Of a stretch of DNA of 64,000 bases, positions 1 through 64,000 are shown piece by piece. Positions within the stretch are counted from its first letter, which is position 1; every line of letters starts with the position of its first letter. The DNA lies in the NCBI RefSeq assembly GCF_010119205.1, contig NZ_WRXM01000001.1, positions 1,612,001 through 1,676,000 on the forward strand, read 5' to 3'. Source of the stretch: Haloarcula limicola (lineage in GTDB: Archaea > Halobacteriota > Halobacteria > Halobacteriales > Haloarculaceae). Under the pieces are notes generated by a model. That model was not told the origin of the DNA. It ran no database searches and saw nothing but the letters and a program-made list of their open reading frames with translations. A program made the translations under genes and the position numbers.

Positions 1-54
1 TCACGGAGGCGAGCGACAGAGCAGTCGCTCGCCGAGTAGTTCGCGGAAATGTAG

Positions 55-127
55 CGTCCGGACGGAGATTTGAACTCCGGTCCCTGGCTCCGCAAGCCAA
101 GAGGATAGTCCACTACCCTATCCGGAC
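55..127 (-). tRNA. tRNA-Arg (anticodon GCG)
   Basis: Read on the minus strand this folds as a complete cloverleaf: a 7-bp acceptor stem GTCCGGA/TCCGGAC, a D arm, an anticodon stem TTGGC/GCCAG around the loop TTGCGGA (anticodon GCG, decoding CGC) and a T arm CGGAG-TTCAAAT-CTCCG. The discriminator base is G and no CCA is encoded, so the 3' end needs the CCA-adding enzyme, which is encoded at 3854-5263. No intron is seen. A TATA-like TTTTCATACC lies about 25 bp upstream on the minus strand (near 149-161). Confidence 0.95.
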
Positions 128-261
128 TCATATGGACGGAGGATGGTCGGTATGAAAAGGGTGACGGTTCGACCCCCGCCACGCGACGGGAGCGCACACC
201 ACGCTCAAAGGCCGGTTTGAACCAACGCAAAGCCCATCCTTCATCCGACAGATGAACGCGT

Positions 262-753
262 ATGGAGCGCAGAGCCCTCCTCACAGGAATCGGAACGGCC
301 GCTGTGGCCGCTCTCGCCGGGTGCGCGTCGAGCGCGGACCCCGGCGACGACGGTGATGACACGCCGACCGATACACCCACGGACACGCCCGATCCGGAGC
401 CACGCATGACCGACACGACGTTCACTGTCACCGACGTTAGCTCGGGAACGCAGAGAGACGAGGCGAGCGTCGCCTTCGGCGGCGATACCGTGACCGTCGA
501 GGGGACCATCTGGGGAGCCAACGGCTGCAAGACCGGGAGGCTGCTCGGCGCGGAGTACGACGCCGCGGCCGACGAGCTGACCGTCACCGTCGGCACGAAA
601 GATCGGGAGGACGCCGGCGACGGATGTACGCAGGCCATCGTCGAGATCCGGTACCGCGCGACGGCCACCTTCGAAGGCGGCCTGCCCGGGACTGTCGTCG
701 TCACGCACGACCACGGCGACGGCGGCAAAGACGTGACGACGGCGACGCAGTAG
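262..753 (+). CDS. Secreted lipoprotein of unknown function
   Basis: The 163-residue product begins with a positively charged N terminus (MERRALLTG), a short hydrophobic stretch and a lipobox LAGC near residue 21, so it is probably exported, lipid-modified on cysteine and held outside the membrane. A Thr/Pro/Asp-rich linker (residues 25-48) leads to a small domain of about 110 residues containing two cysteines (NGCKTG and GDGCTQ), which may form a disulfide. I do not recognise the domain. It stands alone between tRNA-Arg and the RPA gene. The start at 262 is chosen because it gives the complete signal sequence. Confidence 0.8.
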   Translation: MERRALLTGIGTAAVAALAGCASSADPGDDGDDTPTDTPTDTPDPEPRMTDTTFTVTDVSSGTQRDEASVAFGGDTVTVEGTIWGANGCKTGRLLGAEYDAAADELTVTVGTKDREDAGDGCTQAIVEIRYRATATFEGGLPGTVVVTHDHGDGGKDVTTATQ

Positions 754-819
754 CGCCGATCGACTCGAAACGGTCCCCGCTCCGAGAGTTTATATCCGGT
801 AGCGACGCCACCGATAGCT

Positions 820-909
820 ATGCCGACGCTGACGACGAAACCACCGGACGGCAGCGGCCCGCTCGACCAACGACAACGCTTAAGCGCGCCCCATCCCTGC
901 GTCCCATAG
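820..909 (+). CDS. Possible 29-residue leader ORF upstream of the RPA gene
   Basis: A TTTATAT box at 789-795 is centred 28 bp before an ATG at 820, the spacing of leaderless haloarchaeal genes. The ORF runs 29 codons and stops at 907-909, five bases before the RPA start codon at 914. The peptide (MPTLTTKPPDGSG...) resembles nothing I know. It may be a small protein or leader peptide, or the TATA box may simply be a second, more distal RPA promoter. A closer TATA-like CTTAAG lies at about 881-886. Confidence 0.25.
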   Translation: MPTLTTKPPDGSGPLDQRQRLSAPHPCVP

Positions 910-913
910 ATAG

Positions 914-2374
914 ATGGGTGCGATAGAGGACATTTACGGCGACCTGGAGACGGACGTCTCCGAGGAGGAGTTTCGGGAGGCCGTCGAGGAGAAGGTCGAA
1001 CAGATGGGAGGGCTCGCGGACGAGGAGACGGCCGCGATGCTACTGGCCCACGAGCTCAACGAGGGCGAGGTCGAGACCGTCGCCGACATCGAACCCGGGA
1101 TGGACGAGGTGAAGTTCATCGCGAAGGTGATGGCCGTCGGCGAGTTGCGGACCTTCGAGCGCGACGGCGAGGACGAGGACGGCCGGGTCATCAACGTCGA
1201 CGCCGCCGACGAGACCGCGAGCGTCCGACTGGCCTTCTGGGACGGGCAGGCCGTCGACATCGACGAGGGGGGGCTCGAAGTGGGCGATGTGCTCCGCGTG
1301 AAGGGCCGGCCGCAGGACGGCTACAACGGCCTCGAAGTCTCCGTCGACAAGGCCGAACCCGACGAGGACGCGACCGTCGACGTCGAACCCGGCGAGGGCG
1401 CGACCGCCGCGTCGCTGACGATGGGGCAGTCCGACGTGAACCTCCGCGGACTGGTCCTCGACACCGACGCCGTCCGGACGTTCGACCGCGACGACGGCAG
1501 CGAGGGCCGCGTCTCGAACCTGCTGCTCGGCGACGAGACCGGCCGTATCCGGGTGACGATGTGGGACGACCAGGCCGACCGCGCCGAGGAGATCGACCCC
1601 GGCGCGGCCGTCGAGGTGGTCGACGGCTACGTCCGCGAGCGCGACGGCTCGCTCGAACTGCACGTCGGCGAGGACGGGGCCGTCGACGAGGTCGAGGACT
1701 CGGTGGCTTTCGAACCCGACGCCGACCCCATCGAAAGCGTCGAGATCGACGAGACGGTCGACATCGCGGGCGTCGTGCGCTCGACCGACCCGGTCCGGAC
1801 GTTCGACCGCGACGACGGCAGCGAGGGCCAGGTTCGGAACATCCGGATTCAGGACGCCACCGGCGACATCCGCGTGGCGCTGTGGGGCGATAAGGCCGAC
1901 AAGGAGATCGCGCCGGGCGACGAGGTGCTGGCCGCCGACGTGGAGATCCAGGACGGCTGGCAGGACGACAAGGAGGCGTCGGCCAACTGGGCCTCCTCCG
2001 TGGTCGTCTTAGACGACGCCGCGAGCGTCGGAACGACGCCCGCCGACGACGCGGGCGACGACGAACACGCCGGTCTCTCGTCGTTCGGTAGCGGGGACGG
2101 AGGCGAGAGCGACGCGAGCGCCGACGGCGAGGCGTCGGCGGAGGGTGCCGCGCCCGGGAACGGATCGAACGGCGAGACCGCGGGCGGCGGCGTACAGGCC
2201 GCAGAGCAGGTGGAGTTCACCGGCACCGTCGTCCAGACCGGCGACCCCGTGGTACTCGACGACGGCGAGGAGACGATGAGCGTCGAGACGAGCGAACACG
2301 TCCAGTTGGGACAGGAGATAACCGTTCGCGGCCTGCTGGACGACGGCCGACTGGACGCCGACGACGTGTTCTGA
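914..2374 (+). CDS. rpa2: Replication protein A-type single-stranded DNA-binding protein, three OB folds
   Basis: This 486-residue protein coats single-stranded DNA in replication and repair. Three OB-fold repeats are visible at about residues 65-145, 170-255 and 275-355. The second and third share an almost identical FDRDDGSEG segment, evidence of internal duplication. They are followed by an acidic, Gly/Ser-rich linker (about 365-430) and a short C-terminal beta domain. The length and the order with the next two genes (histone, deacetylase-family protein) match the rpa2-histone-hdaI locus known from Haloferax. A TATA-like CTTAAG lies about 30 bp upstream of the ATG, so the mRNA is probably leaderless or nearly so. 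Confidence 0.93.
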   Translation: MGAIEDIYGDLETDVSEEEFREAVEEKVEQMGGLADEETAAMLLAHELNEGEVETVADIEPGMDEVKFIAKVMAVGELRTFERDGEDEDGRVINVDAADETASVRLAFWDGQAVDIDEGGLEVGDVLRVKGRPQDGYNGLEVSVDKAEPDEDATVDVEPGEGATAASLTMGQSDVNLRGLVLDTDAVRTFDRDDGSEGRVSNLLLGDETGRIRVTMWDDQADRAEEIDPGAAVEVVDGYVRERDGSLELHVGEDGAVDEVEDSVAFEPDADPIESVEIDETVDIAGVVRSTDPVRTFDRDDGSEGQVRNIRIQDATGDIRVALWGDKADKEIAPGDEVLAADVEIQDGWQDDKEASANWASSVVVLDDAASVGTTPADDAGDDEHAGLSSFGSGDGGESDASADGEASAEGAAPGNGSNGETAGGGVQAAEQVEFTGTVVQTGDPVVLDDGEETMSVETSEHVQLGQEITVRGLLDDGRLDADDVF

Positions 2375-2429
2375 GCGGAGGAGCACTCCTACGGAAACTC
2401 TTAAGGCCGCAACACTCCCGATTGTGGGT

Positions 2430-2867
2430 ATGAGCGTCGAGCTGCCGTTCGCGCCGGTGGACACCGTCATCCGCCGGAACGCGGGCGGATTGCGAGTGAG
2501 TGCCGGCGCGGCAGAGGAACTGGCGCGCCGGATCCAGGAGCGGGGAGCCGAACTGGCAGTCGTCGCCGCCGAGGAGGCGACCGCCGACGGGCGAAAGACG
2601 CTGATGCCCTCGGACTTCGGCGTCGAACGCTCCCCCGATAAGGACCGACTGGAACTGCCCGTCGCTCCCATCGACCGCATCGCACGGCTCGACATCGACG
2701 ACGACTACCGCGTGGCGATGGACGCCCGCGTCGCGCTGGCGGACATCCTGGAGACGTTCGCCGACGACGTGGCCGCCGCCGCCGCGGATCTCGCCCGCCA
2801 CGCCGACCGGCGGACGGTGAAGGCGGCGGACGTCGAGACCTACTTCGAACTCGCTCAGTACTACTGA
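2430..2867 (+). CDS. Archaeal histone, two fused histone folds
   Basis: The 145-residue product carries two histone-fold units in one chain, about residues 3-65 (LPFAPVDTVIRRN start) and 76-145 (LPVAPIDRIARL start). This is the head-to-tail pseudodimer typical of haloarchaea. It may bind DNA as a chromatin protein or act more as a transcription regulator; in halophiles its level is low and its role is debated. The ATG at 2430 is preferred over an in-frame GTG six bases earlier because a CTTAAG box near 2400 places transcription start close to 2430. The stop codon directly abuts the ATG of the next gene, so the two are probably co-transcribed. Confidence 0.93.
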   Translation: MSVELPFAPVDTVIRRNAGGLRVSAGAAEELARRIQERGAELAVVAAEEATADGRKTLMPSDFGVERSPDKDRLELPVAPIDRIARLDIDDDYRVAMDARVALADILETFADDVAAAAADLARHADRRTVKAADVETYFELAQYY

Positions 2868-3875
2868 ATGAACTTCGGCTACCGCGAAGTCTGCTTAGAC
2901 CACGACACCGGCCCGCGCCATCCCGAGAGTCCCGACCGTCTCCGGGCGGTTCGACGCGCGCTCAAGGAACGCCACGGCGTCGAGTACGTGGCCGCCAACG
3001 ACGTCGATCTGGACGTCGTTCGGGAGGTTCACGACGCCGACTACGTCGAATCGTTCCGGGAGTTCTGCGCCGACGGCGGCGGCAACTGGGACGCCGACAC
3101 CGTCGCCGTCGAGGCGACGTGGGACGCGGCGCTCGCTTCGGCCGGCCTGGCGGTCTGGGCCGCCGAGATGTCCGGACCGGAGGTGACCGACCGCGACACG
3201 CCGTTCGCGCTCGGACGGCCGCCGGGCCACCACGCCGTCACGGACGACGCGATGGGGTTCTGTTTCATCAACAACGCCGCCGTCGCCGCTCAGGCGGCCC
3301 TCGAAGACGACGCCGAACGGGTCGCCATCTTCGACTGGGACGTCCACCACGGTAACGGCACGCAGGACATCTTCTACGACCGCGGCGACGTGTTCTACGC
3401 CTCCATCCACGAGGACGGACTCTACCCCGGGACCGGCGCGATCGACGAGACCGGCGAGGGCGACGGCTCGGGGGCCAACCTCAACGTGAAGTACCAGCCC
3501 GGTGCGGACACCGCGGACTACCTCGGAGCCATCGACGAGGCCGTCGCACCGGCCATCGAGGACTACGACCCCGACGTCCTCATCGTGAGCGCGGGCTTCG
3601 ACGCCCACGAGCACGACCCCATCTCACGGATGCGCGTGAGCACGGAGGGGTACGGCGCGATGGCCGCGCGGATGCGAGACCTCGCGGAGGACTGCGGAGC
3701 GGGCCTGGCGCTCGTCCTCGAAGGCGGTTACGGGCTGGATACCCTCTCGGACTCGGTGACGACCGTCCACGAGGTGTTCGACGGCTACGCGCCGATGGAA
3801 CCCGACGACGACGTGAGCGAGGACGCCCGCGAGGTCCTCGACCGGCTCGCGAGTCAGGGCTTCGGCTCGAAGTAA
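2868..3875 (+). CDS. Histone deacetylase / acetoin utilisation family deacylase
   Basis: The 335-residue protein has the class I/II deacetylase fold and zinc site. Visible elements are RPPGHHA, FDWDVHHGNGTQ (metal-binding Asp/His), SAGFDAH and LEGGYG. Such enzymes remove acetyl groups from lysines or from small amides. Its start immediately follows the stop codon of the histone gene, so histone and deacetylase form one transcription unit, but the real substrate is not shown by sequence. The 3' end overlaps the convergent CCA-adding enzyme gene by 22 bp. Confidence 0.93.
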   Translation: MNFGYREVCLDHDTGPRHPESPDRLRAVRRALKERHGVEYVAANDVDLDVVREVHDADYVESFREFCADGGGNWDADTVAVEATWDAALASAGLAVWAAEMSGPEVTDRDTPFALGRPPGHHAVTDDAMGFCFINNAAVAAQAALEDDAERVAIFDWDVHHGNGTQDIFYDRGDVFYASIHEDGLYPGTGAIDETGEGDGSGANLNVKYQPGADTADYLGAIDEAVAPAIEDYDPDVLIVSAGFDAHEHDPISRMRVSTEGYGAMAARMRDLAEDCGAGLALVLEGGYGLDTLSDSVTTVHEVFDGYAPMEPDDDVSEDAREVLDRLASQGFGSK

Positions 3876-5263
3876 CGGGCCAGTTGGACGCCGAAGCGAT
3901 CGGCGAGTTCCGTGATATCGTCGCCGACGAGCACCTCGTGGCTCGATTCGAGCGCCGACTCGACGTGGGGGCCGAGGCTCACGTCGAAGACGGCGTCGCT
4001 GTGGAGAAACGCCGCCGCCGTCTCGAACTCCCGCGCCCGCTCGACGACGTAGCGGTCGCCGTCGACGTAGGGGCCGGTCACGTCGGGGTCGTCGGCGTAC
4101 TTCTCGTAGAAGCCGGTGGCGTGCCGGCGGACGTGGACCGGCGGCCCCTCGTGGCGCTCGATCGCCGGCCGCTGGGCGACTTCGAGTTCCGCGAAGAGGA
4201 CGGCTTCGGCGCCGTCGTCCGCCGTCGCTTCGCGCTCGGAGCCATCCGTCGACTCGACGCTGTCTGTGGCGAACGCCGCCGAGCGGAGGACGTCGAACCC
4301 GCGGCGGTCGAGTTCGTCGGTGAGGCTGTCGAGCGACTTCCGTAACTGGGGCCAGAGCTGGTCCTCGACGATATCGGGAGCGGGGAATCGCAGAGCGACC
4401 GGCGTCGTCCCGCGTCGGTCGAGCGTCTTAGCGACGGCGGCGGCGTCGGAGGGTGCCGGGTCGCTGCCCTCGAACAACTCGATGCGCGGGTCTTCGAGCA
4501 AGTCTCGCGCGTAGTGCTGGAAGCGTGCGACGTTGGTCGCAGAACACACCGCCGCGACGTTCCGCTCGGGGTCGGTCGGGTCGATGACCACAAGCGGGTC
4601 GTCGAAGGACGCCCGACCGTGGCTCTCGGGGTCGAACTCGACCGGCGGGTGCCAGTCGGCGGCGGCGTCGAGGAGGCCGCGGAAGCTGCCGTACTCCAGT
4701 ACCAGTAACTCCGTCAGATAGCCCGAAAAGCCCCGCGTGCGGAGGTTACTCCCGTAGACGCCGATACCCTTCAGGAACTGCTTGGTGACGCGGACCTCCC
4801 CGGCGAGTTCGTCGTTCAATCGCGATTCGAGATAGCGCGTGTGAAACGGCGTCCGATCGACGGCCGACTTGATGGCCGTCGCGTCCTCGACGGCATAACA
4901 CGGCACGAGGTCGACGTCGTAGCCTTCGCACTCACCGACGACGTAGGGGTGCTCGGCGTACTCCTCGCGCCCGTCGGGCAACACCGCGTGGCCGACCTCC
5001 AGCCCGTACTTCTCTAGGGTCTCCCGTGGCAGGTCCGGCGGAAACGCGACGAAGACGTCCACGTCGCGGTCGCCGGCGGTCCACGTCCCCCGCGCCGTCG
5101 ACCCGACCTGTATCACCTCGGCTTCGACCGGGAGCGCGGCGACGGCCTCGCGCGCCCGCTCCATCACCGTCTCGGCGGCCCGCTGTAACCGCTCGCGTTC
5201 CTCGACGTCGGGCGAGACCCGCGCTCGGACCCGCTCGACGACGGCGTCGAACTCGTCGCTCAT
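3854..5263 (-). CDS. cca: CCA-adding enzyme (archaeal class I tRNA nucleotidyltransferase)
   Basis: This 469-residue enzyme adds or repairs CCA at tRNA 3' ends without a template. The nucleotidyltransferase signature GSTARGT followed by DRDVDVFV (catalytic aspartates, about residues 52-70) and the archaeal head-to-tail organisation identify the class I enzyme. The region around residues 335-360 is less conserved and acidic. None of the three tRNA genes in this window encodes its CCA, consistent with a need for this enzyme. The gene converges on the deacetylase-family gene with a 22-bp overlap. Confidence 0.95.
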   Translation of the reverse strand: MSDEFDAVVERVRARVSPDVEERERLQRAAETVMERAREAVAALPVEAEVIQVGSTARGTWTAGDRDVDVFVAFPPDLPRETLEKYGLEVGHAVLPDGREEYAEHPYVVGECEGYDVDLVPCYAVEDATAIKSAVDRTPFHTRYLESRLNDELAGEVRVTKQFLKGIGVYGSNLRTRGFSGYLTELLVLEYGSFRGLLDAAADWHPPVEFDPESHGRASFDDPLVVIDPTDPERNVAAVCSATNVARFQHYARDLLEDPRIELFEGSDPAPSDAAAVAKTLDRRGTTPVALRFPAPDIVEDQLWPQLRKSLDSLTDELDRRGFDVLRSAAFATDSVESTDGSEREATADDGAEAVLFAELEVAQRPAIERHEGPPVHVRRHATGFYEKYADDPDVTGPYVDGDRYVVERAREFETAAAFLHSDAVFDVSLGPHVESALESSHEVLVGDDITELADRFGVQLARYFEPKP

Positions 5264-5359
5264 GCCCGGCGGTTCTCGGAGAGTGCGTGAAAGCGTGTCG
5301 ATGGCGGTCGGAAGCGAAAGCCCTAATTACCAACTCTGGTTACAAACGGGTGCGAGCAA

Positions 5360-5432
5360 GCCGCCGTAGCTCAGTTGGTAGAGCACCTGGTTGTTACCCA
5401 GGTTGTCCCAGGTTCGAGCCCTGGCGGTGGCG
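5360..5432 (+). tRNA. tRNA-Asn (anticodon GTT)
   Basis: A full cloverleaf is visible: acceptor GCCGCCG/CGGTGGC (with one G-T pair), D arm GCTCAGTTGGTAGAGC, anticodon stem CCTGG/CCAGG around TTGTTAC (anticodon GTT), and T arm CCAGG-TTCGAGC-CCTGG. The discriminator is G and CCA is not encoded. A TATA-like CTAATTACC lies about 33 bp upstream. Two strong hairpins follow directly. Confidence 0.96.
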
Positions 5433-5474
5433 TGAATTTCTGCGAAATTCACGGCCTAGCAGACGGAGTCTGCT
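5432..5474 (+). terminator. Two tandem hairpins directly after tRNA-Asn
   Basis: GTGAATTTC at 5432-5440 pairs perfectly with GAAATTCAC at 5444-5452 (9 bp, 3-nt loop). AGCAGAC at 5458-5464 pairs with GTCTGCT at 5468-5474 (7 bp, 3-nt loop). The first begins on the tRNA discriminator base, so the pair could guide 3' processing or end transcription. No long T tract follows. Confidence 0.5.
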
Positions 5475-5616
5475 TACGGCGTACTTCTGCGGACGACGGC
5501 TCGTGAGGAGCGTCAGTCGTGAATAGTAGAGTAGTCCCGAACGCGCGATGTCGGCCGCGAACCCACCGACGCGGACCCGACAGGCTAAAGACGTGGAATC
5601 GAGAAGCAACCCACGA

Positions 5617-5691
5617 GGGCCCTTAGCTTAGTCTGGTTAAAGCGATCGGCTCATAACCGATTGAGCGCTGGTTCAAATCCGGCAGGGCCCA
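5617..5691 (+). tRNA. tRNA with CAT anticodon (elongator Met, or Ile2)
   Basis: Acceptor GGGCCCT/AGGGCCC, D arm with GCTTAGTCTGGTTAAAGC, anticodon stem ATCGG/CCGAT around CTCATAA (anticodon CAT), and T arm GCTGG-TTCAAAT-CCGGC with discriminator A. A CAT anticodon in archaea can be Met or, after agmatidine modification of C34, Ile reading AUA. The GGGCCC acceptor start would also fit the Ile2 type, and I cannot separate the two from sequence alone. It is not encoded with CCA. A partial second copy of its 3' end lies at 5772-5799. Confidence 0.9.
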
Positions 5692-5771
5692 TCGAACGCC
5701 GCGAGCGAAGCGAGCGTGTGTGAGACGTACTGCAGATTTGAGCCCCGGAGGACGAGGGGAGTGAGTCCTCA

Positions 5772-5799
5772 GACGGTTCCAGATCCGGCCGGGCCCATC
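5772..5799 (+). pseudogene. Decayed copy of the 3' end of the upstream tRNA
   Basis: This stretch repeats the T-loop strand and acceptor 3' strand of the CAT tRNA (its segment ending at 5691, plus TC), with one inserted base in the T loop and a few substitutions; the last 17 bases differ at one position. It starts about 80 bp downstream of the tRNA. Just before it, a GAGGAC/GTCCTC hairpin lies next to a T-arm-like stretch in inverted orientation near 5740. Such 3'-end copies are typical of integrative-element attachment sites, but no integrase is nearby, so this would be an old scar. Confidence 0.55.
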
Positions 5800-5868
5800 T
5801 TCTGCGAGAGTTCCGGGTCGACGAGCCGACATACGGAAACCTCTCTCGGTCGTACGCATGGCTAAACC

Positions 5869-6468
5869 ATGTCCGAACTGGACGCGACGGACGTTACCAT
5901 CTTGGAGTTGCTCATGGAAGACGCCCGGCGTTCGTATCGCGAGATCGCAGAAGATGTCGGTCTCTCGCCGCCGACCGTCTCGAACCGCGTCGACCGGCTG
6001 CGCGACCTCGGGATCGTCCAGGGGTTCACCGTCGAGGTGGACCGGGCAGCGTTCTCCGGCGAGGACGAGTGTCTCGTCGTCATCGAGACGTCGCTCGGGG
6101 AGAGCGATGCCGCCTTCGCTCGATTGCGGGACGCCGACGACGTCGAACACGTCTTCCGAACCGTCGAGTCGGCGGTGGTCGCCAAGGTGGTGTCGTCACC
6201 GGCTGCGGTTCACGGGCTATTGGAAGACGTGTTGAGCGACGACCAAGTACGGGACTATCACGTCCAGTCGGTACTGGAGTCGGCGTGGCAGCCGCAACTC
6301 GGTGCCGACGAACTCGACGTCGAGTGTTCGATCTGCGGCAAACAGATAGCCGGCGACGGCGAGACGGTCGAAGTCGATTCCGACGATACGTACCACGTCT
6401 GCTGTTCCGCGTGCGCCGAGAAGATCGCCGAGCAGTACGAATCGCTGAAGGAGGGCGTCGACGGGTAG
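5869..6468 (+). CDS. Lrp/AsnC-family regulator with C-terminal TRASH metal-sensing domain
   Basis: The 199-residue protein has an N-terminal winged helix (about residues 5-55, recognition helix near SPPTVSNRVDRL), a central domain, and a C-terminal TRASH-type knuckle (about 149-190) with cysteines in CSICG and HVCCSAC. TRASH domains bind copper or related metals, and Lrp-TRASH proteins of this build regulate copper efflux in Halobacterium. The next gene downstream encodes a cysteine-rich protein of the copper-storage type, supporting a copper-responsive role. Confidence 0.88.
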   Translation: MSELDATDVTILELLMEDARRSYREIAEDVGLSPPTVSNRVDRLRDLGIVQGFTVEVDRAAFSGEDECLVVIETSLGESDAAFARLRDADDVEHVFRTVESAVVAKVVSSPAAVHGLLEDVLSDDQVRDYHVQSVLESAWQPQLGADELDVECSICGKQIAGDGETVEVDSDDTYHVCCSACAEKIAEQYESLKEGVDG

Positions 6469-6660
6469 CGCCGCGACGCAGCGACCGGTTATCAGCGGCG
6501 GGTTTTACGAAGCATAACTCGTCCGGTCCGCTATTTTGGTTCGTGAAATGTCGTGAGCGGGAACTGCCGTAGCGTTCGTTTCGTTTCAGAAACGAGACGC
6601 CAGAATACGGGAGAGACGCGCGCTCGACGCGAAATCGCGCTCGTCGGAGCGAGGCCGACA

Positions 6661-7065
6661 ATGACAGCCACAACTCAGGAAAACGTGGCACCCCTCTCTC
6701 TACATGCAATGTCACTCTCCGAAACGGTTTCCGACATCGACCGACTCGACGACGAACAGCGCGAATGCATCGAGATCTGTACCGAGGCCGCCGAGGTCTG
6801 TGAGTGGTGTGCCGACGAGTGTCTCGGTAGCGAGGACATGGAAGAATGCGCTCGACTCTGCCGTGACGTCGCCGACATCGCGTCGCTGCACGCCCGGTTC
6901 ATGGCGCGGGACTCGCAGTTCAGCTCCCAGCTCGCCGAGGCCTGCGCGGACGCCTGCGAAGCGTGTGCCGACGAGTGCGAGAGCCACGACGCCGACCACT
7001 GTCAGACCTGCGCGGACGTGCTCCGAGAGTGCGCGGAGCACTGCCGCGACATGGCGAACGCGTAA
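6661..7065 (+). CDS. Cysteine-rich four-helix-bundle copper-storage-like protein (DUF326 type)
   Basis: The 134-residue, very acidic, helical protein carries regularly spaced cysteines (CIEICTEAAEVCEWCADEC, then several CxxxC and CxxC units to the C terminus), the pattern of Csp/DUF326 four-helix bundles whose core cysteines bind Cu(I). No signal peptide is seen, so storage would be cytoplasmic. Starts at 6661 and 6709 are both possible; the conserved helical part begins after 6709. It follows the TRASH regulator in the same orientation with a 190-bp gap and its own upstream region. A T6 run follows the stop. Confidence 0.85.
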   Translation: MTATTQENVAPLSLHAMSLSETVSDIDRLDDEQRECIEICTEAAEVCEWCADECLGSEDMEECARLCRDVADIASLHARFMARDSQFSSQLAEACADACEACADECESHDADHCQTCADVLRECAEHCRDMANA

Positions 7066-7119
7066 GACGGGACCGAAGGCGTCGGCCGTTGGGTGCTCGT
7101 CCGCTGACGACAGACGTTC

Positions 7120-7125
7120 TTTTTT
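7120..7125 (+). terminator. Oligo-T terminator after the copper-storage-like gene
   Basis: A run of six T on the + strand, preceded by TTC, lies 55 bp after the stop codon. Oligo-T without a required hairpin is the usual archaeal termination signal. Confidence 0.5.
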
Positions 7126-7491
7126 GTGAAGTCGGGTAGCCGGTGCGCTGTCGATCGTCCCAGTACGCTCCGCGGCCGCAAAGCGGCGTCTCACGGGGCG
7201 TAGCGATATCCGATCCGGGGACGCGGCGCAGAACGGAACCATCGTCAGTCGGCCGCCTGTGCCTGTCCACCTGACTGGCTCTGGGCCATCTCGGCGGGGT
7301 TCTGCATCCCTCTTTGACGCCGACGTGGACGAGCACGGCGTTGCGAGCCGACAGACGGTGTCTCGTCAACCGACCAGTTTCTCCATCGTTTCGGTTACCG
7401 TTCCGGGGCTCGCGGCGGCGGAAACGTCGGCATCGAAACCATTCGGCAGTGACGTCGCGGAGAAGCGTTCAGCGGTCCGTCTACCGACCGA
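7126..7491. other. Intergenic stretch without a supported gene
   Basis: About 365 bp between the copper-storage-like gene and a convergent small membrane-protein gene. Open frames here are Arg/Ser-rich shadow frames. A 20-codon minus-strand frame at 7245-7307 (MQNPAEMAQSQSGG...) reads like the tail of a protein but has no credible upstream part. No promoter or repeat is convincing. Confidence 0.6.
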
Positions 7492-7743
7492 CTAGAGAGT
7501 CGTCCCGCGAGCGACGCAGTACATGAGCACGACTCCGGTCCCGACGGCGAGGACGAACTGGCCGAGGACGGAGAAGAGAGCGCCGAGGGCCGAACGGCCG
7601 AACAGGAAGAAGGCGAGCGCGTAGGGGACGAGCGCGAGACCGACGAACACGGCGATGAGTTTGGCGAGCGGCAGCGCCTCTTGTAGCAGCTGCGTCGTCT
7701 TCAGTTCACCCGTTGCGGAGTCGATAAACGGTCTGCGAGGCAT
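7492..7743 (-). CDS. Small two-helix membrane protein, haloarchaeal hypothetical
   Basis: The 83-residue protein has a polar N terminus (MPRRPFIDSATGELKT) and two hydrophobic segments at about residues 27-48 and 56-78, so it is an integral membrane protein. I recognise no functional motif. It lies just downstream of the asparagine-synthetase-like gene on the same strand (77-bp gap) but need not be co-transcribed. Confidence 0.7.
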   Translation of the reverse strand: MPRRPFIDSATGELKTTQLLQEALPLAKLIAVFVGLALVPYALAFFLFGRSALGALFSVLGQFVLAVGTGVVLMYCVARGTTL

Positions 7744-7819
7744 TCAACTGGGTGTTCCGAGCCATTCGTAAGTATTGCTCGGTCCCGAGCGGAGTCAGAC
7801 CGAGGAGCGGACGGTCGGT

Positions 7820-9742
7820 CTAGTCCACTCTGCCGCTACCGTCCGTCCGGGCGGAGCGAGCCGACTCCTGGCGAGAGGCCGGTTCCGAGGGGGAGAGCGA
7901 GCGGTCGCTTCCGTCGTCGATGCGGTCGAGGAGCGGCATGTTGAGGAACGTGGCGAGCGTGTACAGGTCCTTCATCCGATCCTCGCCTCGGCAGTGGGCC
8001 TCGTAACATTCCACGACGCCGTCCCAGTCGAGGAACGGGAGCTCCCGGATTCGCTCTTCGTTCGCGTCGATGGTGTCGCGGATGAACGAGTGGTTCCGGA
8101 TGAGGTTGTTGTGGTCCGTCCACGGGCCGCGCGTCCAGTGAGCGCGCGCGGGGTCCGACCGGAGATGCGTGTCCGCGAACGAGAGCGCGATGTTGCTCGT
8201 CCAGTTGAGCGCGAACGGATAGCGGATCGGAAAGAGGCCGCGGCCGTGCGGGATCTCGGCGAGCGGGGGCGAGAGTTTCGCCGTCGCTTTATTGATCAGG
8301 TCGCCCCGCAGGAAGTGCTCGGCGGGGATCTTCAGGAACAGGTCGATGAGGCGGTTGTCGAGGAACGGCGTCCCCGAGGGGATGAACTGCGCCGTCGCGT
8401 AGAGGAAGAACTGGGACGCGCTGTTGGTTACCGGGTACCGCTTACAGACCGTCGCCTCTCTGAGCGAGCGATACTCGACGCCGTGGTCGACGAGGGCATC
8501 GCCTCGCCTGGTGACGTTCTCGGCGTATATCTCTTCGGTACTCCGCGGCGACTGGAGGTAGGACGGCTTGCTCTTGGCCCGCTCTCCGACGAGCGCGTCG
8601 AGGTCTTCGAACCGGCGCTCGACCGGGAGGTCGAACGACCCTGCCGGCCCGAGGTCGATGTCCGCCGTCGGGAGGTCGTCGCCCTTGAACAGTGTATCAC
8701 CGTAGTGGCCGGTCAGCAGCATGTCACACTCCGATCGCAGGCGGTCCGCGAAGCCGCCGGCGTGGTTCTGGTTGAAGTAGCCGACGAAGTTCGACCGCTT
8801 CGATTCCCGCTCGAGAGCCTTCGCCTGATAGTCCTCGCCGCGTTTGAGCAACTGGAAGTCGATACCGACGGCGTCGGCCACGCGTTCGGCGATTCTGGCC
8901 TCTCGGTTTCGCCACTCGTTGAGGTGGAATCCCGTCACCGAGACGTCAAGCGAGTCGAGGGCGGCGAGGACGAGTCGCGAGTCGCTGCCGCCGCTCAACA
9001 GGAGTCCGTAGTCCGTCTCCGAGTCCGCGGTCCAGTCGGCGACGACGTCCTTCATCGTCCTCGCCAGTCGCTCGGCCAGCTGCTCCGCCGAGGCGTCGAC
9101 CGGGTCGTACACCGGTTCCCAGTACCGCTCGGTCGTCGTCTCGCCGGTGTCGACATCGACGGAGACGACGCTTCCGGGGTGGACCTTCTCGACGCCGCGC
9201 AGCGGCGTCTTGACCCCGTACGTCTGTTTCATCGAGAAGTACTCCGTGAGGTAGTCGAGGTCGAAGTCGGTATCGACGGCCGGATGGAGCGGAAGCGACT
9301 GGATGTTCGTAGAGAAGACGACGCCCCCGTCGGTCTCGTAGTAGTGAATTGGACGCGTCCCGAGCCGGTCGGAGAGCAATAGGAGGTCGCCGCGAGTTCG
9401 GTCGTAGATGACGCCGGCGAAGTTTCCGTTCACTCCCGACAGAAACGACGTGCCGTCGGCGGCGTACCGTTCGGCGCAGTAGGCCGCACCGTCGGTCTCG
9501 ACGGTGACGTACCCGTCGTCGGTCTCGTCGCCCCAGACGTCGCCCCAGAGCCAGACGGCGACGTCGCCGTTGGCGGCGGTCGCCGGTTTATCGCCGGCCT
9601 CGCCGGGATGAGAGACGCTCGCGACGGCTATTTCGTCGTCGCTAAACGTGTCCCGGTGATCGCTGTCGTTGTACTCTATATCGGCAGCGAGCGCCTCTGC
9701 CGAGAGCGGGGAGACGCCGGTAGCGCCGCAAAGACCAACCAT
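7820..9742 (-). CDS. Asparagine-synthetase-like amidotransferase lacking the N-terminal cysteine
   Basis: The 640-residue protein has an N-terminal Ntn-type region (residues 1 to about 200) and a C-terminal synthetase domain with the pyrophosphate loop LLSGGSDSR near residue 255. In glutamine-dependent asparagine synthetases Cys2 is the nucleophile; here the chain starts MVGLCG, with Val at 2 and Cys only at 5, so ammonia release from glutamine is doubtful. It may make an amide or other AMP-activated product, as in beta-lactam synthetase relatives. An ATAATAAATA box about 25 bp upstream (9765-9774) supports the start at 9742. It has no pathway neighbours. The C terminus (after about residue 600) is Ser/Arg-rich and poorly conserved. 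Confidence 0.8.
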   Translation of the reverse strand: MVGLCGATGVSPLSAEALAADIEYNDSDHRDTFSDDEIAVASVSHPGEAGDKPATAANGDVAVWLWGDVWGDETDDGYVTVETDGAAYCAERYAADGTSFLSGVNGNFAGVIYDRTRGDLLLLSDRLGTRPIHYYETDGGVVFSTNIQSLPLHPAVDTDFDLDYLTEYFSMKQTYGVKTPLRGVEKVHPGSVVSVDVDTGETTTERYWEPVYDPVDASAEQLAERLARTMKDVVADWTADSETDYGLLLSGGSDSRLVLAALDSLDVSVTGFHLNEWRNREARIAERVADAVGIDFQLLKRGEDYQAKALERESKRSNFVGYFNQNHAGGFADRLRSECDMLLTGHYGDTLFKGDDLPTADIDLGPAGSFDLPVERRFEDLDALVGERAKSKPSYLQSPRSTEEIYAENVTRRGDALVDHGVEYRSLREATVCKRYPVTNSASQFFLYATAQFIPSGTPFLDNRLIDLFLKIPAEHFLRGDLINKATAKLSPPLAEIPHGRGLFPIRYPFALNWTSNIALSFADTHLRSDPARAHWTRGPWTDHNNLIRNHSFIRDTIDANEERIRELPFLDWDGVVECYEAHCRGEDRMKDLYTLATFLNMPLLDRIDDGSDRSLSPSEPASRQESARSARTDGSGRVD

Positions 9743-9971
9743 GTGCGGGCTAGTTCTCGGACGGTATTTATTATGGTGTTGCTCAGCGGTCGCGATGTCT
9801 CTTAGCCGGACGATAATCCCCCTGTAACGATCGGAACGGCGGAATCGAGCGACGGACGACCGCGGCCCGCTACTCGTGACTGACCGTTTCGAGACGGCGA
9901 TGAAACCGTTTCGTGGCAACGTTTCTCACTACCGGTATCTCTATATACTGTTGTGCTATACCATAGCATGT

Positions 9972-10151
9972 ATGGCTACCACCCCGAGTGGTGACGACAT
10001 GTTCGACGACTTCCTCTCACAGCGCGGTCACGACGTCGAGGAGACCGGCTGGGAGGAGAGCTACAACAAGAAACAGTGTCCCGACTGTGGCGGTATTCAC
10101 GAGACGGCCGCGAGCGAGTGCTCGGTGTGTGGGTGGACACCGGTAAACTGA
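9972..10151 (+). CDS. Small zinc-ribbon protein (HVO_0416-like)
   Basis: The 59-residue protein has an acidic N-terminal helix (DDMFDDFLSQRGHDVEETGW) and a C-terminal zinc ribbon with CPDCGG and CSVCGW. Haloarchaeal genomes carry many such short zinc-finger proteins, some needed for biofilm formation or swarming in Haloferax; the similarity to the HVO_0416 family is from memory. TATA-like CTATATAC and CTATACC lie just upstream of the ATG at 9972. The extended frame upstream is not needed. Confidence 0.8.
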   Translation: MATTPSGDDMFDDFLSQRGHDVEETGWEESYNKKQCPDCGGIHETAASECSVCGWTPVN

Positions 10152-10358
10152 ACGGGGACGTGGGGTGGGCGGTTTCTCCTTCGACGACCGGACAGCGACG
10201 CGGTTGTCGGCGTCGTGGACGAGATTACGTAGCGACGGCGCTGTACCGTCGAGAACGGTCGTCTAACCGGCCGTCGATGACGCGACCGCGAAGGCAGTCA
10301 CGGCCCGGCCGGAGTCAGCGGTCGGCCGTGACCGGTAGGAGAAGAGAGGGGACGAGAC

Positions 10359-10862
10359 TCACAGTGCATCGAGCGACGCGCGCAGGAACGTCCCGACGAG
10401 GAGATGCCGGTACGCCGCTCGTTCGATCTGTGTCTCCGCGTCGGCGACGTCTTCGATGAGATACTGTTTCGTCTGTACCAGTTCGTGCATCGTGAGCGTC
10501 CCGTCCGCTTCGAGGTCGTGGAGACGCGGGTAGACGGTCCCCGGACTCAGTTGCGCGTCGAAGAGCTGCGAGAGGTCCTCCATGAGACCCGTCCCGTGGG
10601 TGCCACCGTCGGACAGCGCGATCAGCGCGAGCAGGATCTCGTCCAGACTCTGGGTCACGAGGCCGTCGTCGACAGCGAGGTCGCCCTCGGCGACGTCGTC
10701 GATGACCGAAGTCAACAGCGACTCCGGGATGGCGTCACGACTGGCAGTACCACTGTTCGACCGCGGGTCGTCGACCGTTTCGAGAGGGGTCAGTCGCTCG
10801 TCGAGTCGATCGCCCATCGTCTTGCCCGTCGTCACGCGACGGAGGTTGTCTCCGGACATCAT
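10359..10862 (-). CDS. PadR-family winged-helix transcription regulator
   Basis: The 167-residue protein has a disordered N terminus (about 60 residues) followed by a PadR-like winged helix (LDEILLALIALSDGGTHGTGLMEDL ... SPGTVYPRLHDLEADGTL) and a C-terminal helix for dimerisation. PadR repressors typically bind operators near their own promoter. The start at 10862 is preceded closely by CAGGTGAA, a good Shine-Dalgarno match, and a TTTATAT box lies about 40 bp upstream (near 10907). It is divergent from the HTH/membrane pair at 10992. Confidence 0.85.
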   Translation of the reverse strand: MMSGDNLRRVTTGKTMGDRLDERLTPLETVDDPRSNSGTASRDAIPESLLTSVIDDVAEGDLAVDDGLVTQSLDEILLALIALSDGGTHGTGLMEDLSQLFDAQLSPGTVYPRLHDLEADGTLTMHELVQTKQYLIEDVADAETQIERAAYRHLLVGTFLRASLDAL

Positions 10863-10991
10863 TTCACCTGAACGGAATTCGCACTCGACCGTACCGGCGA
10901 TACCGGCATATAAACCTACCAGCGTTTTCGGAGCGTGAAACAACCCCCGCGCTCGAAAACGCTTATGGTACCTGACGCGAACGCATCAACA

Positions 10992-11342
10992 GTGGCAGGG
11001 GACGAGAGCATCGAGGAGATTCTCGACACCATCGGGGACCAACACGCTCGCCGGGTGCTGGCGGCGATCAGCCGCCAACCGCACTCGGCGAAGGAACTCG
11101 CAGAGACGTGTGACCTCTCCTTGCCGACGGTGTACCGACGGATCGAACTGCTCGACGAGTACGACCTCATCACCGACCGGACGCTCATCGCGGACGACGG
11201 GAATCACTACAAGGTGTACGAGTCGAACTTCGAGTCGACCGTCATCTCGCTGGAGGACGAGGAGTACAAGGTCCGTATCTACCGCGAAGAGAACTTACCC
11301 GATCGGTTCAGCCAGCTGTGGGACGAGCTGAACCCGGAGTGA
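10992..11342 (+). CDS. ArsR-like winged-helix regulator, first of two paralogous HTH/membrane modules
   Basis: The 116-residue protein is a winged helix (LAAISRQPHSAKELAETCDLS, recognition helix SLPTVYRRIELLDEY) followed by a beta-rich C-terminal region. It is clearly homologous to the HTH protein at 62119-62457; both share S-A-(K/Q)-E-L and YRRI(E/D)xLxExDL. A TATA-like CTTATGG near 10960 puts transcription start by the GTG at 10992, which I choose; an ATG at 10965 is the alternative. The small membrane-protein gene follows 26 bp later. Confidence 0.82.
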   Translation: MAGDESIEEILDTIGDQHARRVLAAISRQPHSAKELAETCDLSLPTVYRRIELLDEYDLITDRTLIADDGNHYKVYESNFESTVISLEDEEYKVRIYREENLPDRFSQLWDELNPE

Positions 11343-11368
11343 ACCGATGAGAGAGAGAGCCCGAGACG

Positions 11369-11668
11369 ATGGCTGACGGCGTCGCGATCGCCCGCGGGGC
11401 GCTCGTACTGATGCGGATGGTCGTCTTCGGGCTGACGCTGGGCATCACGCTCATCAGTTTCCAGGCCTACCGCAAGCGCCCCTCCGAGCGGCTGCAGTAC
11501 GCGTTCGTCGGTTTCGCCTTCATCAGCATGGGCGTCGCGATCACCAGCGTCATCACGCAGTTGAGCGCCGGCGAAGTGAGCCCGTTCGAGCGGGTGTTCT
11601 TCCAGATGGCCGAGACCATCCCCTTCATCATCGGCTTCGCGATGCTGTACGTCTCGCTGTACCGATAG
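11369..11668 (+). CDS. Small three-helix membrane protein (DUF7521 type), partner of the HTH gene
   Basis: The 99-residue protein has three hydrophobic segments (about residues 8-31, 41-63, 74-97) with a basic loop (YRKRPSERLQY) after the first. The arrangement and size match the protein at 61759-62034, which likewise follows an HTH gene of the same family. An HTH plus small membrane protein suggests that the membrane protein controls or signals to the regulator; this is inference. No catalytic motif is visible. Confidence 0.8.
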   Translation: MADGVAIARGALVLMRMVVFGLTLGITLISFQAYRKRPSERLQYAFVGFAFISMGVAITSVITQLSAGEVSPFERVFFQMAETIPFIIGFAMLYVSLYR

Positions 11669-11743
11669 CCCGGGGATCGCGGCTATTTTCCGCCGCTCTC
11701 CAAAGCACGTGGTTTATTGCGTCGGGGGCCCAGTATAGGTGCA

Positions 11744-13585
11744 ATGACTGATTCGACCACCGAGGTCGTCCGCCTGTTCGGTGGGCCGGGAAGCGGGAAG
11801 ACGACGGCGCTGCTGGACCGCGTCGAGGAGATACTCGAAGACGACGACGTCGACTTCCGCGACGTGTTGGTCGTCTCCTACACGCGGGCCGCGGCCGCCG
11901 AGATCCGGGAACGACTGGCCGAACGGCTGGACCTCACGCCGCGCGCGCTCCGGGGCAACGTCTGTACGATGCACGCGAAGGCGTACGAACTGCTGAACCT
12001 CTCGCGCGGCGACGTGGTCGGCGAAGACGACAAGGAGGAGTTCTGCGACCAGTTCGGCATCGACTTCGAGGACGAGTACGAGGGGTCGCGGCGACGCTCG
12101 GCCCGGTCGACGACGCTCGGGAACAAGATCATCGCCACGAGCCAGTGGCTCCAGCGGACCCGCCGCGACGTGGCCGACTGGTACGACGTTCCCTTCAAGT
12201 GGGACGAGGAGGAGGTCCGGCTCCCCCCCGAGATCGACGACAACGCACAGACCGGCAACAAGTACACGCCGACGTGGCCCACCGACGACGACCGGGTGGA
12301 CGTGCCAAACGCCATCCGCGGCTGGCGCACCTACAAGGGCGACAACGACGTCATCGGCTTCGCGGACATGCTCGAGCGGGTCGCCCAGCGCTCGCTGCTC
12401 CCCAACGTCGACTACCTCATCATCGACGAGTTCCAGGACATCACGACGCTGCAGTACGACGTCTACGAGGAGTGGAAGCCCCACATGAAGCGGGTCCTCA
12501 TCGCCGGCGACGACGACCAGGTCGTCTACGCCTGGCAGGGCGCGGACCCCGACCTCCTCTTGGAGGAGGACGTCACGCAGGACGAGATTCTGCCAAACTC
12601 CTACCGACTGCCCTCGCGCATCCTGAACGTCGTCAATCGCGAGGTGCGCCACATCGAGAAGCGCCAGGAGAAGGACCTCAACCCGCGCAAGGAGGGCGGC
12701 CGCGTCGAGGCGGTCCAGAACCCATCGATGTTCGACCTCGCGCGCAACGTGAAGGGCACGATCGAGCAGTCCGACGAGACCGTGATGGTGCTGTTCCGCG
12801 CGCGCTATCAGATGTTCCAGTTCATCGACGAGTTCATCGACGACGGCATCCCCTTCTCCTGTCTGACCGACCAGCGGATGTGGACCGACCGGCTCAGTCA
12901 GTACGTCCGAGCCGTCGAGGCCGTCCAGGACGACGAGCCGCTCTCGGTGCTAGAAGCCCGCCGGCTCGCGGACATGCTCGTCGACTCGGCGTTCGGCACC
13001 GGCGAGCGCGACGACTTCTTCGACGCCTTAGAGGACATCGAGGAGGCCCACGAGGCCGACGACATCGCCGAGATCGAGATCGAGTCCGACGTGGTCACCG
13101 ACCACGTGCCGTTCGTCCCCGACGACGCGTCCGCGGGCGATATGCTCCGGAAGGTGACCAACTTCCAGCAGCGCAGCGTCGACGCCTACTTCAAGGGCGA
13201 CTACCGCGGGATGGACGCCGACCGGGTCCGACTGGGCACCATCCACTCCGCGAAGGGCCGCGAGGCCGACCACGTCTTCGTCGGAACCGACCTCACCGAG
13301 AAGGTGGTCGAGCAGATGGCCGCGACGGTCGACCAGCAGGGCATCGACATCCCCGGCGTCGACGAGTTCACGAAACACACCAGCCCGGTCCCGACCCTGA
13401 CCGACAACGAACGCCGCGTCTTCTACGTCGGCATGTCCCGGGCGCGCGAGCGGCTCGTGCTGATGGAGAACCTCGTCGACGGCGCGCCGACCCTGCCCAT
13501 CGACGTGCTACTGGAGAACGCGCCGAGCGAGCGCTCCATCGACGAGCTGCTCGACGAGGCCGGCGAGACCGTCGTCGCCGACTGA
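11744..13585 (+). CDS. UvrD/Rep-type superfamily 1 DNA helicase
   Basis: The 613-residue protein has the SF1 helicase motifs in order: Walker A GGPGSGKT near residue 12, motif II LIIDEFQDI, motif III ALAGDDDQVVYAWQGA-like, motif V IHSAKGREADHV and motif VI VFYVGMSRAR near residue 565. It should move along single-stranded DNA 3' to 5' in repair or replication restart. The ATG at 11744 is preferred to 11717 because a TTTATT box at 11712 sits about 30 bp ahead of it. It stands alone. Confidence 0.92.
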   Translation: MTDSTTEVVRLFGGPGSGKTTALLDRVEEILEDDDVDFRDVLVVSYTRAAAAEIRERLAERLDLTPRALRGNVCTMHAKAYELLNLSRGDVVGEDDKEEFCDQFGIDFEDEYEGSRRRSARSTTLGNKIIATSQWLQRTRRDVADWYDVPFKWDEEEVRLPPEIDDNAQTGNKYTPTWPTDDDRVDVPNAIRGWRTYKGDNDVIGFADMLERVAQRSLLPNVDYLIIDEFQDITTLQYDVYEEWKPHMKRVLIAGDDDQVVYAWQGADPDLLLEEDVTQDEILPNSYRLPSRILNVVNREVRHIEKRQEKDLNPRKEGGRVEAVQNPSMFDLARNVKGTIEQSDETVMVLFRARYQMFQFIDEFIDDGIPFSCLTDQRMWTDRLSQYVRAVEAVQDDEPLSVLEARRLADMLVDSAFGTGERDDFFDALEDIEEAHEADDIAEIEIESDVVTDHVPFVPDDASAGDMLRKVTNFQQRSVDAYFKGDYRGMDADRVRLGTIHSAKGREADHVFVGTDLTEKVVEQMAATVDQQGIDIPGVDEFTKHTSPVPTLTDNERRVFYVGMSRARERLVLMENLVDGAPTLPIDVLLENAPSERSIDELLDEAGETVVAD

Positions 13586-13718
13586 CGGGACACGCCGACG
13601 GCGCGTCGACCGCGTCGTCTCTTCGACCTGTACTGCAGTGCGGTGTGGTACGCCCGTCGAACGCGTTCGCCGCCCGTGCCAGAAGCGGTTTCCCGTCGCT
13701 CTCGGAATCGACGGTCGC

Positions 13719-14195
13719 ATGACGGAGACAGATCCGACGCGACGGAGCGTTCTCAGGTCCGGTGTGAGTGTCGCCGCGGCGGCCGCCGGAATCACGGCGG
13801 CGACCGGCGGCGCGGTGGCGCATTTCCCCCGAGAACTCGATATCGACGTGAAGCCCGACGCCGAATCGAATCCAGTCAACCCGCGGAGCAACGGAACTAC
13901 GAGCGTCGCGGTGTTCGCGACCGACGAGTTCGACCCGACGAGCGCCGCCGTTCGGTACCGCTTCGGCGCGCCAGAAACCGTCGCCGACGGCGGTGGCGCG
14001 ACGCCGGTTCGTCACTGCGTCTACGACGTGAACGGCGACGGGTCCGAGGACCTCGTGGTGCACTTTCGGACGGCCGAGGCGGGGTTCGAAAGCGAGAGCG
14101 AGACGGCGGAACTCCGCTGGGACCGCGACGAGAGCCGCGAACACGGGCTCTCCGGTCGCGACTCGATACGAACTGTGGGTCCTGACGGGCGGTAG
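13719..14195 (+). CDS. Tat-exported protein with a calcium-binding-like DVNGDG motif
   Basis: The 158-residue product starts with a twin-arginine signal (TRRSVLRSG then an alanine-rich hydrophobic stretch to about residue 33). The mature part begins with ELDIDVKPDAESNPVNP and contains DVNGDGSEDLVVHF, resembling a dockerin or EF-hand calcium loop. This LDIDVKP...DVNGDG...HF pattern recurs in secreted repeat proteins of archaea and bacteria, where it is of unknown function. It is probably located outside the cell. Confidence 0.8.
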   Translation: MTETDPTRRSVLRSGVSVAAAAAGITAATGGAVAHFPRELDIDVKPDAESNPVNPRSNGTTSVAVFATDEFDPTSAAVRYRFGAPETVADGGGATPVRHCVYDVNGDGSEDLVVHFRTAEAGFESESETAELRWDRDESREHGLSGRDSIRTVGPDGR

Positions 14196-14204
14196 CTCCG
14201 GGCA

Positions 14205-15317
14205 TCACTCGTCGACCGTCCCGCCCTCTAAGAAGTACGCCGTCTTGTCCTGCGTCGAGCGAGCGATTTTGGTGAATTCGACCACTCGCTGGTCGCCCTC
14301 TCGCTCGTCGCGTTCGACGGCCAGTTTCAGCCCCTTATCGCGGAAGTACGACAGCAGCGCCTCGACGACGGCGGGGTCGGCGCGAACGGTGTGGGTGTCG
14401 CCGACCGCCTCGTCGGCCTCGACAGCCCGGACAGTTTCGACGGCCGGCAACAGGATCGCCTCGCCCAGTTTCCGCGCCCGTTCGCGAGCCTCCTCGGGCG
14501 ATTCGTCGAACTCGACAGTCTGGAAGGCCTCCCGCATGACACGGGTGAAGAGGAAGTCCCGGCCGTAGTCGAAGGGGAGCGCGAAGGCGTGTTCGAGGTC
14601 CGAGCGGTGGACGGCGCTGGTGGTGTACTTCAGCGCTCGCTCCCCGTCGACGGATTTGAGGACGACACCCTCCCGGCCCAGCGCGTCGAGGTCGCGAACC
14701 GTCTCGATGGCCGCTTCGGCGGCCGCCTCGGGCGCGAACGTCCCGTAGTGACCGACGGCATCGAGGCCGTACTCGGCGCAGCACTCGCGGCGGCGAGGGA
14801 CGGCCATCGGGTCGCCCGTCTCCCGGTGGCGGACGTCGAAGACGTAGAACGCCGCCTCCTCGACCTCCGGGTAGTCGTGTTCCGTGTAGGGGTTCTCCGG
14901 GCCGATCAGTTCGCCGCAGAGCATCTGCTCCGGGTAGTCGGCGAAGAAGCCGTCGAGGTCGAGCAGTTCCGCGACTTTCGCGGTGGTGTACGGACAGACG
15001 AACCCGCTCCGCGTGAGGGCCAACAGGTCGCCGTCGATGCGGGCGATACGGACGTTGTAGCCGTCGAGCTTCTCTTCTACGGCGACCGGTCCCTCGAAGC
15101 GCGCCTTGACCGCGGCTTCCAACACGAGGGCGCGTGGGATCGAGGGGTAGCCCCGCACGACCGCGTCGTCGAAGATAGCGGTGCCCCGTTCGACGCCGTG
15201 ACGGGCCTCCGGGAGATGCCGATAGGGCCGTCCGCGGAACCACTCTCGGTCGAGGTGTTCCGAGAAGTCCTCGGCGTCGGTGTCGAGGTCGAACACCGCT
15301 GCCCAGTCCCGAACCAT
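14205..15317 (-). CDS. ATP-dependent RNA ligase, archaeal Rnl3 type
   Basis: The 370-residue enzyme has the nucleotidyltransferase motif I KLDGYNVR (lysine adenylated, about residue 85), motif III-like FYVFDVR, motif [10 protein letters not shown] and motif V LKYTTS. It seals RNA ends with ATP, and family members circularise RNA. The start at 15317 is the first ATG with a conserved N terminus. It is divergent from, and separated by 73 bp from, the HARP gene, long annotated as RNA ligase partner protein, so the two probably act on the same RNAs. Confidence 0.88.
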
Positions 15318-15390
15318 AGCTAGAGTCGTCCGCGTATCGACTAAAGCTCTCGCACAGCAATCATTTGTGTATAGACACCGTACCGCAAAT

Positions 15391-16065
15391 ATGGCCGACC
15401 GCCCGCTCAAACAACGGTTCGTCCTCGATACGTCGCTGTTTCTCACGACGGAGATACGCGGCCCGGATCAGGACGTCGAGGCCGCCTGCCGGGACTTACT
15501 CGAACTCATCGCGGCGGCCAAGCAGATACACAACATCTCCTGTTACATGCCGCCCTCCATCAAGACGGAGCTGACGCGGATGCTGGAGAGCCGCGACGTC
15601 GACGACGAGGTACTGATGAAACTGGAGACGTGGGTCATCACGAAGGCCCCGGCCCACCACGAGGTGATGGTGCCGGCCGACCACGTCTACGCGTTCATCG
15701 ACGAGATGTCCGACCGCGTCGACCGCGGCCTGCGCGTCTCCGAGAAGGCCGTCCGCAAGGCCGAGGAGTCCCGTGCCGAGACCGTCGAGGAACACGACCA
15801 CATGACCGAGGTGGACAAGGTCATCTCCGAGCTTCGCGACGAGTACCGCGATACGCTCAGGCAGGGCGTGCTCGACTCCCGAGAGGACTTCGACCTGCTC
15901 ATCCTCGCGAAGGAACTCGAAGCCGGCGTCGTCACGGAAGATCAGGGCATCATCAACTGGGCGGAGGACTTCGGCCTGCGGTATCTCGAGGGGAGGAACT
16001 TCCCGGTGTTACTGAGAGAGTACCTGGCGGCCGACGACCCCGACCGCTGGCGCGACGAGCGCTAG
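15391..16065 (+). CDS. HARP: PIN-domain protein-only RNase P homologue ('RNA ligase partner')
   Basis: The 224-residue protein begins [11 protein letters not shown], the first PIN-domain aspartate, and ends with conserved [23 protein letters not shown] carrying further acidic residues. Between them is an inserted helical region (about residues 110-160). This is the HARP (homologue of Aquifex RNase P) family, shown to cut tRNA 5' leaders; in Haloferax it is not the main RNase P. It may process other RNAs together with the divergent ligase. Its TAG stop shares the palindrome CTAG with the stop of the convergent membrane-protein gene. Confidence 0.88.
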
Positions 16066-16310
16066 TCCTCTTCTGAGGGGTCCTCGGTCTTGACGACCGC
16101 ACCGACGGTCTTCTCCGCGACCATCCCCGGGATGTCCGTCGGGGTAGTGAGATACTGCTCGATGGCGACCATCAGCGCCGCGATGCCGAGGTAGACGACG
16201 CCGGCCAGCAGCTCGCCGCGGACGAGGTGTTCGGCACCGAACAGCGCGATGGGGATAGCGAGAACGACGACCGCCATCAGGCCGATGGTGTCGAGGATGC
16301 CCTGTGCCAT
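16062..16310 (-). CDS. Small membrane protein, haloarchaeal hypothetical
   Basis: The 82-residue protein has two hydrophobic segments (about residues 8-28 and 33-52) and an acidic C-terminal tail ending KTEDPSEED. Function is unknown. The stop codon overlaps the stop of the HARP gene in a CTAG palindrome. The start at 16310 gives the shortest frame that keeps both membrane helices. Confidence 0.68.
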
Positions 16311-16404
16311 TGGCCCCCGTTCGCGCCTCCCGGACAAAAGCTTCGCGGGACCGGAGAGCAGTCGGCGACTCCGCGTCCCGCCGTCGGACGCCGAGCGGTA
16401 CCGG

Positions 16405-16872
16405 TTACGTGAACCGACCCGTCTCCTCGCCGCAACTCGCACAGAGCGTCAGGAGCGCGTCGCGGTCGTCGGCCAGTTCGACGCGCTGTTCGGTTCGTTC
16501 GCCGCAGGGGTCGCAGCGGCGGACCAGCTCCGTCTCGCTCTCGTCCTTGGGCGCGCCGAGCGCCAGCGCGACCACGCGCTCGTCGCCGGCGTTGCGACCC
16601 AGTTGCCACTCGCCCGGAGCAAAACGAATCGCCTCGTCCGGGCCGACCGCGACGTCGCCGTCCTCGGTCTCGAAGGTGGCCGTCCCCGTCTGGACGTAGA
16701 AGAGTTCTTCCTGGTCGGGGTGGCGGTGGTACCCCAGACCGAACGTCTCGCCGGGCGCGAGTTCGTAGTAGTTGACCGCGAGGTCGCTCGTATCGAGCGC
16801 CTTCGAGAGCGACCGCTTGACGTCGGCGGAACCCATGCGCGAATCGACGGCGTCGACGCTGACTCTCTCCAT
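16405..16872 (-). CDS. Cupin-domain protein with C-terminal zinc ribbon
   Basis: The 155-residue protein has a cupin beta-barrel (about residues 30-110) with metal-ligand-like GYHRHPDQEELFYV, and a short C-terminal zinc ribbon CDPCGE ... CASCGEE. Small cupins bind metals and small ligands or act as sugar or oxalate enzymes; the substrate is not evident. The fusion of cupin and zinc ribbon is typical of haloarchaeal hypotheticals. The start at 16872 (MERVSVDAVDSRMG) gives a natural N terminus. Confidence 0.8.
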   Translation of the reverse strand: MERVSVDAVDSRMGSADVKRSLSKALDTSDLAVNYYELAPGETFGLGYHRHPDQEELFYVQTGTATFETEDGDVAVGPDEAIRFAPGEWQLGRNAGDERVVALALGAPKDESETELVRRCDPCGERTEQRVELADDRDALLTLCASCGEETGRFT

Positions 16873-16919
16873 GTTCGAAACCGAGAACGCCAGCGACAAA
16901 ACGTTGGGCGGCGAAGCCG

Positions 16920-17084
16920 TCACTCCCGTCGGTCGATGTCGAGCTCCTCGTCGAGTTCCTCCAGCCACTCGGCGTCTTCGAGTTCGGCCATCTGCTCGCG
17001 GAAGTGCGTCTTGCAGACTCCGACTTTCACACCGTCGCTCTCGACGGCGAGGTCAGCGTCGTCGTCGCAGTAGTGACACTGCAT
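16920..17084 (-). CDS. Small CxxC protein (DUF6757-like)
   Basis: The 54-residue protein starts MQCHYCDDDADLAV and has a further KVGVCKTHFREQ, giving a probable zinc site of three cysteines and a histidine, then an acidic helix. It fits the group of short haloarchaeal zinc-finger proteins. No function is known to me. It lies 47 bp upstream of the cupin gene on the same strand and may share its transcript. Confidence 0.7.
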   Translation of the reverse strand: MQCHYCDDDADLAVESDGVKVGVCKTHFREQMAELEDAEWLEELDEELDIDRRE

Positions 17085-17221
17085 ATCTACTCGTTGTGGC
17101 TCTGACGCATTGAACCCTCGCATTGCGTCTGCCGGTCGTCAGACGGACCGCTGTAGTGCAGTATCGGATCGAGCGCACGACACCACACACAGGGACGTGA
17201 AAACAGCTACGGCAGTCCGTA

Positions 17222-17995
17222 TCAGACGATTTCCGCGCGGACTCGCTCCCACGCGGCCTGGTCGAGACCGGTCTCCCCCAGCGTCTCGTCGTGCGTGTCG
17301 CTGCCACCGGTCGGCACGAGGTCGTAGCGCTCGACCGCGTCTTCGAGGAGGTCGGTGTCGACCGACTCCTCGTAAGGGTACCACCGTTCGACGGCCGAGA
17401 GCGACTCACAGCGGGCGAGCGCCGCCTCGGTATCGGGATAGCGGAACGGGTGCGCGAGGCCGACCAGCCCGCAGGCGTCGGCGAGCAACTCGCGGCCGCG
17501 TTCGAAGCTCGGGACCTCGCGAGCGACGAAACACGGACAGCCGTCGCCGATGAGCTCTTCGAACGCCTCCTTGTAGCCGTAGTCGGACGCCTCGTCGATG
17601 GCGCGCGCGATGTGCGGGCGACCGAGTCCCTCGCGGGGTTCGACCGGCAGCGAGACGTCGAGTCGGTCCTCAACACAGTCGATGATGCGCCGACCCCGCT
17701 CTAAGCGGTTCTGCTGGATGCGGTCGCATTCATCGATCAATTCGTCGGTCGGATCGACGCCGTATCCCAAGAGGTCGAGACGCTGGTCGTCGGTCTCGAC
17801 GCGCAGTTCGATACCGTGGACGACCTCGACGCCGTCGCGCGTCGTCATCGGACCGTCGAGTTCGGGGTTGATCCGGTCGTGGTCGGTGACGGCGACGGCC
17901 TCGACGCCCGCCCGACGCGCGGCGTCGGGAAGCGTCTCCAGAGTGAGCGTACCGTCCGAGCGCGTAGTGTGTAGGTGGAGGTCCGCGATAACCAT
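17222..17995 (-). CDS. PHP-domain phosphoesterase
   Basis: The 257-residue protein carries the PHP metal-site motifs ADLHLHTTRSDG (residues 4-15), AVTDHD, HGIELRV, AHPFRYPD and GSDTHDE. PHP enzymes hydrolyse phosphate esters, for example histidinol phosphate, AMP or RNA/DNA 5' ends. The full length and single domain suggest a stand-alone phosphoesterase of the YciV/RNase AM class, but I cannot name the substrate. The start at 17995 gives the motif at the very N terminus; an upstream start would add about 28 residues. Confidence 0.85.
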   Translation of the reverse strand: MVIADLHLHTTRSDGTLTLETLPDAARRAGVEAVAVTDHDRINPELDGPMTTRDGVEVVHGIELRVETDDQRLDLLGYGVDPTDELIDECDRIQQNRLERGRRIIDCVEDRLDVSLPVEPREGLGRPHIARAIDEASDYGYKEAFEELIGDGCPCFVAREVPSFERGRELLADACGLVGLAHPFRYPDTEAALARCESLSAVERWYPYEESVDTDLLEDAVERYDLVPTGGSDTHDETLGETGLDQAAWERVRAEIV

Positions 17996-18140
17996 ACGAA
18001 GCCATTCCCCTCCACCCACAAGCGACTTGGCCTTGATAGTGGGCCGTGGTATCGTCTCCCCCGTGTTCATTAAACGCATTAAGGTATATTAACATCATAA
18101 ATAGTGAAGGTTTATTATCGACCATCCACTTTACCCCTGT

Positions 18141-18428
18141 ATGCGAATGATGACCGACGCGGCGGAGGCGTTCGAAGCACACGAGTACCCGATGACCACC
18201 GAAGAACTGATCGAGGCCGACGGCGACGTCACGCTGGAGCTGCCCAACGGCACCGAGACGGTCGCCGACGCGCTCAGTCGCTCGGCTCCGGAGACGTTCG
18301 AGAGCGCGGAAGACGCGCGACTGACGGCGTGCGCGGGCCTCTCCAGCAAGGCGATCGGCCGCAAGGGCTACTCGGACCGCGACCCCGTCTGCATGGGCGA
18401 GGACGGACCGGACGAAGTCTCGTTCTGA
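18141..18428 (+). CDS. DUF5789-like small acidic protein
   Basis: The 95-residue acidic protein has no membrane segment. It contains PMTTEELIEADGDVTLELPNG and ends with a conserved-looking CAGLSSKAIGRKGYSDRDP segment. This resembles the haloarchaeal family DUF5789, which has no known role. A TTTATTAT box at about 18110-18118 gives a short leader. A second ATG six bases later is possible. Confidence 0.75.
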   Translation: MRMMTDAAEAFEAHEYPMTTEELIEADGDVTLELPNGTETVADALSRSAPETFESAEDARLTACAGLSSKAIGRKGYSDRDPVCMGEDGPDEVSF

Positions 18429-18506
18429 GCGAGCGACGCGCGTCGCTCAGGCCCCAGCTATCGTTTTTTGACGCGAATCGCGAGTAGCGGCGCGCGAGCG
18501 GCGGCC

Positions 18507-18746
18507 TCAGAAACCGAACTCGTCGTCGTCCTGCACCGCCGGGTCCTGCTGTTCGTTCGTCGTCTGACCGAACATGTCGTCGTCGACGTCGGTGGTGTCG
18601 TCTTCGGTCGTCGTGTTGTACGCGGAGATGCCCCGCGAGAGGAGTTCCTCGACGGCCTGGTCGCGGTTGATGAACTCGCCCTGTTCGACGAGGCGGTCGA
18701 TGTCGGAGTCGACTTGGTCAGGCAGTGACACCTTGATTCGGCTCAT
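18507..18746 (-). CDS. Ribbon-helix-helix DNA-binding protein
   Basis: The 79-residue protein starts with a ribbon-helix-helix fold (MSRIKVSLPDQVDSDIDRLV, then FINRDQAVEELLSRG) as in CopG/CdrS-type regulators, followed by a disordered acidic tail rich in Asp and Thr. RHH proteins bind operators as dimers. Here no target is shown. A short RHH protein, CdrS, is a known regulator of cell division and motility genes in haloarchaea; this one differs by its long acidic tail. Confidence 0.78.
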   Translation of the reverse strand: MSRIKVSLPDQVDSDIDRLVEQGEFINRDQAVEELLSRGISAYNTTTEDDTTDVDDDMFGQTTNEQQDPAVQDDDEFGF

Positions 18747-18804
18747 GTGAGCCGGCTTATCCGGTCGAACGTATAACGCTGTTGCCGAAGCGGCGGTCGA
18801 ACCG

Positions 18805-19215
18805 CTACCGCTCCAAGAAATCGGGCCGGTCGACGGCCTCGGTGCTGTCGACGCTCTGTCGGTCGAGCAGTTCCGAGGGTTCGAGCGCTTCGGGCAGCCC
18901 GTCCCGGCCCCCGGTCGGAAGGTCGTCCTCGTCGAGAGTAACCGTCTCGCCCTCGACCAGCTCCGCCCAGACGGCGTCGGCGTCGGCGCTCCCGCTCTCG
19001 GCGGCCGCCTTGGCCTCGTTTCGCCCCTCGTCGTACGCGAGTTCGACCATGCTCCGGTGGTACGCCGAGTCCATCTCGACGTAGATGGCTTCGAGCTCCT
19101 CCCGGTTGTACTCCCCGAGGCGCTCGGCGACGCCGATGGCGTAGGCGCGGTCGGTGGCGGCGTCCTTATCCAGCGCGTCCCAGTCGGTCTCGAACTCGCG
19201 TTCGTAGCGGCTCAT
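18805..19215 (-). CDS. Acidic helical protein translationally coupled to a KaiC-like ATPase
   Basis: The 136-residue protein has a helical N-terminal part (residues 1-75, DWDALDKDAATDRAYAIGVAE ...) and a Pro/Asp-rich C-terminal half. I recognise no catalytic motif. Its ATG overlaps the TGA of the KaiC-like gene by four bases, so the two are co-translated and probably act together, either as a regulator or as an adaptor of the ATPase. Confidence 0.7.
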   Translation of the reverse strand: MSRYEREFETDWDALDKDAATDRAYAIGVAERLGEYNREELEAIYVEMDSAYHRSMVELAYDEGRNEAKAAAESGSADADAVWAELVEGETVTLDEDDLPTGGRDGLPEALEPSELLDRQSVDSTEAVDRPDFLER

Positions 19216-19898
19216 GTCTCGACCTTCGTCTCCGCGTGGATCCGCAGTCCACGGTCGCTGAAGGAGATCTGCCGGATGTCACAGTCGATGGCCGTCCCGC
19301 GCATCTTGATGACCTGCACGCCGCGGGTCATGCTCCCGCCCTCCAGAAAGTTGTGGAAGAAGACGACGCCGTGGGCGAGATAGTGCTCGTCGCTGTACGA
19401 CGAGGGGTCAGTCATCTCGGAGATGAGCAGCGTCGTCGCGTCGGTCTGTTTCAGCGCCGAGAGGAAGCCCGTGATCTCGCTGTCCACGTCGTTCATGAAG
19501 TGCTGGAGCAGCATCGTCGAGTCGATGACCACCCGCTGGATGTCGTTCTGTTCGATGTAGGCGACCAGCCGGTTCGTCAGGCCGCCCTCGGTCCCGAACT
19601 GTGTGATGGTGCGCTTGCCGCTCTCGGTGACGAGGTTGAGGAACTGGACGGCGTCCGACTGCATCGCCCGGTCGAAACCGAACTCGTAGCCGGCCATGTC
19701 CTGCATCAGCTCGGATTTCGTCTCGTGCATCGTCACGTAGAGGCAGGTCTCGCCCTCCTTGGCACCCCGCGTGATGAACTGCGAGCAAAACGTCGTCTTG
19801 CCGCTTCCGGGCGGCCCGCTGACCACGTACAGGCGGTCCGGAAGCAAGCCGCCCTCCACCAGATCGTCGAAGCCGGGAACCCCACTCGATATTCGCAT
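19212..19898 (-). CDS. RAD55/KaiC-like RecA-superfamily ATPase
   Basis: The 228-residue protein has Walker A VSGPPGSGKTT near residue 28 and a Walker B region IQRVVIDSTMLLQHF near residue 120. It is a single-domain KaiC/RAD55-type ATPase, a family used in haloarchaea in signalling and in archaellum control. The MRISSGVPGFDDLV start at 19898 gives the typical N terminus. It precedes and overlaps (ATGA) the acidic partner gene. Confidence 0.85.
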   Translation of the reverse strand: MRISSGVPGFDDLVEGGLLPDRLYVVSGPPGSGKTTFCSQFITRGAKEGETCLYVTMHETKSELMQDMAGYEFGFDRAMQSDAVQFLNLVTESGKRTITQFGTEGGLTNRLVAYIEQNDIQRVVIDSTMLLQHFMNDVDSEITGFLSALKQTDATTLLISEMTDPSSYSDEHYLAHGVVFFHNFLEGGSMTRGVQVIKMRGTAIDCDIRQISFSDRGLRIHAETKVET

Positions 19899-19969
19899 AC
19901 CACCAGCATGCGCGCGTCTCGACATATGTCTTGGTGCTCCGTTTTCACCCGTGATAACTCACTCGGCCC

Positions 19970-20680
19970 TCAGCGCTCGACGACTGTCCGCGGGTGCTCG
20001 TCGACGAGCGACAGCAGCGTCTCGGTGCCGTCCTCGTCGAAGCGCATCGGTCGCCGCCACCAGGGCCCCTTTCCCGAGTCCGAGGAGCGCTCGGTGACCA
20101 ACCAGTTGGCGTCCGTGCCGCCGCTCGGCCGGGAGAGCGGGACCACCGTCTCGTAGAGGCGCGAGCCGTTGGGGTCGCCGAGCAGCAACACCTCCGCGTC
20201 GAACTCGGCGCGCCTGACGTGGGCGTTCGAGTCGAAGACGGCCCGTTCCTCGTCAGCGAGGTCGCGGTACGTCTCGCCCGTTACCGGATCCCGAGCCAGG
20301 CGGAAGTGGCCGATGACGTACGCGCCCCACCGCTCGGGTGCCCACGCGGGCGGCTCGCCCGTAGTCGTGAGCGTGGCGTAGAAGAAGAGATAGTCGCCCG
20401 CCGATAGCTCCGAGAGCGGACGGGCCTTGACGCCGTGCTCGTCGCCGTAGGTGTACCGCTCGCCGCCGGCCTCCGGGAACTCCGGGTCGAAGTGGACCGG
20501 TCGGTCGGCGACGCCACTCACGTCGGTCACCACGCCGAGGTCGGCGTAGGTCGGGACCGCGTCGGCGGTGGACTTCGACTCCGGAATCGGAATGTATTCG
20601 AAGGAGCCGTCGGGGTAGAGCGGGCCGCGAAACCCCGGCTCGTTGGTGTTGGCCGCGACGTTGATGGCGACGCTCCGCAT
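19970..20680 (-). CDS. Nucleotide-modification-associated domain 3 (Nmad3)-like protein
   Basis: The 236-residue protein begins MRSVAINVAANTNEPGFRGP and has FEYIPIPESK and YTYGDE, as I recall for Nmad3, a domain predicted by others in proteins tied to modified-base DNA systems or their sensors. The chain continues with LSAGDYLFFYATL and a C-terminal part with WLVTERSSD. Function here is unknown; a role in base modification is inferred from the family only. No methyltransferase or restriction gene adjoins it. Confidence 0.65.
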   Translation of the reverse strand: MRSVAINVAANTNEPGFRGPLYPDGSFEYIPIPESKSTADAVPTYADLGVVTDVSGVADRPVHFDPEFPEAGGERYTYGDEHGVKARPLSELSAGDYLFFYATLTTTGEPPAWAPERWGAYVIGHFRLARDPVTGETYRDLADEERAVFDSNAHVRRAEFDAEVLLLGDPNGSRLYETVVPLSRPSGGTDANWLVTERSSDSGKGPWWRRPMRFDEDGTETLLSLVDEHPRTVVER

Positions 20681-20710
20681 AGACGGAAATCGCGGCCGCC
20701 GGCAAAAGGG

Positions 20711-20977
20711 CTACCGGAGCGACTCGGTGCAGGTCCCGCAGTACCGGAGCATCAGGTGGGACTCGTTGGCCGCACCGCAGTGGCGGCAGTGGACGACGCT
20801 CTCCTCGCGCCGCGTCGGGTCGTCGCCGGCACCGCTTCCGGAACCGTTCATCGCCCCCGACGCCCGCTTCGGCGTCCCCTCCGGCGTCGGGTCGGTCGCC
20901 TGGACGTACCGATAGAGCAGCACCTGCAACAGACCGAAACCGACGACGTACGCGGTGAGCCACGCCCAGACGTTCAT
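20711..20977 (-). CDS. Membrane-anchored zinc-ribbon protein
   Basis: The 88-residue protein has one N-terminal membrane segment (about residues 3-22), a Gly/Ser/Pro-rich linker and a C-terminal zinc ribbon with CRHCGA and CGTC. The zinc ribbon probably faces the cytoplasm. Its promoter region contains an exact copy of the TATC-N6-GATA element found in the archaellum locus (21022-21035), so it is a candidate distant member of that regulon. Confidence 0.75.
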   Translation of the reverse strand: MNVWAWLTAYVVGFGLLQVLLYRYVQATDPTPEGTPKRASGAMNGSGSGAGDDPTRREESVVHCRHCGAANESHLMLRYCGTCTESLR

Positions 20978-21021
20978 GGTAGGACGTCGCTGGAACGCCT
21001 ATTTCTGTATTTGGGCCACAG

Positions 21022-21035
21022 TATCATATGTGATA
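21022..21035 (-). promoter_or_regulatory. TATC-N6-GATA element, only copy found outside the motility locus
   Basis: Read toward the zinc-ribbon gene this is TATCACATATGATA, flanked by G and C so the palindrome extends to 16 bp with one mismatched pair. It lies about 45 bp upstream of the start codon of the membrane-anchored zinc-ribbon gene, just ahead of a TATA-like stretch near 21000. It matches the sites at 55-63 kb, including the A after TATC. Confidence 0.5.
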
Positions 21036-21070
21036 CTCAGGTGGCAAAATCGGCGCGTCTCGATCCGGAT

Positions 21071-21976
21071 CTACGAGCGGTCCGGCGGGTGGAGGTCGCG
21101 CTGGAACTCGTCGAAGTCGTCTACCCCGTCGGGGAGTTCGTACTCGATGCCGCGCTCCGCGCGCCGGTCCTCGTTCGCGTCTTCGAGGGGGTCGGCGACC
21201 TGCTCCCACCCGTCTTTGATAGCGATAGACTTCGCGGGGGTGCCGGCGGCGATGTGGTGTGCGGGAATGTCACTGCCGGCGATGGACTTCGCGGCGAGGA
21301 TGGCGTTCTCGCCGACGCGGACGCCCGCGCGAACCATCGAGTCGTAGGTGAGTCGCACGTCGTCCTCGACGATGGTGTGGAAGTTGTCGATGTGGGTCTG
21401 GTCGACTACGTCGTGGTCGTGGGTGTAGAGGTGCGTGTCGTCGGAGATTGAAACCCGATCGCCGATGGTGAGCTTTCCGCGGTCGTCCAAGTGGACGTCG
21501 TCGTGGACGACGACGTTGTCGCCGATCTCGATGTTGTGTCCGTAGGTGAACGAGATTCCCTTGAAGAACCGGCAGCCGTCGCCGCAGGACTCGAAGAGGT
21601 GGTCCGCCAGCATCTGTCGGAACCGGAGCGCGAACTCGACGTTGTCGGCCATCGGCGTCGCGTCGAACTGCCGCCAGAGCCACTGGAGGTGTTTCGAGTG
21701 CTTGAACTTCTCCTCGTCTTTCTCGGCGTAGTACTCGCTCTCTAAGGTCGTGTTACAGGGGTCGTATCCCTGGAGACGGACGCGTTCGGCCGGGGAGACA
21801 TCCTCGCCGGACTGCCAGCGTTCGTACGCGTCGCGATCGCCGTGGAGGTCGACGAGGATGTCCTCGACCACGTCGCAGGTGTCTTCCTCGCCGGAGAGGC
21901 GTTCGTCGACTTCGTCTAGGAACGCCCGGAGGCCGTCTTCGGCCACCGGTGGAAGCGACACGTGGCGCTTGGTCAT
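21071..21976 (-). CDS. Hexapeptide-repeat acyltransferase
   Basis: The 301-residue protein has an N-terminal helical region (residues 1-120) and a C-terminal left-handed beta helix of hexapeptide repeats (NIEIGDNVVVHDDVHLDDRG, then LTIGDRVSISDD). Trimeric proteins of this type O-acetylate sugars or related acceptors. The final segment HHIAAGTPAKSIAIKDGW is typical of maltose/galactoside acetyltransferases. The long N-terminal extension is unlike the 190-residue bacterial enzymes and could bind the acceptor. The start at 21976 is supported by the MTKRHVSLPP N terminus. Confidence 0.83.
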   Translation of the reverse strand: MTKRHVSLPPVAEDGLRAFLDEVDERLSGEEDTCDVVEDILVDLHGDRDAYERWQSGEDVSPAERVRLQGYDPCNTTLESEYYAEKDEEKFKHSKHLQWLWRQFDATPMADNVEFALRFRQMLADHLFESCGDGCRFFKGISFTYGHNIEIGDNVVVHDDVHLDDRGKLTIGDRVSISDDTHLYTHDHDVVDQTHIDNFHTIVEDDVRLTYDSMVRAGVRVGENAILAAKSIAGSDIPAHHIAAGTPAKSIAIKDGWEQVADPLEDANEDRRAERGIEYELPDGVDDFDEFQRDLHPPDRS

Positions 21977-22147
21977 GTGCCGTCGGATGACCCCGCCGAC
22001 AATAGGAGTTTCCTTACCGGCCGGTAAGGGGGTGACACCGACGACACCGGCCGGGCGCATCAGGAAACAACACTGACACGAACCGCGTGATACCGCGGGT
22101 CGACGGCGAGCCAACAGTATAAACCGCCGCCGTCTAAACCCACCGAC

Positions 22148-23158
22148 ATGACCAGGTCGGACTTCATCATGGAGATCCGGGGATATCTCGTCAATCCCGC
22201 GGAGCGGCGGTTGCGAACCCCCTGGCGCATCATCGTCTGGCTGTTCGCCGCGGGGTTCGTCGTCGTCGTCCTCAGCGCCCTCTTCGGAATCGTCCCCGCC
22301 CCCGAGCGTGCGACTGGGCTCACGCCGGCTCTCTACGTCGTTACCGAACAGATATGGGGCTTCATCGCGCTGTCGGTCGGCGGGCTCGGTATCGGCTATC
22401 TGCTCGATCGTCGGACGATAGCGGACTACGGACTGCTCCCCGACCGGCAGTGGTGGCGCGACGCCGGGTTCGGGCTGGTACTGGGTTTCGGTCTGCCGAC
22501 GCTCGTCCTCCTCGTGCAAGTCGCCGTCGGGTTCACCGCCGTCACCGGCGTCCTCGTGACGAGCCCGAGCGAACAGTTCCCGTTCGGAGGCACCGACGCG
22601 GCGGTTCGGCTGGGGCTGCTCGCGGCCTTCTTCCTCGTCCAGGCGACCACCGAGGAGATACTGGTCCGCGGGTACCTCCTGACGAACCTCGCGGAGGGGC
22701 TCGCCGGCACGCTCGGGAAGTGGCGCTCGGTCGTCGCCGCGACCGTCGCCACCGGCGCGCTGTTCGGCGTCCTCCACTGGACCAACCCGAACGCGTCGCT
22801 GCTCAGCACCCTGAACATCACGCTCTACGGCGTCTTACTGGGTGCCTGTTACGTCCTCACCGGCCGACTGGGAGTCGCCTGCGGCTTTCACGTCGCGTGG
22901 AACTACACGCTCTCGCTGTGGAGCTTCCCGGTCAGCGGCCTCGTGACCGGCGCGGCCCTGCTCGGGACGCGCTCGACCGGGCCGGCGCTGGTGACCGGCG
23001 GCTCCTTCGGTCCCGAGGGCGGTCTCGTCGCCCTGCCGCTGCTCGTCGTCGGCGCGGCGGCGCTGGGCTGGTGGGTCCGCCGCGAGTACGGCAGCGTCGA
23101 GATTCTGGAGGCCATCGCGACGCCCGACCTCCGGATCCGGACCCGTGGCGGACAGTGA
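22148..23158 (+). CDS. CPBP-family intramembrane metalloprotease
   Basis: The 336-residue protein has about eight membrane helices and the CPBP (CAAX protease and bacteriocin-processing) motifs: TTEEILVRGYLL near residue 175 (EExxxR), FGVLHW near residue 205 and FHVAWN near residue 250. Such proteases cut prenylated or signal-peptide substrates inside the membrane. Substrate and partners are unknown. The start at 22148 follows a TATA-like GTATAAACC about 30 bp upstream. Confidence 0.88.
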   Translation: MTRSDFIMEIRGYLVNPAERRLRTPWRIIVWLFAAGFVVVVLSALFGIVPAPERATGLTPALYVVTEQIWGFIALSVGGLGIGYLLDRRTIADYGLLPDRQWWRDAGFGLVLGFGLPTLVLLVQVAVGFTAVTGVLVTSPSEQFPFGGTDAAVRLGLLAAFFLVQATTEEILVRGYLLTNLAEGLAGTLGKWRSVVAATVATGALFGVLHWTNPNASLLSTLNITLYGVLLGACYVLTGRLGVACGFHVAWNYTLSLWSFPVSGLVTGAALLGTRSTGPALVTGGSFGPEGGLVALPLLVVGAAALGWWVRREYGSVEILEAIATPDLRIRTRGGQ

Positions 23159-23220
23159 GCGGGAACGGACGTGAGACGAGAACCGCGGCGGATAAGTGCG
23201 GCGACGCCTAACGCGCGGAC

Positions 23221-24273
23221 ATGAAGTACGATACGCTGGGGAACACGGGCGTCGAAGTCTCGGAAGTCGGCTTCGGTGCGTGGGTCGTCGGGACGGACTG
23301 GTGGGGCGACCGAACCCGCGAGGACGCCGTCGAGATGGTCCACCACGCCGTCGACGAGGACGTGACCTTCTTCGACACCGGCGACGTCTACGGCCACGGC
23401 GACAGCGAGGAGATCATCGGCGAGGCGCTGGCCGAGGTCCGCGACGAGGTGACCGTCTCCACGAAGGTCGGTTACGACTTCTACAACAACCCGCAGGCCG
23501 GCCACGGCGAACTCCCGAAGAAGATGACGCCCGAGTGGATCCGCACCGCGCTCGACCGCTCGCTCGACCGCCTCGACATGGACCACGTCGAACTGCTGAT
23601 GCTCCACAACGCCAACGTCGGCGAGGTGGACGAAGACGTGTTAGAGACGCTCGACGAGCTCCGCGAGGAGGGGAAAGTCGAGGCCATCGGCTGGGCGCTC
23701 GGTCCCTCCATCGGCTGGCTGGCTGACGGCGACGCCGCCGTCGCCAACGAGTTCGACGCGCTCCAGACCGTGTTCAACCTCTTCGAGCAGACGCCGGGCC
23801 GACACTTCATCGACACTATCCGCGAGCGGAACGCCGACACGTCGGTCCTCGCTCGCGTCCCCCACTCCTCGGGCCTGTTGAACGAGCAGGTCACCCCCGA
23901 CACCGAACTCGGCGAGGGCGACCACCGCTCGCACCGCCCGACCGAGTGGTACGAGACCGGGTGGGAGAAGGTGGAGTCCATTCGATTCCTCGAACGAAAC
24001 GGCGAGCGCACGATGGGACAGGCCGCGATCCAGTGGCTGCTGGCCCACGACGAGGTCGCGTCGGTCACGCCGACGTTCCGGACGAACGCCGACATCGACG
24101 AGTGGGCCGCCGCGCCCGACACGCCGCCGCTCAGCGACGAGGAGTTCGAGCGCGTCCAAGATCTCTACGCGGACAACTTCGGCATCGACCGCGACGACGG
24201 GATGGACGCCCTTCGCTCCTCTGTCGGCGGCGAGGACTTAGACGGCACCGGCATGAAGTCCGCCGGCGACTGA
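23221..24273 (+). CDS. Aldo/keto reductase
   Basis: The 350-residue protein is an NADPH-dependent oxidoreductase of the aldo/keto reductase family with the catalytic tetrad in place: FDTGDVYGHGDSEE (Asp and Tyr), STKVGYDFY (Lys) and LLMLHNAN (His). The substrate cannot be given. It is transcribed from its own promoter region, 62 bp after the CPBP gene in the same direction. Confidence 0.9.
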   Translation: MKYDTLGNTGVEVSEVGFGAWVVGTDWWGDRTREDAVEMVHHAVDEDVTFFDTGDVYGHGDSEEIIGEALAEVRDEVTVSTKVGYDFYNNPQAGHGELPKKMTPEWIRTALDRSLDRLDMDHVELLMLHNANVGEVDEDVLETLDELREEGKVEAIGWALGPSIGWLADGDAAVANEFDALQTVFNLFEQTPGRHFIDTIRERNADTSVLARVPHSSGLLNEQVTPDTELGEGDHRSHRPTEWYETGWEKVESIRFLERNGERTMGQAAIQWLLAHDEVASVTPTFRTNADIDEWAAAPDTPPLSDEEFERVQDLYADNFGIDRDDGMDALRSSVGGEDLDGTGMKSAGD

Positions 24274-24527
24274 CGCCGGAGGCCGTCTCCGCCCGCCGAA
24301 CCTAACGACCAGATATATCCAGCCGACGAGCGGTCCCTCGTTCGACCGCGTGAAACGAACGGCGTCGCACGATTCTCTCTCGAACCCCTCGGTTTCCGCA
24401 GGAGATAGCTCGCCGTCCGGTGGTTTTTCCCCGTCACGTTACTTTCACTTCGGTCCGTCAGACAGGCGACGGACGCCAGAGGGAATGGGGTCGATACGGA
24501 ACGAAGGAATCGAGACTCGGGAGTGCA

Positions 24528-25574
24528 TCACTGGCCGACGGCGACGCCCGAGACGACGAACGCCGCGCCGCCGTCCGGCCCGTTGGTCGCTCGAACCGAC
24601 CAGTCGTGTAAGTCCGCGATCCGACTGACGATGGCGAGCCCCATCCCGGTGCCGCCGCCGTCCTGGTTGGTCGTGTAACCCGACTCGAAAACGGCGTCGC
24701 GCTCGCTCTCGGGGATTCCGGGGCCGTCGTCGGCGACGACGAAGCCGTCCTCGCGGGGCGAGACGGTGACGGTCACGTCGTCGCCGCCGTGCTCCACCGC
24801 GTTCCGAAAGAGGTTCTCCAGCAGCTGCGCCAGTAGCGTCTCGTCCGCCTCGATGGTCGCGTCCGCCTTGACGGCGAGCGTCGCGTCGCCGGTGGTGACC
24901 TGCTCCCAGGCCCGTTCGGCACACGCGCCGAAGTCGAGCGCTTCGAGCGTCTCGGGTTCGGTCTGGCGAGCGATGAGCAGCGCGTCGTCGACGATGTCGC
25001 GCATCCGTTCGAGCGACCGTTCGATGGCTTCGAGGTGGTCGTTCCCGCCCCCGTCGCTCACTTCCCGCAACAACTCCGTTCGGGCCGTCGCCACCGAGAG
25101 CGGGTTCCGCAGGTCGTGGCTGAGGATGCCGGCGACCAGCTCCAGGGTCTCGTTTCGCTCGGCGACGTCGGCTTCGGCACGGTGGCGGTCAGTGATGTCC
25201 GTGTGGACGATCAGGACGAGTTCTTCCCCCTCGAACTCGAACGGCGTCGCCCGCATCGTGAACCAGCGTTTCCGGTCGGGCCCGTGACACGGGTACTCGA
25301 AGGAGAACTCCTCACTCCGCCCGTCGATAACGGCGGTGATACCCTCGGCGGCCGTCGCCGAGTCCTCGTCCTCGCCGGCGCGACAGACGGCGAGGTAGTT
25401 CTCGCCGACCATGTCGGCCTCGACGCCCACGTCGTTCTCGATACCGAACGTCTCCCACGCCCGGTTGGTCGCGCGGATGACGCCCTCGCCGTCGAGGATG
25501 GCGACCTGATGCGGGAACTCGTCGAAGACTCTCGTGGCGATACGGACGCGTTCGGCCACCTCCTCTTCGGTCAC
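24528..25574 (-). CDS. PAS-domain sensor histidine kinase
   Basis: The 348-residue soluble kinase has one PAS domain (about residues 15-130, ending LVLIVHTDITDRH), an HisKA domain with the phospho-acceptor GILSHDLRNPLS near residue 152, and an ATPase domain with LLENLFRNAVEH, VVADDGPGIP and GTGMGLAIVSR. No membrane segment is seen, so the signal is cytoplasmic. No response regulator adjoins it. The signal is unknown. Confidence 0.92.
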   Translation of the reverse strand: MTEEEVAERVRIATRVFDEFPHQVAILDGEGVIRATNRAWETFGIENDVGVEADMVGENYLAVCRAGEDEDSATAAEGITAVIDGRSEEFSFEYPCHGPDRKRWFTMRATPFEFEGEELVLIVHTDITDRHRAEADVAERNETLELVAGILSHDLRNPLSVATARTELLREVSDGGGNDHLEAIERSLERMRDIVDDALLIARQTEPETLEALDFGACAERAWEQVTTGDATLAVKADATIEADETLLAQLLENLFRNAVEHGGDDVTVTVSPREDGFVVADDGPGIPESERDAVFESGYTTNQDGGGTGMGLAIVSRIADLHDWSVRATNGPDGGAAFVVSGVAVGQ

Positions 25575-25616
25575 TCTCGTGAGATACGGGCGCGAACGTA
25601 AAAAGCCGTTACCCCG

Positions 25617-26663
25617 CTACTCGTTCATCAGACCCGCCTCTTCGACGCGCATGACGCCCTCGCCGTCGGGCAGGTTCGGCGCGTCGACCAGTTTGACGAT
25701 GCGCTTGTTCCCCTTGGACTTCCGGAGGTAGATGCGGAACGTGGAGGTGTGGCCGAGGATGTTGCCACCGATCGGCTGTGTCGGGTCGCCGAAGAACGAG
25801 TCGGGGTTCGAGGCCACCTGGTTGGTGACGACGACGGCGGTGTTGTTCAGGTCGCCGACCCGCATCAGGTCGTGGAGGTGCTTGTTGAGCTTCTGCTGGC
25901 GCTCGGCGAGTTCGCCCCGGCCGACGTACTCGGCGCGGAAGTGGGCGGTCAGCGAGTCGACGGCGAGCAGTCGCACGGGGAACTCCTCGTCCTGGGTCCC
26001 GCTGGCGATCTCCTGGGCCTTCTCGGCGAGGAGGATCTGGTGGTTGGAGTTGAACGCCTTGGCGACGTGGATCTTGTCGAGCACCGACTCCAGGAGGTCA
26101 TCGAGCAGGGCCTCGTCGGTGGGGTCGGCCTCGCCCTCCTCGACGATGCCGTGGAGCACCATCGTGTCGGCGAGCACCTCGTCGTCCTGGCCCTTGAGCA
26201 TCTGCTCGATACGCTCGGGGCGGAAGGTGTCCTCGGAGTCGATGAAGATGGTGCTGCCCTCCAGCCCGCCGTGTTCGGCGGGCAGTTGGACGTTGACGGC
26301 CAGCTGGTGCGTTACCTGTGACTTGCCGGCCCCGAACTCGCCGTACACCTCGGTTATCGACTGCGTTTCGACGCCGCCGCCGAGCAGGTCGTCCACCTCG
26401 TCGACGCCCCACGAGAGCTTGCCGATCTGTTCGCGGCGTTCCAGGACGGTCGCCCCGGTCTCGAACCCGCCGATGTCGGCGGCGTCGCGGGCGGCGTTGA
26501 TGATGTCGGCGGCCGACGACTCGCCGATGTCGGCCGTGTTCGACAGTTCGCCGGGGGAGGCGACGGCGATCCCCTGATAGGAGTCGAAGCCGTTCTCTTC
26601 GAGTTTCTCTGCGGTGGCCGGGCCGACGCCCGGGAGGTCTTCTAGGTCTTCTGTTGCGGCCAT
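25617..26663 (-). CDS. radA: DNA repair and recombination protein RadA
   Basis: The 348-residue recombinase has an N-terminal helix-hairpin-helix region ([19 protein letters not shown], residues 7-25) and a RecA core with Walker [10 protein letters not shown] near residue 107 and the [12 protein letters not shown] Walker B. It forms filaments on single-stranded DNA and performs strand exchange. It is full length with no intein, although inteins occur in some haloarchaeal radA genes. A TTTATAT box near 26690 lies about 25 bp upstream of the ATG, so the transcript is nearly leaderless. Confidence 0.97.
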
Positions 26664-26821
26664 GGACGTTGGTTACGCCCGGTGGCATATAAACCCCCGT
26701 TAACACCGTAGTGAAAGTGAAACTGAGGGACAGCGGCGGGGTAGATTGGTCGGGTATCGGGACATTTAGGAGGGAAGGCGCGAGACGCGGGGCTCGGAAT
26801 GGAATGCGGTCGAGGGGAGAC

Positions 26822-27295
26822 TCAGAAACGGCCGCTTCCGATGTAGACGAGAGACAGGCCCCCGACCAGAATCAGGGCGCTGGCCGCGAGCGGCGACAGC
26901 AAGAGAGCCCCCTGCCCGAACTCGCCGGCCAGAAACAGGGCGAGGGCGACGGTCGACGGGAGCGGGTGGGCGGCCAACGACTGGACGAACACCCGCGCCG
27001 ACCAGTAGAGGCGGTCCAGCGACGCGCGCATCGTGGCCGTCGCCGGGCGATTCCCGTCGGGGTTCTCGGCCGGTTCGAACGCCGAGCGGTCGGCGGTCGG
27101 GACGCGGTGGAGTTCCCCCGTGTTCGCCCGCCGGTCGTCGGTGTCAGCGACGCGCAGAAGCGTCATCTCGTCTCCCCCGAGACCGACGACTCGATAGATA
27201 CCCGTCGGATACTCGCCCGTCGTCGGGCGGAGGTGATCGTAGACCGACAGCGCGTCGTCGGTCGGCGTCTCGTCGGCCGGTGTGTCGTCGGACAT
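26822..27295 (-). CDS. Membrane protein downstream of PspAB, unknown
   Basis: The 157-residue protein has a soluble N-terminal domain (residues 1-95, with YRVVGLGGDEMTLLRV) and two C-terminal hydrophobic segments (about 110-130 and 133-152). The ATG directly follows the TAG of pspAB, so both are read from one mRNA. The domain is not recognised; the coupling hints at a membrane-stress role like that proposed for Psp proteins. Confidence 0.75.
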   Translation of the reverse strand: MSDDTPADETPTDDALSVYDHLRPTTGEYPTGIYRVVGLGGDEMTLLRVADTDDRRANTGELHRVPTADRSAFEPAENPDGNRPATATMRASLDRLYWSARVFVQSLAAHPLPSTVALALFLAGEFGQGALLLSPLAASALILVGGLSLVYIGSGRF

Positions 27296-27913
27296 CTACT
27301 CCCAGGGGTGGTCGCCGGGGCGGTCGGGCCACAGCGGATACCAGAACTCCTTGTCCCCCTCGACGGTCAGTTCCCCGTCTAAGTTGCTCTCCAGTTTGAA
27401 CTCCGCCGTCGTGTCGCGCTCGTGGTCCCGGTCGGGGTCCGGCGCGAACGGGTAGTACGCCCCTCGCCGGAAGGAGTAGACCCAGTAGACGAGTTGCCCG
27501 GTCCGTTCGTCTTCGAAGCCGAAGAGCGCCGCGAGGAGGCGAGAGCCGTAGCGCCGCTCGATGAGCGTGTCGGCCGCGAAGTGGATCGAGGTCACCAGGT
27601 CCTCGAAGTCGTCGTCGTGGAGGACGACCCACTGGTAGCCGTGGCTGTCCCGCGTGAACTCGGCGCTGGTCCCGGTCTCGGCTTCGCCCGCGCTGAGAAT
27701 CGTCTCCACCTCGTCTCTCGCGTCCTGGAAGTCCGTGCTGTCCACGTCGCCGAAACAGAGGGCGGCGTCGCCGGTCGGCGCGTAGCCGAGGTCGGCCTCC
27801 ATCGTGATGTAGGCCGTCGACATCCCGAAGAGGTCCTCCGGGTCGGCGTCCCGGGTCGCGTCGGCCTCGGCTTTCACGCCGAGGACGCTCTTGAGTCCGT
27901 CCAGCAGTCCCAT
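27296..27913 (-). CDS. pspAB: PspA-associated protein PspAB
   Basis: The 205-residue acidic protein begins MGLLDGLKSVLGVK, the typical PspAB start, and contains FTRDSHGYQWVVLHDDDFEDLV. PspAB accompanies PspA-type envelope-stress proteins in actinobacteria and archaea and is thought to help maintain membrane integrity. No pspA lies in the window, so here the gene is separate from pspA but coupled to a small membrane-protein gene. The start is at 27913; a much longer overlapping frame upstream is a shadow of katG. Confidence 0.8.
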   Translation of the reverse strand: MGLLDGLKSVLGVKAEADATRDADPEDLFGMSTAYITMEADLGYAPTGDAALCFGDVDSTDFQDARDEVETILSAGEAETGTSAEFTRDSHGYQWVVLHDDDFEDLVTSIHFAADTLIERRYGSRLLAALFGFEDERTGQLVYWVYSFRRGAYYPFAPDPDRDHERDTTAEFKLESNLDGELTVEGDKEFWYPLWPDRPGDHPWE

Positions 27914-27981
27914 GTACCGACTCAATGCGCGCCGCGGGTAAGGTCGTTTTCGTCCGTCCGCGAGAGGGGACAACTCGCGGG

Positions 27982-30420
<2,439 letters not shown>

Positions 30421-31305
30421 TCAGCGGCTCTCTAGGTCCCGCTCTAAGTTCCGCAGGCGCTCGATGCGCTTCTCGGTGGTCGGGTGCGTGCGGAAGAGCT
30501 TCCCGATCCAGCCGACGCTGATGGGGACGATGAAGAAGGCGTTCATCTCCGACTGGCCGCGCAGGTCGTCCTTGGGCACTTTCTCCATCCCGCTGTCGAT
30601 CTTCATCAGCGCCGAGGCGAGCGAGGCGGGGCGGCCGGTGATGGCCGCGCCGCCGCGGTCGGCGGCGAACTCGCGGTAGCGGCTGAGCGCGCGGATGAGC
30701 AGGAACGAGACGATCCACACGACCAGCGAGGCGAGGATGGCGACGATGACCGGGGCCTGCTGCTGGCCGCCGCGGTCGCGGCCGCCGCTGAACAGCCACC
30801 CCCAGCGGACGATGAGGAAGGCGATGGTCGAGAGGAACGAGGCGATGGTCATCACCATCACGTCGCGGTTCTTGACGTGGGCGAGTTCGTGGGCGATAAC
30901 GCCCTCCAACTCGTCCTCGTCGAGCATGTTCATCAGGCCCGTCGTCACGCAGACGGCGGCGCTCTTCTGGGAGCGGCCCGTCGCGAAGGCGTTCGGGGTG
31001 CGGGAGTCGGCGATTGCCACCTTCGGTTTCGGCAGGTCGGCCTGCTGGGAGAGCCGTTCGACCATCCGGTGGAGTTCCGGGTACTCGTCGGGCTCGACTT
31101 CCCGCGCGCCCATCGAGTACAGCGCGAGTTTGTCGCTGAAGAAGAACTGTGCGCCCAGGAACAGCGCCATCACGAGGACGACGGGGAACAGCCGGTCGCC
31201 GAAGAAGAGGACGACGAAACCGAGGAACGTGACGTACAGCGCGAACAGCAGGAACATCGTCACTGCCATCCGGCCGCGCAGTCCCCAGTCGGTTTGCCAC
31301 TGCAT
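30421..31305 (-). CDS. htpX: HtpX-type membrane zinc metalloprotease
   Basis: The 294-residue protein has four hydrophobic segments (two at the N terminus, two around residues 150-200) and the catalytic HELAHVKNRD zinc motif near residue 138, with the third ligand in REFAADR near residue 215. HtpX degrades misfolded membrane proteins. The start at 31305 (MQWQTDWGLRGR) is preferred, with a TTTTACC box about 25 bp upstream; a longer frame extends upstream but overlaps the divergent epimerase gene. Confidence 0.93.
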   Translation of the reverse strand: MQWQTDWGLRGRMAVTMFLLFALYVTFLGFVVLFFGDRLFPVVLVMALFLGAQFFFSDKLALYSMGAREVEPDEYPELHRMVERLSQQADLPKPKVAIADSRTPNAFATGRSQKSAAVCVTTGLMNMLDEDELEGVIAHELAHVKNRDVMVMTIASFLSTIAFLIVRWGWLFSGGRDRGGQQQAPVIVAILASLVVWIVSFLLIRALSRYREFAADRGGAAITGRPASLASALMKIDSGMEKVPKDDLRGQSEMNAFFIVPISVGWIGKLFRTHPTTEKRIERLRNLERDLESR

Positions 31306-31420
31306 ATAGGAAGATAGCGGGCGGAGACGGTAAAAGGTCGCTATCCTGTTCCCGAATCGCACACCGGCGAGCGGACGGCGTCGTCGCCGGGGCTTTGTGC
31401 CGTCGGCGAGAACGACGGGC

Positions 31421-32314
31421 ATGACCGAGACAGTTCTCGTCACCGGCGGTCGCGGCCGCTCCGGACGCTGGATCTGTGACCGCCTCGCGGGCGAGTACCA
31501 CGTCGTCTGCGTCGATTTGGACCACCCCGGCTGGGAGGTGCCCGAACGCGAGCGCGTCGAGTTCAAGGCCGTCGACGCCACCGAGGGGGCCGAGGTCCGT
31601 GATCTGGTGAGTGAATACGACCCCGATGCCGTCGTCCACTGGGCGGCGATTCCGGCCCCCGAGCGCCACGCCGGCACGCGCGTCTTCGAGACGAACGTCT
31701 CGGCGGCGTACAACGTCCTCGACGCCGCCGGGCGCGCCGGGGCGGATATCGTCTGGGCGTCCTCCGAGAGCGCCTACGGGCTGGCCTTCGCCGAGGAGAC
31801 GCCCCTGCCGGCGTATCTCCCCGTCGACGAGAGCCACCCGATGGCCCCCGAAGACCCCTACGGCACGTCGAAGGTGGCCGGCGAGGAGATCGCGAAGATG
31901 GTCGCGCGCCGCGACGGCGTCTCCGTCGCCTCGGTTCGGCCGTCCTGGATCCAGTACCCCGGCGAGTACGCCTGCCGCGACGCGGCCGAGGCCGATCTCG
32001 ACGGCGGCGCGGGCAACTGCTGGTCGTACGTCGACGTCCGGGACGTGGCGACGCTGGTCGAGGCGGCGCTCGACGCCGACTTCGACGGTCACGAGGCGTT
32101 CCACGCCGCCGCGGCGGAGAACTACGTCGGCCGACCGACCGCGGAACTGGTCGAAGAGCACTGGGGCGAGCTTCCCGAGGAGTGCGAACTCGACGGCGAG
32201 CAGTCCGCGCTCTCGACCGCGAAGGCCCGAGGTCTGTTGGATTGGGCACCCGAGCACGACTGGCGCGAGGCCGCAGACGCCGACGTCCCGGAGCCGAGCC
32301 TCCTCGGCGAGTAG
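31421..32314 (+). CDS. NAD-dependent epimerase/dehydratase (extended SDR)
   Basis: The 297-residue enzyme has the nucleotide-binding LVTGGRGRSGRWI (GxxGxxG) at the N terminus and the catalytic PYGTSKVAGEEI (YxxxK) near residue 148. Such SDRs change sugar nucleotides or similar compounds; the exact substrate is unclear. It is divergent from htpX. Confidence 0.88.
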   Translation: MTETVLVTGGRGRSGRWICDRLAGEYHVVCVDLDHPGWEVPERERVEFKAVDATEGAEVRDLVSEYDPDAVVHWAAIPAPERHAGTRVFETNVSAAYNVLDAAGRAGADIVWASSESAYGLAFAEETPLPAYLPVDESHPMAPEDPYGTSKVAGEEIAKMVARRDGVSVASVRPSWIQYPGEYACRDAAEADLDGGAGNCWSYVDVRDVATLVEAALDADFDGHEAFHAAAAENYVGRPTAELVEEHWGELPEECELDGEQSALSTAKARGLLDWAPEHDWREAADADVPEPSLLGE

Positions 32315-32372
32315 CCCGCCGGCGAGCGTCGGAACGCACGACTTAACCGACTGACCGGACTACGGAGCGTAC

Positions 32373-33509
32373 ATGAGCCGGTCCGGAGCCTTCTGTCCGC
32401 GGTGCGGCGAGGAGATATCCGAGCCGCCCACGGACCGACCCGAGCTGCCGGGCGCGCAGCGGGACTCCGAGCGAGTCCTCTGTGACGCCTGCTACTTCGA
32501 GGAGTTCGACCTCGTGGACGCCCCCGAGGAGATCCAGGTGCGGGTGTGCGCCCAGTGCGGCGCGGTCCACAGGGGCAACCGCTGGGTCGACGTGGGCGCG
32601 GAGGACTACACCGACATCGCCGTCGAACAGGTCAGCGAGGCGCTGGGCATCCACGTCGACGCCCAGTCGGTCGCCTGGCAGGTCGCGCCCGAACAGGTCG
32701 ATAAGAACAACATCCGGATGCACGCCGAGTTCTCGGGCGTCGTCCGCGGGACGCCCGTCACCGAGGAGGTCGTCGTCCCCGTCAGCATCTCCCGACAGAC
32801 CTGCGAGCGCTGCGGGAAGATCGCCGGCGGCTCCTTCGCAAGCATCGTGCAGGTGCGCGCGGAGGGCCGCGACCCGACCGACGAGGAGGTCTCGCGCGCG
32901 AGGACCATCGCCGAGGAGTACGTCGCGGCCCGCGAGGCCACGGGGTCCCGCGACGCGTTCATCACCGAGACGAAGGAACTGGACGAGGGGCTGAACATGA
33001 AGATCTCGACGAACAAGCTCGGCCAGGGCGTCGCGAAGCGCATCACGGAACAGCTGGGCGGGTCCTACTCCGATTCGAAGCGCCTCGTCACGGAGGACGA
33101 GGACGGCCAGAAGCTCTACCGGATGTCCTACGCCGTCCGCCTCCCCCGCTATCAGCGGGGCGAGGTCATCGACCCGGAGGACGGCGACGGCCCCGTGCTG
33201 GTCCGGTCGATACAGGGCAACCTCAAGGGAACCCGATTGGCGACCGGCGAGCAGTACGAGGCCAGTTTCGAGGAGAGCGAAGCGCCCGACGCCACCCGCC
33301 TCGGGTTCCGCGAGGACGGCGAGCGGACGACGCTCGTCGCCGTCGAGGACGAGAACGCCGTGCAGGTGTTAGACCCCGAGACCTTCGAGAGCAAGACGGT
33401 CGCCCGGCCGGACTACCTCGACACCGACGCCGACGAGGTACCGGTCATCAAGAGCCGAGCGGGCCTGCACGTCTTACCAGCGAACGACGAGCGCGAGGAC
33501 GAGGCGTGA
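32373..33509 (+). CDS. NMD3-family ribosome assembly protein
   Basis: The 378-residue protein has four N-terminal CxxC zinc-binding motifs (CPRCGEE, CDACYFE, CAQCGAV, CERCGKI) typical of NMD3. In eukaryotes NMD3 exports the 60S subunit; in archaea it probably supports late large-subunit assembly. The remainder (residues 150-378) is the eIF5A-like part. It is followed 27 bp later by the tRNA-modification gene, and a purine-rich stretch precedes that start. Confidence 0.93.
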   Translation: MSRSGAFCPRCGEEISEPPTDRPELPGAQRDSERVLCDACYFEEFDLVDAPEEIQVRVCAQCGAVHRGNRWVDVGAEDYTDIAVEQVSEALGIHVDAQSVAWQVAPEQVDKNNIRMHAEFSGVVRGTPVTEEVVVPVSISRQTCERCGKIAGGSFASIVQVRAEGRDPTDEEVSRARTIAEEYVAAREATGSRDAFITETKELDEGLNMKISTNKLGQGVAKRITEQLGGSYSDSKRLVTEDEDGQKLYRMSYAVRLPRYQRGEVIDPEDGDGPVLVRSIQGNLKGTRLATGEQYEASFEESEAPDATRLGFREDGERTTLVAVEDENAVQVLDPETFESKTVARPDYLDTDADEVPVIKSRAGLHVLPANDEREDEA

Positions 33510-33536
33510 CGGCGATGGCGGGAGGCAGCGAGAGCG

Positions 33537-34589
33537 ATGTCTGAGCGCGACGCCGACCGGCGGTTCGCCGTCGTCGTGGCGAAACCCCGAACGCAGGCGG
33601 TCATCGACGCCCTACGGGAAGAGGGCGTCTACGACGACGACCGGAGCGTCCGGTCGTGGGACGGCGACAGCGTCGCGATCCCGGTGACCGACCCACCGCA
33701 GTCCGTCGAGGTCCGAGAGGTCGTCGAGCAGGTCGGCGAGCCGCGTCTCCGCGGTCTGGAGGACCACCTCCGCGAGCGCGGCTGGACCGACGACGAACTC
33801 GACGCCGCCCCCTCGTCGTGGGCCGTCGTCGGCAGCGTCGTCCTCGTGAAACTGGGCGACAGCCCCCGCCCCGAGGAAGTGGGCGAGGCGCTGCTTGCCC
33901 TCCACGGCGAGGCCGACACGGTGCTCGCTCGCGGCGGCATCGACGGCGCGCACCGCGAACCCGACGTGACGTTCCTCGCGGGCGAGGGCGACACCGAGAC
34001 GATCCACACCGAACACGGGACGAAGTACGCGCTGGACCTCGCCGAGGTGATGTTCTCGCCGGGAAACGAGGCCGAGCGCGTTCGGATGGGCAAAACCGTC
34101 GAAGAAGGCGAGACCGTCCTCGACATGTTCGCCGGTATCGGCTACTTCACGCTGCCGATGGCGCGGGCCGGCGCGTCCGTCACCGCTATCGAGCGCAACC
34201 CGACCGCCTTCCGCTACCTGGTCGAGAACGCGATGCTCAACGACGTGAGCGAGCGCGTGACGCCCTACCGAGCGGACTGCCGGGACGTGATTCGCGAGGG
34301 GCTGTCGAGCGGAGAGGGTCTCGGCGGGGACGGGCGCGTCGACCGCGTGATGATGGGCTATTACGAGGCACACGAGTACCTCGACTCGGCGCTGTCCGCG
34401 CTCTCGCCCGGCGGCGTCGTCCACGTGCACGAGGCGACCCCCGATGACCTCGTCTTCGAGCGGCCGATCGGCCGACTCGAAGCCGCGGCGGCCGACGCCG
34501 ACCGCTCCGTGGAGATTCTCGACACCCGTCGCGTGAAGGGGTACAGCGAGGGCGTCGCCCACGTCGTCGTCGACGCGCGGATCGAGTGA
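33537..34589 (+). CDS. Trm5/Taw2-family tRNA-modifying SAM-dependent enzyme
   Basis: The 350-residue protein has a Rossmann SAM-binding domain (TVLDMFAGIGYFTLPMA near residue 200) and the archaeal Trm5-like N terminus. Downstream of it, VDRVMMGYYEAHEYLDSAL replaces the catalytic NLP/NPPY of methyltransferases, which fits Taw2, the enzyme adding the 3-amino-3-carboxypropyl group to form the wybutosine precursor on tRNA-Phe. A Trm5-type m1G37 enzyme is the alternative. It follows nmd3 in an apparent translation-related operon. Confidence 0.8.
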   Translation: MSERDADRRFAVVVAKPRTQAVIDALREEGVYDDDRSVRSWDGDSVAIPVTDPPQSVEVREVVEQVGEPRLRGLEDHLRERGWTDDELDAAPSSWAVVGSVVLVKLGDSPRPEEVGEALLALHGEADTVLARGGIDGAHREPDVTFLAGEGDTETIHTEHGTKYALDLAEVMFSPGNEAERVRMGKTVEEGETVLDMFAGIGYFTLPMARAGASVTAIERNPTAFRYLVENAMLNDVSERVTPYRADCRDVIREGLSSGEGLGGDGRVDRVMMGYYEAHEYLDSALSALSPGGVVHVHEATPDDLVFERPIGRLEAAAADADRSVEILDTRRVKGYSEGVAHVVVDARIE

Positions 34590-34653
34590 CTGTCGAGCGG
34601 GACCGCCGTCGGGAGAAGTAAAGGTACTTTGAACCGGCGAGTCTCGCAGGCGT

Positions 34654-35769
34654 ATGAGCAACGCCACTGACTCGGTTCGGCTCGGCGTCGTCGGCCTCGG
34701 TTTCATGGGCCAGACCCACGCCACGAACGCCCGCGACCTCGGCCACGAGGTCGTCGCCGGCGCGGACGTCGTCGCCGAGACGCGCGAGGAGTTCGCGCGG
34801 TCCTACGACGCGACGACCTACGAGGACTTCGAGGAGATGTACCGCGCCGAATCGCTCGACGCCGTCGCGGTGTCGACGCCGAACTCGTTTCACGAGGCCG
34901 CCGTCGTCGCCGCGCTCTCCCACGGCTACGACGCCCTCTGTGAGAAGCCGCTCGCGGACGACTTAGCGGCCGCGGAGCGGATGGCCGCGGCCGCCGAGGA
35001 CTCCGAGGGGTTCTGCATGGTGAACTTCCACAACCGCATCATGCCCGCCGTCGAGGTGTTCAAGGGGTATCAGGAGGAGGGGAAGTTCGGCGACGTGACG
35101 GCGATTCAGGCGAACTACGTCCGCTCTCGCGGCATCCCCGGCGTCGGCTCCTGGTTCACCAACGAGGAGCTATCGGGCGGCGGCGCGGTCATCGACATCG
35201 GCGTCCACGCCATCGACCTGGCGCTGTACCTGATGGGGTACCCGGCCGTCGAGGAGGTCTCCGCCGTCACCCGGACCGAGTTCGGCGAGAAGGACGAGTA
35301 CGTCGACCCCGACGACTGGTACGAGGCGACCGGCGAGGCGGTCTTCGACGTGGAGGACTCGGCGACGGCGATGATCCGCTGTGCCGGCGATCGAACGATC
35401 ACGCTGGAGGTCGCGTGGGCCGCGAACCAGGCGGAGACGAGGGAGTTCGTCGTCCGCGGGACCGACGCCGGTGCCAGGCTCGAACTCGGCGGCGAGGAGC
35501 TGGCGCTGTTCGACGCCGGTCGGCAGGGGACCGACCACCTCGTCGAGTCGCAGGTCGTGGACGCCTCGCTCGACCACACCGGGTGGGCCGGGAGCGACAA
35601 GCTGTTCCTCGACGCCGTGGCGCGCGGAGCGGCACCGGAACGAAACACCATCGACCAGGCGCTGACGGTACAGCGCGTCATCGACGCCATCTATCGGTCC
35701 GGCGAGTCCGGAACGGTCGCCGTCGTCGGCGAGGACGACGCCGCCGGCTCGGGCGAGCGGCCCGAGTGA
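34654..35769 (+). CDS. Gfo/Idh/MocA-family NAD(P)-dependent oxidoreductase
   Basis: The 371-residue enzyme has an N-terminal Rossmann domain (GVVGLGFMGQTHATNA) and the family CEKPLADD motif near residue 96, followed by the C-terminal beta-sheet domain. It oxidises or reduces a sugar or cyclitol. The GFFSTN-type substrate loop GGAVIDIGVHAIDLALYL is present. The last 15 residues are a disordered acidic tail. The promoter TACTTTGAACC lies about 30 bp upstream. Confidence 0.9.
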   Translation: MSNATDSVRLGVVGLGFMGQTHATNARDLGHEVVAGADVVAETREEFARSYDATTYEDFEEMYRAESLDAVAVSTPNSFHEAAVVAALSHGYDALCEKPLADDLAAAERMAAAAEDSEGFCMVNFHNRIMPAVEVFKGYQEEGKFGDVTAIQANYVRSRGIPGVGSWFTNEELSGGGAVIDIGVHAIDLALYLMGYPAVEEVSAVTRTEFGEKDEYVDPDDWYEATGEAVFDVEDSATAMIRCAGDRTITLEVAWAANQAETREFVVRGTDAGARLELGGEELALFDAGRQGTDHLVESQVVDASLDHTGWAGSDKLFLDAVARGAAPERNTIDQALTVQRVIDAIYRSGESGTVAVVGEDDAAGSGERPE

Positions 35770-35917
35770 GCTAGTGCGACCGCGATAGCTCAGTCGTCTT
35801 CTCCGCCGACTCCGTCCCGTCATTGTCCACACCGCGATGGCTGCTTTCGGAGTCCGTACCGAAACCCGACCCACACGCACCCCAAACTATTCACTATCTA
35901 TCCGATTTCTATTAGGT

Positions 35918-36820
35918 ATGCGCCGCCGACAGTTCCTCGCCGGACTCTCCGTCGCCGCCGTCGCCCCCCTCGCCGGCTGTTCGGACCCGCGCGGGTCGAT
36001 CCGGTTGACCGACGTGAGCGACGACGCGGTCCTCGCCGAGCGGTGGACCCGCTCCGCCGACGCCCTCTCCGAGTCGTCCCGGGAGTTGGTCGCCGGTGCC
36101 GTCGAAGACGACGACGCGCGCGCGACCGCCGCCGCCACGAGTCCGCCGCTCGAACTCGCTCGACCGGTCCGGTACGAGGGGTCGTACTACGAGGTCAGCT
36201 ACGAGGCGACGAACGAGCGCGAGGAGACCAGTTACGACGTCGTCGTGACGTTCAACCCCGACCCCGCGCCCGAGACGACCGTCGCCTTCGCCGACCTCCC
36301 GGCCGTCGACCGCGAAGTCCTCGACGGCCTGCTGGAGTCGCGCTGGGACCGCACCGACGAGACGAACACCAGGTTGGGGACGCCGGCCGTCTACACCGAC
36401 GCCGAGGCGGCCGAGTCGGTCATCGTCCCCGAGCCGGAGTACGACGGCGTCACGCGTGGCGACCGGACGGTCGGGCTCGGTGTCGACGGCAGCCGGCAGG
36501 TGACCGTCGCCGACTACCGCTACCGCGCCGAGCTACTGGCTGAGGACGACGCCGGCATCGCGGCGCTGGCCCGCGAACGCTATCGCTTCGAGTTCGGCGA
36601 CCTGACCGCCGAGCAGCGGTCGATCCTGGACGAGGCGAAGGGCGGCGAGGCCCGCTCGGCGGACCCGCCCTCGCAGGCGTTCGTCGACCTCGTCGAGAAG
36701 TTCCGCGCTCACGACGGCCTCGACGTCGACGAGTACGGCGGGACGTGGCTGCTGGGCTACGACGGGCGCGACTGGTGGGCACAGGTTCGGACGCCGCGGG
36801 GGACGCCGACGGCGGAGTGA
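35918..36820 (+). CDS. Secreted lipoprotein of unknown function
   Basis: The 300-residue product has a twin-arginine-like start (MRRRQFLAGLSVAAVAP) and a lipobox LAGC near residue 24, so it is exported and lipid-anchored. The mature part is acidic, with two repeat-like units around YRYRAELLAEDDAG and YRFEFGDLTAEQ. I do not recognise the fold. The start at 35918 gives the intact signal sequence. Confidence 0.8.
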   Translation: MRRRQFLAGLSVAAVAPLAGCSDPRGSIRLTDVSDDAVLAERWTRSADALSESSRELVAGAVEDDDARATAAATSPPLELARPVRYEGSYYEVSYEATNEREETSYDVVVTFNPDPAPETTVAFADLPAVDREVLDGLLESRWDRTDETNTRLGTPAVYTDAEAAESVIVPEPEYDGVTRGDRTVGLGVDGSRQVTVADYRYRAELLAEDDAGIAALARERYRFEFGDLTAEQRSILDEAKGGEARSADPPSQAFVDLVEKFRAHDGLDVDEYGGTWLLGYDGRDWWAQVRTPRGTPTAE

Positions 36821-36854
36821 TTACCGACGCTGGCGACGGCGCGGTGACGCGGGC

Positions 36855-37805
36855 TCACAACACCGCGCCGGACTGCAGGACGGCGACCAGCAGCGTCACG
36901 GTCAGCACGCTGGCGAGCGTCGTCAGCAGCACCGTCGCGCTCACGAACTCGCCGGGGGCCAACCGCTCGGTGTCGTCGCTGAACGCGCCGACGAGGATGA
37001 GCGTCGTCACGCCCGTCGGCGTCGCGAGCAGGAGGACGACCACGCGGGCGACGGTCGGATTCGAGAAGCCGACGAGTACGGCGACACCGGTGGCGACGAC
37101 CGGGGCCAGCAGGAGCCGGAGGCCGCTCGCGGTGCCGACCGGCCGCACCGCGTCGGTGCCGTCGACGCTCGACAGCTGGATGCCGAGGATGAGCAACATC
37201 ACGGGGATCGAGGCGTTGCCGAGCAGTTCGAGGGTCTGCATCAGCGTCGAGGACTCGGCCGGGACGACGCCGAGCCACCGGACCGCCAGCGCGGCGACGA
37301 CGGCGTACACCAGCGGCACGCCGAACACCTGTCGCATGTCCGCGAGCGCGTCGCCGCCGCTGCCTCGGGCCGCGACGTAGATGCCGAGCGTGTACAGCAT
37401 GACGCCTTGGAGCGCCGTCACGAGGACCGCGACGCTCCGCCCCGTCGGGCCGAACGCGAAGTCCGCCAGCGGGATGCCGTAGTTGCCGGTGTTCGGGAAG
37501 ATAGAGACGAGGACGAACGCGCCCAGCAGCGGCTCCGAGTACCCCGAGAGGCGGCCGACGAGTTCGGCGACGGCCAGCATCGCCGCGGTGAAGGCGAAGA
37601 CGGTGAGGACGACCTGAACGATGGTTCCGCCGCCCAGCGTCGACGTCGTCAGGCTGTGGACGACCAGCGCCGGCGCCAGGACGTAGACCGTGACGGTGTT
37701 GAGCGCGTCCGGATCGACGCCCTCGTACCGCCCGAGGAAGAAGCCGACGGCCGCCACGCCGACGACCGGCAGGATAGCGGAAGCGAAGATACCCAGCAGT
37801 GACAC
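36855..37805 (-). CDS. AEC (auxin efflux carrier)-family transporter
   Basis: The 316-residue protein has about ten membrane segments in two halves, as in AEC/BASS transporters that carry organic acids or auxin-like compounds. It starts at a GTG (VSLLGIFASAILPVVG) at 37805. Conserved-looking elements are FPNTGNYGIPLADFAFG and PTGVTTL. It is convergent with the lipoprotein gene. The substrate is not evident. Confidence 0.88.
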   Translation of the reverse strand: MSLLGIFASAILPVVGVAAVGFFLGRYEGVDPDALNTVTVYVLAPALVVHSLTTSTLGGGTIVQVVLTVFAFTAAMLAVAELVGRLSGYSEPLLGAFVLVSIFPNTGNYGIPLADFAFGPTGRSVAVLVTALQGVMLYTLGIYVAARGSGGDALADMRQVFGVPLVYAVVAALAVRWLGVVPAESSTLMQTLELLGNASIPVMLLILGIQLSSVDGTDAVRPVGTASGLRLLLAPVVATGVAVLVGFSNPTVARVVVLLLATPTGVTTLILVGAFSDDTERLAPGEFVSATVLLTTLASVLTVTLLVAVLQSGAVL

Positions 37806-37867
37806 GGGAGCGCCTCGTCCGGGGAGCGGCAGAACACTTTCGACTTCGACTCGCCGCGTGCGGGAGG

Positions 37868-38020
37868 CTAACAGAGGTCGTACCGCGCGATCTCCGTCGA
37901 CCCGCACTGGTGGCAGATCTCCGAGTGCTGGGGCATCTTCATCCCGCACATCCGGCACTCGTAGACGATACACGAACGCGCGCCCCGCAGGACGCTCCGC
38001 AATAGCCCTATCACTGACAT
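37868..38020 (-). CDS. 50-residue zinc-ribbon protein
   Basis: A short minus-strand gene of 50 codons reads MSVIGLLRSVLRGARSCIVY, then a zinc ribbon with CRMCG and CHQCG and a C-terminal IARYDLC. The amphipathic N-terminal helix and the two CxxC pairs are the build of small haloarchaeal zinc fingers. It lies 62 bp upstream of the AEC transporter gene on the same strand. The frame has no alternative product with such motifs. Confidence 0.68.
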   Translation of the reverse strand: MSVIGLLRSVLRGARSCIVYECRMCGMKMPQHSEICHQCGSTEIARYDLC

Positions 38021-38350
38021 CTATCGTTCCCTGTCCGGTCCCGCCGTTCGGTCCCGCTACGGCCGAGCGACCGACGGGACAGTGAAAAGCGTAGTTACCA
38101 GTCGCCGCCGTTTCGCCGTCAGTTGCTTCGATCTGCGGCTGTTTTCACACCAGCGACGGTTCTCGGCGGGGTGAGCGCGAGGCGCCCGAGACGACCGAGC
38201 CCGGTGGCCGTTCGGTGCGGTGTCACCGCTACGAGCCCGAGCGGGCCGGAGAGCCGCTCGTCGATCCCGACGGGTCCGACTGAACTATAGTCATTAATTA
38301 TTGAACAACATATATTATGCCGCCCCGAGAACTTGTACGCGTGAGTACAG
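38021..38350. other. Intergenic region with the HTH-DICT promoter
   Basis: 330 bp between the zinc-ribbon gene and the HTH gene. AT-rich ATTAATTATTGAACAAC and CATATATTATG (38290-38318) form the likely promoter of the HTH-DICT operon. The remainder is GC-rich and holds no gene that I can support. Confidence 0.5.
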
Positions 38351-38755
38351 ATGGCTCCGCCCGACGACCGGCCTCTGGAAACGTCCCTCGATGCCGAGTC
38401 GCTCGATAGCGCATCGATACGGCCACCGCCTGACGACCTGTTCCGGGCAGTCGCTAACACCAAGCGTCGTCAGTTGCTCGCGCTGCTGACGACCCAAGAG
38501 ACGATCGCGCTCGACGATCTGACGGACGTCCTCGTCGGAATGGCGACCACGACCGACGGTCCGGCCGGGCCCGACGAGTGGGCGCAGGTGAAGATAGAGC
38601 TCGTCCACGCGCACCTCCCGCTATTGACGGAGGCCGGTCTCGTGGAGTACGACGAGGAGGGCGGCGAGGTTCGCCTCGCGTCGCTTCCCGACGCCGTCCG
38701 CGATCTCTTCGAGTTCGCCGACGAGTACGAGCGCGCCGTCGAGAACCGACAGTGA
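38351..38755 (+). CDS. Winged-helix regulator (DUF7344 type) paired with a DICT-domain protein
   Basis: The 134-residue protein has a single winged helix (DDLFRAVANTKRRQLLALL ... LVHAHLPLLTEAGLVEYDEEG) of the haloarchaeal DUF7344 group. Its TGA overlaps the GTG start of the DICT protein, so regulator and sensor are made together. It is probably the DNA-binding half of a two-protein sensor. The ATG at 38351 is close to a TATA-like CATATATTATG. Confidence 0.82.
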   Translation: MAPPDDRPLETSLDAESLDSASIRPPPDDLFRAVANTKRRQLLALLTTQETIALDDLTDVLVGMATTTDGPAGPDEWAQVKIELVHAHLPLLTEAGLVEYDEEGGEVRLASLPDAVRDLFEFADEYERAVENRQ

Positions 38756-39510
38756 CGCCCACGGACACCGGGGCGACGACCCTCGGCGGGATTCTCGCGG
38801 AGGTCGCTCGGCGGCGGAAGACCGTCGTCGTCTACGCGCCCAACGGGACCGAGCGCGACCTCGCGGCGACGCTCGCGACGCGAAACGTGACCGTCGAACA
38901 CCGGACGCTCCCGACTATCGGCGACGACGCGTTCGTCGTGGTCCGCGACGACGGTCGCTTTCGGGGCGCGATCTCGCTCGCCGACCTCCTCGTGTTCCTC
39001 GCGCCGCCCATCGAGCGACCCGGGGACCTCGATTCGGTCGACCTCGAACACCGCGCCATCTTCGAGCTGCTGGACGAGACGCTGTTCGTCACGCTGGACC
39101 GCCGACAGCTGCTGGCGACATCTCGGGAGTTCGAGGACCGCGCGTGGCGGACCGGTCGCGGCCGTCTCCACGTCGGCTTTCAGTCGCCGGACGCCTTCGC
39201 CGCACAGGCGGAGCTGTATCGCCGGCTGGCGACCACGACCGATATCGACGTCCACGTCTACGTCGATTCGGCCGTCGACGCCGACCGCCTCGACGACGCC
39301 CCGCTGACCGTCCACGTCGAACCCTCGGACGAGATCGGTCGCTACTGGTTCGTCCTCTTCGAGGACGGCGGCGACGGGGCACAGAACTGCGGTCTCGTGG
39401 CCGAGGAGACCGCTCCGGGGCAGTATCGCGGTATCTGGACGTACGACCGGGAACTGATCGCCCGGGCGTTCGCAGCCGTCGAGCGAGTGAACTCCGCACA
39501 TCGGTCGTAG
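38752..39510 (+). CDS. DICT-domain sensory protein
   Basis: The 252-residue protein begins at GTG 38752, overlapping the HTH stop. It has the DICT pattern: an N-terminal domain (VVVYAPNGTERDLAATLATRN), a central HRAIFELLDE and a C-terminal region with RYWFVLFEDGGDGAQNCGLVAEE. DICT domains are thought to sense light, redox or ligands next to HTH partners in haloarchaea. The ligand is unknown. Confidence 0.8.
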   Translation: MTPTDTGATTLGGILAEVARRRKTVVVYAPNGTERDLAATLATRNVTVEHRTLPTIGDDAFVVVRDDGRFRGAISLADLLVFLAPPIERPGDLDSVDLEHRAIFELLDETLFVTLDRRQLLATSREFEDRAWRTGRGRLHVGFQSPDAFAAQAELYRRLATTTDIDVHVYVDSAVDADRLDDAPLTVHVEPSDEIGRYWFVLFEDGGDGAQNCGLVAEETAPGQYRGIWTYDRELIARAFAAVERVNSAHRS

Positions 39511-39953
39511 AGTTTACGCATTACTATCATAAGGTAGACAACATCAGTAAATTCTATACTACCGATGTACCGGCGTCAGGTGGCTGATATCTGGGTGAAA
39601 GAACTTACTCGGTTCAGAAGTAACATATTCCGTAGAGTATTTATCGTAGCGGTGAGTCGGTACAGGTGGCAGGTCATCGGGCCGATACGCGCGACCGGTC
39701 ATCCCACCCACCCACGACCGGTCCCGTAGTCCATGCCGAACGGAGTCTACAGCCATTTCCCCGGCCGACCCGTCTCCTGCCGTCGTCAGTCAGCGGATAC
39801 GTGACCGCCCTCGTTTCCGGGGGCGTCACGTGCACCAATCCCCCATTCGGCACCGCGCTACCCACCTGGCGCGGTGCCACACTGCCACGAGCTCCCGGAG
39901 CGACGCGGCTATCGAGCAGCGACCGACGGCCGACGAGCGGCAGCCGAGGCGTT
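39511..39953. other. Intergenic region, no gene seen
   Basis: About 440 bp between the DICT gene and queD. The first 150 bp are AT-rich (TATTTATCG and similar near 39635). Reading frames present are short and of shadow composition. No repeat or tRNA-like structure is evident. Confidence 0.5.
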
Positions 39954-39977
39954 TATATCGCCCCGTGATAATCACGG
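39954..39977 (+). promoter_or_regulatory. queD promoter with a perfect palindrome between TATA and start
   Basis: TTTATAT at 39954-39960 is followed by CCGTGAT-A-ATCACGG at 39963-39977, a perfect 7-bp inverted repeat with one central base, and by the GTG start codon of queD at 39981. The TATA spacing implies a leaderless transcript, so the palindrome covers the stretch between TATA and transcription start, the usual place for an archaeal repressor. Confidence 0.55.
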
Positions 39978-39980
39978 AGT

Positions 39981-40430
39981 GTGACTGAGAGAATATCGAC
40001 GGCCGACGACCCGGTCGCCGGGACCGACGACCGCGAGCTCGTCGTCGGCGGCGACCGCCCGCTCCGTATCTCGGCGGGACATCGGCTCATGCATCACGAG
40101 GGGAAGTGCTCGCGGCCGCACGGGCACAACTACGAGGTGACCGTCCGCGTCACCGGCCGGCTCACCGAGGAGGGCTGGGTCGTCGACAAGGGCGTCGTCA
40201 CCGACGTCGTCGACGCGTGGGACCACCGATTCCTGCTGGAGGCGGGCGACCCGCTCGTCGAGGCGTTCGAGGAGAGCGGCGACGGCGAGAGCGTCGTCGT
40301 CCTCGACCACCCGCCGACGGCCGAGGTGATGGCCGCGGTGCTGGAACGGCGGCTGACCGACCGGCTCCCGGACACCGTCTCGGAGGTCGGCGTCACTGTT
40401 CGAGAGACCAGCGAACTCCGCACCAGCTGA
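39981..40430 (+). CDS. queD: QueD-type 6-carboxytetrahydropterin synthase (archaeosine pathway)
   Basis: The 149-residue enzyme converts dihydroneopterin triphosphate toward preQ0. The zinc site and catalytic Cys appear in HRLMHHEGKCSRPHGHNYEV (CxxxHxH), as in QueD. It starts with GTG at 39981, next to a TATA box, and overlaps queE by one base at the stop/start TGATG. In archaea the product serves archaeosine in tRNA D loops. The N-terminal 25 residues are an acidic extension. Confidence 0.93.
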   Translation: MTERISTADDPVAGTDDRELVVGGDRPLRISAGHRLMHHEGKCSRPHGHNYEVTVRVTGRLTEEGWVVDKGVVTDVVDAWDHRFLLEAGDPLVEAFEESGDGESVVVLDHPPTAEVMAAVLERRLTDRLPDTVSEVGVTVRETSELRTS

Positions 40431-41233
40431 TGCCGGTCGCCGACGACACCGACGCGCTCGGCGAGACCGTCGACCGACGCGGCGAGGGACGCGAGGAGGG
40501 CGAGGGCGGCGGCGACGAACTCCCGGTCAACGAACTGTTCTGCTCGCTGCAGGGAGAGGGGCGACTGGCCGGCGTCCCGTCCGTGTTCGTCCGCACGAGC
40601 GGCTGTAACCTCCGCTGTTGGTTCTGTGACTCCTATCACACCTCCTGGGAACCGACCGGCGACTGGTACGGCGTCGAGGACCTCGTGTCGGCCGTCGACC
40701 AGTTCGACGCCGACCACGTCGTCCTGACCGGCGGCGAACCGTTGATCCACGACGCGAGCGTCGACCTCCTCGAAGCACTCGCCGACCGAGGGTATCACAC
40801 CACCGTCGAGACCAACGGCACGATCTACCGCGACGCCCCCATCGACCTCGCCAGCGTCAGCCCGAAACTCGCGTCGAGCACGCCCACCGCCGAGCGCGAC
40901 CCGAAGGGCGACGGTGAGTGGGCCGACCGCCACGAACGGCGGCGACTCGACGTCGAGACGCTCGCCCGACTGCTCGAACGCTACGAGACGCAACTGAAGT
41001 TCGTCGTCACCGGTCCCGACGACGTGGACGAGATCGAGACACTGGTCTCGCGCGTGCGGGAAGCGGCCGACGCCCCCTTGCCCGACGACCGAGTCCTGCT
41101 GATGCCCGAAGGCCAGACGCGCGAGCGGTTGAACGAGACCCGCGAAGTCGTCGCGGAACTGGCGATCGAGCGCGGCTACCGCTACACGCCGCGGCTGCAC
41201 GTCGACCTCTGGAACGACGCGCCGGGCACCTGA
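40430..41233 (+). CDS. queE: QueE, 7-carboxy-7-deazaguanine synthase
   Basis: The 267-residue radical-SAM enzyme forms 7-carboxy-7-deazaguanine in preQ0 synthesis. The iron-sulfur site is TSGCNLRCWFCDSY (CxxxCxxC, near residue 62). LTGGEPLIH and ETNGT are also present. The N terminus (residues 1-35) is an acidic Gly/Glu-rich extension. It is translationally coupled to queD and 22 bp from queC. Confidence 0.93.
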   Translation: MPVADDTDALGETVDRRGEGREEGEGGGDELPVNELFCSLQGEGRLAGVPSVFVRTSGCNLRCWFCDSYHTSWEPTGDWYGVEDLVSAVDQFDADHVVLTGGEPLIHDASVDLLEALADRGYHTTVETNGTIYRDAPIDLASVSPKLASSTPTAERDPKGDGEWADRHERRRLDVETLARLLERYETQLKFVVTGPDDVDEIETLVSRVREAADAPLPDDRVLLMPEGQTRERLNETREVVAELAIERGYRYTPRLHVDLWNDAPGT

Positions 41234-41255
41234 ACGCACCATTCGAAGCTATAAC

Positions 41256-41954
41256 ATGACCCACGACGACCGCGCTGTCGTGCTCGCCTCCGGCGGCATG
41301 GACAGCGCCACGGCGGCCTACGAGGCACAGTCGCGCGGATACGACGACCTGTATCTGTTGCACACCAGCTACGGCCAGAACACCGAACAGCGCGAGTACG
41401 ACTGCGCTCGCGCGCTGGCCGACCGCGTCGACGCGGCGGACTTCTGTCACGTCGAGACGAGTCACCTCCAGCGGATCGGCGGGTCGTCGCTGACCGACGA
41501 CGACATGAACGTCGCCGAGGCCGACACCGAGAGCGAGGAGATCCCGAGTTCATACGTCCCCTTCCGGAACGCCAACCTCCTGTCGATGGCCGTCTCCTAC
41601 GCGGAGACCAACGGCTGCGCGGCGGTGTTCATCGGCGCGCACAGCGAGGACTTCTCGGGCTATCCGGACTGCCGCCCGGCCTTCTTCGAGGCGTTCCAGC
41701 GGGTTATCGACGTCGGGACCAAACCCGAGACGAGCGTCGAACTGACCGCGCCGTTCGTCGAGTGGTCGAAGACCGACATCGCCGAACGGGGCCTCGAGCT
41801 CGGGGTTCCCTACGAGGAGACGTGGAGTTGCTACCGGAGCGACGAACCGGCCTGTGGCACCTGCGACGCCTGCGCGTTCAGGCTCGAGGCGTTCCAGCGG
41901 CTCGGCGAGCGCGACCCGATTACGTACGAAGAGCGACCGGAGTACGCGGAGTAG
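41256..41954 (+). CDS. queC: QueC, 7-cyano-7-deazaguanine synthase
   Basis: The 232-residue ATP-pyrophosphatase-type enzyme makes preQ0. The ATP loop is SGGMDSATAAYEA near residue 12 and the C-terminal zinc site is in CYRSDEPACGTCDAC near residue 195. It completes the queD-queE-queC operon, all on the + strand; the archaeosine transglycosylase itself is not in the window. Confidence 0.95.
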   Translation: MTHDDRAVVLASGGMDSATAAYEAQSRGYDDLYLLHTSYGQNTEQREYDCARALADRVDAADFCHVETSHLQRIGGSSLTDDDMNVAEADTESEEIPSSYVPFRNANLLSMAVSYAETNGCAAVFIGAHSEDFSGYPDCRPAFFEAFQRVIDVGTKPETSVELTAPFVEWSKTDIAERGLELGVPYEETWSCYRSDEPACGTCDACAFRLEAFQRLGERDPITYEERPEYAE

Positions 41955-41956
41955 CC

Positions 41957-42337
41957 CTACTCACTCCCGTCGGCCGCGAGACCGTCCAGCACGTACTCGG
42001 CGGAGGTACGCGTCGTCGCCATCGGCACGTCGTGAACGTCACAGATGCGGAGCAGCGCGGAGATATCCGGTTCGTGGGGCTGTGCGGTCAGCGGGTCCCG
42101 AAGGAAGACGATGGCGTCCATCCGGTCGTCGGCGACCTCCGCGCCGATCTGGGTGTCGCCGCCGAGCGGCCCGCTCTGCTTGCGCTCGATGTCGAGGGCC
42201 GTCTCCTCCATGATGCGCTTGCCGGTCGTGCCCGTCCCGACGAGGTCGAACGGCGAGAGGACGTCCTCGTACTCCCGCACGAGGTCGATCATCTCCGGTT
42301 TCTCGTCGTCGTGGGCGATGAGCGCGACGCGTGTCAT
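41957..42337 (-). CDS. mgsA: Methylglyoxal synthase
   Basis: The 126-residue protein starts [13 protein letters not shown] and carries [23 protein letters not shown] and [14 protein letters not shown], the catalytic pattern of methylglyoxal synthase, which converts dihydroxyacetone phosphate to methylglyoxal and phosphate. It converges on queC with only two bases between the stop codons. The start at 42337 is the natural N terminus. Confidence 0.93.
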
Positions 42338-42380
42338 ACCGCTGCTAAGGTCGCCGCTGGCCAAAGGTATGTGGGTTCTC

Positions 42381-42659
42381 TCAGCTCACGGTGACCTCGC
42401 CGTCGGCCGTGACGGTCACGTCGTGGCCCTCCACGTCGAAGGTGATCGTCTCGCTGTCGCCGTCACCCAGGACGGCCCGGAGTTCGTCGGCGTCGACGTA
42501 CGCCTCGATGGCGTCGATCTCGTCGGCCGTGCGGTCCGTCGCGGCCACGACGGCGTCGGTGATCACGTCGGCCGCGGGTTCGGGACTGACCCACTCGTCG
42601 CCGCCCTCGGCGGCGGCGCGGCCCCGTATCATGTACACTGTCCCCTCGTCCGAATTCAT
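42381..42659 (-). CDS. HalOD1 output-domain protein
   Basis: The 92-residue acidic protein has the HalOD1 pattern ([19 protein letters not shown] ... [13 protein letters not shown], then a beta hairpin). HalOD1 is a small haloarchaeal output domain found alone or with receiver domains; its activity is not known. No receiver partner is adjacent. Confidence 0.78.
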
Positions 42660-42755
42660 ACCGTTCCTATTTCCCTCGGACGGTATAACGGGGTACGGGT
42701 GGTTTCAGAACGTGAAACAGCCCGAAAGCGCGGCTCTCCGCGGGAGAGTGGTCAG

Positions 42756-43412
42756 TCAGGGGTGCCGCGATCCGACGACGGGTCGGTGCGGGGACGCGAG
42801 CGTGTTGCTGACGAGCGTCCCGGTCCCCCGTCGGAGACGTTCGGACGCCGCCTGACTAGAGATGTCGAGTCGCGCCGCGAGGTCCGAGAGGGAGGCGTCC
42901 CGCGGGACCGTGAAGTAGCCCGAATCCGACGCGAGCAACAGCACCTCTCGCTGCGGGGCGGTCACGCCGAAGTCCGTAGACGGCTCGTCGTCGTCCGCGA
43001 TGACGCTTCGGAAATCCGCGGTCACGCCGTCTGCGACGATCGCTTCGCGAAAGGAGATGACGGTGCTCCGGTCGGCGAACCGCGCTCGGACCGCCCACCC
43101 CTCGTCGGTCCGGTCGGCGTGGACCAACATCCCGTCGGACGACGAGAGCGCGCGCCCGACGGACAGCAACGCCGCGTCCGTCGTCGCGACGACGAACCAG
43201 TGACCGCCGGCCTCCGCGCCGACGTGCGTCACCTCCCGTACGCCCTCCTCGCCCGTGATCGCCGCTTCGACCTCGCGCCGGTCGGACTCGCCGACCCAGA
43301 GGTCGAGTCGGCATCGCTGCTCGCGCGCGTGGAGACGCTGTATCGAGACGCCGTCGGCCGTCTCACCCGCTCGCCGGAGACACGCCGATTCCACGTGAAA
43401 ATCCGCTATCAT
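42756..43412 (-). CDS. Bacterioopsin-activator-like HTH_10 regulator
   Basis: The 218-residue protein has an N-terminal sensory-like region (residues 1-150) and a C-terminal HTH_10 domain (VTAPQREVLLLASDSGYF ... LSDLAARLDISSQAASERLRRG) as in Bat-type regulators. Such proteins respond to oxygen, light or metabolites. The start at 43412 is preferred over 43439. Targets are unknown. Confidence 0.85.
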   Translation of the reverse strand: MIADFHVESACLRRAGETADGVSIQRLHAREQRCRLDLWVGESDRREVEAAITGEEGVREVTHVGAEAGGHWFVVATTDAALLSVGRALSSSDGMLVHADRTDEGWAVRARFADRSTVISFREAIVADGVTADFRSVIADDDEPSTDFGVTAPQREVLLLASDSGYFTVPRDASLSDLAARLDISSQAASERLRRGTGTLVSNTLASPHRPVVGSRHP

Positions 43413-43603
43413 GTGTGGGAGTCGGGCCGGCACCGGCATAAAACGCCGGCAGACGACCGTCCGACGCGAAAGCGGTGCCGGAGGTCGGATCTACGGGCTG
43501 TCAGAGGCACAGATCGGTCGACATCTCCGCGATACCGAGTGGTACTACCCGATAGTGACACATAAAGATACGCCTGCCGTGTCGCGGGGGCCCGCACGGG
43601 GAA

Positions 43604-44068
43604 CTAGTCCAGGTTCTCCCGCTGGTAACTCCCCTCGTACGTCCCCTCGTGGGCGGCCTCCGCGAGGACGAGTTGGGCGATGCGCGCGCCCGCTTCGAGT
43701 TCGATCGGGTGGTGGACTTCGAGGAGTCCCTCGCCGCGGCCCTCGTAGCCGGCGTCCCACACCGCCGTATCGAGCATACAGGAATTGCGAAGCAGCGACG
43801 ACCGGGGGTAGAGAAAGCCGACGTGTCCCTCCGGGATGACCACGCGGTCGGCGTACTCGACGACGTAGCCGCCCCGGGAAAGCGCGTAGACGCCGTCCTC
43901 CCGCTCGACTTCCCGGCGCTCGCCCACGGTCTTCCCATCCTTCCCGATGCGACCGGGTTCGACCTGTTCGTACACCGCACCGAGCGTGAGGTCGACACCG
44001 TTCGGCTGCACCTGCCCGTCGCGCACGTCACCGAGTCTATCGGCGACGAACTGCCCGCTCTTGAACAT
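43604..44068 (-). CDS. Archaeal dUTPase / dCTP deaminase-family enzyme
   Basis: The 154-residue protein has VQPNGVDLTLGAVY, YPRSSLLRN and DAGYEGRGEG, the motifs of the dCTP deaminase/dUTPase fold. It probably hydrolyses dUTP to dUMP and keeps uracil out of DNA. The shared fold means a dCTP deaminase activity cannot be excluded. It is divergent from the aconitase gene. Confidence 0.88.
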   Translation of the reverse strand: MFKSGQFVADRLGDVRDGQVQPNGVDLTLGAVYEQVEPGRIGKDGKTVGERREVEREDGVYALSRGGYVVEYADRVVIPEGHVGFLYPRSSLLRNSCMLDTAVWDAGYEGRGEGLLEVHHPIELEAGARIAQLVLAEAAHEGTYEGSYQRENLD

Positions 44069-44205
44069 GGTGGCGCTCGGCGTGCCACCGCGAAAACCCT
44101 GCCGTTCGACCGGCAGAAACCGAAACCGGGCGCGGGTATCGGTAGATGAAAAATAGGGCGGAATACGCGGGATTTATACGCGCGGACCGTCGATTGTCGG
44201 ACGTT

Positions 44206-46182
44206 ATGGGACAGACGCTCACGGAAAAGATTCTCGACGACCACCTCGTCGAAGGGGAGCTGACACCCGGAGAGGAGATCGGTATCGAGATCGACCAGGT
44301 TCTCACACAGGACACGACCGGCACGCTCGTCTGGCTGCAGTTCGAGGCGCTGGGTCTCGAGGAGGTCCAGACGGAGCTGGCCGCCCAGTACTGTGACCAC
44401 CAGACCTACCAGTTCGACTTCAAGAACACGGACGACCACCGCTTCCTGCGCTCGGCCGCCGGCACCTTCGGCGCGCACTTCTCGCGTCCGGGCAACGGCA
44501 TCTGTCACAACGTCCACAAGGAGAACTTCGCCGAACCCGGCAAGACGATGCTCGGCTCGGACTCCCACACGCCGACCCCCGGCGGCCTGGGCGAACTCGC
44601 CATCGGCTCCGGCGGCCTCGACGTCGCCGTCGCCATGGGCGGGGGCGCGTACTACATCGAGATGCCCGAGGTCGTCAACGTCCGACTCGAGGGCGAACTG
44701 CCCGAGTGGGCCACCGCCAAGGACGTCATCCTCGAGCTGCTCCGCCGTCTCTCCGTCAAGGGCGGCGTCGGCAAGGTGCTCGAATACACCGGTCCCGGCG
44801 TCGAGACGCTGACGGTCCCCGAGCGGACGACCATCACCAACATGGGGACCGAGCTCGGTGCGACCTCCTCGATCTTCCCGACCGACGAGCAGACCGAGGA
44901 CTACCTCTCCCGGCTGGGCCGCGAGGACGCGCACGTCGAGATCGGCCCCGACGAGGACGCCGAGTACGACGACGAGATCGTCGTCGACCTCTCGGACCTC
45001 GAGCCGCTCATCGCCGAGCCGTCGATGCCCGACAACGTCGTGCCCGTCTCGGAAGTCGCCGGCACGGACGTCGAGCAGGTCATCATCGGCTCCTGTACGA
45101 ACGGCGCCTACGAGGACATCCTCCCCGGCGCGAAGATGCTCGAAGGTCGCAACATCGACAAGAAGACCGAGATGATCGTCGCGCCCGGTTCGAAGCAGGC
45201 CTCTGAGATGCTGGCCCGCCAGGGCTGGACCGCGGAGATGATGGCCGCCGGCGTCAACTTCTCCGAGGCGACGTGTGGTGCCTGTATCGGCATCGGTCAC
45301 GTCCCGGCAAGCGACTCCGTCTCGCTGCGGACCTTCAACCGCAACTTCGAGGGCCGCTCCGGCATCGAGGACGACAACGTCTACCTCTGCTCGCCGGAGG
45401 TCGCCACCGCGGCGGCCATCAAGGGCGAGATCGTCGACCCGCGCGACCTCGCCGACGAGCTCGGCGACCTCGAAGCGCCCGGCCTGGAGATGCCCGACGA
45501 GTACATCGGCAACTCCGAGTCGGACCTCATCTCCCCCGACGAGGCCGTCGACGACGACCTCATCAAGGGGCCGAACATCGGCGACGTCCCGCTGAAGGAC
45601 CCCCTCGAGTCCGAAGTTGGCGGTGAAGCGCTGCTGAAGATGGAGGACAACATCACGACCGACCACATCATCCCGGCCACGCAGGACATCCTGATGTATC
45701 GGTCGAACGTCCCGAAGCTCTCGGAGTTCACGCTCTCGCGCGTCGACGACACGTTCGCGGAGCGCGCGCTGGAGTCCGACGGCGGCGTGCTGGTCGCCGG
45801 CGAGAACTACGGCCAGGGCTCCTCGCGCGAGCACGCGGCGCTGTGCCCGATGTACCTCGGCATCGAGTCCGTCCTCGCCCAGAGCTTCGCCCGCATCCAC
45901 AAGGCGAACCTCTTCAACTTCGGCATCGTGCCCCTCGAAATCGACGAGGACACCTACGAGCAGATCGAGCAGGGCGACGACGTCGAGATCGTCGACGACG
46001 TGGCCGAAGCGGTCCGCTCCGGCCAGGAGGAGTTCACCATCCGCGTCAACGACGACTGGGAGGCCTCGGCCTCGCTCGACGCCTCCGAGCGCGAACGCGA
46101 GATCCTCGCCGCCGGTGGCAAGCTGCCCCACACGAAGAAGCAGCACGAAGAGGGCGGCGACGCCGCGCCCGCGGACGACTAG
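44206..46182 (+). CDS. Aconitate hydratase
   Basis: The 658-residue TCA-cycle enzyme isomerises citrate to isocitrate. Elements of the iron-sulfur enzyme are present: SDSHTPTPGGLG near residue 122, GSCTNGAYED near 296, and ATCGACIGIGH near 356 (cluster cysteines), with the swivel domain SSREHAAL near 540. The start at 44206 follows a TTTATAC box about 30 bp upstream. Two strong hairpins follow the stop. Confidence 0.95.
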   Translation: MGQTLTEKILDDHLVEGELTPGEEIGIEIDQVLTQDTTGTLVWLQFEALGLEEVQTELAAQYCDHQTYQFDFKNTDDHRFLRSAAGTFGAHFSRPGNGICHNVHKENFAEPGKTMLGSDSHTPTPGGLGELAIGSGGLDVAVAMGGGAYYIEMPEVVNVRLEGELPEWATAKDVILELLRRLSVKGGVGKVLEYTGPGVETLTVPERTTITNMGTELGATSSIFPTDEQTEDYLSRLGREDAHVEIGPDEDAEYDDEIVVDLSDLEPLIAEPSMPDNVVPVSEVAGTDVEQVIIGSCTNGAYEDILPGAKMLEGRNIDKKTEMIVAPGSKQASEMLARQGWTAEMMAAGVNFSEATCGACIGIGHVPASDSVSLRTFNRNFEGRSGIEDDNVYLCSPEVATAAAIKGEIVDPRDLADELGDLEAPGLEMPDEYIGNSESDLISPDEAVDDDLIKGPNIGDVPLKDPLESEVGGEALLKMEDNITTDHIIPATQDILMYRSNVPKLSEFTLSRVDDTFAERALESDGGVLVAGENYGQGSSREHAALCPMYLGIESVLAQSFARIHKANLFNFGIVPLEIDEDTYEQIEQGDDVEIVDDVAEAVRSGQEEFTIRVNDDWEASASLDASEREREILAAGGKLPHTKKQHEEGGDAAPADD

Positions 46183-46238
46183 AGAGACTTCGAGCGTAGC
46201 GAGAAGTCTCTTACAGGTCGAACGGCGCGAAGCGCCGT
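46183..46238 (+). terminator. Tandem hairpins after the aconitase gene
   Basis: AGAGACTTC at 46183-46191 pairs perfectly with GAAGTCTCT at 46203-46211 (9 bp), and ACGGCGC at 46222-46228 with GCGCCGT at 46232-46238 (7 bp, GAA loop). Both begin within one base of the aconitase stop. A pyrimidine-rich stretch follows (46258-46271). Transcript end or stability element is likely. Confidence 0.55.
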
Positions 46239-46401
46239 GAGACGGACGAAACCCTCACTTTCCCCTTTCTTTCGCGTGAATCGGTGAGCGCCAGCGATAG
46301 CGCAAAATTATCGCATCCGCAGCGGAATCATCGTATACTGGCAATTCACATTTCCGATTTAATAGACAATTATTTGCCAGAGGACAGGAAACCACATGCC
46401 G

Positions 46402-46812
46402 ATGAATTGGGTCTGTGGGCGATGTGGCAAACTACACACGCAAAACCCCAGAGAGTGCCGGGACTGCGGGGGGACGACTCTTAGACCAGCACGAAGAGAT
46501 GAACTCCCAGATACCAGCACCGGTCATCCAACCCCATTGAATTCCAGCCGCGCTCAAACCTATGGGACAACTCCGGAACCGGAATACGAATCTAGTCCCG
46601 ACGTGGCTCTCGATGGATCGGTAGATGCCGAAGAGCAACCGGGGAGAGAGCACGAAACGAACGCGAACTCTGGATCCGCCGGATTTCTTTCTCGGCAACT
46701 GCGAACACTGAGAGCGACGCTTCGAGCGCCGATAGGGATTTTTCGTGAATTTCTCACCCCGATTCTCGCATTTCTATTCGTTATCGCCCTCGGAATGTGG
46801 GTATTCCTGTAG
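46402..46812 (+). CDS. Zinc-ribbon protein with C-terminal membrane anchor, in an AT-rich island
   Basis: The 136-residue protein starts MNWVCGRCGKLHTQ with a zinc ribbon (CGRCG, CRDCGG), has a polar, disordered middle (residues 30-90) and one C-terminal membrane segment (about 118-135). Codons are markedly more AT-rich than in the neighbours, hinting at horizontal origin or relaxed selection. A TTTAATAG box lies near 46352. The ATG at 46396 is an alternative start. Confidence 0.68.
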   Translation: MNWVCGRCGKLHTQNPRECRDCGGTTLRPARRDELPDTSTGHPTPLNSSRAQTYGTTPEPEYESSPDVALDGSVDAEEQPGREHETNANSGSAGFLSRQLRTLRATLRAPIGIFREFLTPILAFLFVIALGMWVFL

Positions 46813-46898
46813 AACGTCTCTACGAATTCGGCCGGTTTCTCCGGCTTCCGATTCTCGCCTTCGTTCTCTCGTCAATGGACGGCTTATCCTGTCTTCGC

Positions 46899-48167
46899 CT
46901 ACGCGTCGTCGTGACGCGCGAGCCGCTCCATGACCGGCGTGGCGGCGATCCCGTGGACGACGATGGAGACGAGGGCGACGAATCCCACGAGCGCCCAGAG
47001 CAGTTCCGACTGGGCGAACGTCTCCTTGTTGAGGGCGTACGCGAGGTAGTAGAACGAGCCGATGCCGCGGATACCGAAGAACGCGATGGTCGTCCGCTCG
47101 TTCCGCTCCAGCGGCGACCCGACGAGACCCAGCGCGCCCGCGAGCGGTCGGAGCACGAACAGGAGCACCAACCCGACGGCGGCGACCTCCCACGTCAGCG
47201 GCGACAGCAGCCCGGTGGCGAGCGCGCCGCCGAACAGCGTCAGCAGGACGGCCATCGCCAGGCGCTCGGTCACCTCGGAGAAGTCGTGGAGCGCCTGGTT
47301 GTAGTCGTGAGAGCGCTCGTAGTGCCGGACCAACAGCGCGGCGACGAAGACGGCGATGAAGCCGTACCCCTGGACGAGTTCGGTTATCGCGTAAATGAGG
47401 AGGGTGCCGCCCAGTATCTCCGCGCCCTCCACCGCCTCGGCGAGCCGCGTCGTCGGCGAGAACCGGAACAGGAGTTGCGCGAACAGATAGCCCAATAGCA
47501 GACCGCTCACGACGCCGACGAGGATCTTGTAGCCGACGTACATCCCGCCCCACTTCCCCAGCCAGTCGGCCCCGGCGAAGCCGGACCCGGCGACGAGGAT
47601 GGCGGCGTAGGTGAACGGGAACGCCAGCCCGTCGTTGAGGCCGGCCTCGGAGGTGAGCGCGAAGCGCGTCTCGTGTTCGTGCTCCCGCGCTTCGTGGGAC
47701 TCGTCCGCGGCGTCGTGGCCCTCGCCGGGCGGCCCGACCTGCACGTCTGAGGCCAACACTGGATCCGTCGGGGCGATAACGGCCCCCAACAGGAGCGCCG
47801 TCGCGGGGACGAACCCCAGCGACCACCAGCCCAGCAGCGCCGCGCCCGCGATGGTCAGCGGCATCGTAAGGGCCAACAACCGCCACGTCGAGGCCCACGT
47901 CCGGAGCGAGAACGGCCGGTCGAGTTTCAGTCCCGCACCCATCAGCGAGACGATGACGACGAACTCCGCCAACTTCTCGGCGATGTCGCCGTGGACGATG
48001 GGGTCGGGCGCGGGTATCCCGTGGGGGACCGAGAACGCGAGCGCGCCGAATGCCACGAAAAACAGCGGCGGCGACGCCCAGCGCTCGGCGAGCAGCTCCG
48101 GGAGCACCGCCGCCGCGAACGCGACGGCCCCCAGCAACACGAGTCCGAGGACGTACGTCTCGACCAT
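46899..48167 (-). CDS. Cation/proton antiporter (CPA family)
   Basis: The 422-residue membrane protein has about twelve helices and the CPA core motif LGAVIAPTDPVLASDVQ with ALTSEAGLNDGLAFPF, the residues that bind Na+ and H+. It probably extrudes sodium in exchange for protons, important in salt. A histidine/acid-rich loop (residues 150-165, HEAREHEHE) sits between the core helices. It is downstream of arlJ and separated by a hairpin-rich gap. Confidence 0.9.
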   Translation of the reverse strand: MVETYVLGLVLLGAVAFAAAVLPELLAERWASPPLFFVAFGALAFSVPHGIPAPDPIVHGDIAEKLAEFVVIVSLMGAGLKLDRPFSLRTWASTWRLLALTMPLTIAGAALLGWWSLGFVPATALLLGAVIAPTDPVLASDVQVGPPGEGHDAADESHEAREHEHETRFALTSEAGLNDGLAFPFTYAAILVAGSGFAGADWLGKWGGMYVGYKILVGVVSGLLLGYLFAQLLFRFSPTTRLAEAVEGAEILGGTLLIYAITELVQGYGFIAVFVAALLVRHYERSHDYNQALHDFSEVTERLAMAVLLTLFGGALATGLLSPLTWEVAAVGLVLLFVLRPLAGALGLVGSPLERNERTTIAFFGIRGIGSFYYLAYALNKETFAQSELLWALVGFVALVSIVVHGIAATPVMERLARHDDA

Positions 48168-48300
48168 TGATTCATCTCAGAGACCACGACGCTTACCGCA
48201 CCGGCTTGCAACCGAACCGAGCGAGGGGAGCGATGTGATACCGAAACTCTCGCGTCGCGGTCAGGATGGTGGACCGACCGATGTCGGGCCGGGAGCGAGT

Positions 48301-48497
48301 GACGCGACGAGAGTCGCGTCCGAGCGACCCACCGTCAGAGCTCCGCTCACGAAAACGGGGAAGGGCAGGCCTGCAGTAGCATCCGGCGGCGAAGCCGCCG
48401 GTTTACCGGTCGTGAGCGGAGCGAACGACCGGCCTTTTTGTACTAAATTTTTGCGAGCGGGGGTCGCCGTCGGCGACCCCCCGAAGTAAAAATTTAG
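48301..48497. other. Hairpin-rich gap between antiporter and arlJ
   Basis: Four perfect stems lie in sequence: GACGCGAC/GTCGCGTC with GAGA loop (48301-48320); CCGGCGGC/GCCGCCGG with GAA loop (48383-48401); CCGGTCGT/ACGACCGG (48406-48432) followed by TTTTT on the + strand (48435-48439); and an 11-bp arm GGGGGTCGCCG/CGGCGACCCCC (48459-48481) enclosed by CTAAATTTTT (48443-48452) and AAAAATTTAG (48488-48497). The last structure begins in the arlJ stop codon. The third looks like a + strand terminator although no + strand gene precedes it, so an unannotated RNA is possible. Confidence 0.6.
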
Positions 48498-50242
48498 ATG
48501 GCGAGAAACTGCGTCACCAGCCACTTCGTGAACGTCCCGGTGACGCCGCCGATCCACGAGAGCACGACGAAGTGAAGGTAGGTGTTGGCCTTGTGGCCGC
48601 CGTCGACGGTGCGGATCATCAGCGCCGAGAGCATGGCCGAGAACATGATGATGATGACCAGCAGGAACTCGATGAGGGGGATGTCGTAGACGCCGGTGTT
48701 GATGAGCGAGTTCACGTCGAGGCGGCTGCCGGCGTTCAGGTCGAGGGACATCTGCGCGAGGATGTTGACGACCTGCAGGCCGATGAAGAAGGCGAAGGTG
48801 GAGGCGGCGGTGATCCCGTACAGCAGGCCGACCATCGTCGTCGTCGCCTGTTTGCGCTTCTGACGCAGTTGGAGGACCTCGTTCATGTTGGCGGCGATGA
48901 GTTCACCTAGCTGTTTGGGCGAGCCGCCCATCTCGCGGCCGATGAGGTACATCTCCGAGAAGGTCTGGATGAGGTAGGACCGACAGTCGGCGGTGAAGTA
49001 GCGCCACGCCGCGGTCGGTTCGATGCGCATGTTCAGCCGCTTGTAGAGGTCGTTGATGTTCTCGGTCAGCGGGCCGAAGTCCTTCTTGCGGAGGGTCCGC
49101 AGCACCATCCCCGTCGTCGACTGTTTCGCGCCTTCGGTGGCACCCAGCGCGCGGATGAAACTGGGGAACTCGTCGTCGCGGGCCTTCACCCGCTGTTCTT
49201 CCTGCCGGAAGACGATGCCGGGGATCAGCATCGGGGTGATGGGGACGACGGCGTAGAACGGCAGCGGGACCTCGTCTAAGAAGAAGAGGAGGTCGTTCAG
49301 GCCGATGGGAGTGACGCCGAACATCCCGCCCAGCGTGACGAACAGGAGGGCCGCCGAGAGGCCGACGCCGACGTACATCGCCTTATCGAGGCGCTCCTCG
49401 ATGGGCGAGGGGTACTCCTCGGGGTGGAACCACAGCGGGTCGTAGGGGGCCATCGACCGGATGGCGAGGTAGAAGCCCGACTGGACGAAGATGTACATCA
49501 CGATGACTGCGCTGACTGTCATCGTCGGGTTCGTCCCCGTGAGCACCGGGAGGACGACCGCAAACACCAGCGCGAACGTCATCGAGAGGATCATCGAGAG
49601 GTAGAGGTCCTTCATCACTTCGAGGCTGTCGAGGGAACTGCTGTAGACGGTGGTGTAGTGCTGGATGATCTGGGCCTGCTCGGAGATGAGGTAGTCGTCG
49701 AGCGACTGGCCCGCGCCGAGGGTGTAGGCGAGGCGGTCCAGGAAATCCGAGAAGGCGTCGCTGGGGACTTCCTTCGCGCGACGGCGACAGGCGTCGTCGA
49801 GGCTCTGGTTCCACGTATCGACCAGTTGGGTGATGCGGTGCATCTCCATCGCGAGTTCGCCGTACTCCTCCTCGCGGGCGAGCGTGCGGAACACCTCCAT
49901 GCGGTCGATCTTCGTCGTCGCCAGCACCGTCATGTGCGTGATCAGGAGGTGAAATCGGTTGTTGAGTTCGCGCTTGCGCTGGCTGAGCAGGATCTTCGGG
50001 TAGAACAGCGCCGCCGACATCGCCAGGAACCCGAGCAGGGGGATCGGAAGGCGAATCATCAGCGGCTGGTCCAACAGGAGCGCGGCCACTACCGAGAGGA
50101 CGAAAAAGCCCGCCGACGGCAGGAGGATGAAGAGGAGGTACCGCTCCAGCGGAATCGTCATCTGGCGATACGACTCCACTAGCCCCTGAACAGTCTCGGT
50201 GATCGTCAGGTCGAGTCCGTTCTCGGCTTCGCTCTGGGCCAT
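48494..50242 (-). CDS. arlJ: ArlJ (FlaJ), archaellum membrane platform protein
   Basis: The 582-residue polytopic protein is the membrane core of the archaellum motor, on which ArlI acts. Two hydrophobic blocks (about residues 30-85 and 235-350, then 490-580) flank cytoplasmic regions with T2SF-type segments. Its ATG overlaps the arlI stop by one base. It ends the arl operon and is followed by a strong inverted repeat. Confidence 0.96.
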   Translation of the reverse strand: MAQSEAENGLDLTITETVQGLVESYRQMTIPLERYLLFILLPSAGFFVLSVVAALLLDQPLMIRLPIPLLGFLAMSAALFYPKILLSQRKRELNNRFHLLITHMTVLATTKIDRMEVFRTLAREEEYGELAMEMHRITQLVDTWNQSLDDACRRRAKEVPSDAFSDFLDRLAYTLGAGQSLDDYLISEQAQIIQHYTTVYSSSLDSLEVMKDLYLSMILSMTFALVFAVVLPVLTGTNPTMTVSAVIVMYIFVQSGFYLAIRSMAPYDPLWFHPEEYPSPIEERLDKAMYVGVGLSAALLFVTLGGMFGVTPIGLNDLLFFLDEVPLPFYAVVPITPMLIPGIVFRQEEQRVKARDDEFPSFIRALGATEGAKQSTTGMVLRTLRKKDFGPLTENINDLYKRLNMRIEPTAAWRYFTADCRSYLIQTFSEMYLIGREMGGSPKQLGELIAANMNEVLQLRQKRKQATTTMVGLLYGITAASTFAFFIGLQVVNILAQMSLDLNAGSRLDVNSLINTGVYDIPLIEFLLVIIIMFSAMLSALMIRTVDGGHKANTYLHFVVLSWIGGVTGTFTKWLVTQFLAI

Positions 50243-51915
50243 CAGTTGGGCTTCGAGACGTTGAACGGGATGCCTTCGACGCCGTCGCGCTGGAAGTCAG
50301 AGATGAAGTCGTTGACCTCGTGATACCCCAAGATACCCTCCTGCATGGCGCGTTCGATCATGTTCGCGCGGAACTCCAGGTCGTCGTAGATGTCGCGGGT
50401 GTCCTCGTAGCCCAGCAGCGTCGCGATCTGCTCCTCCAAGACGTAGGAGTTGTTCATCCCCTGGAAGACGATCTCGTCCTCGACGGGGTCCCAGTTGAAC
50501 ACCTGTCGGGTGACGACGCCGTCCATCTCCTTGGAGTAGCCCTCGATTTCCTGAACGCTCGTGACGCGGCGCAGGACGCGGTCGCCCTGCTTGACGCGGT
50601 TCTGGAACAGCGCGACGTCGGCGACGTCCATGAACGTCTCGGGGACGTTGATCGGTTCACCGGTGAACCGTTGAATCATCGAGACGATGTCGCTCGCGTG
50701 GAAGGTCAGCATCACGGGGTGGCCGGTCTGGGCCGCCTGGAACGCCATGCGCCCTTCCTCGCCACGAACCTCGCCCACGATGATGTAGTCGGGCCGGGAC
50801 CGCAGCGCGGCGGCGACGAGGTCGAACATGTCGATGCTGGTCCCCTCGTCCTCGCCCTCGCGGGTGAGCAGTTGCTGCCAGGTGTTGTGCGGCGGCAGCA
50901 CCTCGGCGGTGTCCTCCGCGGTGTAGATCTTGGCGTCGTCGGGGATGAACGACGTGATGGCGTTCAGCGTCGTCGTCTTGCCCGACGCCGTCTCGCCGAC
51001 GACGAACACCGTCTGTTCGTTCTCCAGACAGAGCCAGAGGTACGCCGCCAGTTCCGGCGAGAGGGTCATCCACTTCGTGATCTGGAAGACCGACAGGGGG
51101 ACCTCGTCGCCCTGCCGGATGGTGAGCGACGGCCCCTTGACGCTCACGTCGTCGGAGTAGATGAGATTCAGCCGCGACCCGTCCGGCAGCGTCGAGTCGA
51201 CGATGGGGTCCGAGTCGGAGACCGGGTCGCCGATCCGCTCGCCCATGTTGCGGAGCCACTGGTCGAAGGCCTGCTCGCTCTCCCACTCGACGGTGGTTTC
51301 GAGCATGCCGTAGACGCCGTGGTCGACGTGACACTCGCTCCGGCCGATGACGTGAATGTCCTCGTTGGCCGGGTCGCGCATCACCGGTTCGAGCGGCCCG
51401 AGGCCGACGATGTCTCGGTTCAGGCGATAGAGGATGTTCTCGTAGGTCGACTGGGTCACCTCGACGCTGCCCACGTCGGCGAGATTCGACAGGCGCGTGA
51501 GGACGCCGCTGTCGCCGTCCTCGTTGCGGATGCGGGTCGTCTCCTGGAGGAGTTCCTCGATCCGGTCGTCGTACTCGGCCTCGCTCTCGGGGGCGGGTTT
51601 GTTGACGCTCTTCTGGAGCAGGCGGTTGCGGACCTTATCGAAGACGACGCCCTCTTCTTGGTCGAGTTCCGGTTCGATGGCGTAGTACTTCATATCCTGC
51701 CCGATGTCGCCGTAGATGTGACAGAAGATGGGGCCGCCGACGGGGTAGAGGACGTTGGGGCGGTTGGACTCGTAGTCGCCGTCGGCCTCCTCGATGAGCA
51801 TGGGAAACTCTCCGGTGATCTGCTTGAACTTCTTCAGGTGGTCCCGCAGGTGCGGCCGCCGGGCGGCTAGCTGTCGAAGTTCGTCCGAGGGTTTCGCGCG
51901 GCCGTGGTCTGTCAT
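50242..51915 (-). CDS. arlI: ArlI (FlaI), archaellum motor ATPase
   Basis: The 557-residue hexameric ATPase drives assembly and rotation of the archaellum. Visible elements are Walker A VVGETASGKTTTLNAI near residue 305, the Asp box and RPDYIIVGEVRGEE Walker B region near residue 370, and HASD further on. The first 80 residues include the typical N-terminal domain. It is 13 bp after arlH and overlaps arlJ. Confidence 0.97.
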   Translation of the reverse strand: MTDHGRAKPSDELRQLAARRPHLRDHLKKFKQITGEFPMLIEEADGDYESNRPNVLYPVGGPIFCHIYGDIGQDMKYYAIEPELDQEEGVVFDKVRNRLLQKSVNKPAPESEAEYDDRIEELLQETTRIRNEDGDSGVLTRLSNLADVGSVEVTQSTYENILYRLNRDIVGLGPLEPVMRDPANEDIHVIGRSECHVDHGVYGMLETTVEWESEQAFDQWLRNMGERIGDPVSDSDPIVDSTLPDGSRLNLIYSDDVSVKGPSLTIRQGDEVPLSVFQITKWMTLSPELAAYLWLCLENEQTVFVVGETASGKTTTLNAITSFIPDDAKIYTAEDTAEVLPPHNTWQQLLTREGEDEGTSIDMFDLVAAALRSRPDYIIVGEVRGEEGRMAFQAAQTGHPVMLTFHASDIVSMIQRFTGEPINVPETFMDVADVALFQNRVKQGDRVLRRVTSVQEIEGYSKEMDGVVTRQVFNWDPVEDEIVFQGMNNSYVLEEQIATLLGYEDTRDIYDDLEFRANMIERAMQEGILGYHEVNDFISDFQRDGVEGIPFNVSKPN

Positions 51916-51928
51916 ATCTTGGAACCCC

Positions 51929-52690
51929 CTATGCGACGCTCCGCGATTCGATGACGATGCCGGTACCCGACCGGACCGAGAAGCCGACGGTGTCGCCGAC
52001 CTGTTCGCCCATCCCCGCGAATCGGAGGACGTTGATCTGCCGGCGCACGTCGTTGCCGACCTCGATCATCTCCAGTTCGATGAACACGTCGGCGATGGCC
52101 CGGAACGGGCCGATCGCCTCCTCGTCGAGCGTCGAGGGGTCGACGGTCAGCATGACACATCGCCCCTGTGAGATGATATCCCGGAAGAAGGAGATGATCT
52201 CCAGCGCGGCCTGTCGCTCGTCGTTCTGTCGGACCAGCGCCTCGAACTTGGGGTCGTTCCGCAGGATAGCGTCGAAGGTGTCGATGACGACGACGTCGGC
52301 GTCCCACATCACTTCGGCCTCCATCAGGCGTTTGAGGAGTTCCTTGCGCTCTTTCTGCTCGTCGCCGCCGGAGAACGTGTTCGAGTCCCCGATGTCTGCG
52401 TGCAAGAAGAGGACGTTCTCATCGAGCAGGTGGTCGACCATGTCGTAGGACAGCGAGTGCATCTGGTCGAGGAAGCTCCCGACGGTGAGCTCCGTCGAAA
52501 GGTAGGTCACGTCGTGGCCCTCCTCACAGAGGCCGTAGGTGAAGCGCTGACTCATCGCGGACTTCCCGGCCCCGTAGTCGCCCTCGACGAGGATGATGCT
52601 GCCCGGCGGGATGCCGCCGCCGAGTTCCTTGTTCAGTCGGTCGTGATCGTCCAGTCCGAGCGAGAACAGATCGCTGTTTGCGAGACTCAT
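51929..52690 (-). CDS. arlH: ArlH (FlaH), archaellum KaiC-like ATPase
   Basis: The 253-residue RecA-like protein has Walker [14 protein letters not shown] (Lys43) and Walker [14 protein letters not shown] near residue 120. It forms a ring with ArlI and is controlled by autophosphorylation in other archaea. Its start overlaps the arlG stop in ATGA, so they are translationally coupled. Confidence 0.96.
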
Positions 52691-53139
52691 GTTCGGAATT
52701 TGAACACCTCTTCGTCGCCGTTGACGACGACCTTGACGCGGTGGTCGCCCGGCGACAGCGAGTGAGAGATCTCGAGGCGGACGACCGTGCCGGGCCGCCA
52801 GACGACGCCGTCGTCTAAGAGCGTGACGCCGAACGTCCGGGCGTACTGCCCGTCGACGAACAGATCCATCTGCCCGGGTTCGGCCCCGAGGTCCTCGGAG
52901 CCGGTGTTCTTGACGTGGAGCGTGATGTTGTCGTTACCGCTGGTGTTGTAAATCGCGTCGCTCCCGGCGTCGGAGATGACCTCGATGTCGGTGCGGACTT
53001 CGCTGCTGACGTCGAGTCCCTGTTCGGAGACGGCGTTGCTCAACTGCCCGATGCTGTCGGTGAACACGCCGGCGACGCTCGCGGCGACCATCATCGACGC
53101 GATGAAGAGGATGAGGTGGGAGGCCGAGACGCTCGCCAT
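52687..53139 (-). CDS. arlG: ArlG (FlaG), archaellum stator component
   Basis: The 150-residue protein has one N-terminal membrane helix (residues 4-25) and an extracytoplasmic beta-sandwich domain. With ArlF it forms the pseudoperiplasmic filament anchored to the S-layer. The start directly abuts the arlF stop. Confidence 0.93.
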
Positions 53140-53583
53140 CTAGCTCACCTCCGTCGTCGTCTCGACGACCGAGACGCCCGGGCCGGTGACGAACTTCGCC
53201 CGGCCCGGGTCCGCCGTGAGACCGGTCGCGTTAACGACCAGTCGCTCCTCGGGAAGCCAGAGATCCGTCGCCTCGTCGCCCTCGACGGCGGTCCGGTAGC
53301 CGGTGAGGTAGGTGTTGTCCGCGAGCACGTCCACGTCGCTGACGGCCAGTTCCGTCGAACCGGTGTTGACGACGGTGACGTTCAGCGAGTCCGCCGTCGA
53401 GTTGTAGACGACGGAGGTGAGCTCGATCGCGGTGTTTTGCTGTTCGAGCGTCCGATCGGCCTGGGCGTCGCGGGCGTCGTTGACGTTCTCGAAGCCGTTG
53501 GCCGTCGCCGAGTAGAACATCCCGAAGCCGATGAACATGGCGACGAAGACGAGGGCCGCCGAGCCGCTAACGCTGAAGCCCAT
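53140..53583 (-). CDS. arlF: ArlF (FlaF), archaellum stator component
   Basis: The 147-residue protein has an N-terminal membrane segment (MGFSVSGSAALVFVAMFIGF) and a beta-rich external domain. ArlF binds the S-layer and gives the motor a fixed point. The start at 53583 is preferred over 53592. It overlaps the arlC/E gene end by 17 bp. Confidence 0.93.
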   Translation of the reverse strand: MGFSVSGSAALVFVAMFIGFGMFYSATANGFENVNDARDAQADRTLEQQNTAIELTSVVYNSTADSLNVTVVNTGSTELAVSDVDVLADNTYLTGYRTAVEGDEATDLWLPEERLVVNATGLTADPGRAKFVTGPGVSVVETTTEVS

Positions 53584-55177
53584 CGGCACCACCTCCGACG
53601 AGTTTCGAGAGCGCGACGGCCTCGGGACCGCTGTCCTCGTCGAGCTGTGAGATGTACCGGAGGCTCTCGGTGTGGTGATCGATGGTCAGGCCGCCGCTGG
53701 CGTCGGCCACGTCGTCGAAGCCGCGAAGGTACTCCGACAGCGCGTCGGCCACCGCAGCGTCGATCCAGCCGATGGTCTCGTAGTAGTCGATGGCGCGGGC
53801 GGCCTCGCGGTAGCCCGCCTGTCCGACGAGGTACTCCAGCCACTCGACGACGATGAGGTCGGCCGCGAACCCCTCCGGAACCGAATCGAGGTACGGCTTG
53901 CCGTCGTCGCCGTCGTCGCTCTCCTCGGCCGCGGATCCGGTCGTCGGTTCCGGCCTCGGCTCCGATTCCGTTGCTTCCGGCGTCGGATCGGAGACCGGTT
54001 CGGGCTCCGGTTCCGGGGCGGGGTCGGGTTCCGGGGCCGCTTCGACCGTGGCGTCGCCGTCCAGCAGCGCCGCGTCGGACTCGGCGTCGGCATCGTCGGT
54101 CGACGCGTCGTCGCCCTCGTCCTCGATAACCTCGTCGAAGAGGTCGTCGTCCGCGAGGCTGTCGTCGTCGAAAGTGTCGTCGCCGTCGTCCATCGCCACC
54201 TCGTCGCCGCCGTCGTCGAACGCGGCCTCGGCGTCGTCGTCCAGCAGCGCCGCGTCGGACTCGCCCTCGTCTTCCGGTTCCTCGCCGTCGGCCCAGTCGG
54301 CGTCGCCGGATTCGTACTCGTCTTTCAGTTCGGCGAAGGACTTGCCCCCCTCGCTGTCCCCGTCGTCGCTCCCCTCGTCCACGTCGAGTCCGTCGTCCAT
54401 GCTCATGTCGTCATCCGTCTCCTCGAAGTCCTCGAACTCCTCGTCGAACGACCCGCCGTCGTCCTCGAAGCCGCCCATGTCGTCGTCGCCGAAGATGTCG
54501 TCGCCGTCGTCCATCGCCATCTCGTCGCCGCCGTCGTCGACGAGGTCCTCGTCGAAGAAGCCCTCGGCGTCGGCGTTGGCGACGGTGTCGTCGATCTCCT
54601 CTTCGTCCTCGTCGTCGCCGTCGTCGTCGAACAGGCCGAAGGAACCGCCGCCCCCCATGCCGCCGCCCATCCCGGCGTCGACGTCGTCGGCGAAGGGGTT
54701 CACCCCGCGAGTGACCATCTCGTAGATGTCGAGCAGTTTCCGGACGTTCTCCTCGACGTCTTCGACGGATTCGGAGATGGACTCGTTCTCCGTGCGGACG
54801 GTGTTGACCGTCGAGGAGAGCGAGCCGACCTCGTTCTCCAGTTCGTCGAGCCGGTGTTCTAACTCGTCCGTGTCCGGGCCGCTCGCGTCCTCCATGTCGC
54901 CGAACTCGTCGTCGCCGAACCCGCCCATGTCGTCGCCGTCGCCTAGCCCGCCGAGTCCGCCGAGGTCGTCGTCCCCGCCGTCATCAGCCATCAATCCGCT
55001 GTCACCGCTCATCTCGTTCGCGTCGTCGCCCTCGCCGTCCGACATGATCGAATCGAACATGCTCTTGATGCTCATCCCGACGAGGCCCCCCGAGAGGACC
55101 ACGAGCAACGCGGGCACGAGTGCGACCGCGTCCGGGGTAGCCGCCTGTAGCGTCGGCACGAGAGCGAGACTACTCAT
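53567..55177 (-). CDS. Fused ArlC/D/E-type archaellum accessory protein
   Basis: The 536-residue protein starts with one membrane segment (about residues 15-35), followed by the FlaC-type coiled coil (LEHRLDELENEVGSLSSTVN, about 105-165), a very long acidic linker with internal repeats (DDGGDEVAMDDGDD-like and SDAALLD-like units, about 170-420) and a C-terminal FlaD/E domain (KPYLDSVPEGFAADLIVVEW, about 435-515). This is the cytoplasmic ring part that links motor and chemotaxis in euryarchaea. A TATC-N6-GATA site (55223-55236) precedes its TATA box (55207-55212). Confidence 0.9.
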   Translation of the reverse strand: MSSLALVPTLQAATPDAVALVPALLVVLSGGLVGMSIKSMFDSIMSDGEGDDANEMSGDSGLMADDGGDDDLGGLGGLGDGDDMGGFGDDEFGDMEDASGPDTDELEHRLDELENEVGSLSSTVNTVRTENESISESVEDVEENVRKLLDIYEMVTRGVNPFADDVDAGMGGGMGGGGSFGLFDDDGDDEDEEEIDDTVANADAEGFFDEDLVDDGGDEMAMDDGDDIFGDDDMGGFEDDGGSFDEEFEDFEETDDDMSMDDGLDVDEGSDDGDSEGGKSFAELKDEYESGDADWADGEEPEDEGESDAALLDDDAEAAFDDGGDEVAMDDGDDTFDDDSLADDDLFDEVIEDEGDDASTDDADAESDAALLDGDATVEAAPEPDPAPEPEPEPVSDPTPEATESEPRPEPTTGSAAEESDDGDDGKPYLDSVPEGFAADLIVVEWLEYLVGQAGYREAARAIDYYETIGWIDAAVADALSEYLRGFDDVADASGGLTIDHHTESLRYISQLDEDSGPEAVALSKLVGGGADGLQR

Positions 55178-55222
55178 CGTCTGTGAGGATTCTCTCGCCC
55201 ACCATCAATATACCGTCTAGCG

Positions 55223-55236
55223 TATCAAATCTGATA
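55223..55236 (-). promoter_or_regulatory. TATC-N6-GATA element upstream of arlC/E
   Basis: Read toward the gene the site is TATCAGATTTGATA. It ends 10 bp upstream of the TATA-like TATATT (55207-55212), which in turn is about 30 bp from the start codon. It is one of five exact copies in the motility locus. Confidence 0.65.
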
Positions 55237-55426
55237 ATAACTTCCCAAGCTACGTGTCCGAAATACTGGAATTAACTACATATCGTTCAGTCGTCACAGA
55301 TGAAGCGGCGCGTCGTCGCTTTTCGCAGCTGTACGGCGTTGAGCGCCGCGCTCGCGGCTGACGTGTGGCTGCCGTTCGTCTGACGAGAAGAGAGACTCGG
55401 CCGCCGTCCGGCGATCTCGCCCGAAA

Positions 55427-55948
55427 TCAAAGCGTCGCCGAGTCCATGTTGGCGCTCTTGACGACGAGGTTCCCGGTGTCGGATTCCAAGCGGAGCGAGC
55501 GGCCGTGGTCGCCGCCCACGTCCTCGCCGACGAGGGGGATGCCGTACGCTTCGAGCGTCTCTCGGACCTTTTCGGCGTTGCGCGACCCGATAGACGAACC
55601 GTTCTCCGAGAAGTCGAGCATGTCGCTGCCGCCGGCGATCTTCGCTCGCATCCCGTCGCGGGACGCCCCCTCGGCTTCGAGCGCTTCGACGAGCACCGCG
55701 ACGCCGGTGTCGGCGAACTTCGCCCTGTTGCCGCCCTCGACGTCCTCGGCCGTCGGTAACATGACGTGGACTAAGCCGGCAGCGCCCGACAGTTCGTCGT
55801 AGATGGCGACGCCGATACAGGAGCCGAGACCGCTGGTCGTCAACACCGCCGAGTCGGTCGTCACCTGGTATTCGGCGATACCGATCTTGACGCGCTCCGG
55901 ATCATCGGTCCGGGTCGTCTCCGACTGCGTGCCGTCGTAGACCTTCAT
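55427..55948 (-). CDS. cheD: CheD, chemoreceptor glutamine deamidase
   Basis: The 173-residue protein has the catalytic GLGSCIGV (Cys44) and LVHVML (His61) of CheD, which deamidates receptors and binds CheC. Its ATG overlaps the cheC stop region by one base. It ends the cheY-cheC-cheD operon. Confidence 0.95.
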   Translation of the reverse strand: MKVYDGTQSETTRTDDPERVKIGIAEYQVTTDSAVLTTSGLGSCIGVAIYDELSGAAGLVHVMLPTAEDVEGGNRAKFADTGVAVLVEALEAEGASRDGMRAKIAGGSDMLDFSENGSSIGSRNAEKVRETLEAYGIPLVGEDVGGDHGRSLRLESDTGNLVVKSANMDSATL

Positions 55949-57165
55949 TATTCGAATATCTGTTCGACGTCGGCGTCGGTCTCATCGGCGCGTTCGACGT
56001 CCAAGTCGTCGAGCGCCGCTCGCAGTTCCCGCTCGTTGGGGAGCGCGTGTATCTCGGCCTCGAACTCGATGTCGTCGGTCCGCATCTTCGAATCGATGAT
56101 GAACGCGTGTTCCTGGTGCTGACCGACCTGTGCCGCGAGGGGGTCCACGATGGCGCGCCCCATGTCGTGGACGAGGCGCGGCGGCGTGTGGTCTACCGAG
56201 GTCTGCAAGACGTTCGCCCACCCGTCGACGAACCCGCTGGTCATGATGTTTCCCAGTTCCTCGATCGCCATCTCGTGTTGCTCGGTGAGTTCGTCACTGT
56301 CCATCTCGACGGGCATCATCGCTTCGGCGACGGTCACGGCCGAGCGCTCGTCGAACAGCACCATCAGGTAGCCGCTGGGCGTCCCGGTGAACTCGACCAC
56401 GGTGCCCACGTAGGTATCGGTGCCGATCTGGCGCGGAACGTCCTCGATGGGAGCGAAACTGAGCTGTGTCACCTCCGCCTCGGTCGGAATCCCGGTCATC
56501 ATCTCGACGTTGTCGGCGGCCTGCCGGGTGCCGCTGGTGGTCATCTCGTTGAACGTCTGTAACTTATCGATGGGGATGGCGTCGCCGTCGGTGTCGGCGT
56601 GTCGCATCATCGCGTCCGCGAGCGAGTCGTACTCGGGGAGCATGTAGATGTAGAAGTTCACCGACTCGTCCATCCACTCGATCTCGGATTTGAAGACGAA
56701 CACCTGCGAGTACTCCTGGGATTCGGGCGCCTCGGGCAACACGTTCGCGCCCGTCTTCTCGATGTACGTCGGCGGCGAGTGGTCGATCGTCGAATCGAGG
56801 TAGTCGGCCCACCCGTCGATGAAGCCGCTCATCATGATGTTGCCGATCTCGGTGATGCCGCTTTCGGCCATCGCCGGGTCGTCGCTGCTGCCGGGCAGCA
56901 GCGCGTCGGCGATGGTGTCGGCCGACTCGCTATCGAACACCAGCACCGTCTCTCCCTCCAGTACCCCCTCGAAGCCGAACTGAACGCCGACGAACTCCTG
57001 TCCGGCGAGTCCCTCGCCGACGTCCTCGCGGTCGAGCAGCGTGATCTTCGTCACGTCGACGGCGGCGTCGATGCCCGTCATCTGTGTCAGCGACCGGGTC
57101 GCCTGTTCGGCCCCCTCGTGTGCGAGTTGGTTGAACGTGCCGAGCGACTGGATGTCGACGTTCAT
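55948..57165 (-). CDS. cheC: CheC, CheY-P phosphatase, duplicated domains
   Basis: The 405-residue protein has two CheC units, each with an ExxN phosphatase signature: TEIGNIMMSGFIDGW (about residue 107) and EELGNIMTSGFVDGW (about residue 310). CheC removes phosphate from CheY and is stimulated or sequestered by CheD. The start directly follows the cheY stop. A duplicated CheC of this length is known in haloarchaea. Confidence 0.95.
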   Translation of the reverse strand: MNVDIQSLGTFNQLAHEGAEQATRSLTQMTGIDAAVDVTKITLLDREDVGEGLAGQEFVGVQFGFEGVLEGETVLVFDSESADTIADALLPGSSDDPAMAESGITEIGNIMMSGFIDGWADYLDSTIDHSPPTYIEKTGANVLPEAPESQEYSQVFVFKSEIEWMDESVNFYIYMLPEYDSLADAMMRHADTDGDAIPIDKLQTFNEMTTSGTRQAADNVEMMTGIPTEAEVTQLSFAPIEDVPRQIGTDTYVGTVVEFTGTPSGYLMVLFDERSAVTVAEAMMPVEMDSDELTEQHEMAIEELGNIMTSGFVDGWANVLQTSVDHTPPRLVHDMGRAIVDPLAAQVGQHQEHAFIIDSKMRTDDIEFEAEIHALPNERELRAALDDLDVERADETDADVEQIFE

Positions 57166-57525
57166 CTACGACGGGACGACGTCCTGAATAGCCTCGATTA
57201 CACTCGGCTTCTGGAACGGTTTGGTGATGTAGCCGTCGGCGCCCGCCTTGACGGCCTCCTTCATCTTCTCTTCCTGGCCGACGCTCGTACACATGATGAC
57301 GTTGGCTTCGGGGTTCGAGGTCTTTATCTCGTCAGTCGCTTCGATGCCGTCCCGAATGGGCATCACGATGTCCATCATCACGAGATCGGGCGACTGCTCC
57401 TTGTACACCTCGACGGCTTCCACCCCGTTCTCGACTTCACCCACTATCGTGTGGTCCTCCTCAAGAATCTCCCGGAGGAGGTTCCGCATGAACTCCGAAT
57501 CGTCGGCAATCAGTACGTCTGGCAT
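57166..57525 (-). CDS. cheY: CheY response regulator
   Basis: The 119-residue single-domain receiver has the acidic pocket Asp8-Asp9, phospho-acceptor Asp52 (MMDIVMP), Ser/Thr80-81 and Lys102 (ITKPF). It binds the archaellum switch through adaptor proteins when phosphorylated by CheA. It heads the cheY-cheC-cheD operon; a TATA-like CTTTATTTAG lies near 57556-57565, preceded by a regulatory palindrome. Confidence 0.97.
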   Translation of the reverse strand: MPDVLIADDSEFMRNLLREILEEDHTIVGEVENGVEAVEVYKEQSPDLVMMDIVMPIRDGIEATDEIKTSNPEANVIMCTSVGQEEKMKEAVKAGADGYITKPFQKPSVIEAIQDVVPS

Positions 57526-57577
57526 GACTTATCGAAACGAAGTACCTCGATTAGCTAAATAAAGGTGTCCCGTAAAT

Positions 57578-57591
57578 TATCGCCTGTGATA
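57578..57591 (-). promoter_or_regulatory. TATC-N6-GATA element upstream of cheY
   Basis: Read toward the gene the site is TATCACAGGCGATA, followed by ATTTACG. It ends about 14 bp upstream of the TATA stretch at 57556-57563. The core agrees with the HTH-gene site at 62493 in 13 of 14 positions. Confidence 0.65.
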
Positions 57592-57633
57592 CCGCCGTAG
57601 AACGGCGATACGGGCCGGTCGTCACCCGTCCGT

Positions 57634-59601
57634 TCAGAGCGAGGGTAATCGCGCCGTGGTCACGCGAACCACGTCGAAAGCATAGGTGCCGTACTCGAAG
57701 TAAACCAGTCCCGAGAGCAGTAGATAGGCCGTGGCGAACCCGGCCGACAGCGCCAGCCCGACCGCGACCGCACGCGACGAGACGCGGTCCGGGGCGACCG
57801 TTCGGCCGAGCGCGGTCCCGGCACAGGCGGTCGCGGCCGCGAGGTTCCACAGCGCGTGGTACTGCACCGCCTCTCCGAGCGCCAGGTCGAGACCCGCGAT
57901 CCCCCCGAGAACGACGGCGAGCGCGAACGCGAGACTCGCGGCGTAGAACCGAATCAGGCGTCCCATCCCGTCGGTTACTGCTGTCCGAACGGCGGGGACG
58001 CGACAGACGCCGTAGAGCGCCAGAGGGACGACCGGATGGATATACCGGACCGTGAGCATACTATAGAGGGGCAGTCGCGGGAGGTAAATGACGGTCAACA
58101 CGACCGTCAGCGCCACCACGAGCAGATCGGTCTGCCGTCGCGGGGCGAGGCGGCGGGGACGTGCCCCCTGAAGGAACCCCCATCCGTCTCGGAGCACTCG
58201 CCGGCCGGCGAGAACCGGCAGCGCCAGCAACGCCCCGAGTATCGACATCGCTTCGAGCAGGGAGAGCTCTATCACCTCGTGGTCGTTGAGGTCGTAGCGC
58301 ATCCCCTCGATGTGGCCGCTCCGGACGAAGATATCGACGAGTCGGGCCGGTTCACCGAGGACGCCGATGCCCCCGACGACGGCGCCGCCGACGAACTGCC
58401 AGGCCGGTCCGGCGGCTCTCCGAACTCTGTCGAGTATCGGCACGTCGGAGCCGTCGTCGGTACTGCCACCCTCGGCGCTACCGCCGCCCTCGCTGCCGCC
58501 GTCTGCACCACCACCGCCTCCCGTACTTCCGTCGTCACCGCTCGCACCGTCACCGACCCCCCCGTCCGCGCCGCTCGACGGGGCGAACTCCACGTCGCCG
58601 TCCTCGGCATTCGGGAGGAGGCGCGGGGGCTTCGCGGGATTGCCGGAGATGGCGTAGTTCGTCGCCAGCATCGGCGTCGCCGCCAGCAAGAGCACGCAGC
58701 CGACCACCAGCAAGTCTCTGGGTCGGTTCGAGCGAGCGGTCGAGAGATCTACGACGGCCAGCGTCCCGACGAGGAAGAACGCCTCGAAGGCGTGGACCCA
58801 CGTGACGAGACCCGCCAGCGCGTACGCGCCCGCTCTGGCGCGCATCGCCGCCCGTCCCTCGGCCCGTCGGCTCACCGCGAACGCGTAGACGGCGGCGATC
58901 GTCAGCAAGGCGACGACCGTGTGCCGTTTCGGGATCGTCGCCCAGAACCCGACGGGCGTGGCGACGCCGAGGGCGACCCCGGCGGCCAGACCGACCCGCT
59001 GGCCGTGCAGGGCGCGGAGGAGACGATAGCAGACGAGACACGCCGTCGCGGCCGCGACCATCGTCGAGAGTTGGAGAGCCGCGAGCGCCAGCCGGTCCCG
59101 CGGGAGGTCCGTCGCCGTCAGCACGCTACCGGCGAACAGCAGCGCGACGACGATGCCGCCGACGGTTCGCGTCCGCTCGCGGTCGACGCCGTCGAGCCGG
59201 CTCGCCTGCGCGACGAACGCGAGGCCGAGTCCCGCCCAGAGCGACGCGAGCAGCAGGCGCGGGGCGACGAGAGCGCTGAGCCCCTCCAGCGCCCAGACCA
59301 GCGGCACGGCGAGCGCGAGTTGGCCGTAGTTGCGCCCGTACAGCCGCCCACCGTACTGATGGAGGCCGGGCTGCGATCCCAGCGTCAGCGAGTACCGCAG
59401 TTCGGTGACGTGGAGGTGTCCATCGGCGAGCGCGACCAGCGCGTTCGCCAGCGCGTAGGTGTCCTGGATGAAGATGCCGACTCGCCACGTCAGTCCGAAC
59501 CAGCAGAGGACGCCGAGCCACAGCAGGAGGCCGGGTCGGTCGCCGAACGCCCACCAGAGAAGTCGCCGCGCGTGTCGCCGGCCGTCCCGCGCGCCGGTCA
59601 C
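57634..59601 (-). CDS. Large polytopic membrane protein in the motility locus, unknown
   Basis: The 655-residue protein has about twelve membrane segments and a long Ser/Gly/Asp-rich loop (about residues 335-390, GGGADGGSEGGGS-like). The build is like that of lipid-linked sugar or mannosyl transferases of the GT-C type (an early acidic/aromatic loop after helix 1), but no signature proves it. It starts with GTG at 59601, overlapping the TGA of the 59598-60074 gene, so both are co-translated. A role in glycosylating the archaellin or in envelope assembly is possible. Confidence 0.65.
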   Translation of the reverse strand: MTGARDGRRHARRLLWWAFGDRPGLLLWLGVLCWFGLTWRVGIFIQDTYALANALVALADGHLHVTELRYSLTLGSQPGLHQYGGRLYGRNYGQLALAVPLVWALEGLSALVAPRLLLASLWAGLGLAFVAQASRLDGVDRERTRTVGGIVVALLFAGSVLTATDLPRDRLALAALQLSTMVAAATACLVCYRLLRALHGQRVGLAAGVALGVATPVGFWATIPKRHTVVALLTIAAVYAFAVSRRAEGRAAMRARAGAYALAGLVTWVHAFEAFFLVGTLAVVDLSTARSNRPRDLLVVGCVLLLAATPMLATNYAISGNPAKPPRLLPNAEDGDVEFAPSSGADGGVGDGASGDDGSTGGGGGADGGSEGGGSAEGGSTDDGSDVPILDRVRRAAGPAWQFVGGAVVGGIGVLGEPARLVDIFVRSGHIEGMRYDLNDHEVIELSLLEAMSILGALLALPVLAGRRVLRDGWGFLQGARPRRLAPRRQTDLLVVALTVVLTVIYLPRLPLYSMLTVRYIHPVVPLALYGVCRVPAVRTAVTDGMGRLIRFYAASLAFALAVVLGGIAGLDLALGEAVQYHALWNLAAATACAGTALGRTVAPDRVSSRAVAVGLALSAGFATAYLLLSGLVYFEYGTYAFDVVRVTTARLPSL

Positions 59602-60074
59602 GCCGCCACCTCCACGGTCACGTTCTCGCGGTAGACGGTTCGATCGGTGGTGAAACTCTGAACCCGGACGGCCAGCGTGCCGTCGTAGGTAGATGCGTCG
59701 GCCGCTCCCCGTGCCATCCCCCGATCGTCCGGCACGAGTCGATACGTCCCCGTCTTCGACACGACGGCCGTCTCGGTCAGTTCGACGTCGAGCGCCGGCA
59801 CGAGGACGCGATAGACCAATCGCGGCCGGTCCGAGACCGACGTGACCGTGACCGTCGCCGTCGGCACGCGGAGGTAGGAAACGCCGGTGCCGAAGCGGCC
59901 GTCGGTGACGCGGAGCGCCGCCGTGTCGACCGTGACCGCTCCGACGGTCGCCGTCCCGTCGCCGAACTCCGTGGCTCGCTGCTCGGTCACGTCCACGCCG
60001 GTCAGCGGCCCCGTCGCCACCGAGACGACCACGACGAAGAGGGCGACGCCGGTCAGCAGATCCCGTCGGGTCAT
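59598..60074 (-). CDS. Membrane-anchored exported protein coupled to the polytopic membrane protein
   Basis: The 158-residue protein has one N-terminal membrane segment (LLTGVALFVVVVSVATGP) and an extracellular beta-rich domain ending in TVEVAA. No family is recognised. The 4-bp GTGA overlap with the next gene indicates joint function. It lies upstream in the motility locus between the acidic DUF7500-like gene and the membrane protein. The start at 60074 is preferred to 60089. Confidence 0.7.
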   Translation of the reverse strand: MTRRDLLTGVALFVVVVSVATGPLTGVDVTEQRATEFGDGTATVGAVTVDTAALRVTDGRFGTGVSYLRVPTATVTVTSVSDRPRLVYRVLVPALDVELTETAVVSKTGTYRLVPDDRGMARGAADASTYDGTLAVRVQSFTTDRTVYRENVTVEVAA

Positions 60075-60120
60075 CGCCTGCACTACCAAGGCGGGCGACC
60101 GGTGTTAAATCCCTCGTCGG

Positions 60121-60681
60121 TCAGAACTCCGCGCCGTCTCGCGCTTCGACCGCTTCGAGCAGGTCGGCGACGGTGTCGTCCGGCGAGACGCCGGTCGATT
60201 TGACGGCCTCCCTGAAACTGGCCGGCGGGTACTTCACGGGGACGTTCGACTCCGAGAGGAGGATGCCGAGCACGTCCTCGACGTCCGTCGAGCCGTCCAT
60301 CCGGCGACCGTACCACAGCATCAAGCTCTCGAAGACGGTGACGATGTCGTTGGAAGTGAGCTGTTGCTGGTCGACCTCGCCGTCGAACTTCGCGGTCACG
60401 TCGAACCCGTAACGGGTATTGGAGTCGGCCAATTGCTCGGCGAGCCAGTCATGGACGTTCGCGTCCGAGAACTCCGGCGTCGCCGGCTCGGGTTCGAGTT
60501 CCGGCTCTGGTGTCGGTTCTGCCGAGGCGGGGAGACTGCCCTCGTCGGTCCGCACGTCCGAGGAGACGACGTAACGGCCCTCGTCGATCTCGGTGACGTG
60601 TTCGTCCTCGGCGATATCCAGCTCTTCGGGGGAGAGTATCTTCCCATCTTCCGGCTTCGGTTCGTCTGGCCCCCGCGACAT
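60121..60681 (-). CDS. Acidic soluble protein of the archaellum locus (DUF7500-like)
   Basis: The 186-residue protein has a disordered Pro/Glu-rich region (about residues 45-75) and a C-terminal folded region (YGFDVTAKFDGEVDQQQLTSNDIVTVFESLMLWY...). I recall it as DUF7500, seen next to archaellin genes in haloarchaea. No motif tells the function. It has its own promoter-like GTATAATT near 60703 but no TATC-N6-GATA site, unlike its neighbours. Confidence 0.7.
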   Translation of the reverse strand: MSRGPDEPKPEDGKILSPEELDIAEDEHVTEIDEGRYVVSSDVRTDEGSLPASAEPTPEPELEPEPATPEFSDANVHDWLAEQLADSNTRYGFDVTAKFDGEVDQQQLTSNDIVTVFESLMLWYGRRMDGSTDVEDVLGILLSESNVPVKYPPASFREAVKSTGVSPDDTVADLLEAVEARDGAEF

Positions 60682-60758
60682 ATCGGATACTGTATGTGGA
60701 AGTGTATAATTCCGTCGCTGGTCGGGACGTTATCTGGAAAAGGAGAGAGAACGCCGGC

Positions 60759-61394
60759 TTAGAGCGTGACCGCGGAGTTACCCGAAAGCGTCTCGGGGAC
60801 CACGAGTCGAACGGTGGTGGTACCACCGGATTGGGTGTTCAGGCGGATGGTCGCAGTTGCACCCTCACCTAGACCTGCGGCGTCAGTAGAGTCAGCACTT
60901 TCACCGTGGATGTCTCGGACGTTGAACGTGAGCGTCGCGCGGTCGGATGGATCGTTGAGCACCTGACTGCTTGAGATAGAGGTGTCGTCGTCCTGAACCT
61001 CGGACACGCCGTAGTTGTCGTTATCGGAAGTGGAAGCAGCACTTTCGTCGACGGTCAGGTCGTAGGATCCGGACGAGTCGACCCACTGGGCGATCGTACT
61101 GCCGATGTCAATGTTCGCGGCACCGGGCGCTTTCTTCACTGTGACTTCAACGGTGTCAACCTCGCTGTTCTCACTGTCAATGGACGTACCGACTGTATTT
61201 ACCACTTCGAGCCGATTGGTAACTTGATCGCTGCTCTGTTGTCCGGTCTCTTCCGCACTCGACTGCAAGAATCCTGCCGTGTTGATGAGGACGCCCGCGG
61301 CGATAGCGGCGACCAGCACCATCGCGATGAACACGATGAGGGTGCCGATCCCGACCTGCCCGCGGTCGTCGTCGTTTCGTAGTTTGTCGAACAT
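60759..61394 (-). CDS. Archaellin (flagellin)
   Basis: The 211-residue protein is the filament subunit. It has a prepilin-type leader [15 protein letters not shown] cut after Gly15 by the prepilin peptidase, a hydrophobic N-terminal helix ([19 protein letters not shown]) and a Ser/Thr-rich surface domain without proline-rich repeats. Only one archaellin gene is present here. Its 5' leader of about 25 nt contains AGGTC/GACCT (61405-61419). The TATA-like TAATAATA is at 61443-61450, preceded by a regulatory palindrome. Confidence 0.95.
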
Positions 61395-61463
61395 GGGTTA
61401 TGTCAGGTCTGTCTGACCTACCAGAACCATATCTGTTACCTGTAATAATACCTCTCCCCGAAA

Positions 61464-61477
61464 TATCTCTAATGATA
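61464..61477 (-). promoter_or_regulatory. TATC-N6-GATA element upstream of the archaellin gene
   Basis: Read toward the gene the site is TATCATTAGAGATA, followed by TTTCGG. It ends 13 bp upstream of the TATA-like stretch 61443-61450. Confidence 0.65.
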
Positions 61478-61758
61478 ACAGGCTTTTCAGGGCATCTATG
61501 CGGCATATAATTGAATTCATCCCGTCCATTCCGCCTCCGATGCCAGTGTCTCCGTTCGTCGATTCCAACGGTTGATACTGTTCGTCTACGATAGATTGAC
61601 ACGCGTGAGTTCGCCCCAGCTCAGAGGACCGTCTCGAACTCGTGCTCTCGAAGTCGCACTGTGACTACGGGCGTTCACGACGAAGCAGAGAGTTCGAATC
61701 GAAAAGGAACGAGACGAAGTATCGGTCGATTATCGCGCTAGCTGACAGGGCATCGACG
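61478..61758. other. Intergenic region upstream of the archaellin, no gene
   Basis: The archaellin promoter (motif and TATA) occupies the left edge. The rest up to the stop of the small membrane-protein gene shows no credible ORF and no clear terminator. Confidence 0.5.
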
Positions 61759-62034
61759 TCAGTCGTAGGTGACGAGACTGTACATCACGAACAGGTAGCC
61801 GAAGGTCGTCAGGCCGCTGTTGACGAGCAAGAGCGACTTCACGCCCTCGAAGTCGTTGACGAACGCGCTGATCATGGTCGCTGCCGCCCCGGCGACGGCC
61901 AGCGAGAATCCGAGCGAGAGATGGAGCATCGCTTTTCGGGACGTCTGGACGTACGCCCGCATCGCCATCCCGACCATGGTGAGCCCGGCGACGACGAATA
62001 CCAGCGTCGAGATGGCATAGAGGAGTTCTATCAT
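61759..62034 (-). CDS. Small three-helix membrane protein (DUF7521 type), paralogue of 11369-11668
   Basis: The 91-residue protein has three hydrophobic segments (about residues 4-26, 34-57 and 65-87) with YVQTSRKAML between the first two, matching the protein at 11369-11668. It follows the HTH gene (85-bp gap, own TATA and TATC-N6-GATA site). A partnership in sensing at the membrane is proposed, not shown. Confidence 0.8.
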   Translation of the reverse strand: MIELLYAISTLVFVVAGLTMVGMAMRAYVQTSRKAMLHLSLGFSLAVAGAAATMISAFVNDFEGVKSLLLVNSGLTTFGYLFVMYSLVTYD

Positions 62035-62085
62035 CGGCACTGCCTACGGCTATGCGAAACCCTGTAATAAATCCACTTGCGAAAA

Positions 62086-62099
62086 TATCCGTCCTGATA
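62086..62099 (-). promoter_or_regulatory. TATC-N6-GATA element upstream of the small membrane-protein gene
   Basis: Read toward the gene the site is TATCAGGACGGATA, followed by TTTTCGC. It ends 13 bp upstream of the TATA-like TAATAAAT at 62065-62072, the same spacing as in the archaellin promoter. Confidence 0.65.
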
Positions 62100-62118
62100 A
62101 TCAGGTGCGTACGGTCGC

Positions 62119-62457
62119 TCAGCGGTCAGCAGAGAGCGTTCGCCAGGCCTCGTCGAGTTTGTTGGTGACCTCGGAGCGTTCCTCTACGTGAACGGTCAGT
62201 TCGTCATCGAAGTCGACGCGGACCTCGTCGACGTTCCGGCGGTACACCTTGATGCGTCGCCGGTCGTCCGAGAGGATGTTGTCGTGGAGTTCGAGCAGGT
62301 CGTGTTCGGTCAGCTCGTCGATGCGTCGGTAGCAGGTAGCGATGGGGATCCCGAGTTGGTCGCTCAGCTCTTGGGCTGACGCCGGTTCGTCGGTCGCGTC
62401 GAGGATCTCGGCGCTGTATTTGTTCCCCAACGTCTGGAGAAGATCCGCTGAAGCCAT
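62119..62457 (-). CDS. Winged-helix regulator in the motility locus, paralogue of 10992-11342
   Basis: The 112-residue protein is a winged helix (SAEILDATDEPASAQELSDQ, recognition helix IPIATCYRRIDELTEH) with an acidic beta-hairpin C terminus. It heads the HTH/membrane module inside the arl-che locus. A TATC-N6-GATA site lies directly beside its AT-rich promoter, so autoregulation is possible. It is a good candidate for the protein that binds the shared motif. The start at 62457 fits a leaderless transcript. Confidence 0.83.
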   Translation of the reverse strand: MASADLLQTLGNKYSAEILDATDEPASAQELSDQLGIPIATCYRRIDELTEHDLLELHDNILSDDRRRIKVYRRNVDEVRVDFDDELTVHVEERSEVTNKLDEAWRTLSADR

Positions 62458-62492
62458 CGTTATCAAAACATATATTGTGACTACAATAAAAC

Positions 62493-62506
62493 TATCGCCG
62501 GTGATA
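62493..62506 (-). promoter_or_regulatory. TATC-N6-GATA element upstream of the HTH regulator gene
   Basis: Read toward the gene the site is TATCACCGGCGATA, flanked by C and G, so the palindrome is 16 bp with one mismatched pair. It almost abuts the TATA-like GTTTTATTG (62484-62491), a closer spacing than in the other promoters, which would suit repression or dual control. Confidence 0.62.
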
Positions 62507-62623
62507 GCGGGCGAGGTCGGCCGCGGGATGCGAATCGACAGAAAGCGCGTATATCGCCGTTTCGGACGCAATGCCGAACGTTTTCTTCGACAATAACGGG
62601 GTTAGACGCCGCGTAAATCGACC

Positions 62624-63349
62624 TTACAGCGGCGAGTCCTCGTCGCTCATCATCGAGAAGGCGCTGGCGTTCTGGTGGACCTTCAGCCCGCCCCAATCGA
62701 TCTCCATCGGATAGATGTCCGTCTCGATGTTCTGCTTTCGCATCTTCGCCACCCAGACGTAGCGGTTGACGCCGGAGTCGGTCGGCGTCTGGATGAGGTA
62801 GATGTTCCCGTCGGTGAGGTAGTTCGCGAGGCCGATCTCGGTGTCCGGAAACACCGCGCCCTGTTCGTTGGTCAGCAGCGAGGTCAGTCCGTTCTCACGG
62901 AGGATATCGGTGAACTTGAGCAGGTACGTGCGCTTCTCGCGCTCGTTCTCGAAGAACAGCTCGAACATCGCGAGCGAGTCGAGCACCAGTCGGTCGTACT
63001 GGTCGTCCTCCAAGTCGTCTAAGAGGATGTCCAGCGAGGAGGAGAAGTCGTTCTCTCGGAGGAGCACCTGCTTGTCGTAGACCTTGATGTCGCCGTTTTC
63101 GACGAATTCGGCCCACTTATCGAAGCCGAGTGACTCGGCGGCTTCTCGGAGGTCGGATTCGTTCTCCTCGAAGGTGAGGTAGATGCCCTTCTCGTCGAAC
63201 ATCTCGACGCCGTTGTAGATGTACTGGAGGCAGAGGATCGACTTTCCGGCACCGGGGTTACCGCTGATGAGCGTCGTCGAGTCTTTCACGATACCGCCGT
63301 TGAGGATGTCGTCGAGGCCGTCGATGCCCGTCTTCGTTAGCTCGATCAT
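62624..63349 (-). CDS. KaiC-like ATPase of the chemotaxis locus
   Basis: The 241-residue RecA-like ATPase has Walker A ISGNPGAGKSILCLQY near residue 28 and the RLVLDSLAMFELFF Walker B near 124. It resembles the KaiC/RAD55 proteins found in haloarchaeal taxis loci, possibly a link between energy or redox state and motility. It is transcribed after cheW, with an 83-bp gap. The start at 63349 (MIELTKTGIDGLD) gives the usual N terminus. No TATC-N6-GATA site is seen upstream. Confidence 0.85.
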   Translation of the reverse strand: MIELTKTGIDGLDDILNGGIVKDSTTLISGNPGAGKSILCLQYIYNGVEMFDEKGIYLTFEENESDLREAAESLGFDKWAEFVENGDIKVYDKQVLLRENDFSSSLDILLDDLEDDQYDRLVLDSLAMFELFFENEREKRTYLLKFTDILRENGLTSLLTNEQGAVFPDTEIGLANYLTDGNIYLIQTPTDSGVNRYVWVAKMRKQNIETDIYPMEIDWGGLKVHQNASAFSMMSDEDSPL

Positions 63350-63432
63350 GATAGGAGTAGGTACTGAGTTGTGTAACCGTGAGTCGCCTGTGTTCAAAAG
63401 TCTTGTTCACGAACGGGCGGAAACGCCGGCGT

Positions 63433-63867
63433 TCAGGCTTCACTATGGACGACTGCGGGGTCGACCCAGATGACGAACGCTTCGTCGCGCTTGACGACGC
63501 CGTGGATAGACCCGGCGTCGTTGCCCGGCGACCGGTCTATCTGGTCGGGCGTTATCTGGACGACCTGATCGACTTCGTCGACCAACCACCCGACGGCGCT
63601 CTGGTTCTTCACGATATCCGGGTCGAAGACGATGACGCGCTTGCCCGCGCCGGCGTCGTCGATCCCGAAGACGACCTTGGGGTCGACGATGGACGTCGTC
63701 CGCCCTCGGAGGTCCATGACCCCCTCGACGTAGCGGGGCGCGTTGGGGACCTGCGTCAGGTCGCCGACGTCGACGATCTCGGTGACGTAGTCGATACTGA
63801 CGCAGTACGTTTCCCCGCCGAGTGCGAATTCGAGCACTTGGCCGGTTGTGGCTGACTGAGCTGACAT
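63433..63867 (-). CDS. cheW: CheW coupling protein
   Basis: The 144-residue protein has the CheW pattern VLEFALGGETYCVSIDYVTEIV and VEGVMDLRGRTTSIVDPKV. It couples chemoreceptors to CheA. The start at 63867 is the natural N terminus (MSAQSATTGQVLEFAL). cheA, cheB and cheR are not in the window and probably lie beyond its right edge. A degenerate TATC-N6-GATA site lies upstream. Confidence 0.93.
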   Translation of the reverse strand: MSAQSATTGQVLEFALGGETYCVSIDYVTEIVDVGDLTQVPNAPRYVEGVMDLRGRTTSIVDPKVVFGIDDAGAGKRVIVFDPDIVKNQSAVGWLVDEVDQVVQITPDQIDRSPGNDAGSIHGVVKRDEAFVIWVDPAVVHSEA

Positions 63868-63924
63868 GGCTTCTGGAATACCAACTGCTACGATAGCAAG
63901 CGGGCATAAAACTGCCTCCTGGGC

Positions 63925-63938
63925 TATCAACTTTGATT
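63925..63938 (-). promoter_or_regulatory. Degenerate TATC-N6-GATA element upstream of cheW
   Basis: Read toward the gene the site is AATCAAAGTTGATA, one mismatch from the element. It ends 14 bp upstream of the TATA-like TTTTATG at 63905-63911, the same spacing as in the exact sites. Confidence 0.45.
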
Positions 63939-64000
63939 ACGTGGGCGGTGTCTTTATTTCCGGGCGAAGGGGAGTACGCCACAGTGATGCAGATGCTCCG

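Follow-up and report, generated by a model that had tools for sequence, protein, structure and literature searches.

A two-gene module linked to archaellin and pilin genes in haloarchaea: a candidate system for filament glycosylation

Gene content of the locus

The motility locus of Haloarcula limicola raises the question of what three uncharacterized genes lying between cheY and the archaellin gene contribute to the archaellum, and whether they belong together at all. We analyzed a stretch of 64,000 nucleotides (hereinafter the window; contig NZ_WRXM01000001.1), in which all three open reading frames, here denoted P1, P2 and DUF7500, were verified on the minus strand, in agreement with the coordinates and strands given by a first-pass annotation made from the sequence alone:

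48494..57165, minus strand: arlJ, arlI, arlH, arlG, arlF, arlCE, cheD and cheC, the remaining co-directional motility cluster
57166..57525, minus strand: cheY, downstream border of the module and a conserved neighbor among relatives
57634..59601, minus strand: P1, predicted GT-C glycosyltransferase, 655 aa, GTG start
59598..60074, minus strand: P2, predicted exported or membrane-anchored protein with an Ig-like beta-sandwich, 158 aa
60121..60681, minus strand: DUF7500 protein (PF24332 match), 186 aa, acidic, cytosolic by appearance
60759..61394, minus strand: archaellin (PF01917, E 2.6e-34), proposed acceptor

The arlCE, cheD and cheC genes were identified by Pfam matches, and arlJ, arlI, arlH, arlG and arlF were assigned from gene length, gene order and their joint presence in relatives. 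The stop codon of P2 overlaps the start codon of P1 as GTGA at 59601-59598, as had been noted before; for P2 itself, an ATG start at 60074 (158 aa) is more likely than a TTG start at 60089. Because many loci of Haloarculaceae share the gene order archaellin-DUF7500-P2-P1-cheY and homologs are found in the sampled genomes, P1 and P2 are real genes.

The first-pass annotation treated the three genes as one archaellum-specific set, which does not hold for the set as such. The DUF7500-like identity of the 186-aa protein is confirmed by the Pfam profile PF24332 (208.3 bits against a curated cut-off of 27, E 1.4e-61). This family is represented in 231 of the 292 sampled genomes of the class, and arl/che genes are present at all 58 DUF7500 loci examined, including those where P2 and P1 are missing; L271 and L276, which lack DUF7500, are arbitrary contig starts. 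DUF7500 is therefore a separate, near-universal gene of haloarchaeal arl/che loci, outside of the P2-P1 module.

The P2-P1 module and its genomic setting

Homologs of P1 and P2 were located by profile search, codon-based gene calling missing some P1 genes (for example, at L083), and were found in 58 and 62 of the 292 genomes, respectively. After exclusion of exact-duplicate P1 sequences and pieces under 300 aa, 128 distinct P1 loci were obtained, a count that still includes near-duplicates from two genome collections. P2 adjoins P1 at 112 of these loci and is absent at 16; the two genes thus form a module. A filament subunit gene is located within 3 kb of P1 at 82 of the 128 loci (archaellin at 37, PilA pilin at 45), compared with a chance level of about 1.5%, Pilin_N genes numbering about 8.5 per genome (484 in 57 genomes).

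The archaellum-specific setting proposed initially is therefore only partly retained. Pilins outnumber archaellins next to P1, a recognized subunit gene within 3 kb is missing at 46 of the 128 loci, and the P1 family as a whole, formally, lies mostly away from archaellum loci, whereas one P1 clade is archaellum-linked in 38 of its 45 entries, the remaining 7 being relocated copies, and spans two unlike types of arl loci. The module status of P2-P1, its linkage to filament subunit genes and the sequon loss described below are, to our knowledge, reported here for the first time.

Predicted structures of P1 and P2

The AlphaFold model of P1 (pLDDT 87.7, pTM 0.89) contains the multi-helix membrane core and outer loops of the GT-C fold and is most similar to ArnT (5f15; Z 19.1 over 382 residues, 5.1 A in VIA-align; E 2.8e-4 in Foldseek), followed by other GT-C enzymes such as ALG12 (Z 18.2) and AglB (3waj, Z 16.9). 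Nearly all of the best approximately 43 VIA-align matches are GT-C enzymes, the non-glycosyltransferases being a GPI transamidase (rank 29) and a designed helical barrel (rank 42). The description of P1 as a GT-C-like membrane protein of 655 residues thus withstood the comparison of predicted structures that had been suggested along with it, and on the strength of this model P1 is a predicted GT-C glycosyltransferase. Sequence comparisons place it at a distance from known enzymes. Neither P1 nor P2 matches any Pfam or NCBIfam profile at E<=1, including, for P1, PMT_2 (PF13231) and STT3 (PF02516), and PDB searches yielded no usable homolog of P1, either with the single sequence (best 0.0035, a chance match to a taste-receptor chain) or with the profile (best 0.021). 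P1 resembles ArnT and the PMT_2 enzymes in fold, and PMT_2 matches 7 of 47 P1 homologs at E<=0.1 (best E 3.4e-5); unlike these enzymes, to which it is only 13-14% identical, it is encoded beside filament subunits and is not associated with lipid A.

Seven residues are invariant in all 127 aligned P1 homologs: D47, K225, H227, Y260, D285, N315 and R519. In the model, D47 is the acidic residue of the first outer loop, between helices 22-37 and 48-59, and is the likely catalytic residue, a role that we assume by analogy with GT-C enzymes. Residues 335-383 form a disordered Gly/Ser-rich loop.

P2 appears from its model to be an Ig-like beta-sandwich protein, exported or membrane-anchored, in line with its earlier description as an exported partner. 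Residues 34-158 are modeled confidently, with 10 strands; the N-terminal 33 residues have pLDDT under 50, and in this low-confidence region, inspected for a class III signal or a long N-terminal helix, there is no confident helix ahead of the beta domain. The fold matches are generic Ig-like domains, those of GH2 enzymes (Z up to 9.6), so that no function was assigned from the fold, and the best PDB match of the P2 profile, a fimbrial subunit (0.018), is not a usable homolog. ArlF, ArlG and archaellin are not among the P2 fold matches shown, which excludes nothing. P2 proteins are rich in N-X-S/T sequons (216 against 62 expected), one of which, near the C-terminus, is conserved.

Loss of N-glycosylation sites from filament subunits

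Archaellins encoded at module loci contain far fewer N-X-S/T sequons than expected (31 against 125), a selective loss, with no depletion of the reversed motif that served as a control (116 against 127), and ordinary-length archaellins at module-free loci are enriched in sequons (186 against 113). The archaellin of the window has no sequon in its C-terminal domain; the L121 archaellin is a copy of it. N-X-S/T shows the strongest depletion among the 83 motifs scanned, and apart from it none of these motifs stood out enough to be named as an acceptor. For these counts, L184, which is cut off by the end of its contig, and L099, which has a P1 from a different clade at a distance of about 10 kb, were considered module-bearing, and L124, where P2 was not detected, module-free, which works against our reading.

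Phylogenetic regression on ordinary-length archaellins gave an effect of -3.30 ± 0.82 sequons (p 2e-4, n=57). When five loci with long archaellins are added (62 loci), the estimate becomes +2.58 at lambda 1 and -0.31 (p 0.59) at lambda 0.5, so that, because of these five loci, the larger regression counts against the reading. An independent-pairs test with the cut at 1 sequon showed nothing (0.9 pairs one way and 0.7 the other, of 8); with a cut of 2.75 and long archaellins treated as a separate class, both chosen after the data had been seen, 6.8 of 8 pairs agreed and none disagreed (median p 0.016). The module-free, sequon-poor long archaellins are those of L093, L096, L098, L244 and L273 (289-471 aa). 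A short one (about 180 aa) is found at L251, and the archaellins of L165, L151 and L172 keep 2-3 sequons despite the presence of P2-P1. Eight of the 70 loci lack marker genes and are absent from the locus tree (L118, L124, L128, L157, L160, L237, L251 and L266); L251, an exception to the rule, is thus outside of it.

PilA pilins show a similar pattern (0.46 near the module and 1.61 in module-free Haloarculaceae); depletion also extends to pilins that these genomes encode far from the module (0.66), which is a point against the reading. The loss is selective and confined to filament subunits; ArlF of module loci retains its sequons (97 against 63 expected), and STT3 matches persist in all 21 genomes tested.

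A proposed function and its alternatives

Given that filament proteins specifically lost their N-glycosylation sites, P2-P1 is a good candidate for the machinery by which archaeal filaments receive another kind of sugar. Filament glycosylation, among the functions suggested at the outset, is supported as the leading one by the linkage to subunit genes and by the sequon loss in both archaellins and pilins. We consider it probable, with moderate confidence, that P2-P1 serves specifically to glycosylate type-IV-pilus-like filaments (archaella and PilA pili) and takes the place of N-glycosylation there, direct O-glycosylation being the probable mode. P1 in the cytoplasmic membrane would use a sugar carried on polyprenyl (dolichyl) phosphate as donor and transfer it on the outer face, with D47 at the likely active site; P2, on the same face, may present the filament subunit to P1 or bind the glycan. 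In the window, the archaellin, whose gene is the second one upstream, would be the acceptor. The subunits served by the module lost their N-X-S/T sites, and transfer would therefore most likely be to Ser/Thr (O-linked), displacing AglB-type N-glycosylation on the filament.

Two alternatives appear unlikely, to about the same degree. Under the first, P1 uses a dolichyl-phosphate sugar to complete or extend an N-glycan or a lipid-linked glycan, its proximity to filament genes reflecting co-regulation. In Haloferax, the last mannose is added by such a finishing step; the GT-C fold includes finishers of lipid-linked glycans, with ALG12 and ArnT among the closest matches of P1; some relatives are located in sugar-gene loci (L107); and STT3/AglB-type genes are retained, with STT3 matches in all 21 genomes tested. 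However, the subunits of module loci lack N-glycan sites and would therefore offer little N-glycan for P1 to finish. Under the second, the target of P1-P2 is a surface molecule other than the filament (S-layer, lipid, polysaccharide or P2 itself), and the sequon loss on filaments is a habit of the lineage. The 46 loci with no subunit gene nearby, the sequon-poor long archaellins of module-free loci and the abundance of sequons in P2 are all compatible with this possibility, but the linkage to subunit genes far exceeds chance in separate clades, contrasts in sequon content are seen within genera (g5 and g7, each with P1-positive species and P1-negative, sequon-bearing ones), and the pilins, a second class of filament proteins, show the effect again. 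Least probable is that P2-P1 is a non-enzymatic factor of filament assembly or secretion comparable to the Pseudomonas TfpX/Y/Z accessory proteins: accessory genes beside pilA that do not encode glycosyltransferases are described in one report (PMC11841053), and P2 could plausibly be a chaperone-like domain, but P1 retains the GT-C fold and invariant polar and charged residues, and at many related loci the filament subunit is present and the module absent.

Comparison with known systems and implications

The closest parallel to a dedicated P2-P1 module is provided by TfpO and TfpW of Pseudomonas aeruginosa, which, as described in the same report, modify the associated pilin and guard against pilus phages (PMC11841053). 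The similarity is one of gene setting, a glycosyltransferase gene lying beside a filament subunit gene; unlike the bacterial enzymes, P2-P1 is archaeal and would also serve archaella. We know of no P2-like partner of TfpW or TfpO. AglB, described in the literature as N-glycosylating archaellins and pilins of other archaea, shares the GT-C fold with P1; unlike AglB, P1 has no STT3 match, coexists with separate STT3 genes and has proposed targets devoid of sequons. O-glycans do occur on archaeal filaments, namely, Saccharolobus pili (PMC7347861). A 2021 glycoproteomic study (PMC8241124) described the archaeal O-glycosylation pathway as elusive and yet to be worked out, so that there is no enzyme with which P1 could be compared.

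P2-P1 is thus a two-gene candidate for a process whose enzymes have so far been elusive. A bolder proposal, to which we give slightly less than an even chance, is that it represents a protein O-glycosylation system, the first one located in archaea, in which a GT-C transferase with an Ig-like partner of its own acts on type-IV-pilus-like filaments only and has displaced N-glycosylation from archaella and pili; haloarchaeal archaella would then come with three largely exclusive surfaces, formed by N-glycans, by module-made glycans or by an enlarged outer domain. Loss of N-sequons from filament proteins can be recognized in genome sequences and taken to indicate a change of glycosylation system, which is relevant to the changes that filament surfaces undergo when viruses that bind filaments attack. 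The reading predicts that archaellins and pilins of P1-bearing Haloarcula carry a non-N-linked, P1-dependent glycan. P2-P1 is found in cultured Haloarcula species, among them H. vallismortis (L176), H. japonica (L146) and H. argentinensis (L148), at loci L141, L143, L145-L149, L152 and L176.

Gene content and predicted structures

The three uncharacterised genes placed by the first-pass annotation between cheY and the archaellin gene were recovered as open reading frames on one strand, in a run that extends with short gaps from the archaellin through arlJ:

48494-57165, minus strand: arlJ through cheC
57166-57525, minus strand: cheY
57634-59601, minus strand: P1, predicted GT-C glycosyltransferase, 655 aa
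59598-60074, minus strand: P2, predicted exported protein, 158 aa, start ATG at 60074, stop overlapping the P1 start (GTGA, as annotated)
60121-60681, minus strand: DUF7500 protein, 186 aa (PF24332, 208 bits, in agreement with the first assignment)
60759-61394, minus strand: archaellin

P1 and P2 are each present as a single copy in this genome. Neither is matched by any Pfam or NCBIfam profile at E<=1; the nearest named relative is Haloarcula amylovorans (82% identity in P1). A small DUF7521 membrane protein (61759-62034), encoded between the archaellin and an HTH gene, occupies the same place in most arl loci seen and is 84-97% identical in many Haloarculaceae.

The structure model of P1, built from an alignment of 47 homologues (mean pLDDT 87.7, pTM 0.89), supports the earlier GT-C-like designation. 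The only two significant Foldseek matches in the PDB are both ArnT, which is also the best VIA-align match (Z 19.1, 382 residues, 5.1 A), followed by ALG12 (Z 18.2), oligosaccharyltransferases (up to 18.1) and protein O-mannosyltransferases (~15.5). The first 28 VIA-align matches are GT-C enzymes without exception, as are nearly all those down to Z 7.8, except for a GPI-transamidase chain (row 29) and a designed helical barrel (row 42); PMT_2 is matched by 7 of the 47 homologues (best E 3.4e-5). Every one of 127 homologues has D47, located where the first outer loop ends and, from other GT-C enzymes, presumably catalytic; K225, H227, Y260, D285, N315 and R519 are likewise invariant (127/127). 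Disorder is confined to a long Gly/Ser/Asp-rich loop (335-383) that varies in length and is found in most homologues.

P2 has an N-terminal hydrophobic stretch, followed in the structure model by a confident ten-strand beta-sandwich (residues 34-158), with generic Ig-like domains as the nearest folds. Since a C-terminal domain of Ig-like fold is common to the pilins and archaellins of archaea (PMC7347861), P2 may resemble the subunits that the module serves. The P2 family is very rich in N-X-S/T sequons (216 observed vs 62 expected in 105 proteins), and 75 of 118 P2 proteins carry one within their final 14 residues; these proteins are possibly N-glycosylated themselves.

Distribution and genomic context of the P2-P1 module

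P2 and P1 form one module: P2 lies directly upstream of P1 on the same strand in 112 of 128 distinct P1 loci. Homologues of P1 and P2 occur in 58 and 62, respectively, of 292 sampled Halobacteria genomes; in a wider phylum sample the P2 profile matches 9 of 294 genomes, all within Halobacteriales. The archaellum setting suggested by the first-pass annotation holds for only part of the family, with an archaellin within 3 kb in 37/128 P1 loci but a PilA-type pilin in 45/128 and no linked filament subunit gene in 46/128. P1-bearing genomes encode ~8.5 Pilin_N genes each (484 over 57 genomes), so by our arithmetic ~1.5% of positions would lie that near by chance; the module is associated with genes for filament subunits.

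The archaellum-linked genes group in a single clade of the P1 tree (45 rows, SH-aLRT 98): 33 rows belong to arl loci of the ordinary Haloarculaceae type, 5 (L118, L124, L128, L157, L160) to a second, divergent type whose gene order differs, and 7 are relocated copies, mostly in Halorientalis, in other loci lacking P2 (L107, L154, L156, L159 and L236 among the loci so observed). Among related genomes, G058, G086 and G168 have a relocated P1 and a P2 still in the arl locus; G230 retains P2 there and the arl-type P1 was not found. The P1 of L107 sits among sugar-nucleotide and glycosyltransferase-like genes. Pilin-linked modules usually have 1-4 pilA genes upstream and, downstream, a 187-189-aa gene resembling a phosphoribosyltransferase; in L102, L106 and similar loci, a conserved setting places the module between a Mrp-type antiporter-like cluster and the 189-aa gene (names read from sequence).

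Both proteins evolve rapidly: in two congeneric loci (L081, L082), identity to the window is 65 and 53% for P1 and 65 and 54% for P2, vs 92-93% for ArlH and 77-81% for archaellins. In L083, an intact P1 gene (7415-9397) was not recognised as coding by the codon model, odd codon usage that hints at lateral transfer.

Loss of sequons from filament subunits

Judged by sequence, N-glycosylation sites have been lost from filament subunits that accompany the module. The C-terminal domain of the window archaellin lacks N-X-S/T, and across 70 loci archaellins average 0.56 sequons where both genes are present (38 loci; 2.15 expected from composition), 0.0 with P2 alone (4 loci) or P1 alone (1 locus), and 3.72 with neither (27 loci; 2.97 expected). 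Against shuffled sequences, module-bearing archaellins have 31 N-X-S/T vs 125 expected, with the control motifs S/T-X-N and N-X-X-S/T at 116/127 and 107/130, whereas module-free archaellins of ordinary length have 186 vs 113 (reversed motif, 103/113). N-X-S/T shows the largest difference among 83 S/T-context motifs (z difference -15.9; next, -5.5). Within genus g5, archaellins have 0, 0, 0 and 2 sequons with the module and 5, 6, 4, 3 and 6 without it; in genus g7, 0, 0 and 1 with it and 5, 6 and 6 without, plus three long ones with 0.

A locus tree built on CheC, CheY, CirA and CheD, covering 62 of 70 loci, requires at least 8 gains or losses of the module. Phylogenetic regression over 57 loci with archaellins <280 aa assigns the module an effect of -3.30 +- 0.82 sequons (p 2e-4). 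When all 62 are included, the negative sign no longer holds or is inverted, owing to five module-free Haloarculaceae loci (L093, L096, L098, L244, L273) whose archaellins are long (289-471 aa) and carry 0-1 sequons (pooled, 1 vs 26 expected); these archaellins possibly bear an extra outer domain instead of glycans. With long archaellins as a third class and a cut of 2.75, both chosen after the fact, at least 2.75 sequons or a long archaellin are found in 23/24 module-free vs 1/38 module loci, and in 25/27 when three module-free loci outside the tree are added (exceptions, L240 and L251).

PilA pilins, a second filament class, repeat this result: 48 sequons vs 105 expected within 3 kb of the module (0.46, z -6.5, 83 proteins), 37 vs 56 elsewhere in module-bearing genomes (0.66, z -3.0, 40 proteins), 84 vs 52 in module-free Haloarculaceae (1.61, z +5.4, 33 proteins) and 47 vs 44 in module-free genomes of other families (1.07, 31 proteins), with the reversed motif at 0.86-1.04. 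Since pilins far from the module are also depleted, it may act in trans. The loss is restricted to filaments: ArlF has a sequon excess in module-bearing (97 vs 63 expected) and module-free loci (39 vs 22), and ArlG is neutral. Given these ArlF and P2 sequons and STT3 (AglB-type) matches in all 21 genomes tested (15 carrying the arl module, 6 lacking it; the matches in G165 and G273 are weak), the cells probably keep N-glycosylation, but it has been withdrawn from the filaments.

Proposed function

From the observed fold, gene linkage and sequon loss, we infer the sugar donor, linkage type, acceptor and role of P2 as follows: on the outer side of the membrane, P1 would move a sugar from its polyprenyl-phosphate carrier onto Ser/Thr residues of filament subunits ahead of assembly, and P2 would present the subunit or bind the glycan. 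In function, the closest parallels are TfpW and TfpO, glycosyltransferases encoded beside pilin genes in Pseudomonas (PMC11841053). Open-licence PMC literature, judged by titles and starts of abstracts, yielded no description of a P2-P1-like module.

DUF7500, unmentioned in the open-licence PMC papers searched, could tentatively be a motor or assembly adaptor. Set apart from P2-P1, it is most plausibly a core haloarchaeal protein of the archaellum and chemotaxis systems: it occurs in 231 of 292 sampled Halobacteria genomes, and all 58 loci examined, mostly without P2-P1, contain arl or che genes (archaellin in 41).

Follow-up and report, generated by a model that had tools for sequence, protein, structure and literature searches.

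The closest described regulator is CsmR (HVO_1209), a motility regulator of Haloferax volcanii described on 12 June 2026 in PLoS Genet (PMC13286277). This winged-helix protein of 13 kDa, whose gene precedes arlA1/arlA2 and has cirA (hvo_1212, KaiC-like) nearby, binds its motif and is needed for motility (PMC13286277). The motif derived from ChIP-seq, TATCA(N4)TGATA adjoining a TATA box, was present in 50 of 65 peaks, and in its published form of about 34 bp it comprises the box together with the adjacent TATA (PMC13286277).

Another regulator for comparison is EarA, the euryarchaeal archaellum activator of Methanococcus and Pyrococcus, likewise a small protein with a winged helix and a link to the archaellum operon; its site, which lies about 9 bp before the BRE, is thought to serve in the recruitment of TFB (PMC10665913, PMC5512572). 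The EarA site, A(C/G)(C/G)TACA(T/C), is non-palindromic, whereas the CsmR box is palindromic, TATCN6GATA, and the latter is the element conserved at the locus described here. CsmR and EarA are reported to share no similarity in sequence or structure (PMC13286277). EarA, which was the first candidate family, was rejected due to the different recognition site and this lack of similarity.

The csmR orthologue and its locus

The window, i.e. the whole 64,000-nt stretch of Haloarcula limicola DNA that was analysed, contains an ORF on the minus strand (62119..62457; ATG at 62457, end of the stop codon at 62119) for a 112-aa winged-helix protein, with a Pfam match to HTH_20 (E 5e-13) exceeding the gathering cut-off. 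The order on the minus strand is cheW (63433..63867; Pfam CheW, 4.6e-28), a KaiC-like gene (62624..63349; Pfam KaiC, 2e-47), this ORF, a gene for a DUF7521 small membrane protein (61759..62034; Pfam PF24365) and the archaellin gene arlA (60759..61394; Pfam Arch_flagellin, 2.6e-34). The initial annotation had placed a 112-residue winged-helix gene between archaellin and cheW, which the ORF and Pfam data bear out, with two genes intervening. Further along the locus lie cheY (57166..57525, minus strand; an ORF of conserved synteny), the cheC-like and cheD genes, and the arl genes from arlC/D/E to arlJ; the che and arl names outside the Pfam-searched genes, that of cheY among them, were given by sequence and gene order. 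A DUF7521 gene stands between csmR and the archaellin gene in most Haloarculaceae csmR loci and also adjoins csmR in several other families.

The protein and that of csmR from a Haloferax-type locus are reciprocal best hits with about 61% identity (E 1e-36), the comparison sequence being that of genus g31, labelled Haloferax-like for its locus order, and not of H. volcanii itself. The next-best gene for the g31 protein in the window genome reached only 1e-10, leaving an E-value gap of 26 orders. In two loci of g31 (L106/L107) the order is csmR > arlA > arlA < cirA arlC.., matching hvo_1209-1212 (PMC13286277), and the KaiC gene that occupies the cirA position in them is 66% identical to the KaiC-like gene of the window, which is thus the cirA counterpart. 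Judged by sequence and synteny, the window gene is orthologous to H. volcanii csmR. It lies in the archaellum locus and shares with H. volcanii csmR the archaellins, cirA and che genes as neighbours, as well as the TATCA-N4-TGATA box; unlike in Haloferax, it follows cirA directly and precedes the DUF7521 gene. A strong best match to CsmR was found in most of the 292 genomes of the class that were scanned, save a few genera.

The AlphaFold2 model, built from 33 sequences, had a mean pLDDT of 89.7. Foldseek matched it mostly to Phr of Pyrococcus furiosus, ArsR homologues of P. horikoshii, SmtB, CzrA and BigR, with Phr (2p4w) as the best PDB match at a TM score of 0.70-0.71 on the query. Phr, an ArsR-type heat-shock regulator, differs from CsmR in being longer, in its unrelated target genes and in sharing only about 22% identity with it. 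Phr is an autoregulated repressor that acts near the transcription start. No Lrp/AsnC protein was recognisable by description among the best 50 structural matches. The AsnC-type HTH and the C-terminal RAM domain that mark the Lrp/AsnC family were not found in the orthologue: the HTH_AsnC-type Pfam model scored 18.7 bits, under its cut-off of 27, and no RAM (AsnC_trans_reg) domain was matched. PDB sequences searched with a profile of the family yielded nothing at E 0.01, and NCBIfam holds no model for the protein. CsmR was classed as Lrp/AsnC in PMC13286277, where 2P4W was found as well. Since the modelled orthologue appears to combine an ArsR-like fold with the corresponding helix-turn-helix domain, we would call the fold of CsmR ArsR/Phr-like rather than Lrp/AsnC; this assignment is new and would point to an ancestry in the ArsR/Phr group.

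The TATC-N6-GATA element and its probable reader

The window contains six exact copies of the element TATCN6GATA where 0.12 would be expected, and none of 100 shuffles gave six. Five of the six copies precede the arlC/D/E gene, cheY, the archaellin gene, the DUF7521 gene and csmR. In the 3.9-Mb genome, searched by pattern and by single stretches, 30 sites were found versus 10 for the reversed control. The boxes of Haloarcula often end in CGATA or AGATA in the 3' half, and boxes of the TATCA(N4)TGATA type next to a TATA are found at the archaellum and chemotaxis promoters. The remaining copy in the window, TATCACATATGATA at 21022-21035, is placed where no recognised motility gene was seen and has no TTTA at +14.

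The dependence of the element on CsmR was assessed in 59 genomes of the Haloarculaceae family, CsmR being scored as present when the best E was below 1e-28. The excess of the element over the reversed control averaged 19.3 in the 45 genomes with CsmR and 5.5 in the 14 genomes without it (p 2e-6), and the composite of element, 14 bp and TTTA was present at 3.07 versus 0.21 copies per genome (Mann-Whitney p 5e-8), both p-values ignoring shared ancestry and overstating independence because the compared species are related. The coarse exception is the test over genus means, in which the difference in composites gave p 0.035; the reversed control was near 0. The element-excess and composite counts were hand-copied from the search tables, and outside the window's family they refer to a chosen subset of genomes.

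In archaellated genera that lack CsmR one composite was found in seven genomes (g3) and none in five (g21), and archaellins were detected in most genomes of both. Motility alone does not account for the co-occurrence of the composite with CsmR. Genome G290, which is without CsmR inside a CsmR-bearing genus, contained no composites versus 3.5 in its congeners. A clear CsmR homologue accompanied by essentially no composites was seen in g15, a Halobacterium-like genus, and in g32, where the box or the regulon seems to be a different one. The way in which the composite tracks CsmR across Haloarculaceae, and its near absence from archaellated genera devoid of CsmR, are new findings.

A general AT-rich feature of promoters in a GC-rich genome, or mere chance, could in principle produce such sites, as promoters of a GC-rich genome are AT-rich. 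This explanation is contradicted by the six copies against 0.12 expected and the excess over the reversed control, as well as by the exact spacing and the dependence on the presence of CsmR, and its probability is negligible.

It could also be supposed that the element is read in this organism by some other winged-helix paralogue instead of the protein encoded in the motility locus, since about ten weaker relatives of CsmR are encoded in the genome and in Natrialbaceae(-like) genomes the CsmR homologue is located away from the arl and other motility genes. The ChIP in H. volcanii was, however, done on CsmR itself, genomes devoid of CsmR retain the weaker paralogues but have almost no composites, and the synteny of csmR with the motility locus speaks against such a substitution, which makes it very improbable. 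CsmR very probably reads the TATC-N6-GATA element in this archaeon. The proposal of the initial annotation that the product of the regulator gene reads the element is strongly supported by the reciprocal best hit, the H. volcanii ChIP-seq data (PMC13286277) and the co-occurrence; this central guess is right, yet it had already been published (PMC13286277).

Box position at predicted target promoters and at csmR

At the motility promoters the box, in each case on the minus strand, keeps a fixed distance to the TATA. The box of the DUF7521 gene (62086..62099) ends 14 bp before TTTATTAC (62071-62064), that of the archaellin gene (61464..61477) 14 bp before ATTATTA and that of cheY (57578..57591) 14 bp before TTTATTT. 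In related loci the distance from box end to TATA is exactly 14 bp for 39 of 41 DUF7521 genes, 33 of 35 cheY genes and all 11 archaellin rows, to which some loci contributed two rows. The box of the DUF7521 gene, present in 41 Haloarculaceae loci, is also the one found most consistently.

The box of the arlC/D/E gene (55223..55236, minus strand) is followed in relatives by a poor TATA (TTSAAGR) at +14, and the automatic TATA call for this gene varied across related loci. The spacing of 10-14 bp initially given for the promoters other than that of the regulator is thus correct in its value of 14 bp, the value of 10 bp at arlC/D/E having arisen from the choice of an upstream AT run. The variant box of cheW, AATCAAAGTTGATA (63925..63938, minus strand), situated 14 bp before TTTATGCC, had been missed by the exact pattern used at first because of one mismatch. 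In 40 of 46 related loci cheW is preceded at +14 by a box of the AATCA type that has no more than 2 mismatches. On these grounds the DUF7521 gene and cheW are predicted as additional CsmR targets.

The same 14-bp distance is shared with the Haloferax-like genomes, recurring at several promoters of g31 and of other families. The spacing at the DUF7521, archaellin, cheY and variant cheW promoters across Haloarculaceae, together with its occurrence at Haloferax-like promoters, is new, and so constant a site immediately before the BRE would speak for contact between the bound protein and TFB/TBP.

The promoter of csmR is arranged differently. Its TATA box, TTTATTG (62484..62490, minus strand), lies 27-33 bp upstream of the ATG, and an exact element, TATCACCGGCGATA (box 1; 62493..62506, minus strand), is placed 2 bp upstream of it and therefore covers the BRE position. 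The element had been described at the outset as almost touching the TATA of the regulator's own promoter, and this holds. An imperfect box 2, TATATGTTTTGATA (62461..62474, minus strand), strong in its right half only, is found between the TATA and the start codon. Box 1 is 2 bp from the TATA in 16 of the 17 loci that possess it. The 2-bp composite at csmR was present in 16/16 genomes of g1 and 6/6 of g4 (22/22 in two genera), was missing from the remaining 23 genomes with CsmR in the window's family, and outside g1 and g4 occurred only sporadically, near the level of the reversed control. An upstream self-box as a general feature of csmR was rejected, the 2-bp position being limited to these two genera.

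The half-site between the TATA and the start codon is the more conserved feature of the csmR promoter: GATAA was found at -14..-4 from the start codon in 52 of 55 csmR loci, compared with at most 6 of 46 before any other gene of these loci. In each of the 17 loci that have both box 1 and box 2 their starts lie 32 bp from each other, including those in which the distance to the ATG shifts by 1, and the position of box 2 is occupied by an exact TATCN6GATA in two loci (L114 and L119) of another family. In Haloferax-like csmR promoters, unlike that of Haloarcula with its box 2 bp from the TATA and its half-site before the start, no exact self-box was found. This distinct layout of the csmR promoter, with the 2-bp box 1 and the GATAA half-site, is likewise new. 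In Haloferax csmR transcript levels are stable across conditions, and autoregulation is not mentioned (PMC13286277).

Box 1 might instead be activating or neutral, its conservation in two genera reflecting recent ancestry and the GATAA serving the initiation of transcription or translation. The restriction of the 2-bp box to g1 and g4 is in line with this, as is the distance itself, because the shift from 2 to 14 bp amounts to roughly one helical turn, so that the protein would sit on a similar face of DNA at both. Against this explanation speak the constancy of both boxes and of the 32-bp gap amid flanks that vary between species, the rarity of GATAA upstream of the remaining genes in these loci and the location of box 1 over the BRE position, and it is considered unlikely. 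Autorepression of csmR would be the likeliest reading of the layout. As for the self-repression proposed initially, the geometry is consistent with it, but the upstream self-box by which it had been argued is confined to two genera.

Sign of regulation and extent of the regulon

The model put forward takes the orthology, box conservation, spacing and co-occurrence established here as its basis. A CsmR dimer would bind the palindromic TATCA-N4-TGATA box. At the archaellin, cheY, arlC/D/E, DUF7521 and cheW promoters, where exactly 14 bp separate the end of the box from the TATA and the box immediately precedes the BRE, the bound protein could touch TFB/TBP, which would most simply be an activating position. 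At its own promoter CsmR bound to box 1 over the BRE and to the weaker box 2 between the TATA and the start codon, 32 bp or about three helical turns apart and hence on the same face, would keep out TFB and polymerase, and the gene would thus be under negative autoregulation. Taken as a whole, the model is considered likely.

The H. volcanii data bear on the sign in both directions. Deletion of csmR results in non-motile cells without archaella and overexpression in hypermotility (PMC13286277). The arl and che transcripts nevertheless rise in the deletion strain, the genes with motif-bearing, correctly oriented peaks rising most, and the authors offered both a network effect and direct derepression as explanations, leaving the sign open (PMC13286277). 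The rise of arl and che transcripts is equally compatible with direct repression of the targets and with a network effect. The activation of motility genes claimed in the initial annotation is plausible from the fixed box position, and only plausible because the deletion raises these transcripts and the paper leaves the sign open (PMC13286277).

CsmR could thus be a direct repressor everywhere, its own promoter included, the loss of motility being due to mis-dosage or a post-transcriptional block. The strongest rise at motif-bearing genes, one passage of PMC13286277 that concludes direct derepression, and the nearest solved folds, which are those of ArsR-type repressors and Phr, all agree with this. 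It is less easily reconciled with hypermotility on overexpression and the disappearance of archaella on deletion (PMC13286277), with a spacing of 14 bp kept rigidly by boxes upstream of the BRE, which is more typical of TFB/TBP contact than of occlusion, and with the different placement of the box at csmR itself; direct repression throughout is somewhat unlikely. A position-dependent dual regulator, which activates when the box ends 14 bp before the TATA and shuts off its own gene when the BRE lies under one box and the start region under a second, is proposed tentatively. If this were true, the same protein and the same box would give a self-limiting motility switch, and it would be explained why the loss of CsmR disturbs the regulon rather than simply switching it off. 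The single target spacing fixed across families, the other layout at csmR and the archaellated lineages devoid of both CsmR and the boxes offer a concrete handle on the activator-or-repressor question left open in PMC13286277.

Most of the other genomic TATCN6GATA sites that were inspected have no TATA at +14. Two genes for HisKA_7TM/PAS sensors (7TM histidine kinases) are preceded by the element with CATAAG or CTTATC after 14 bp (L135, G000:C1:1454776; L140, G000:C2:341032) and are weak candidates only for membership of the regulon. In Natrialbaceae-like genomes (loci L148-L163, family label f3), some of them composite-bearing with no archaellin detected, the arrangement of element, 14 bp and TTTA is kept before cheY and a chemotaxis-transducer-like gene, both named from their sequence, which extends the box to these two genes.
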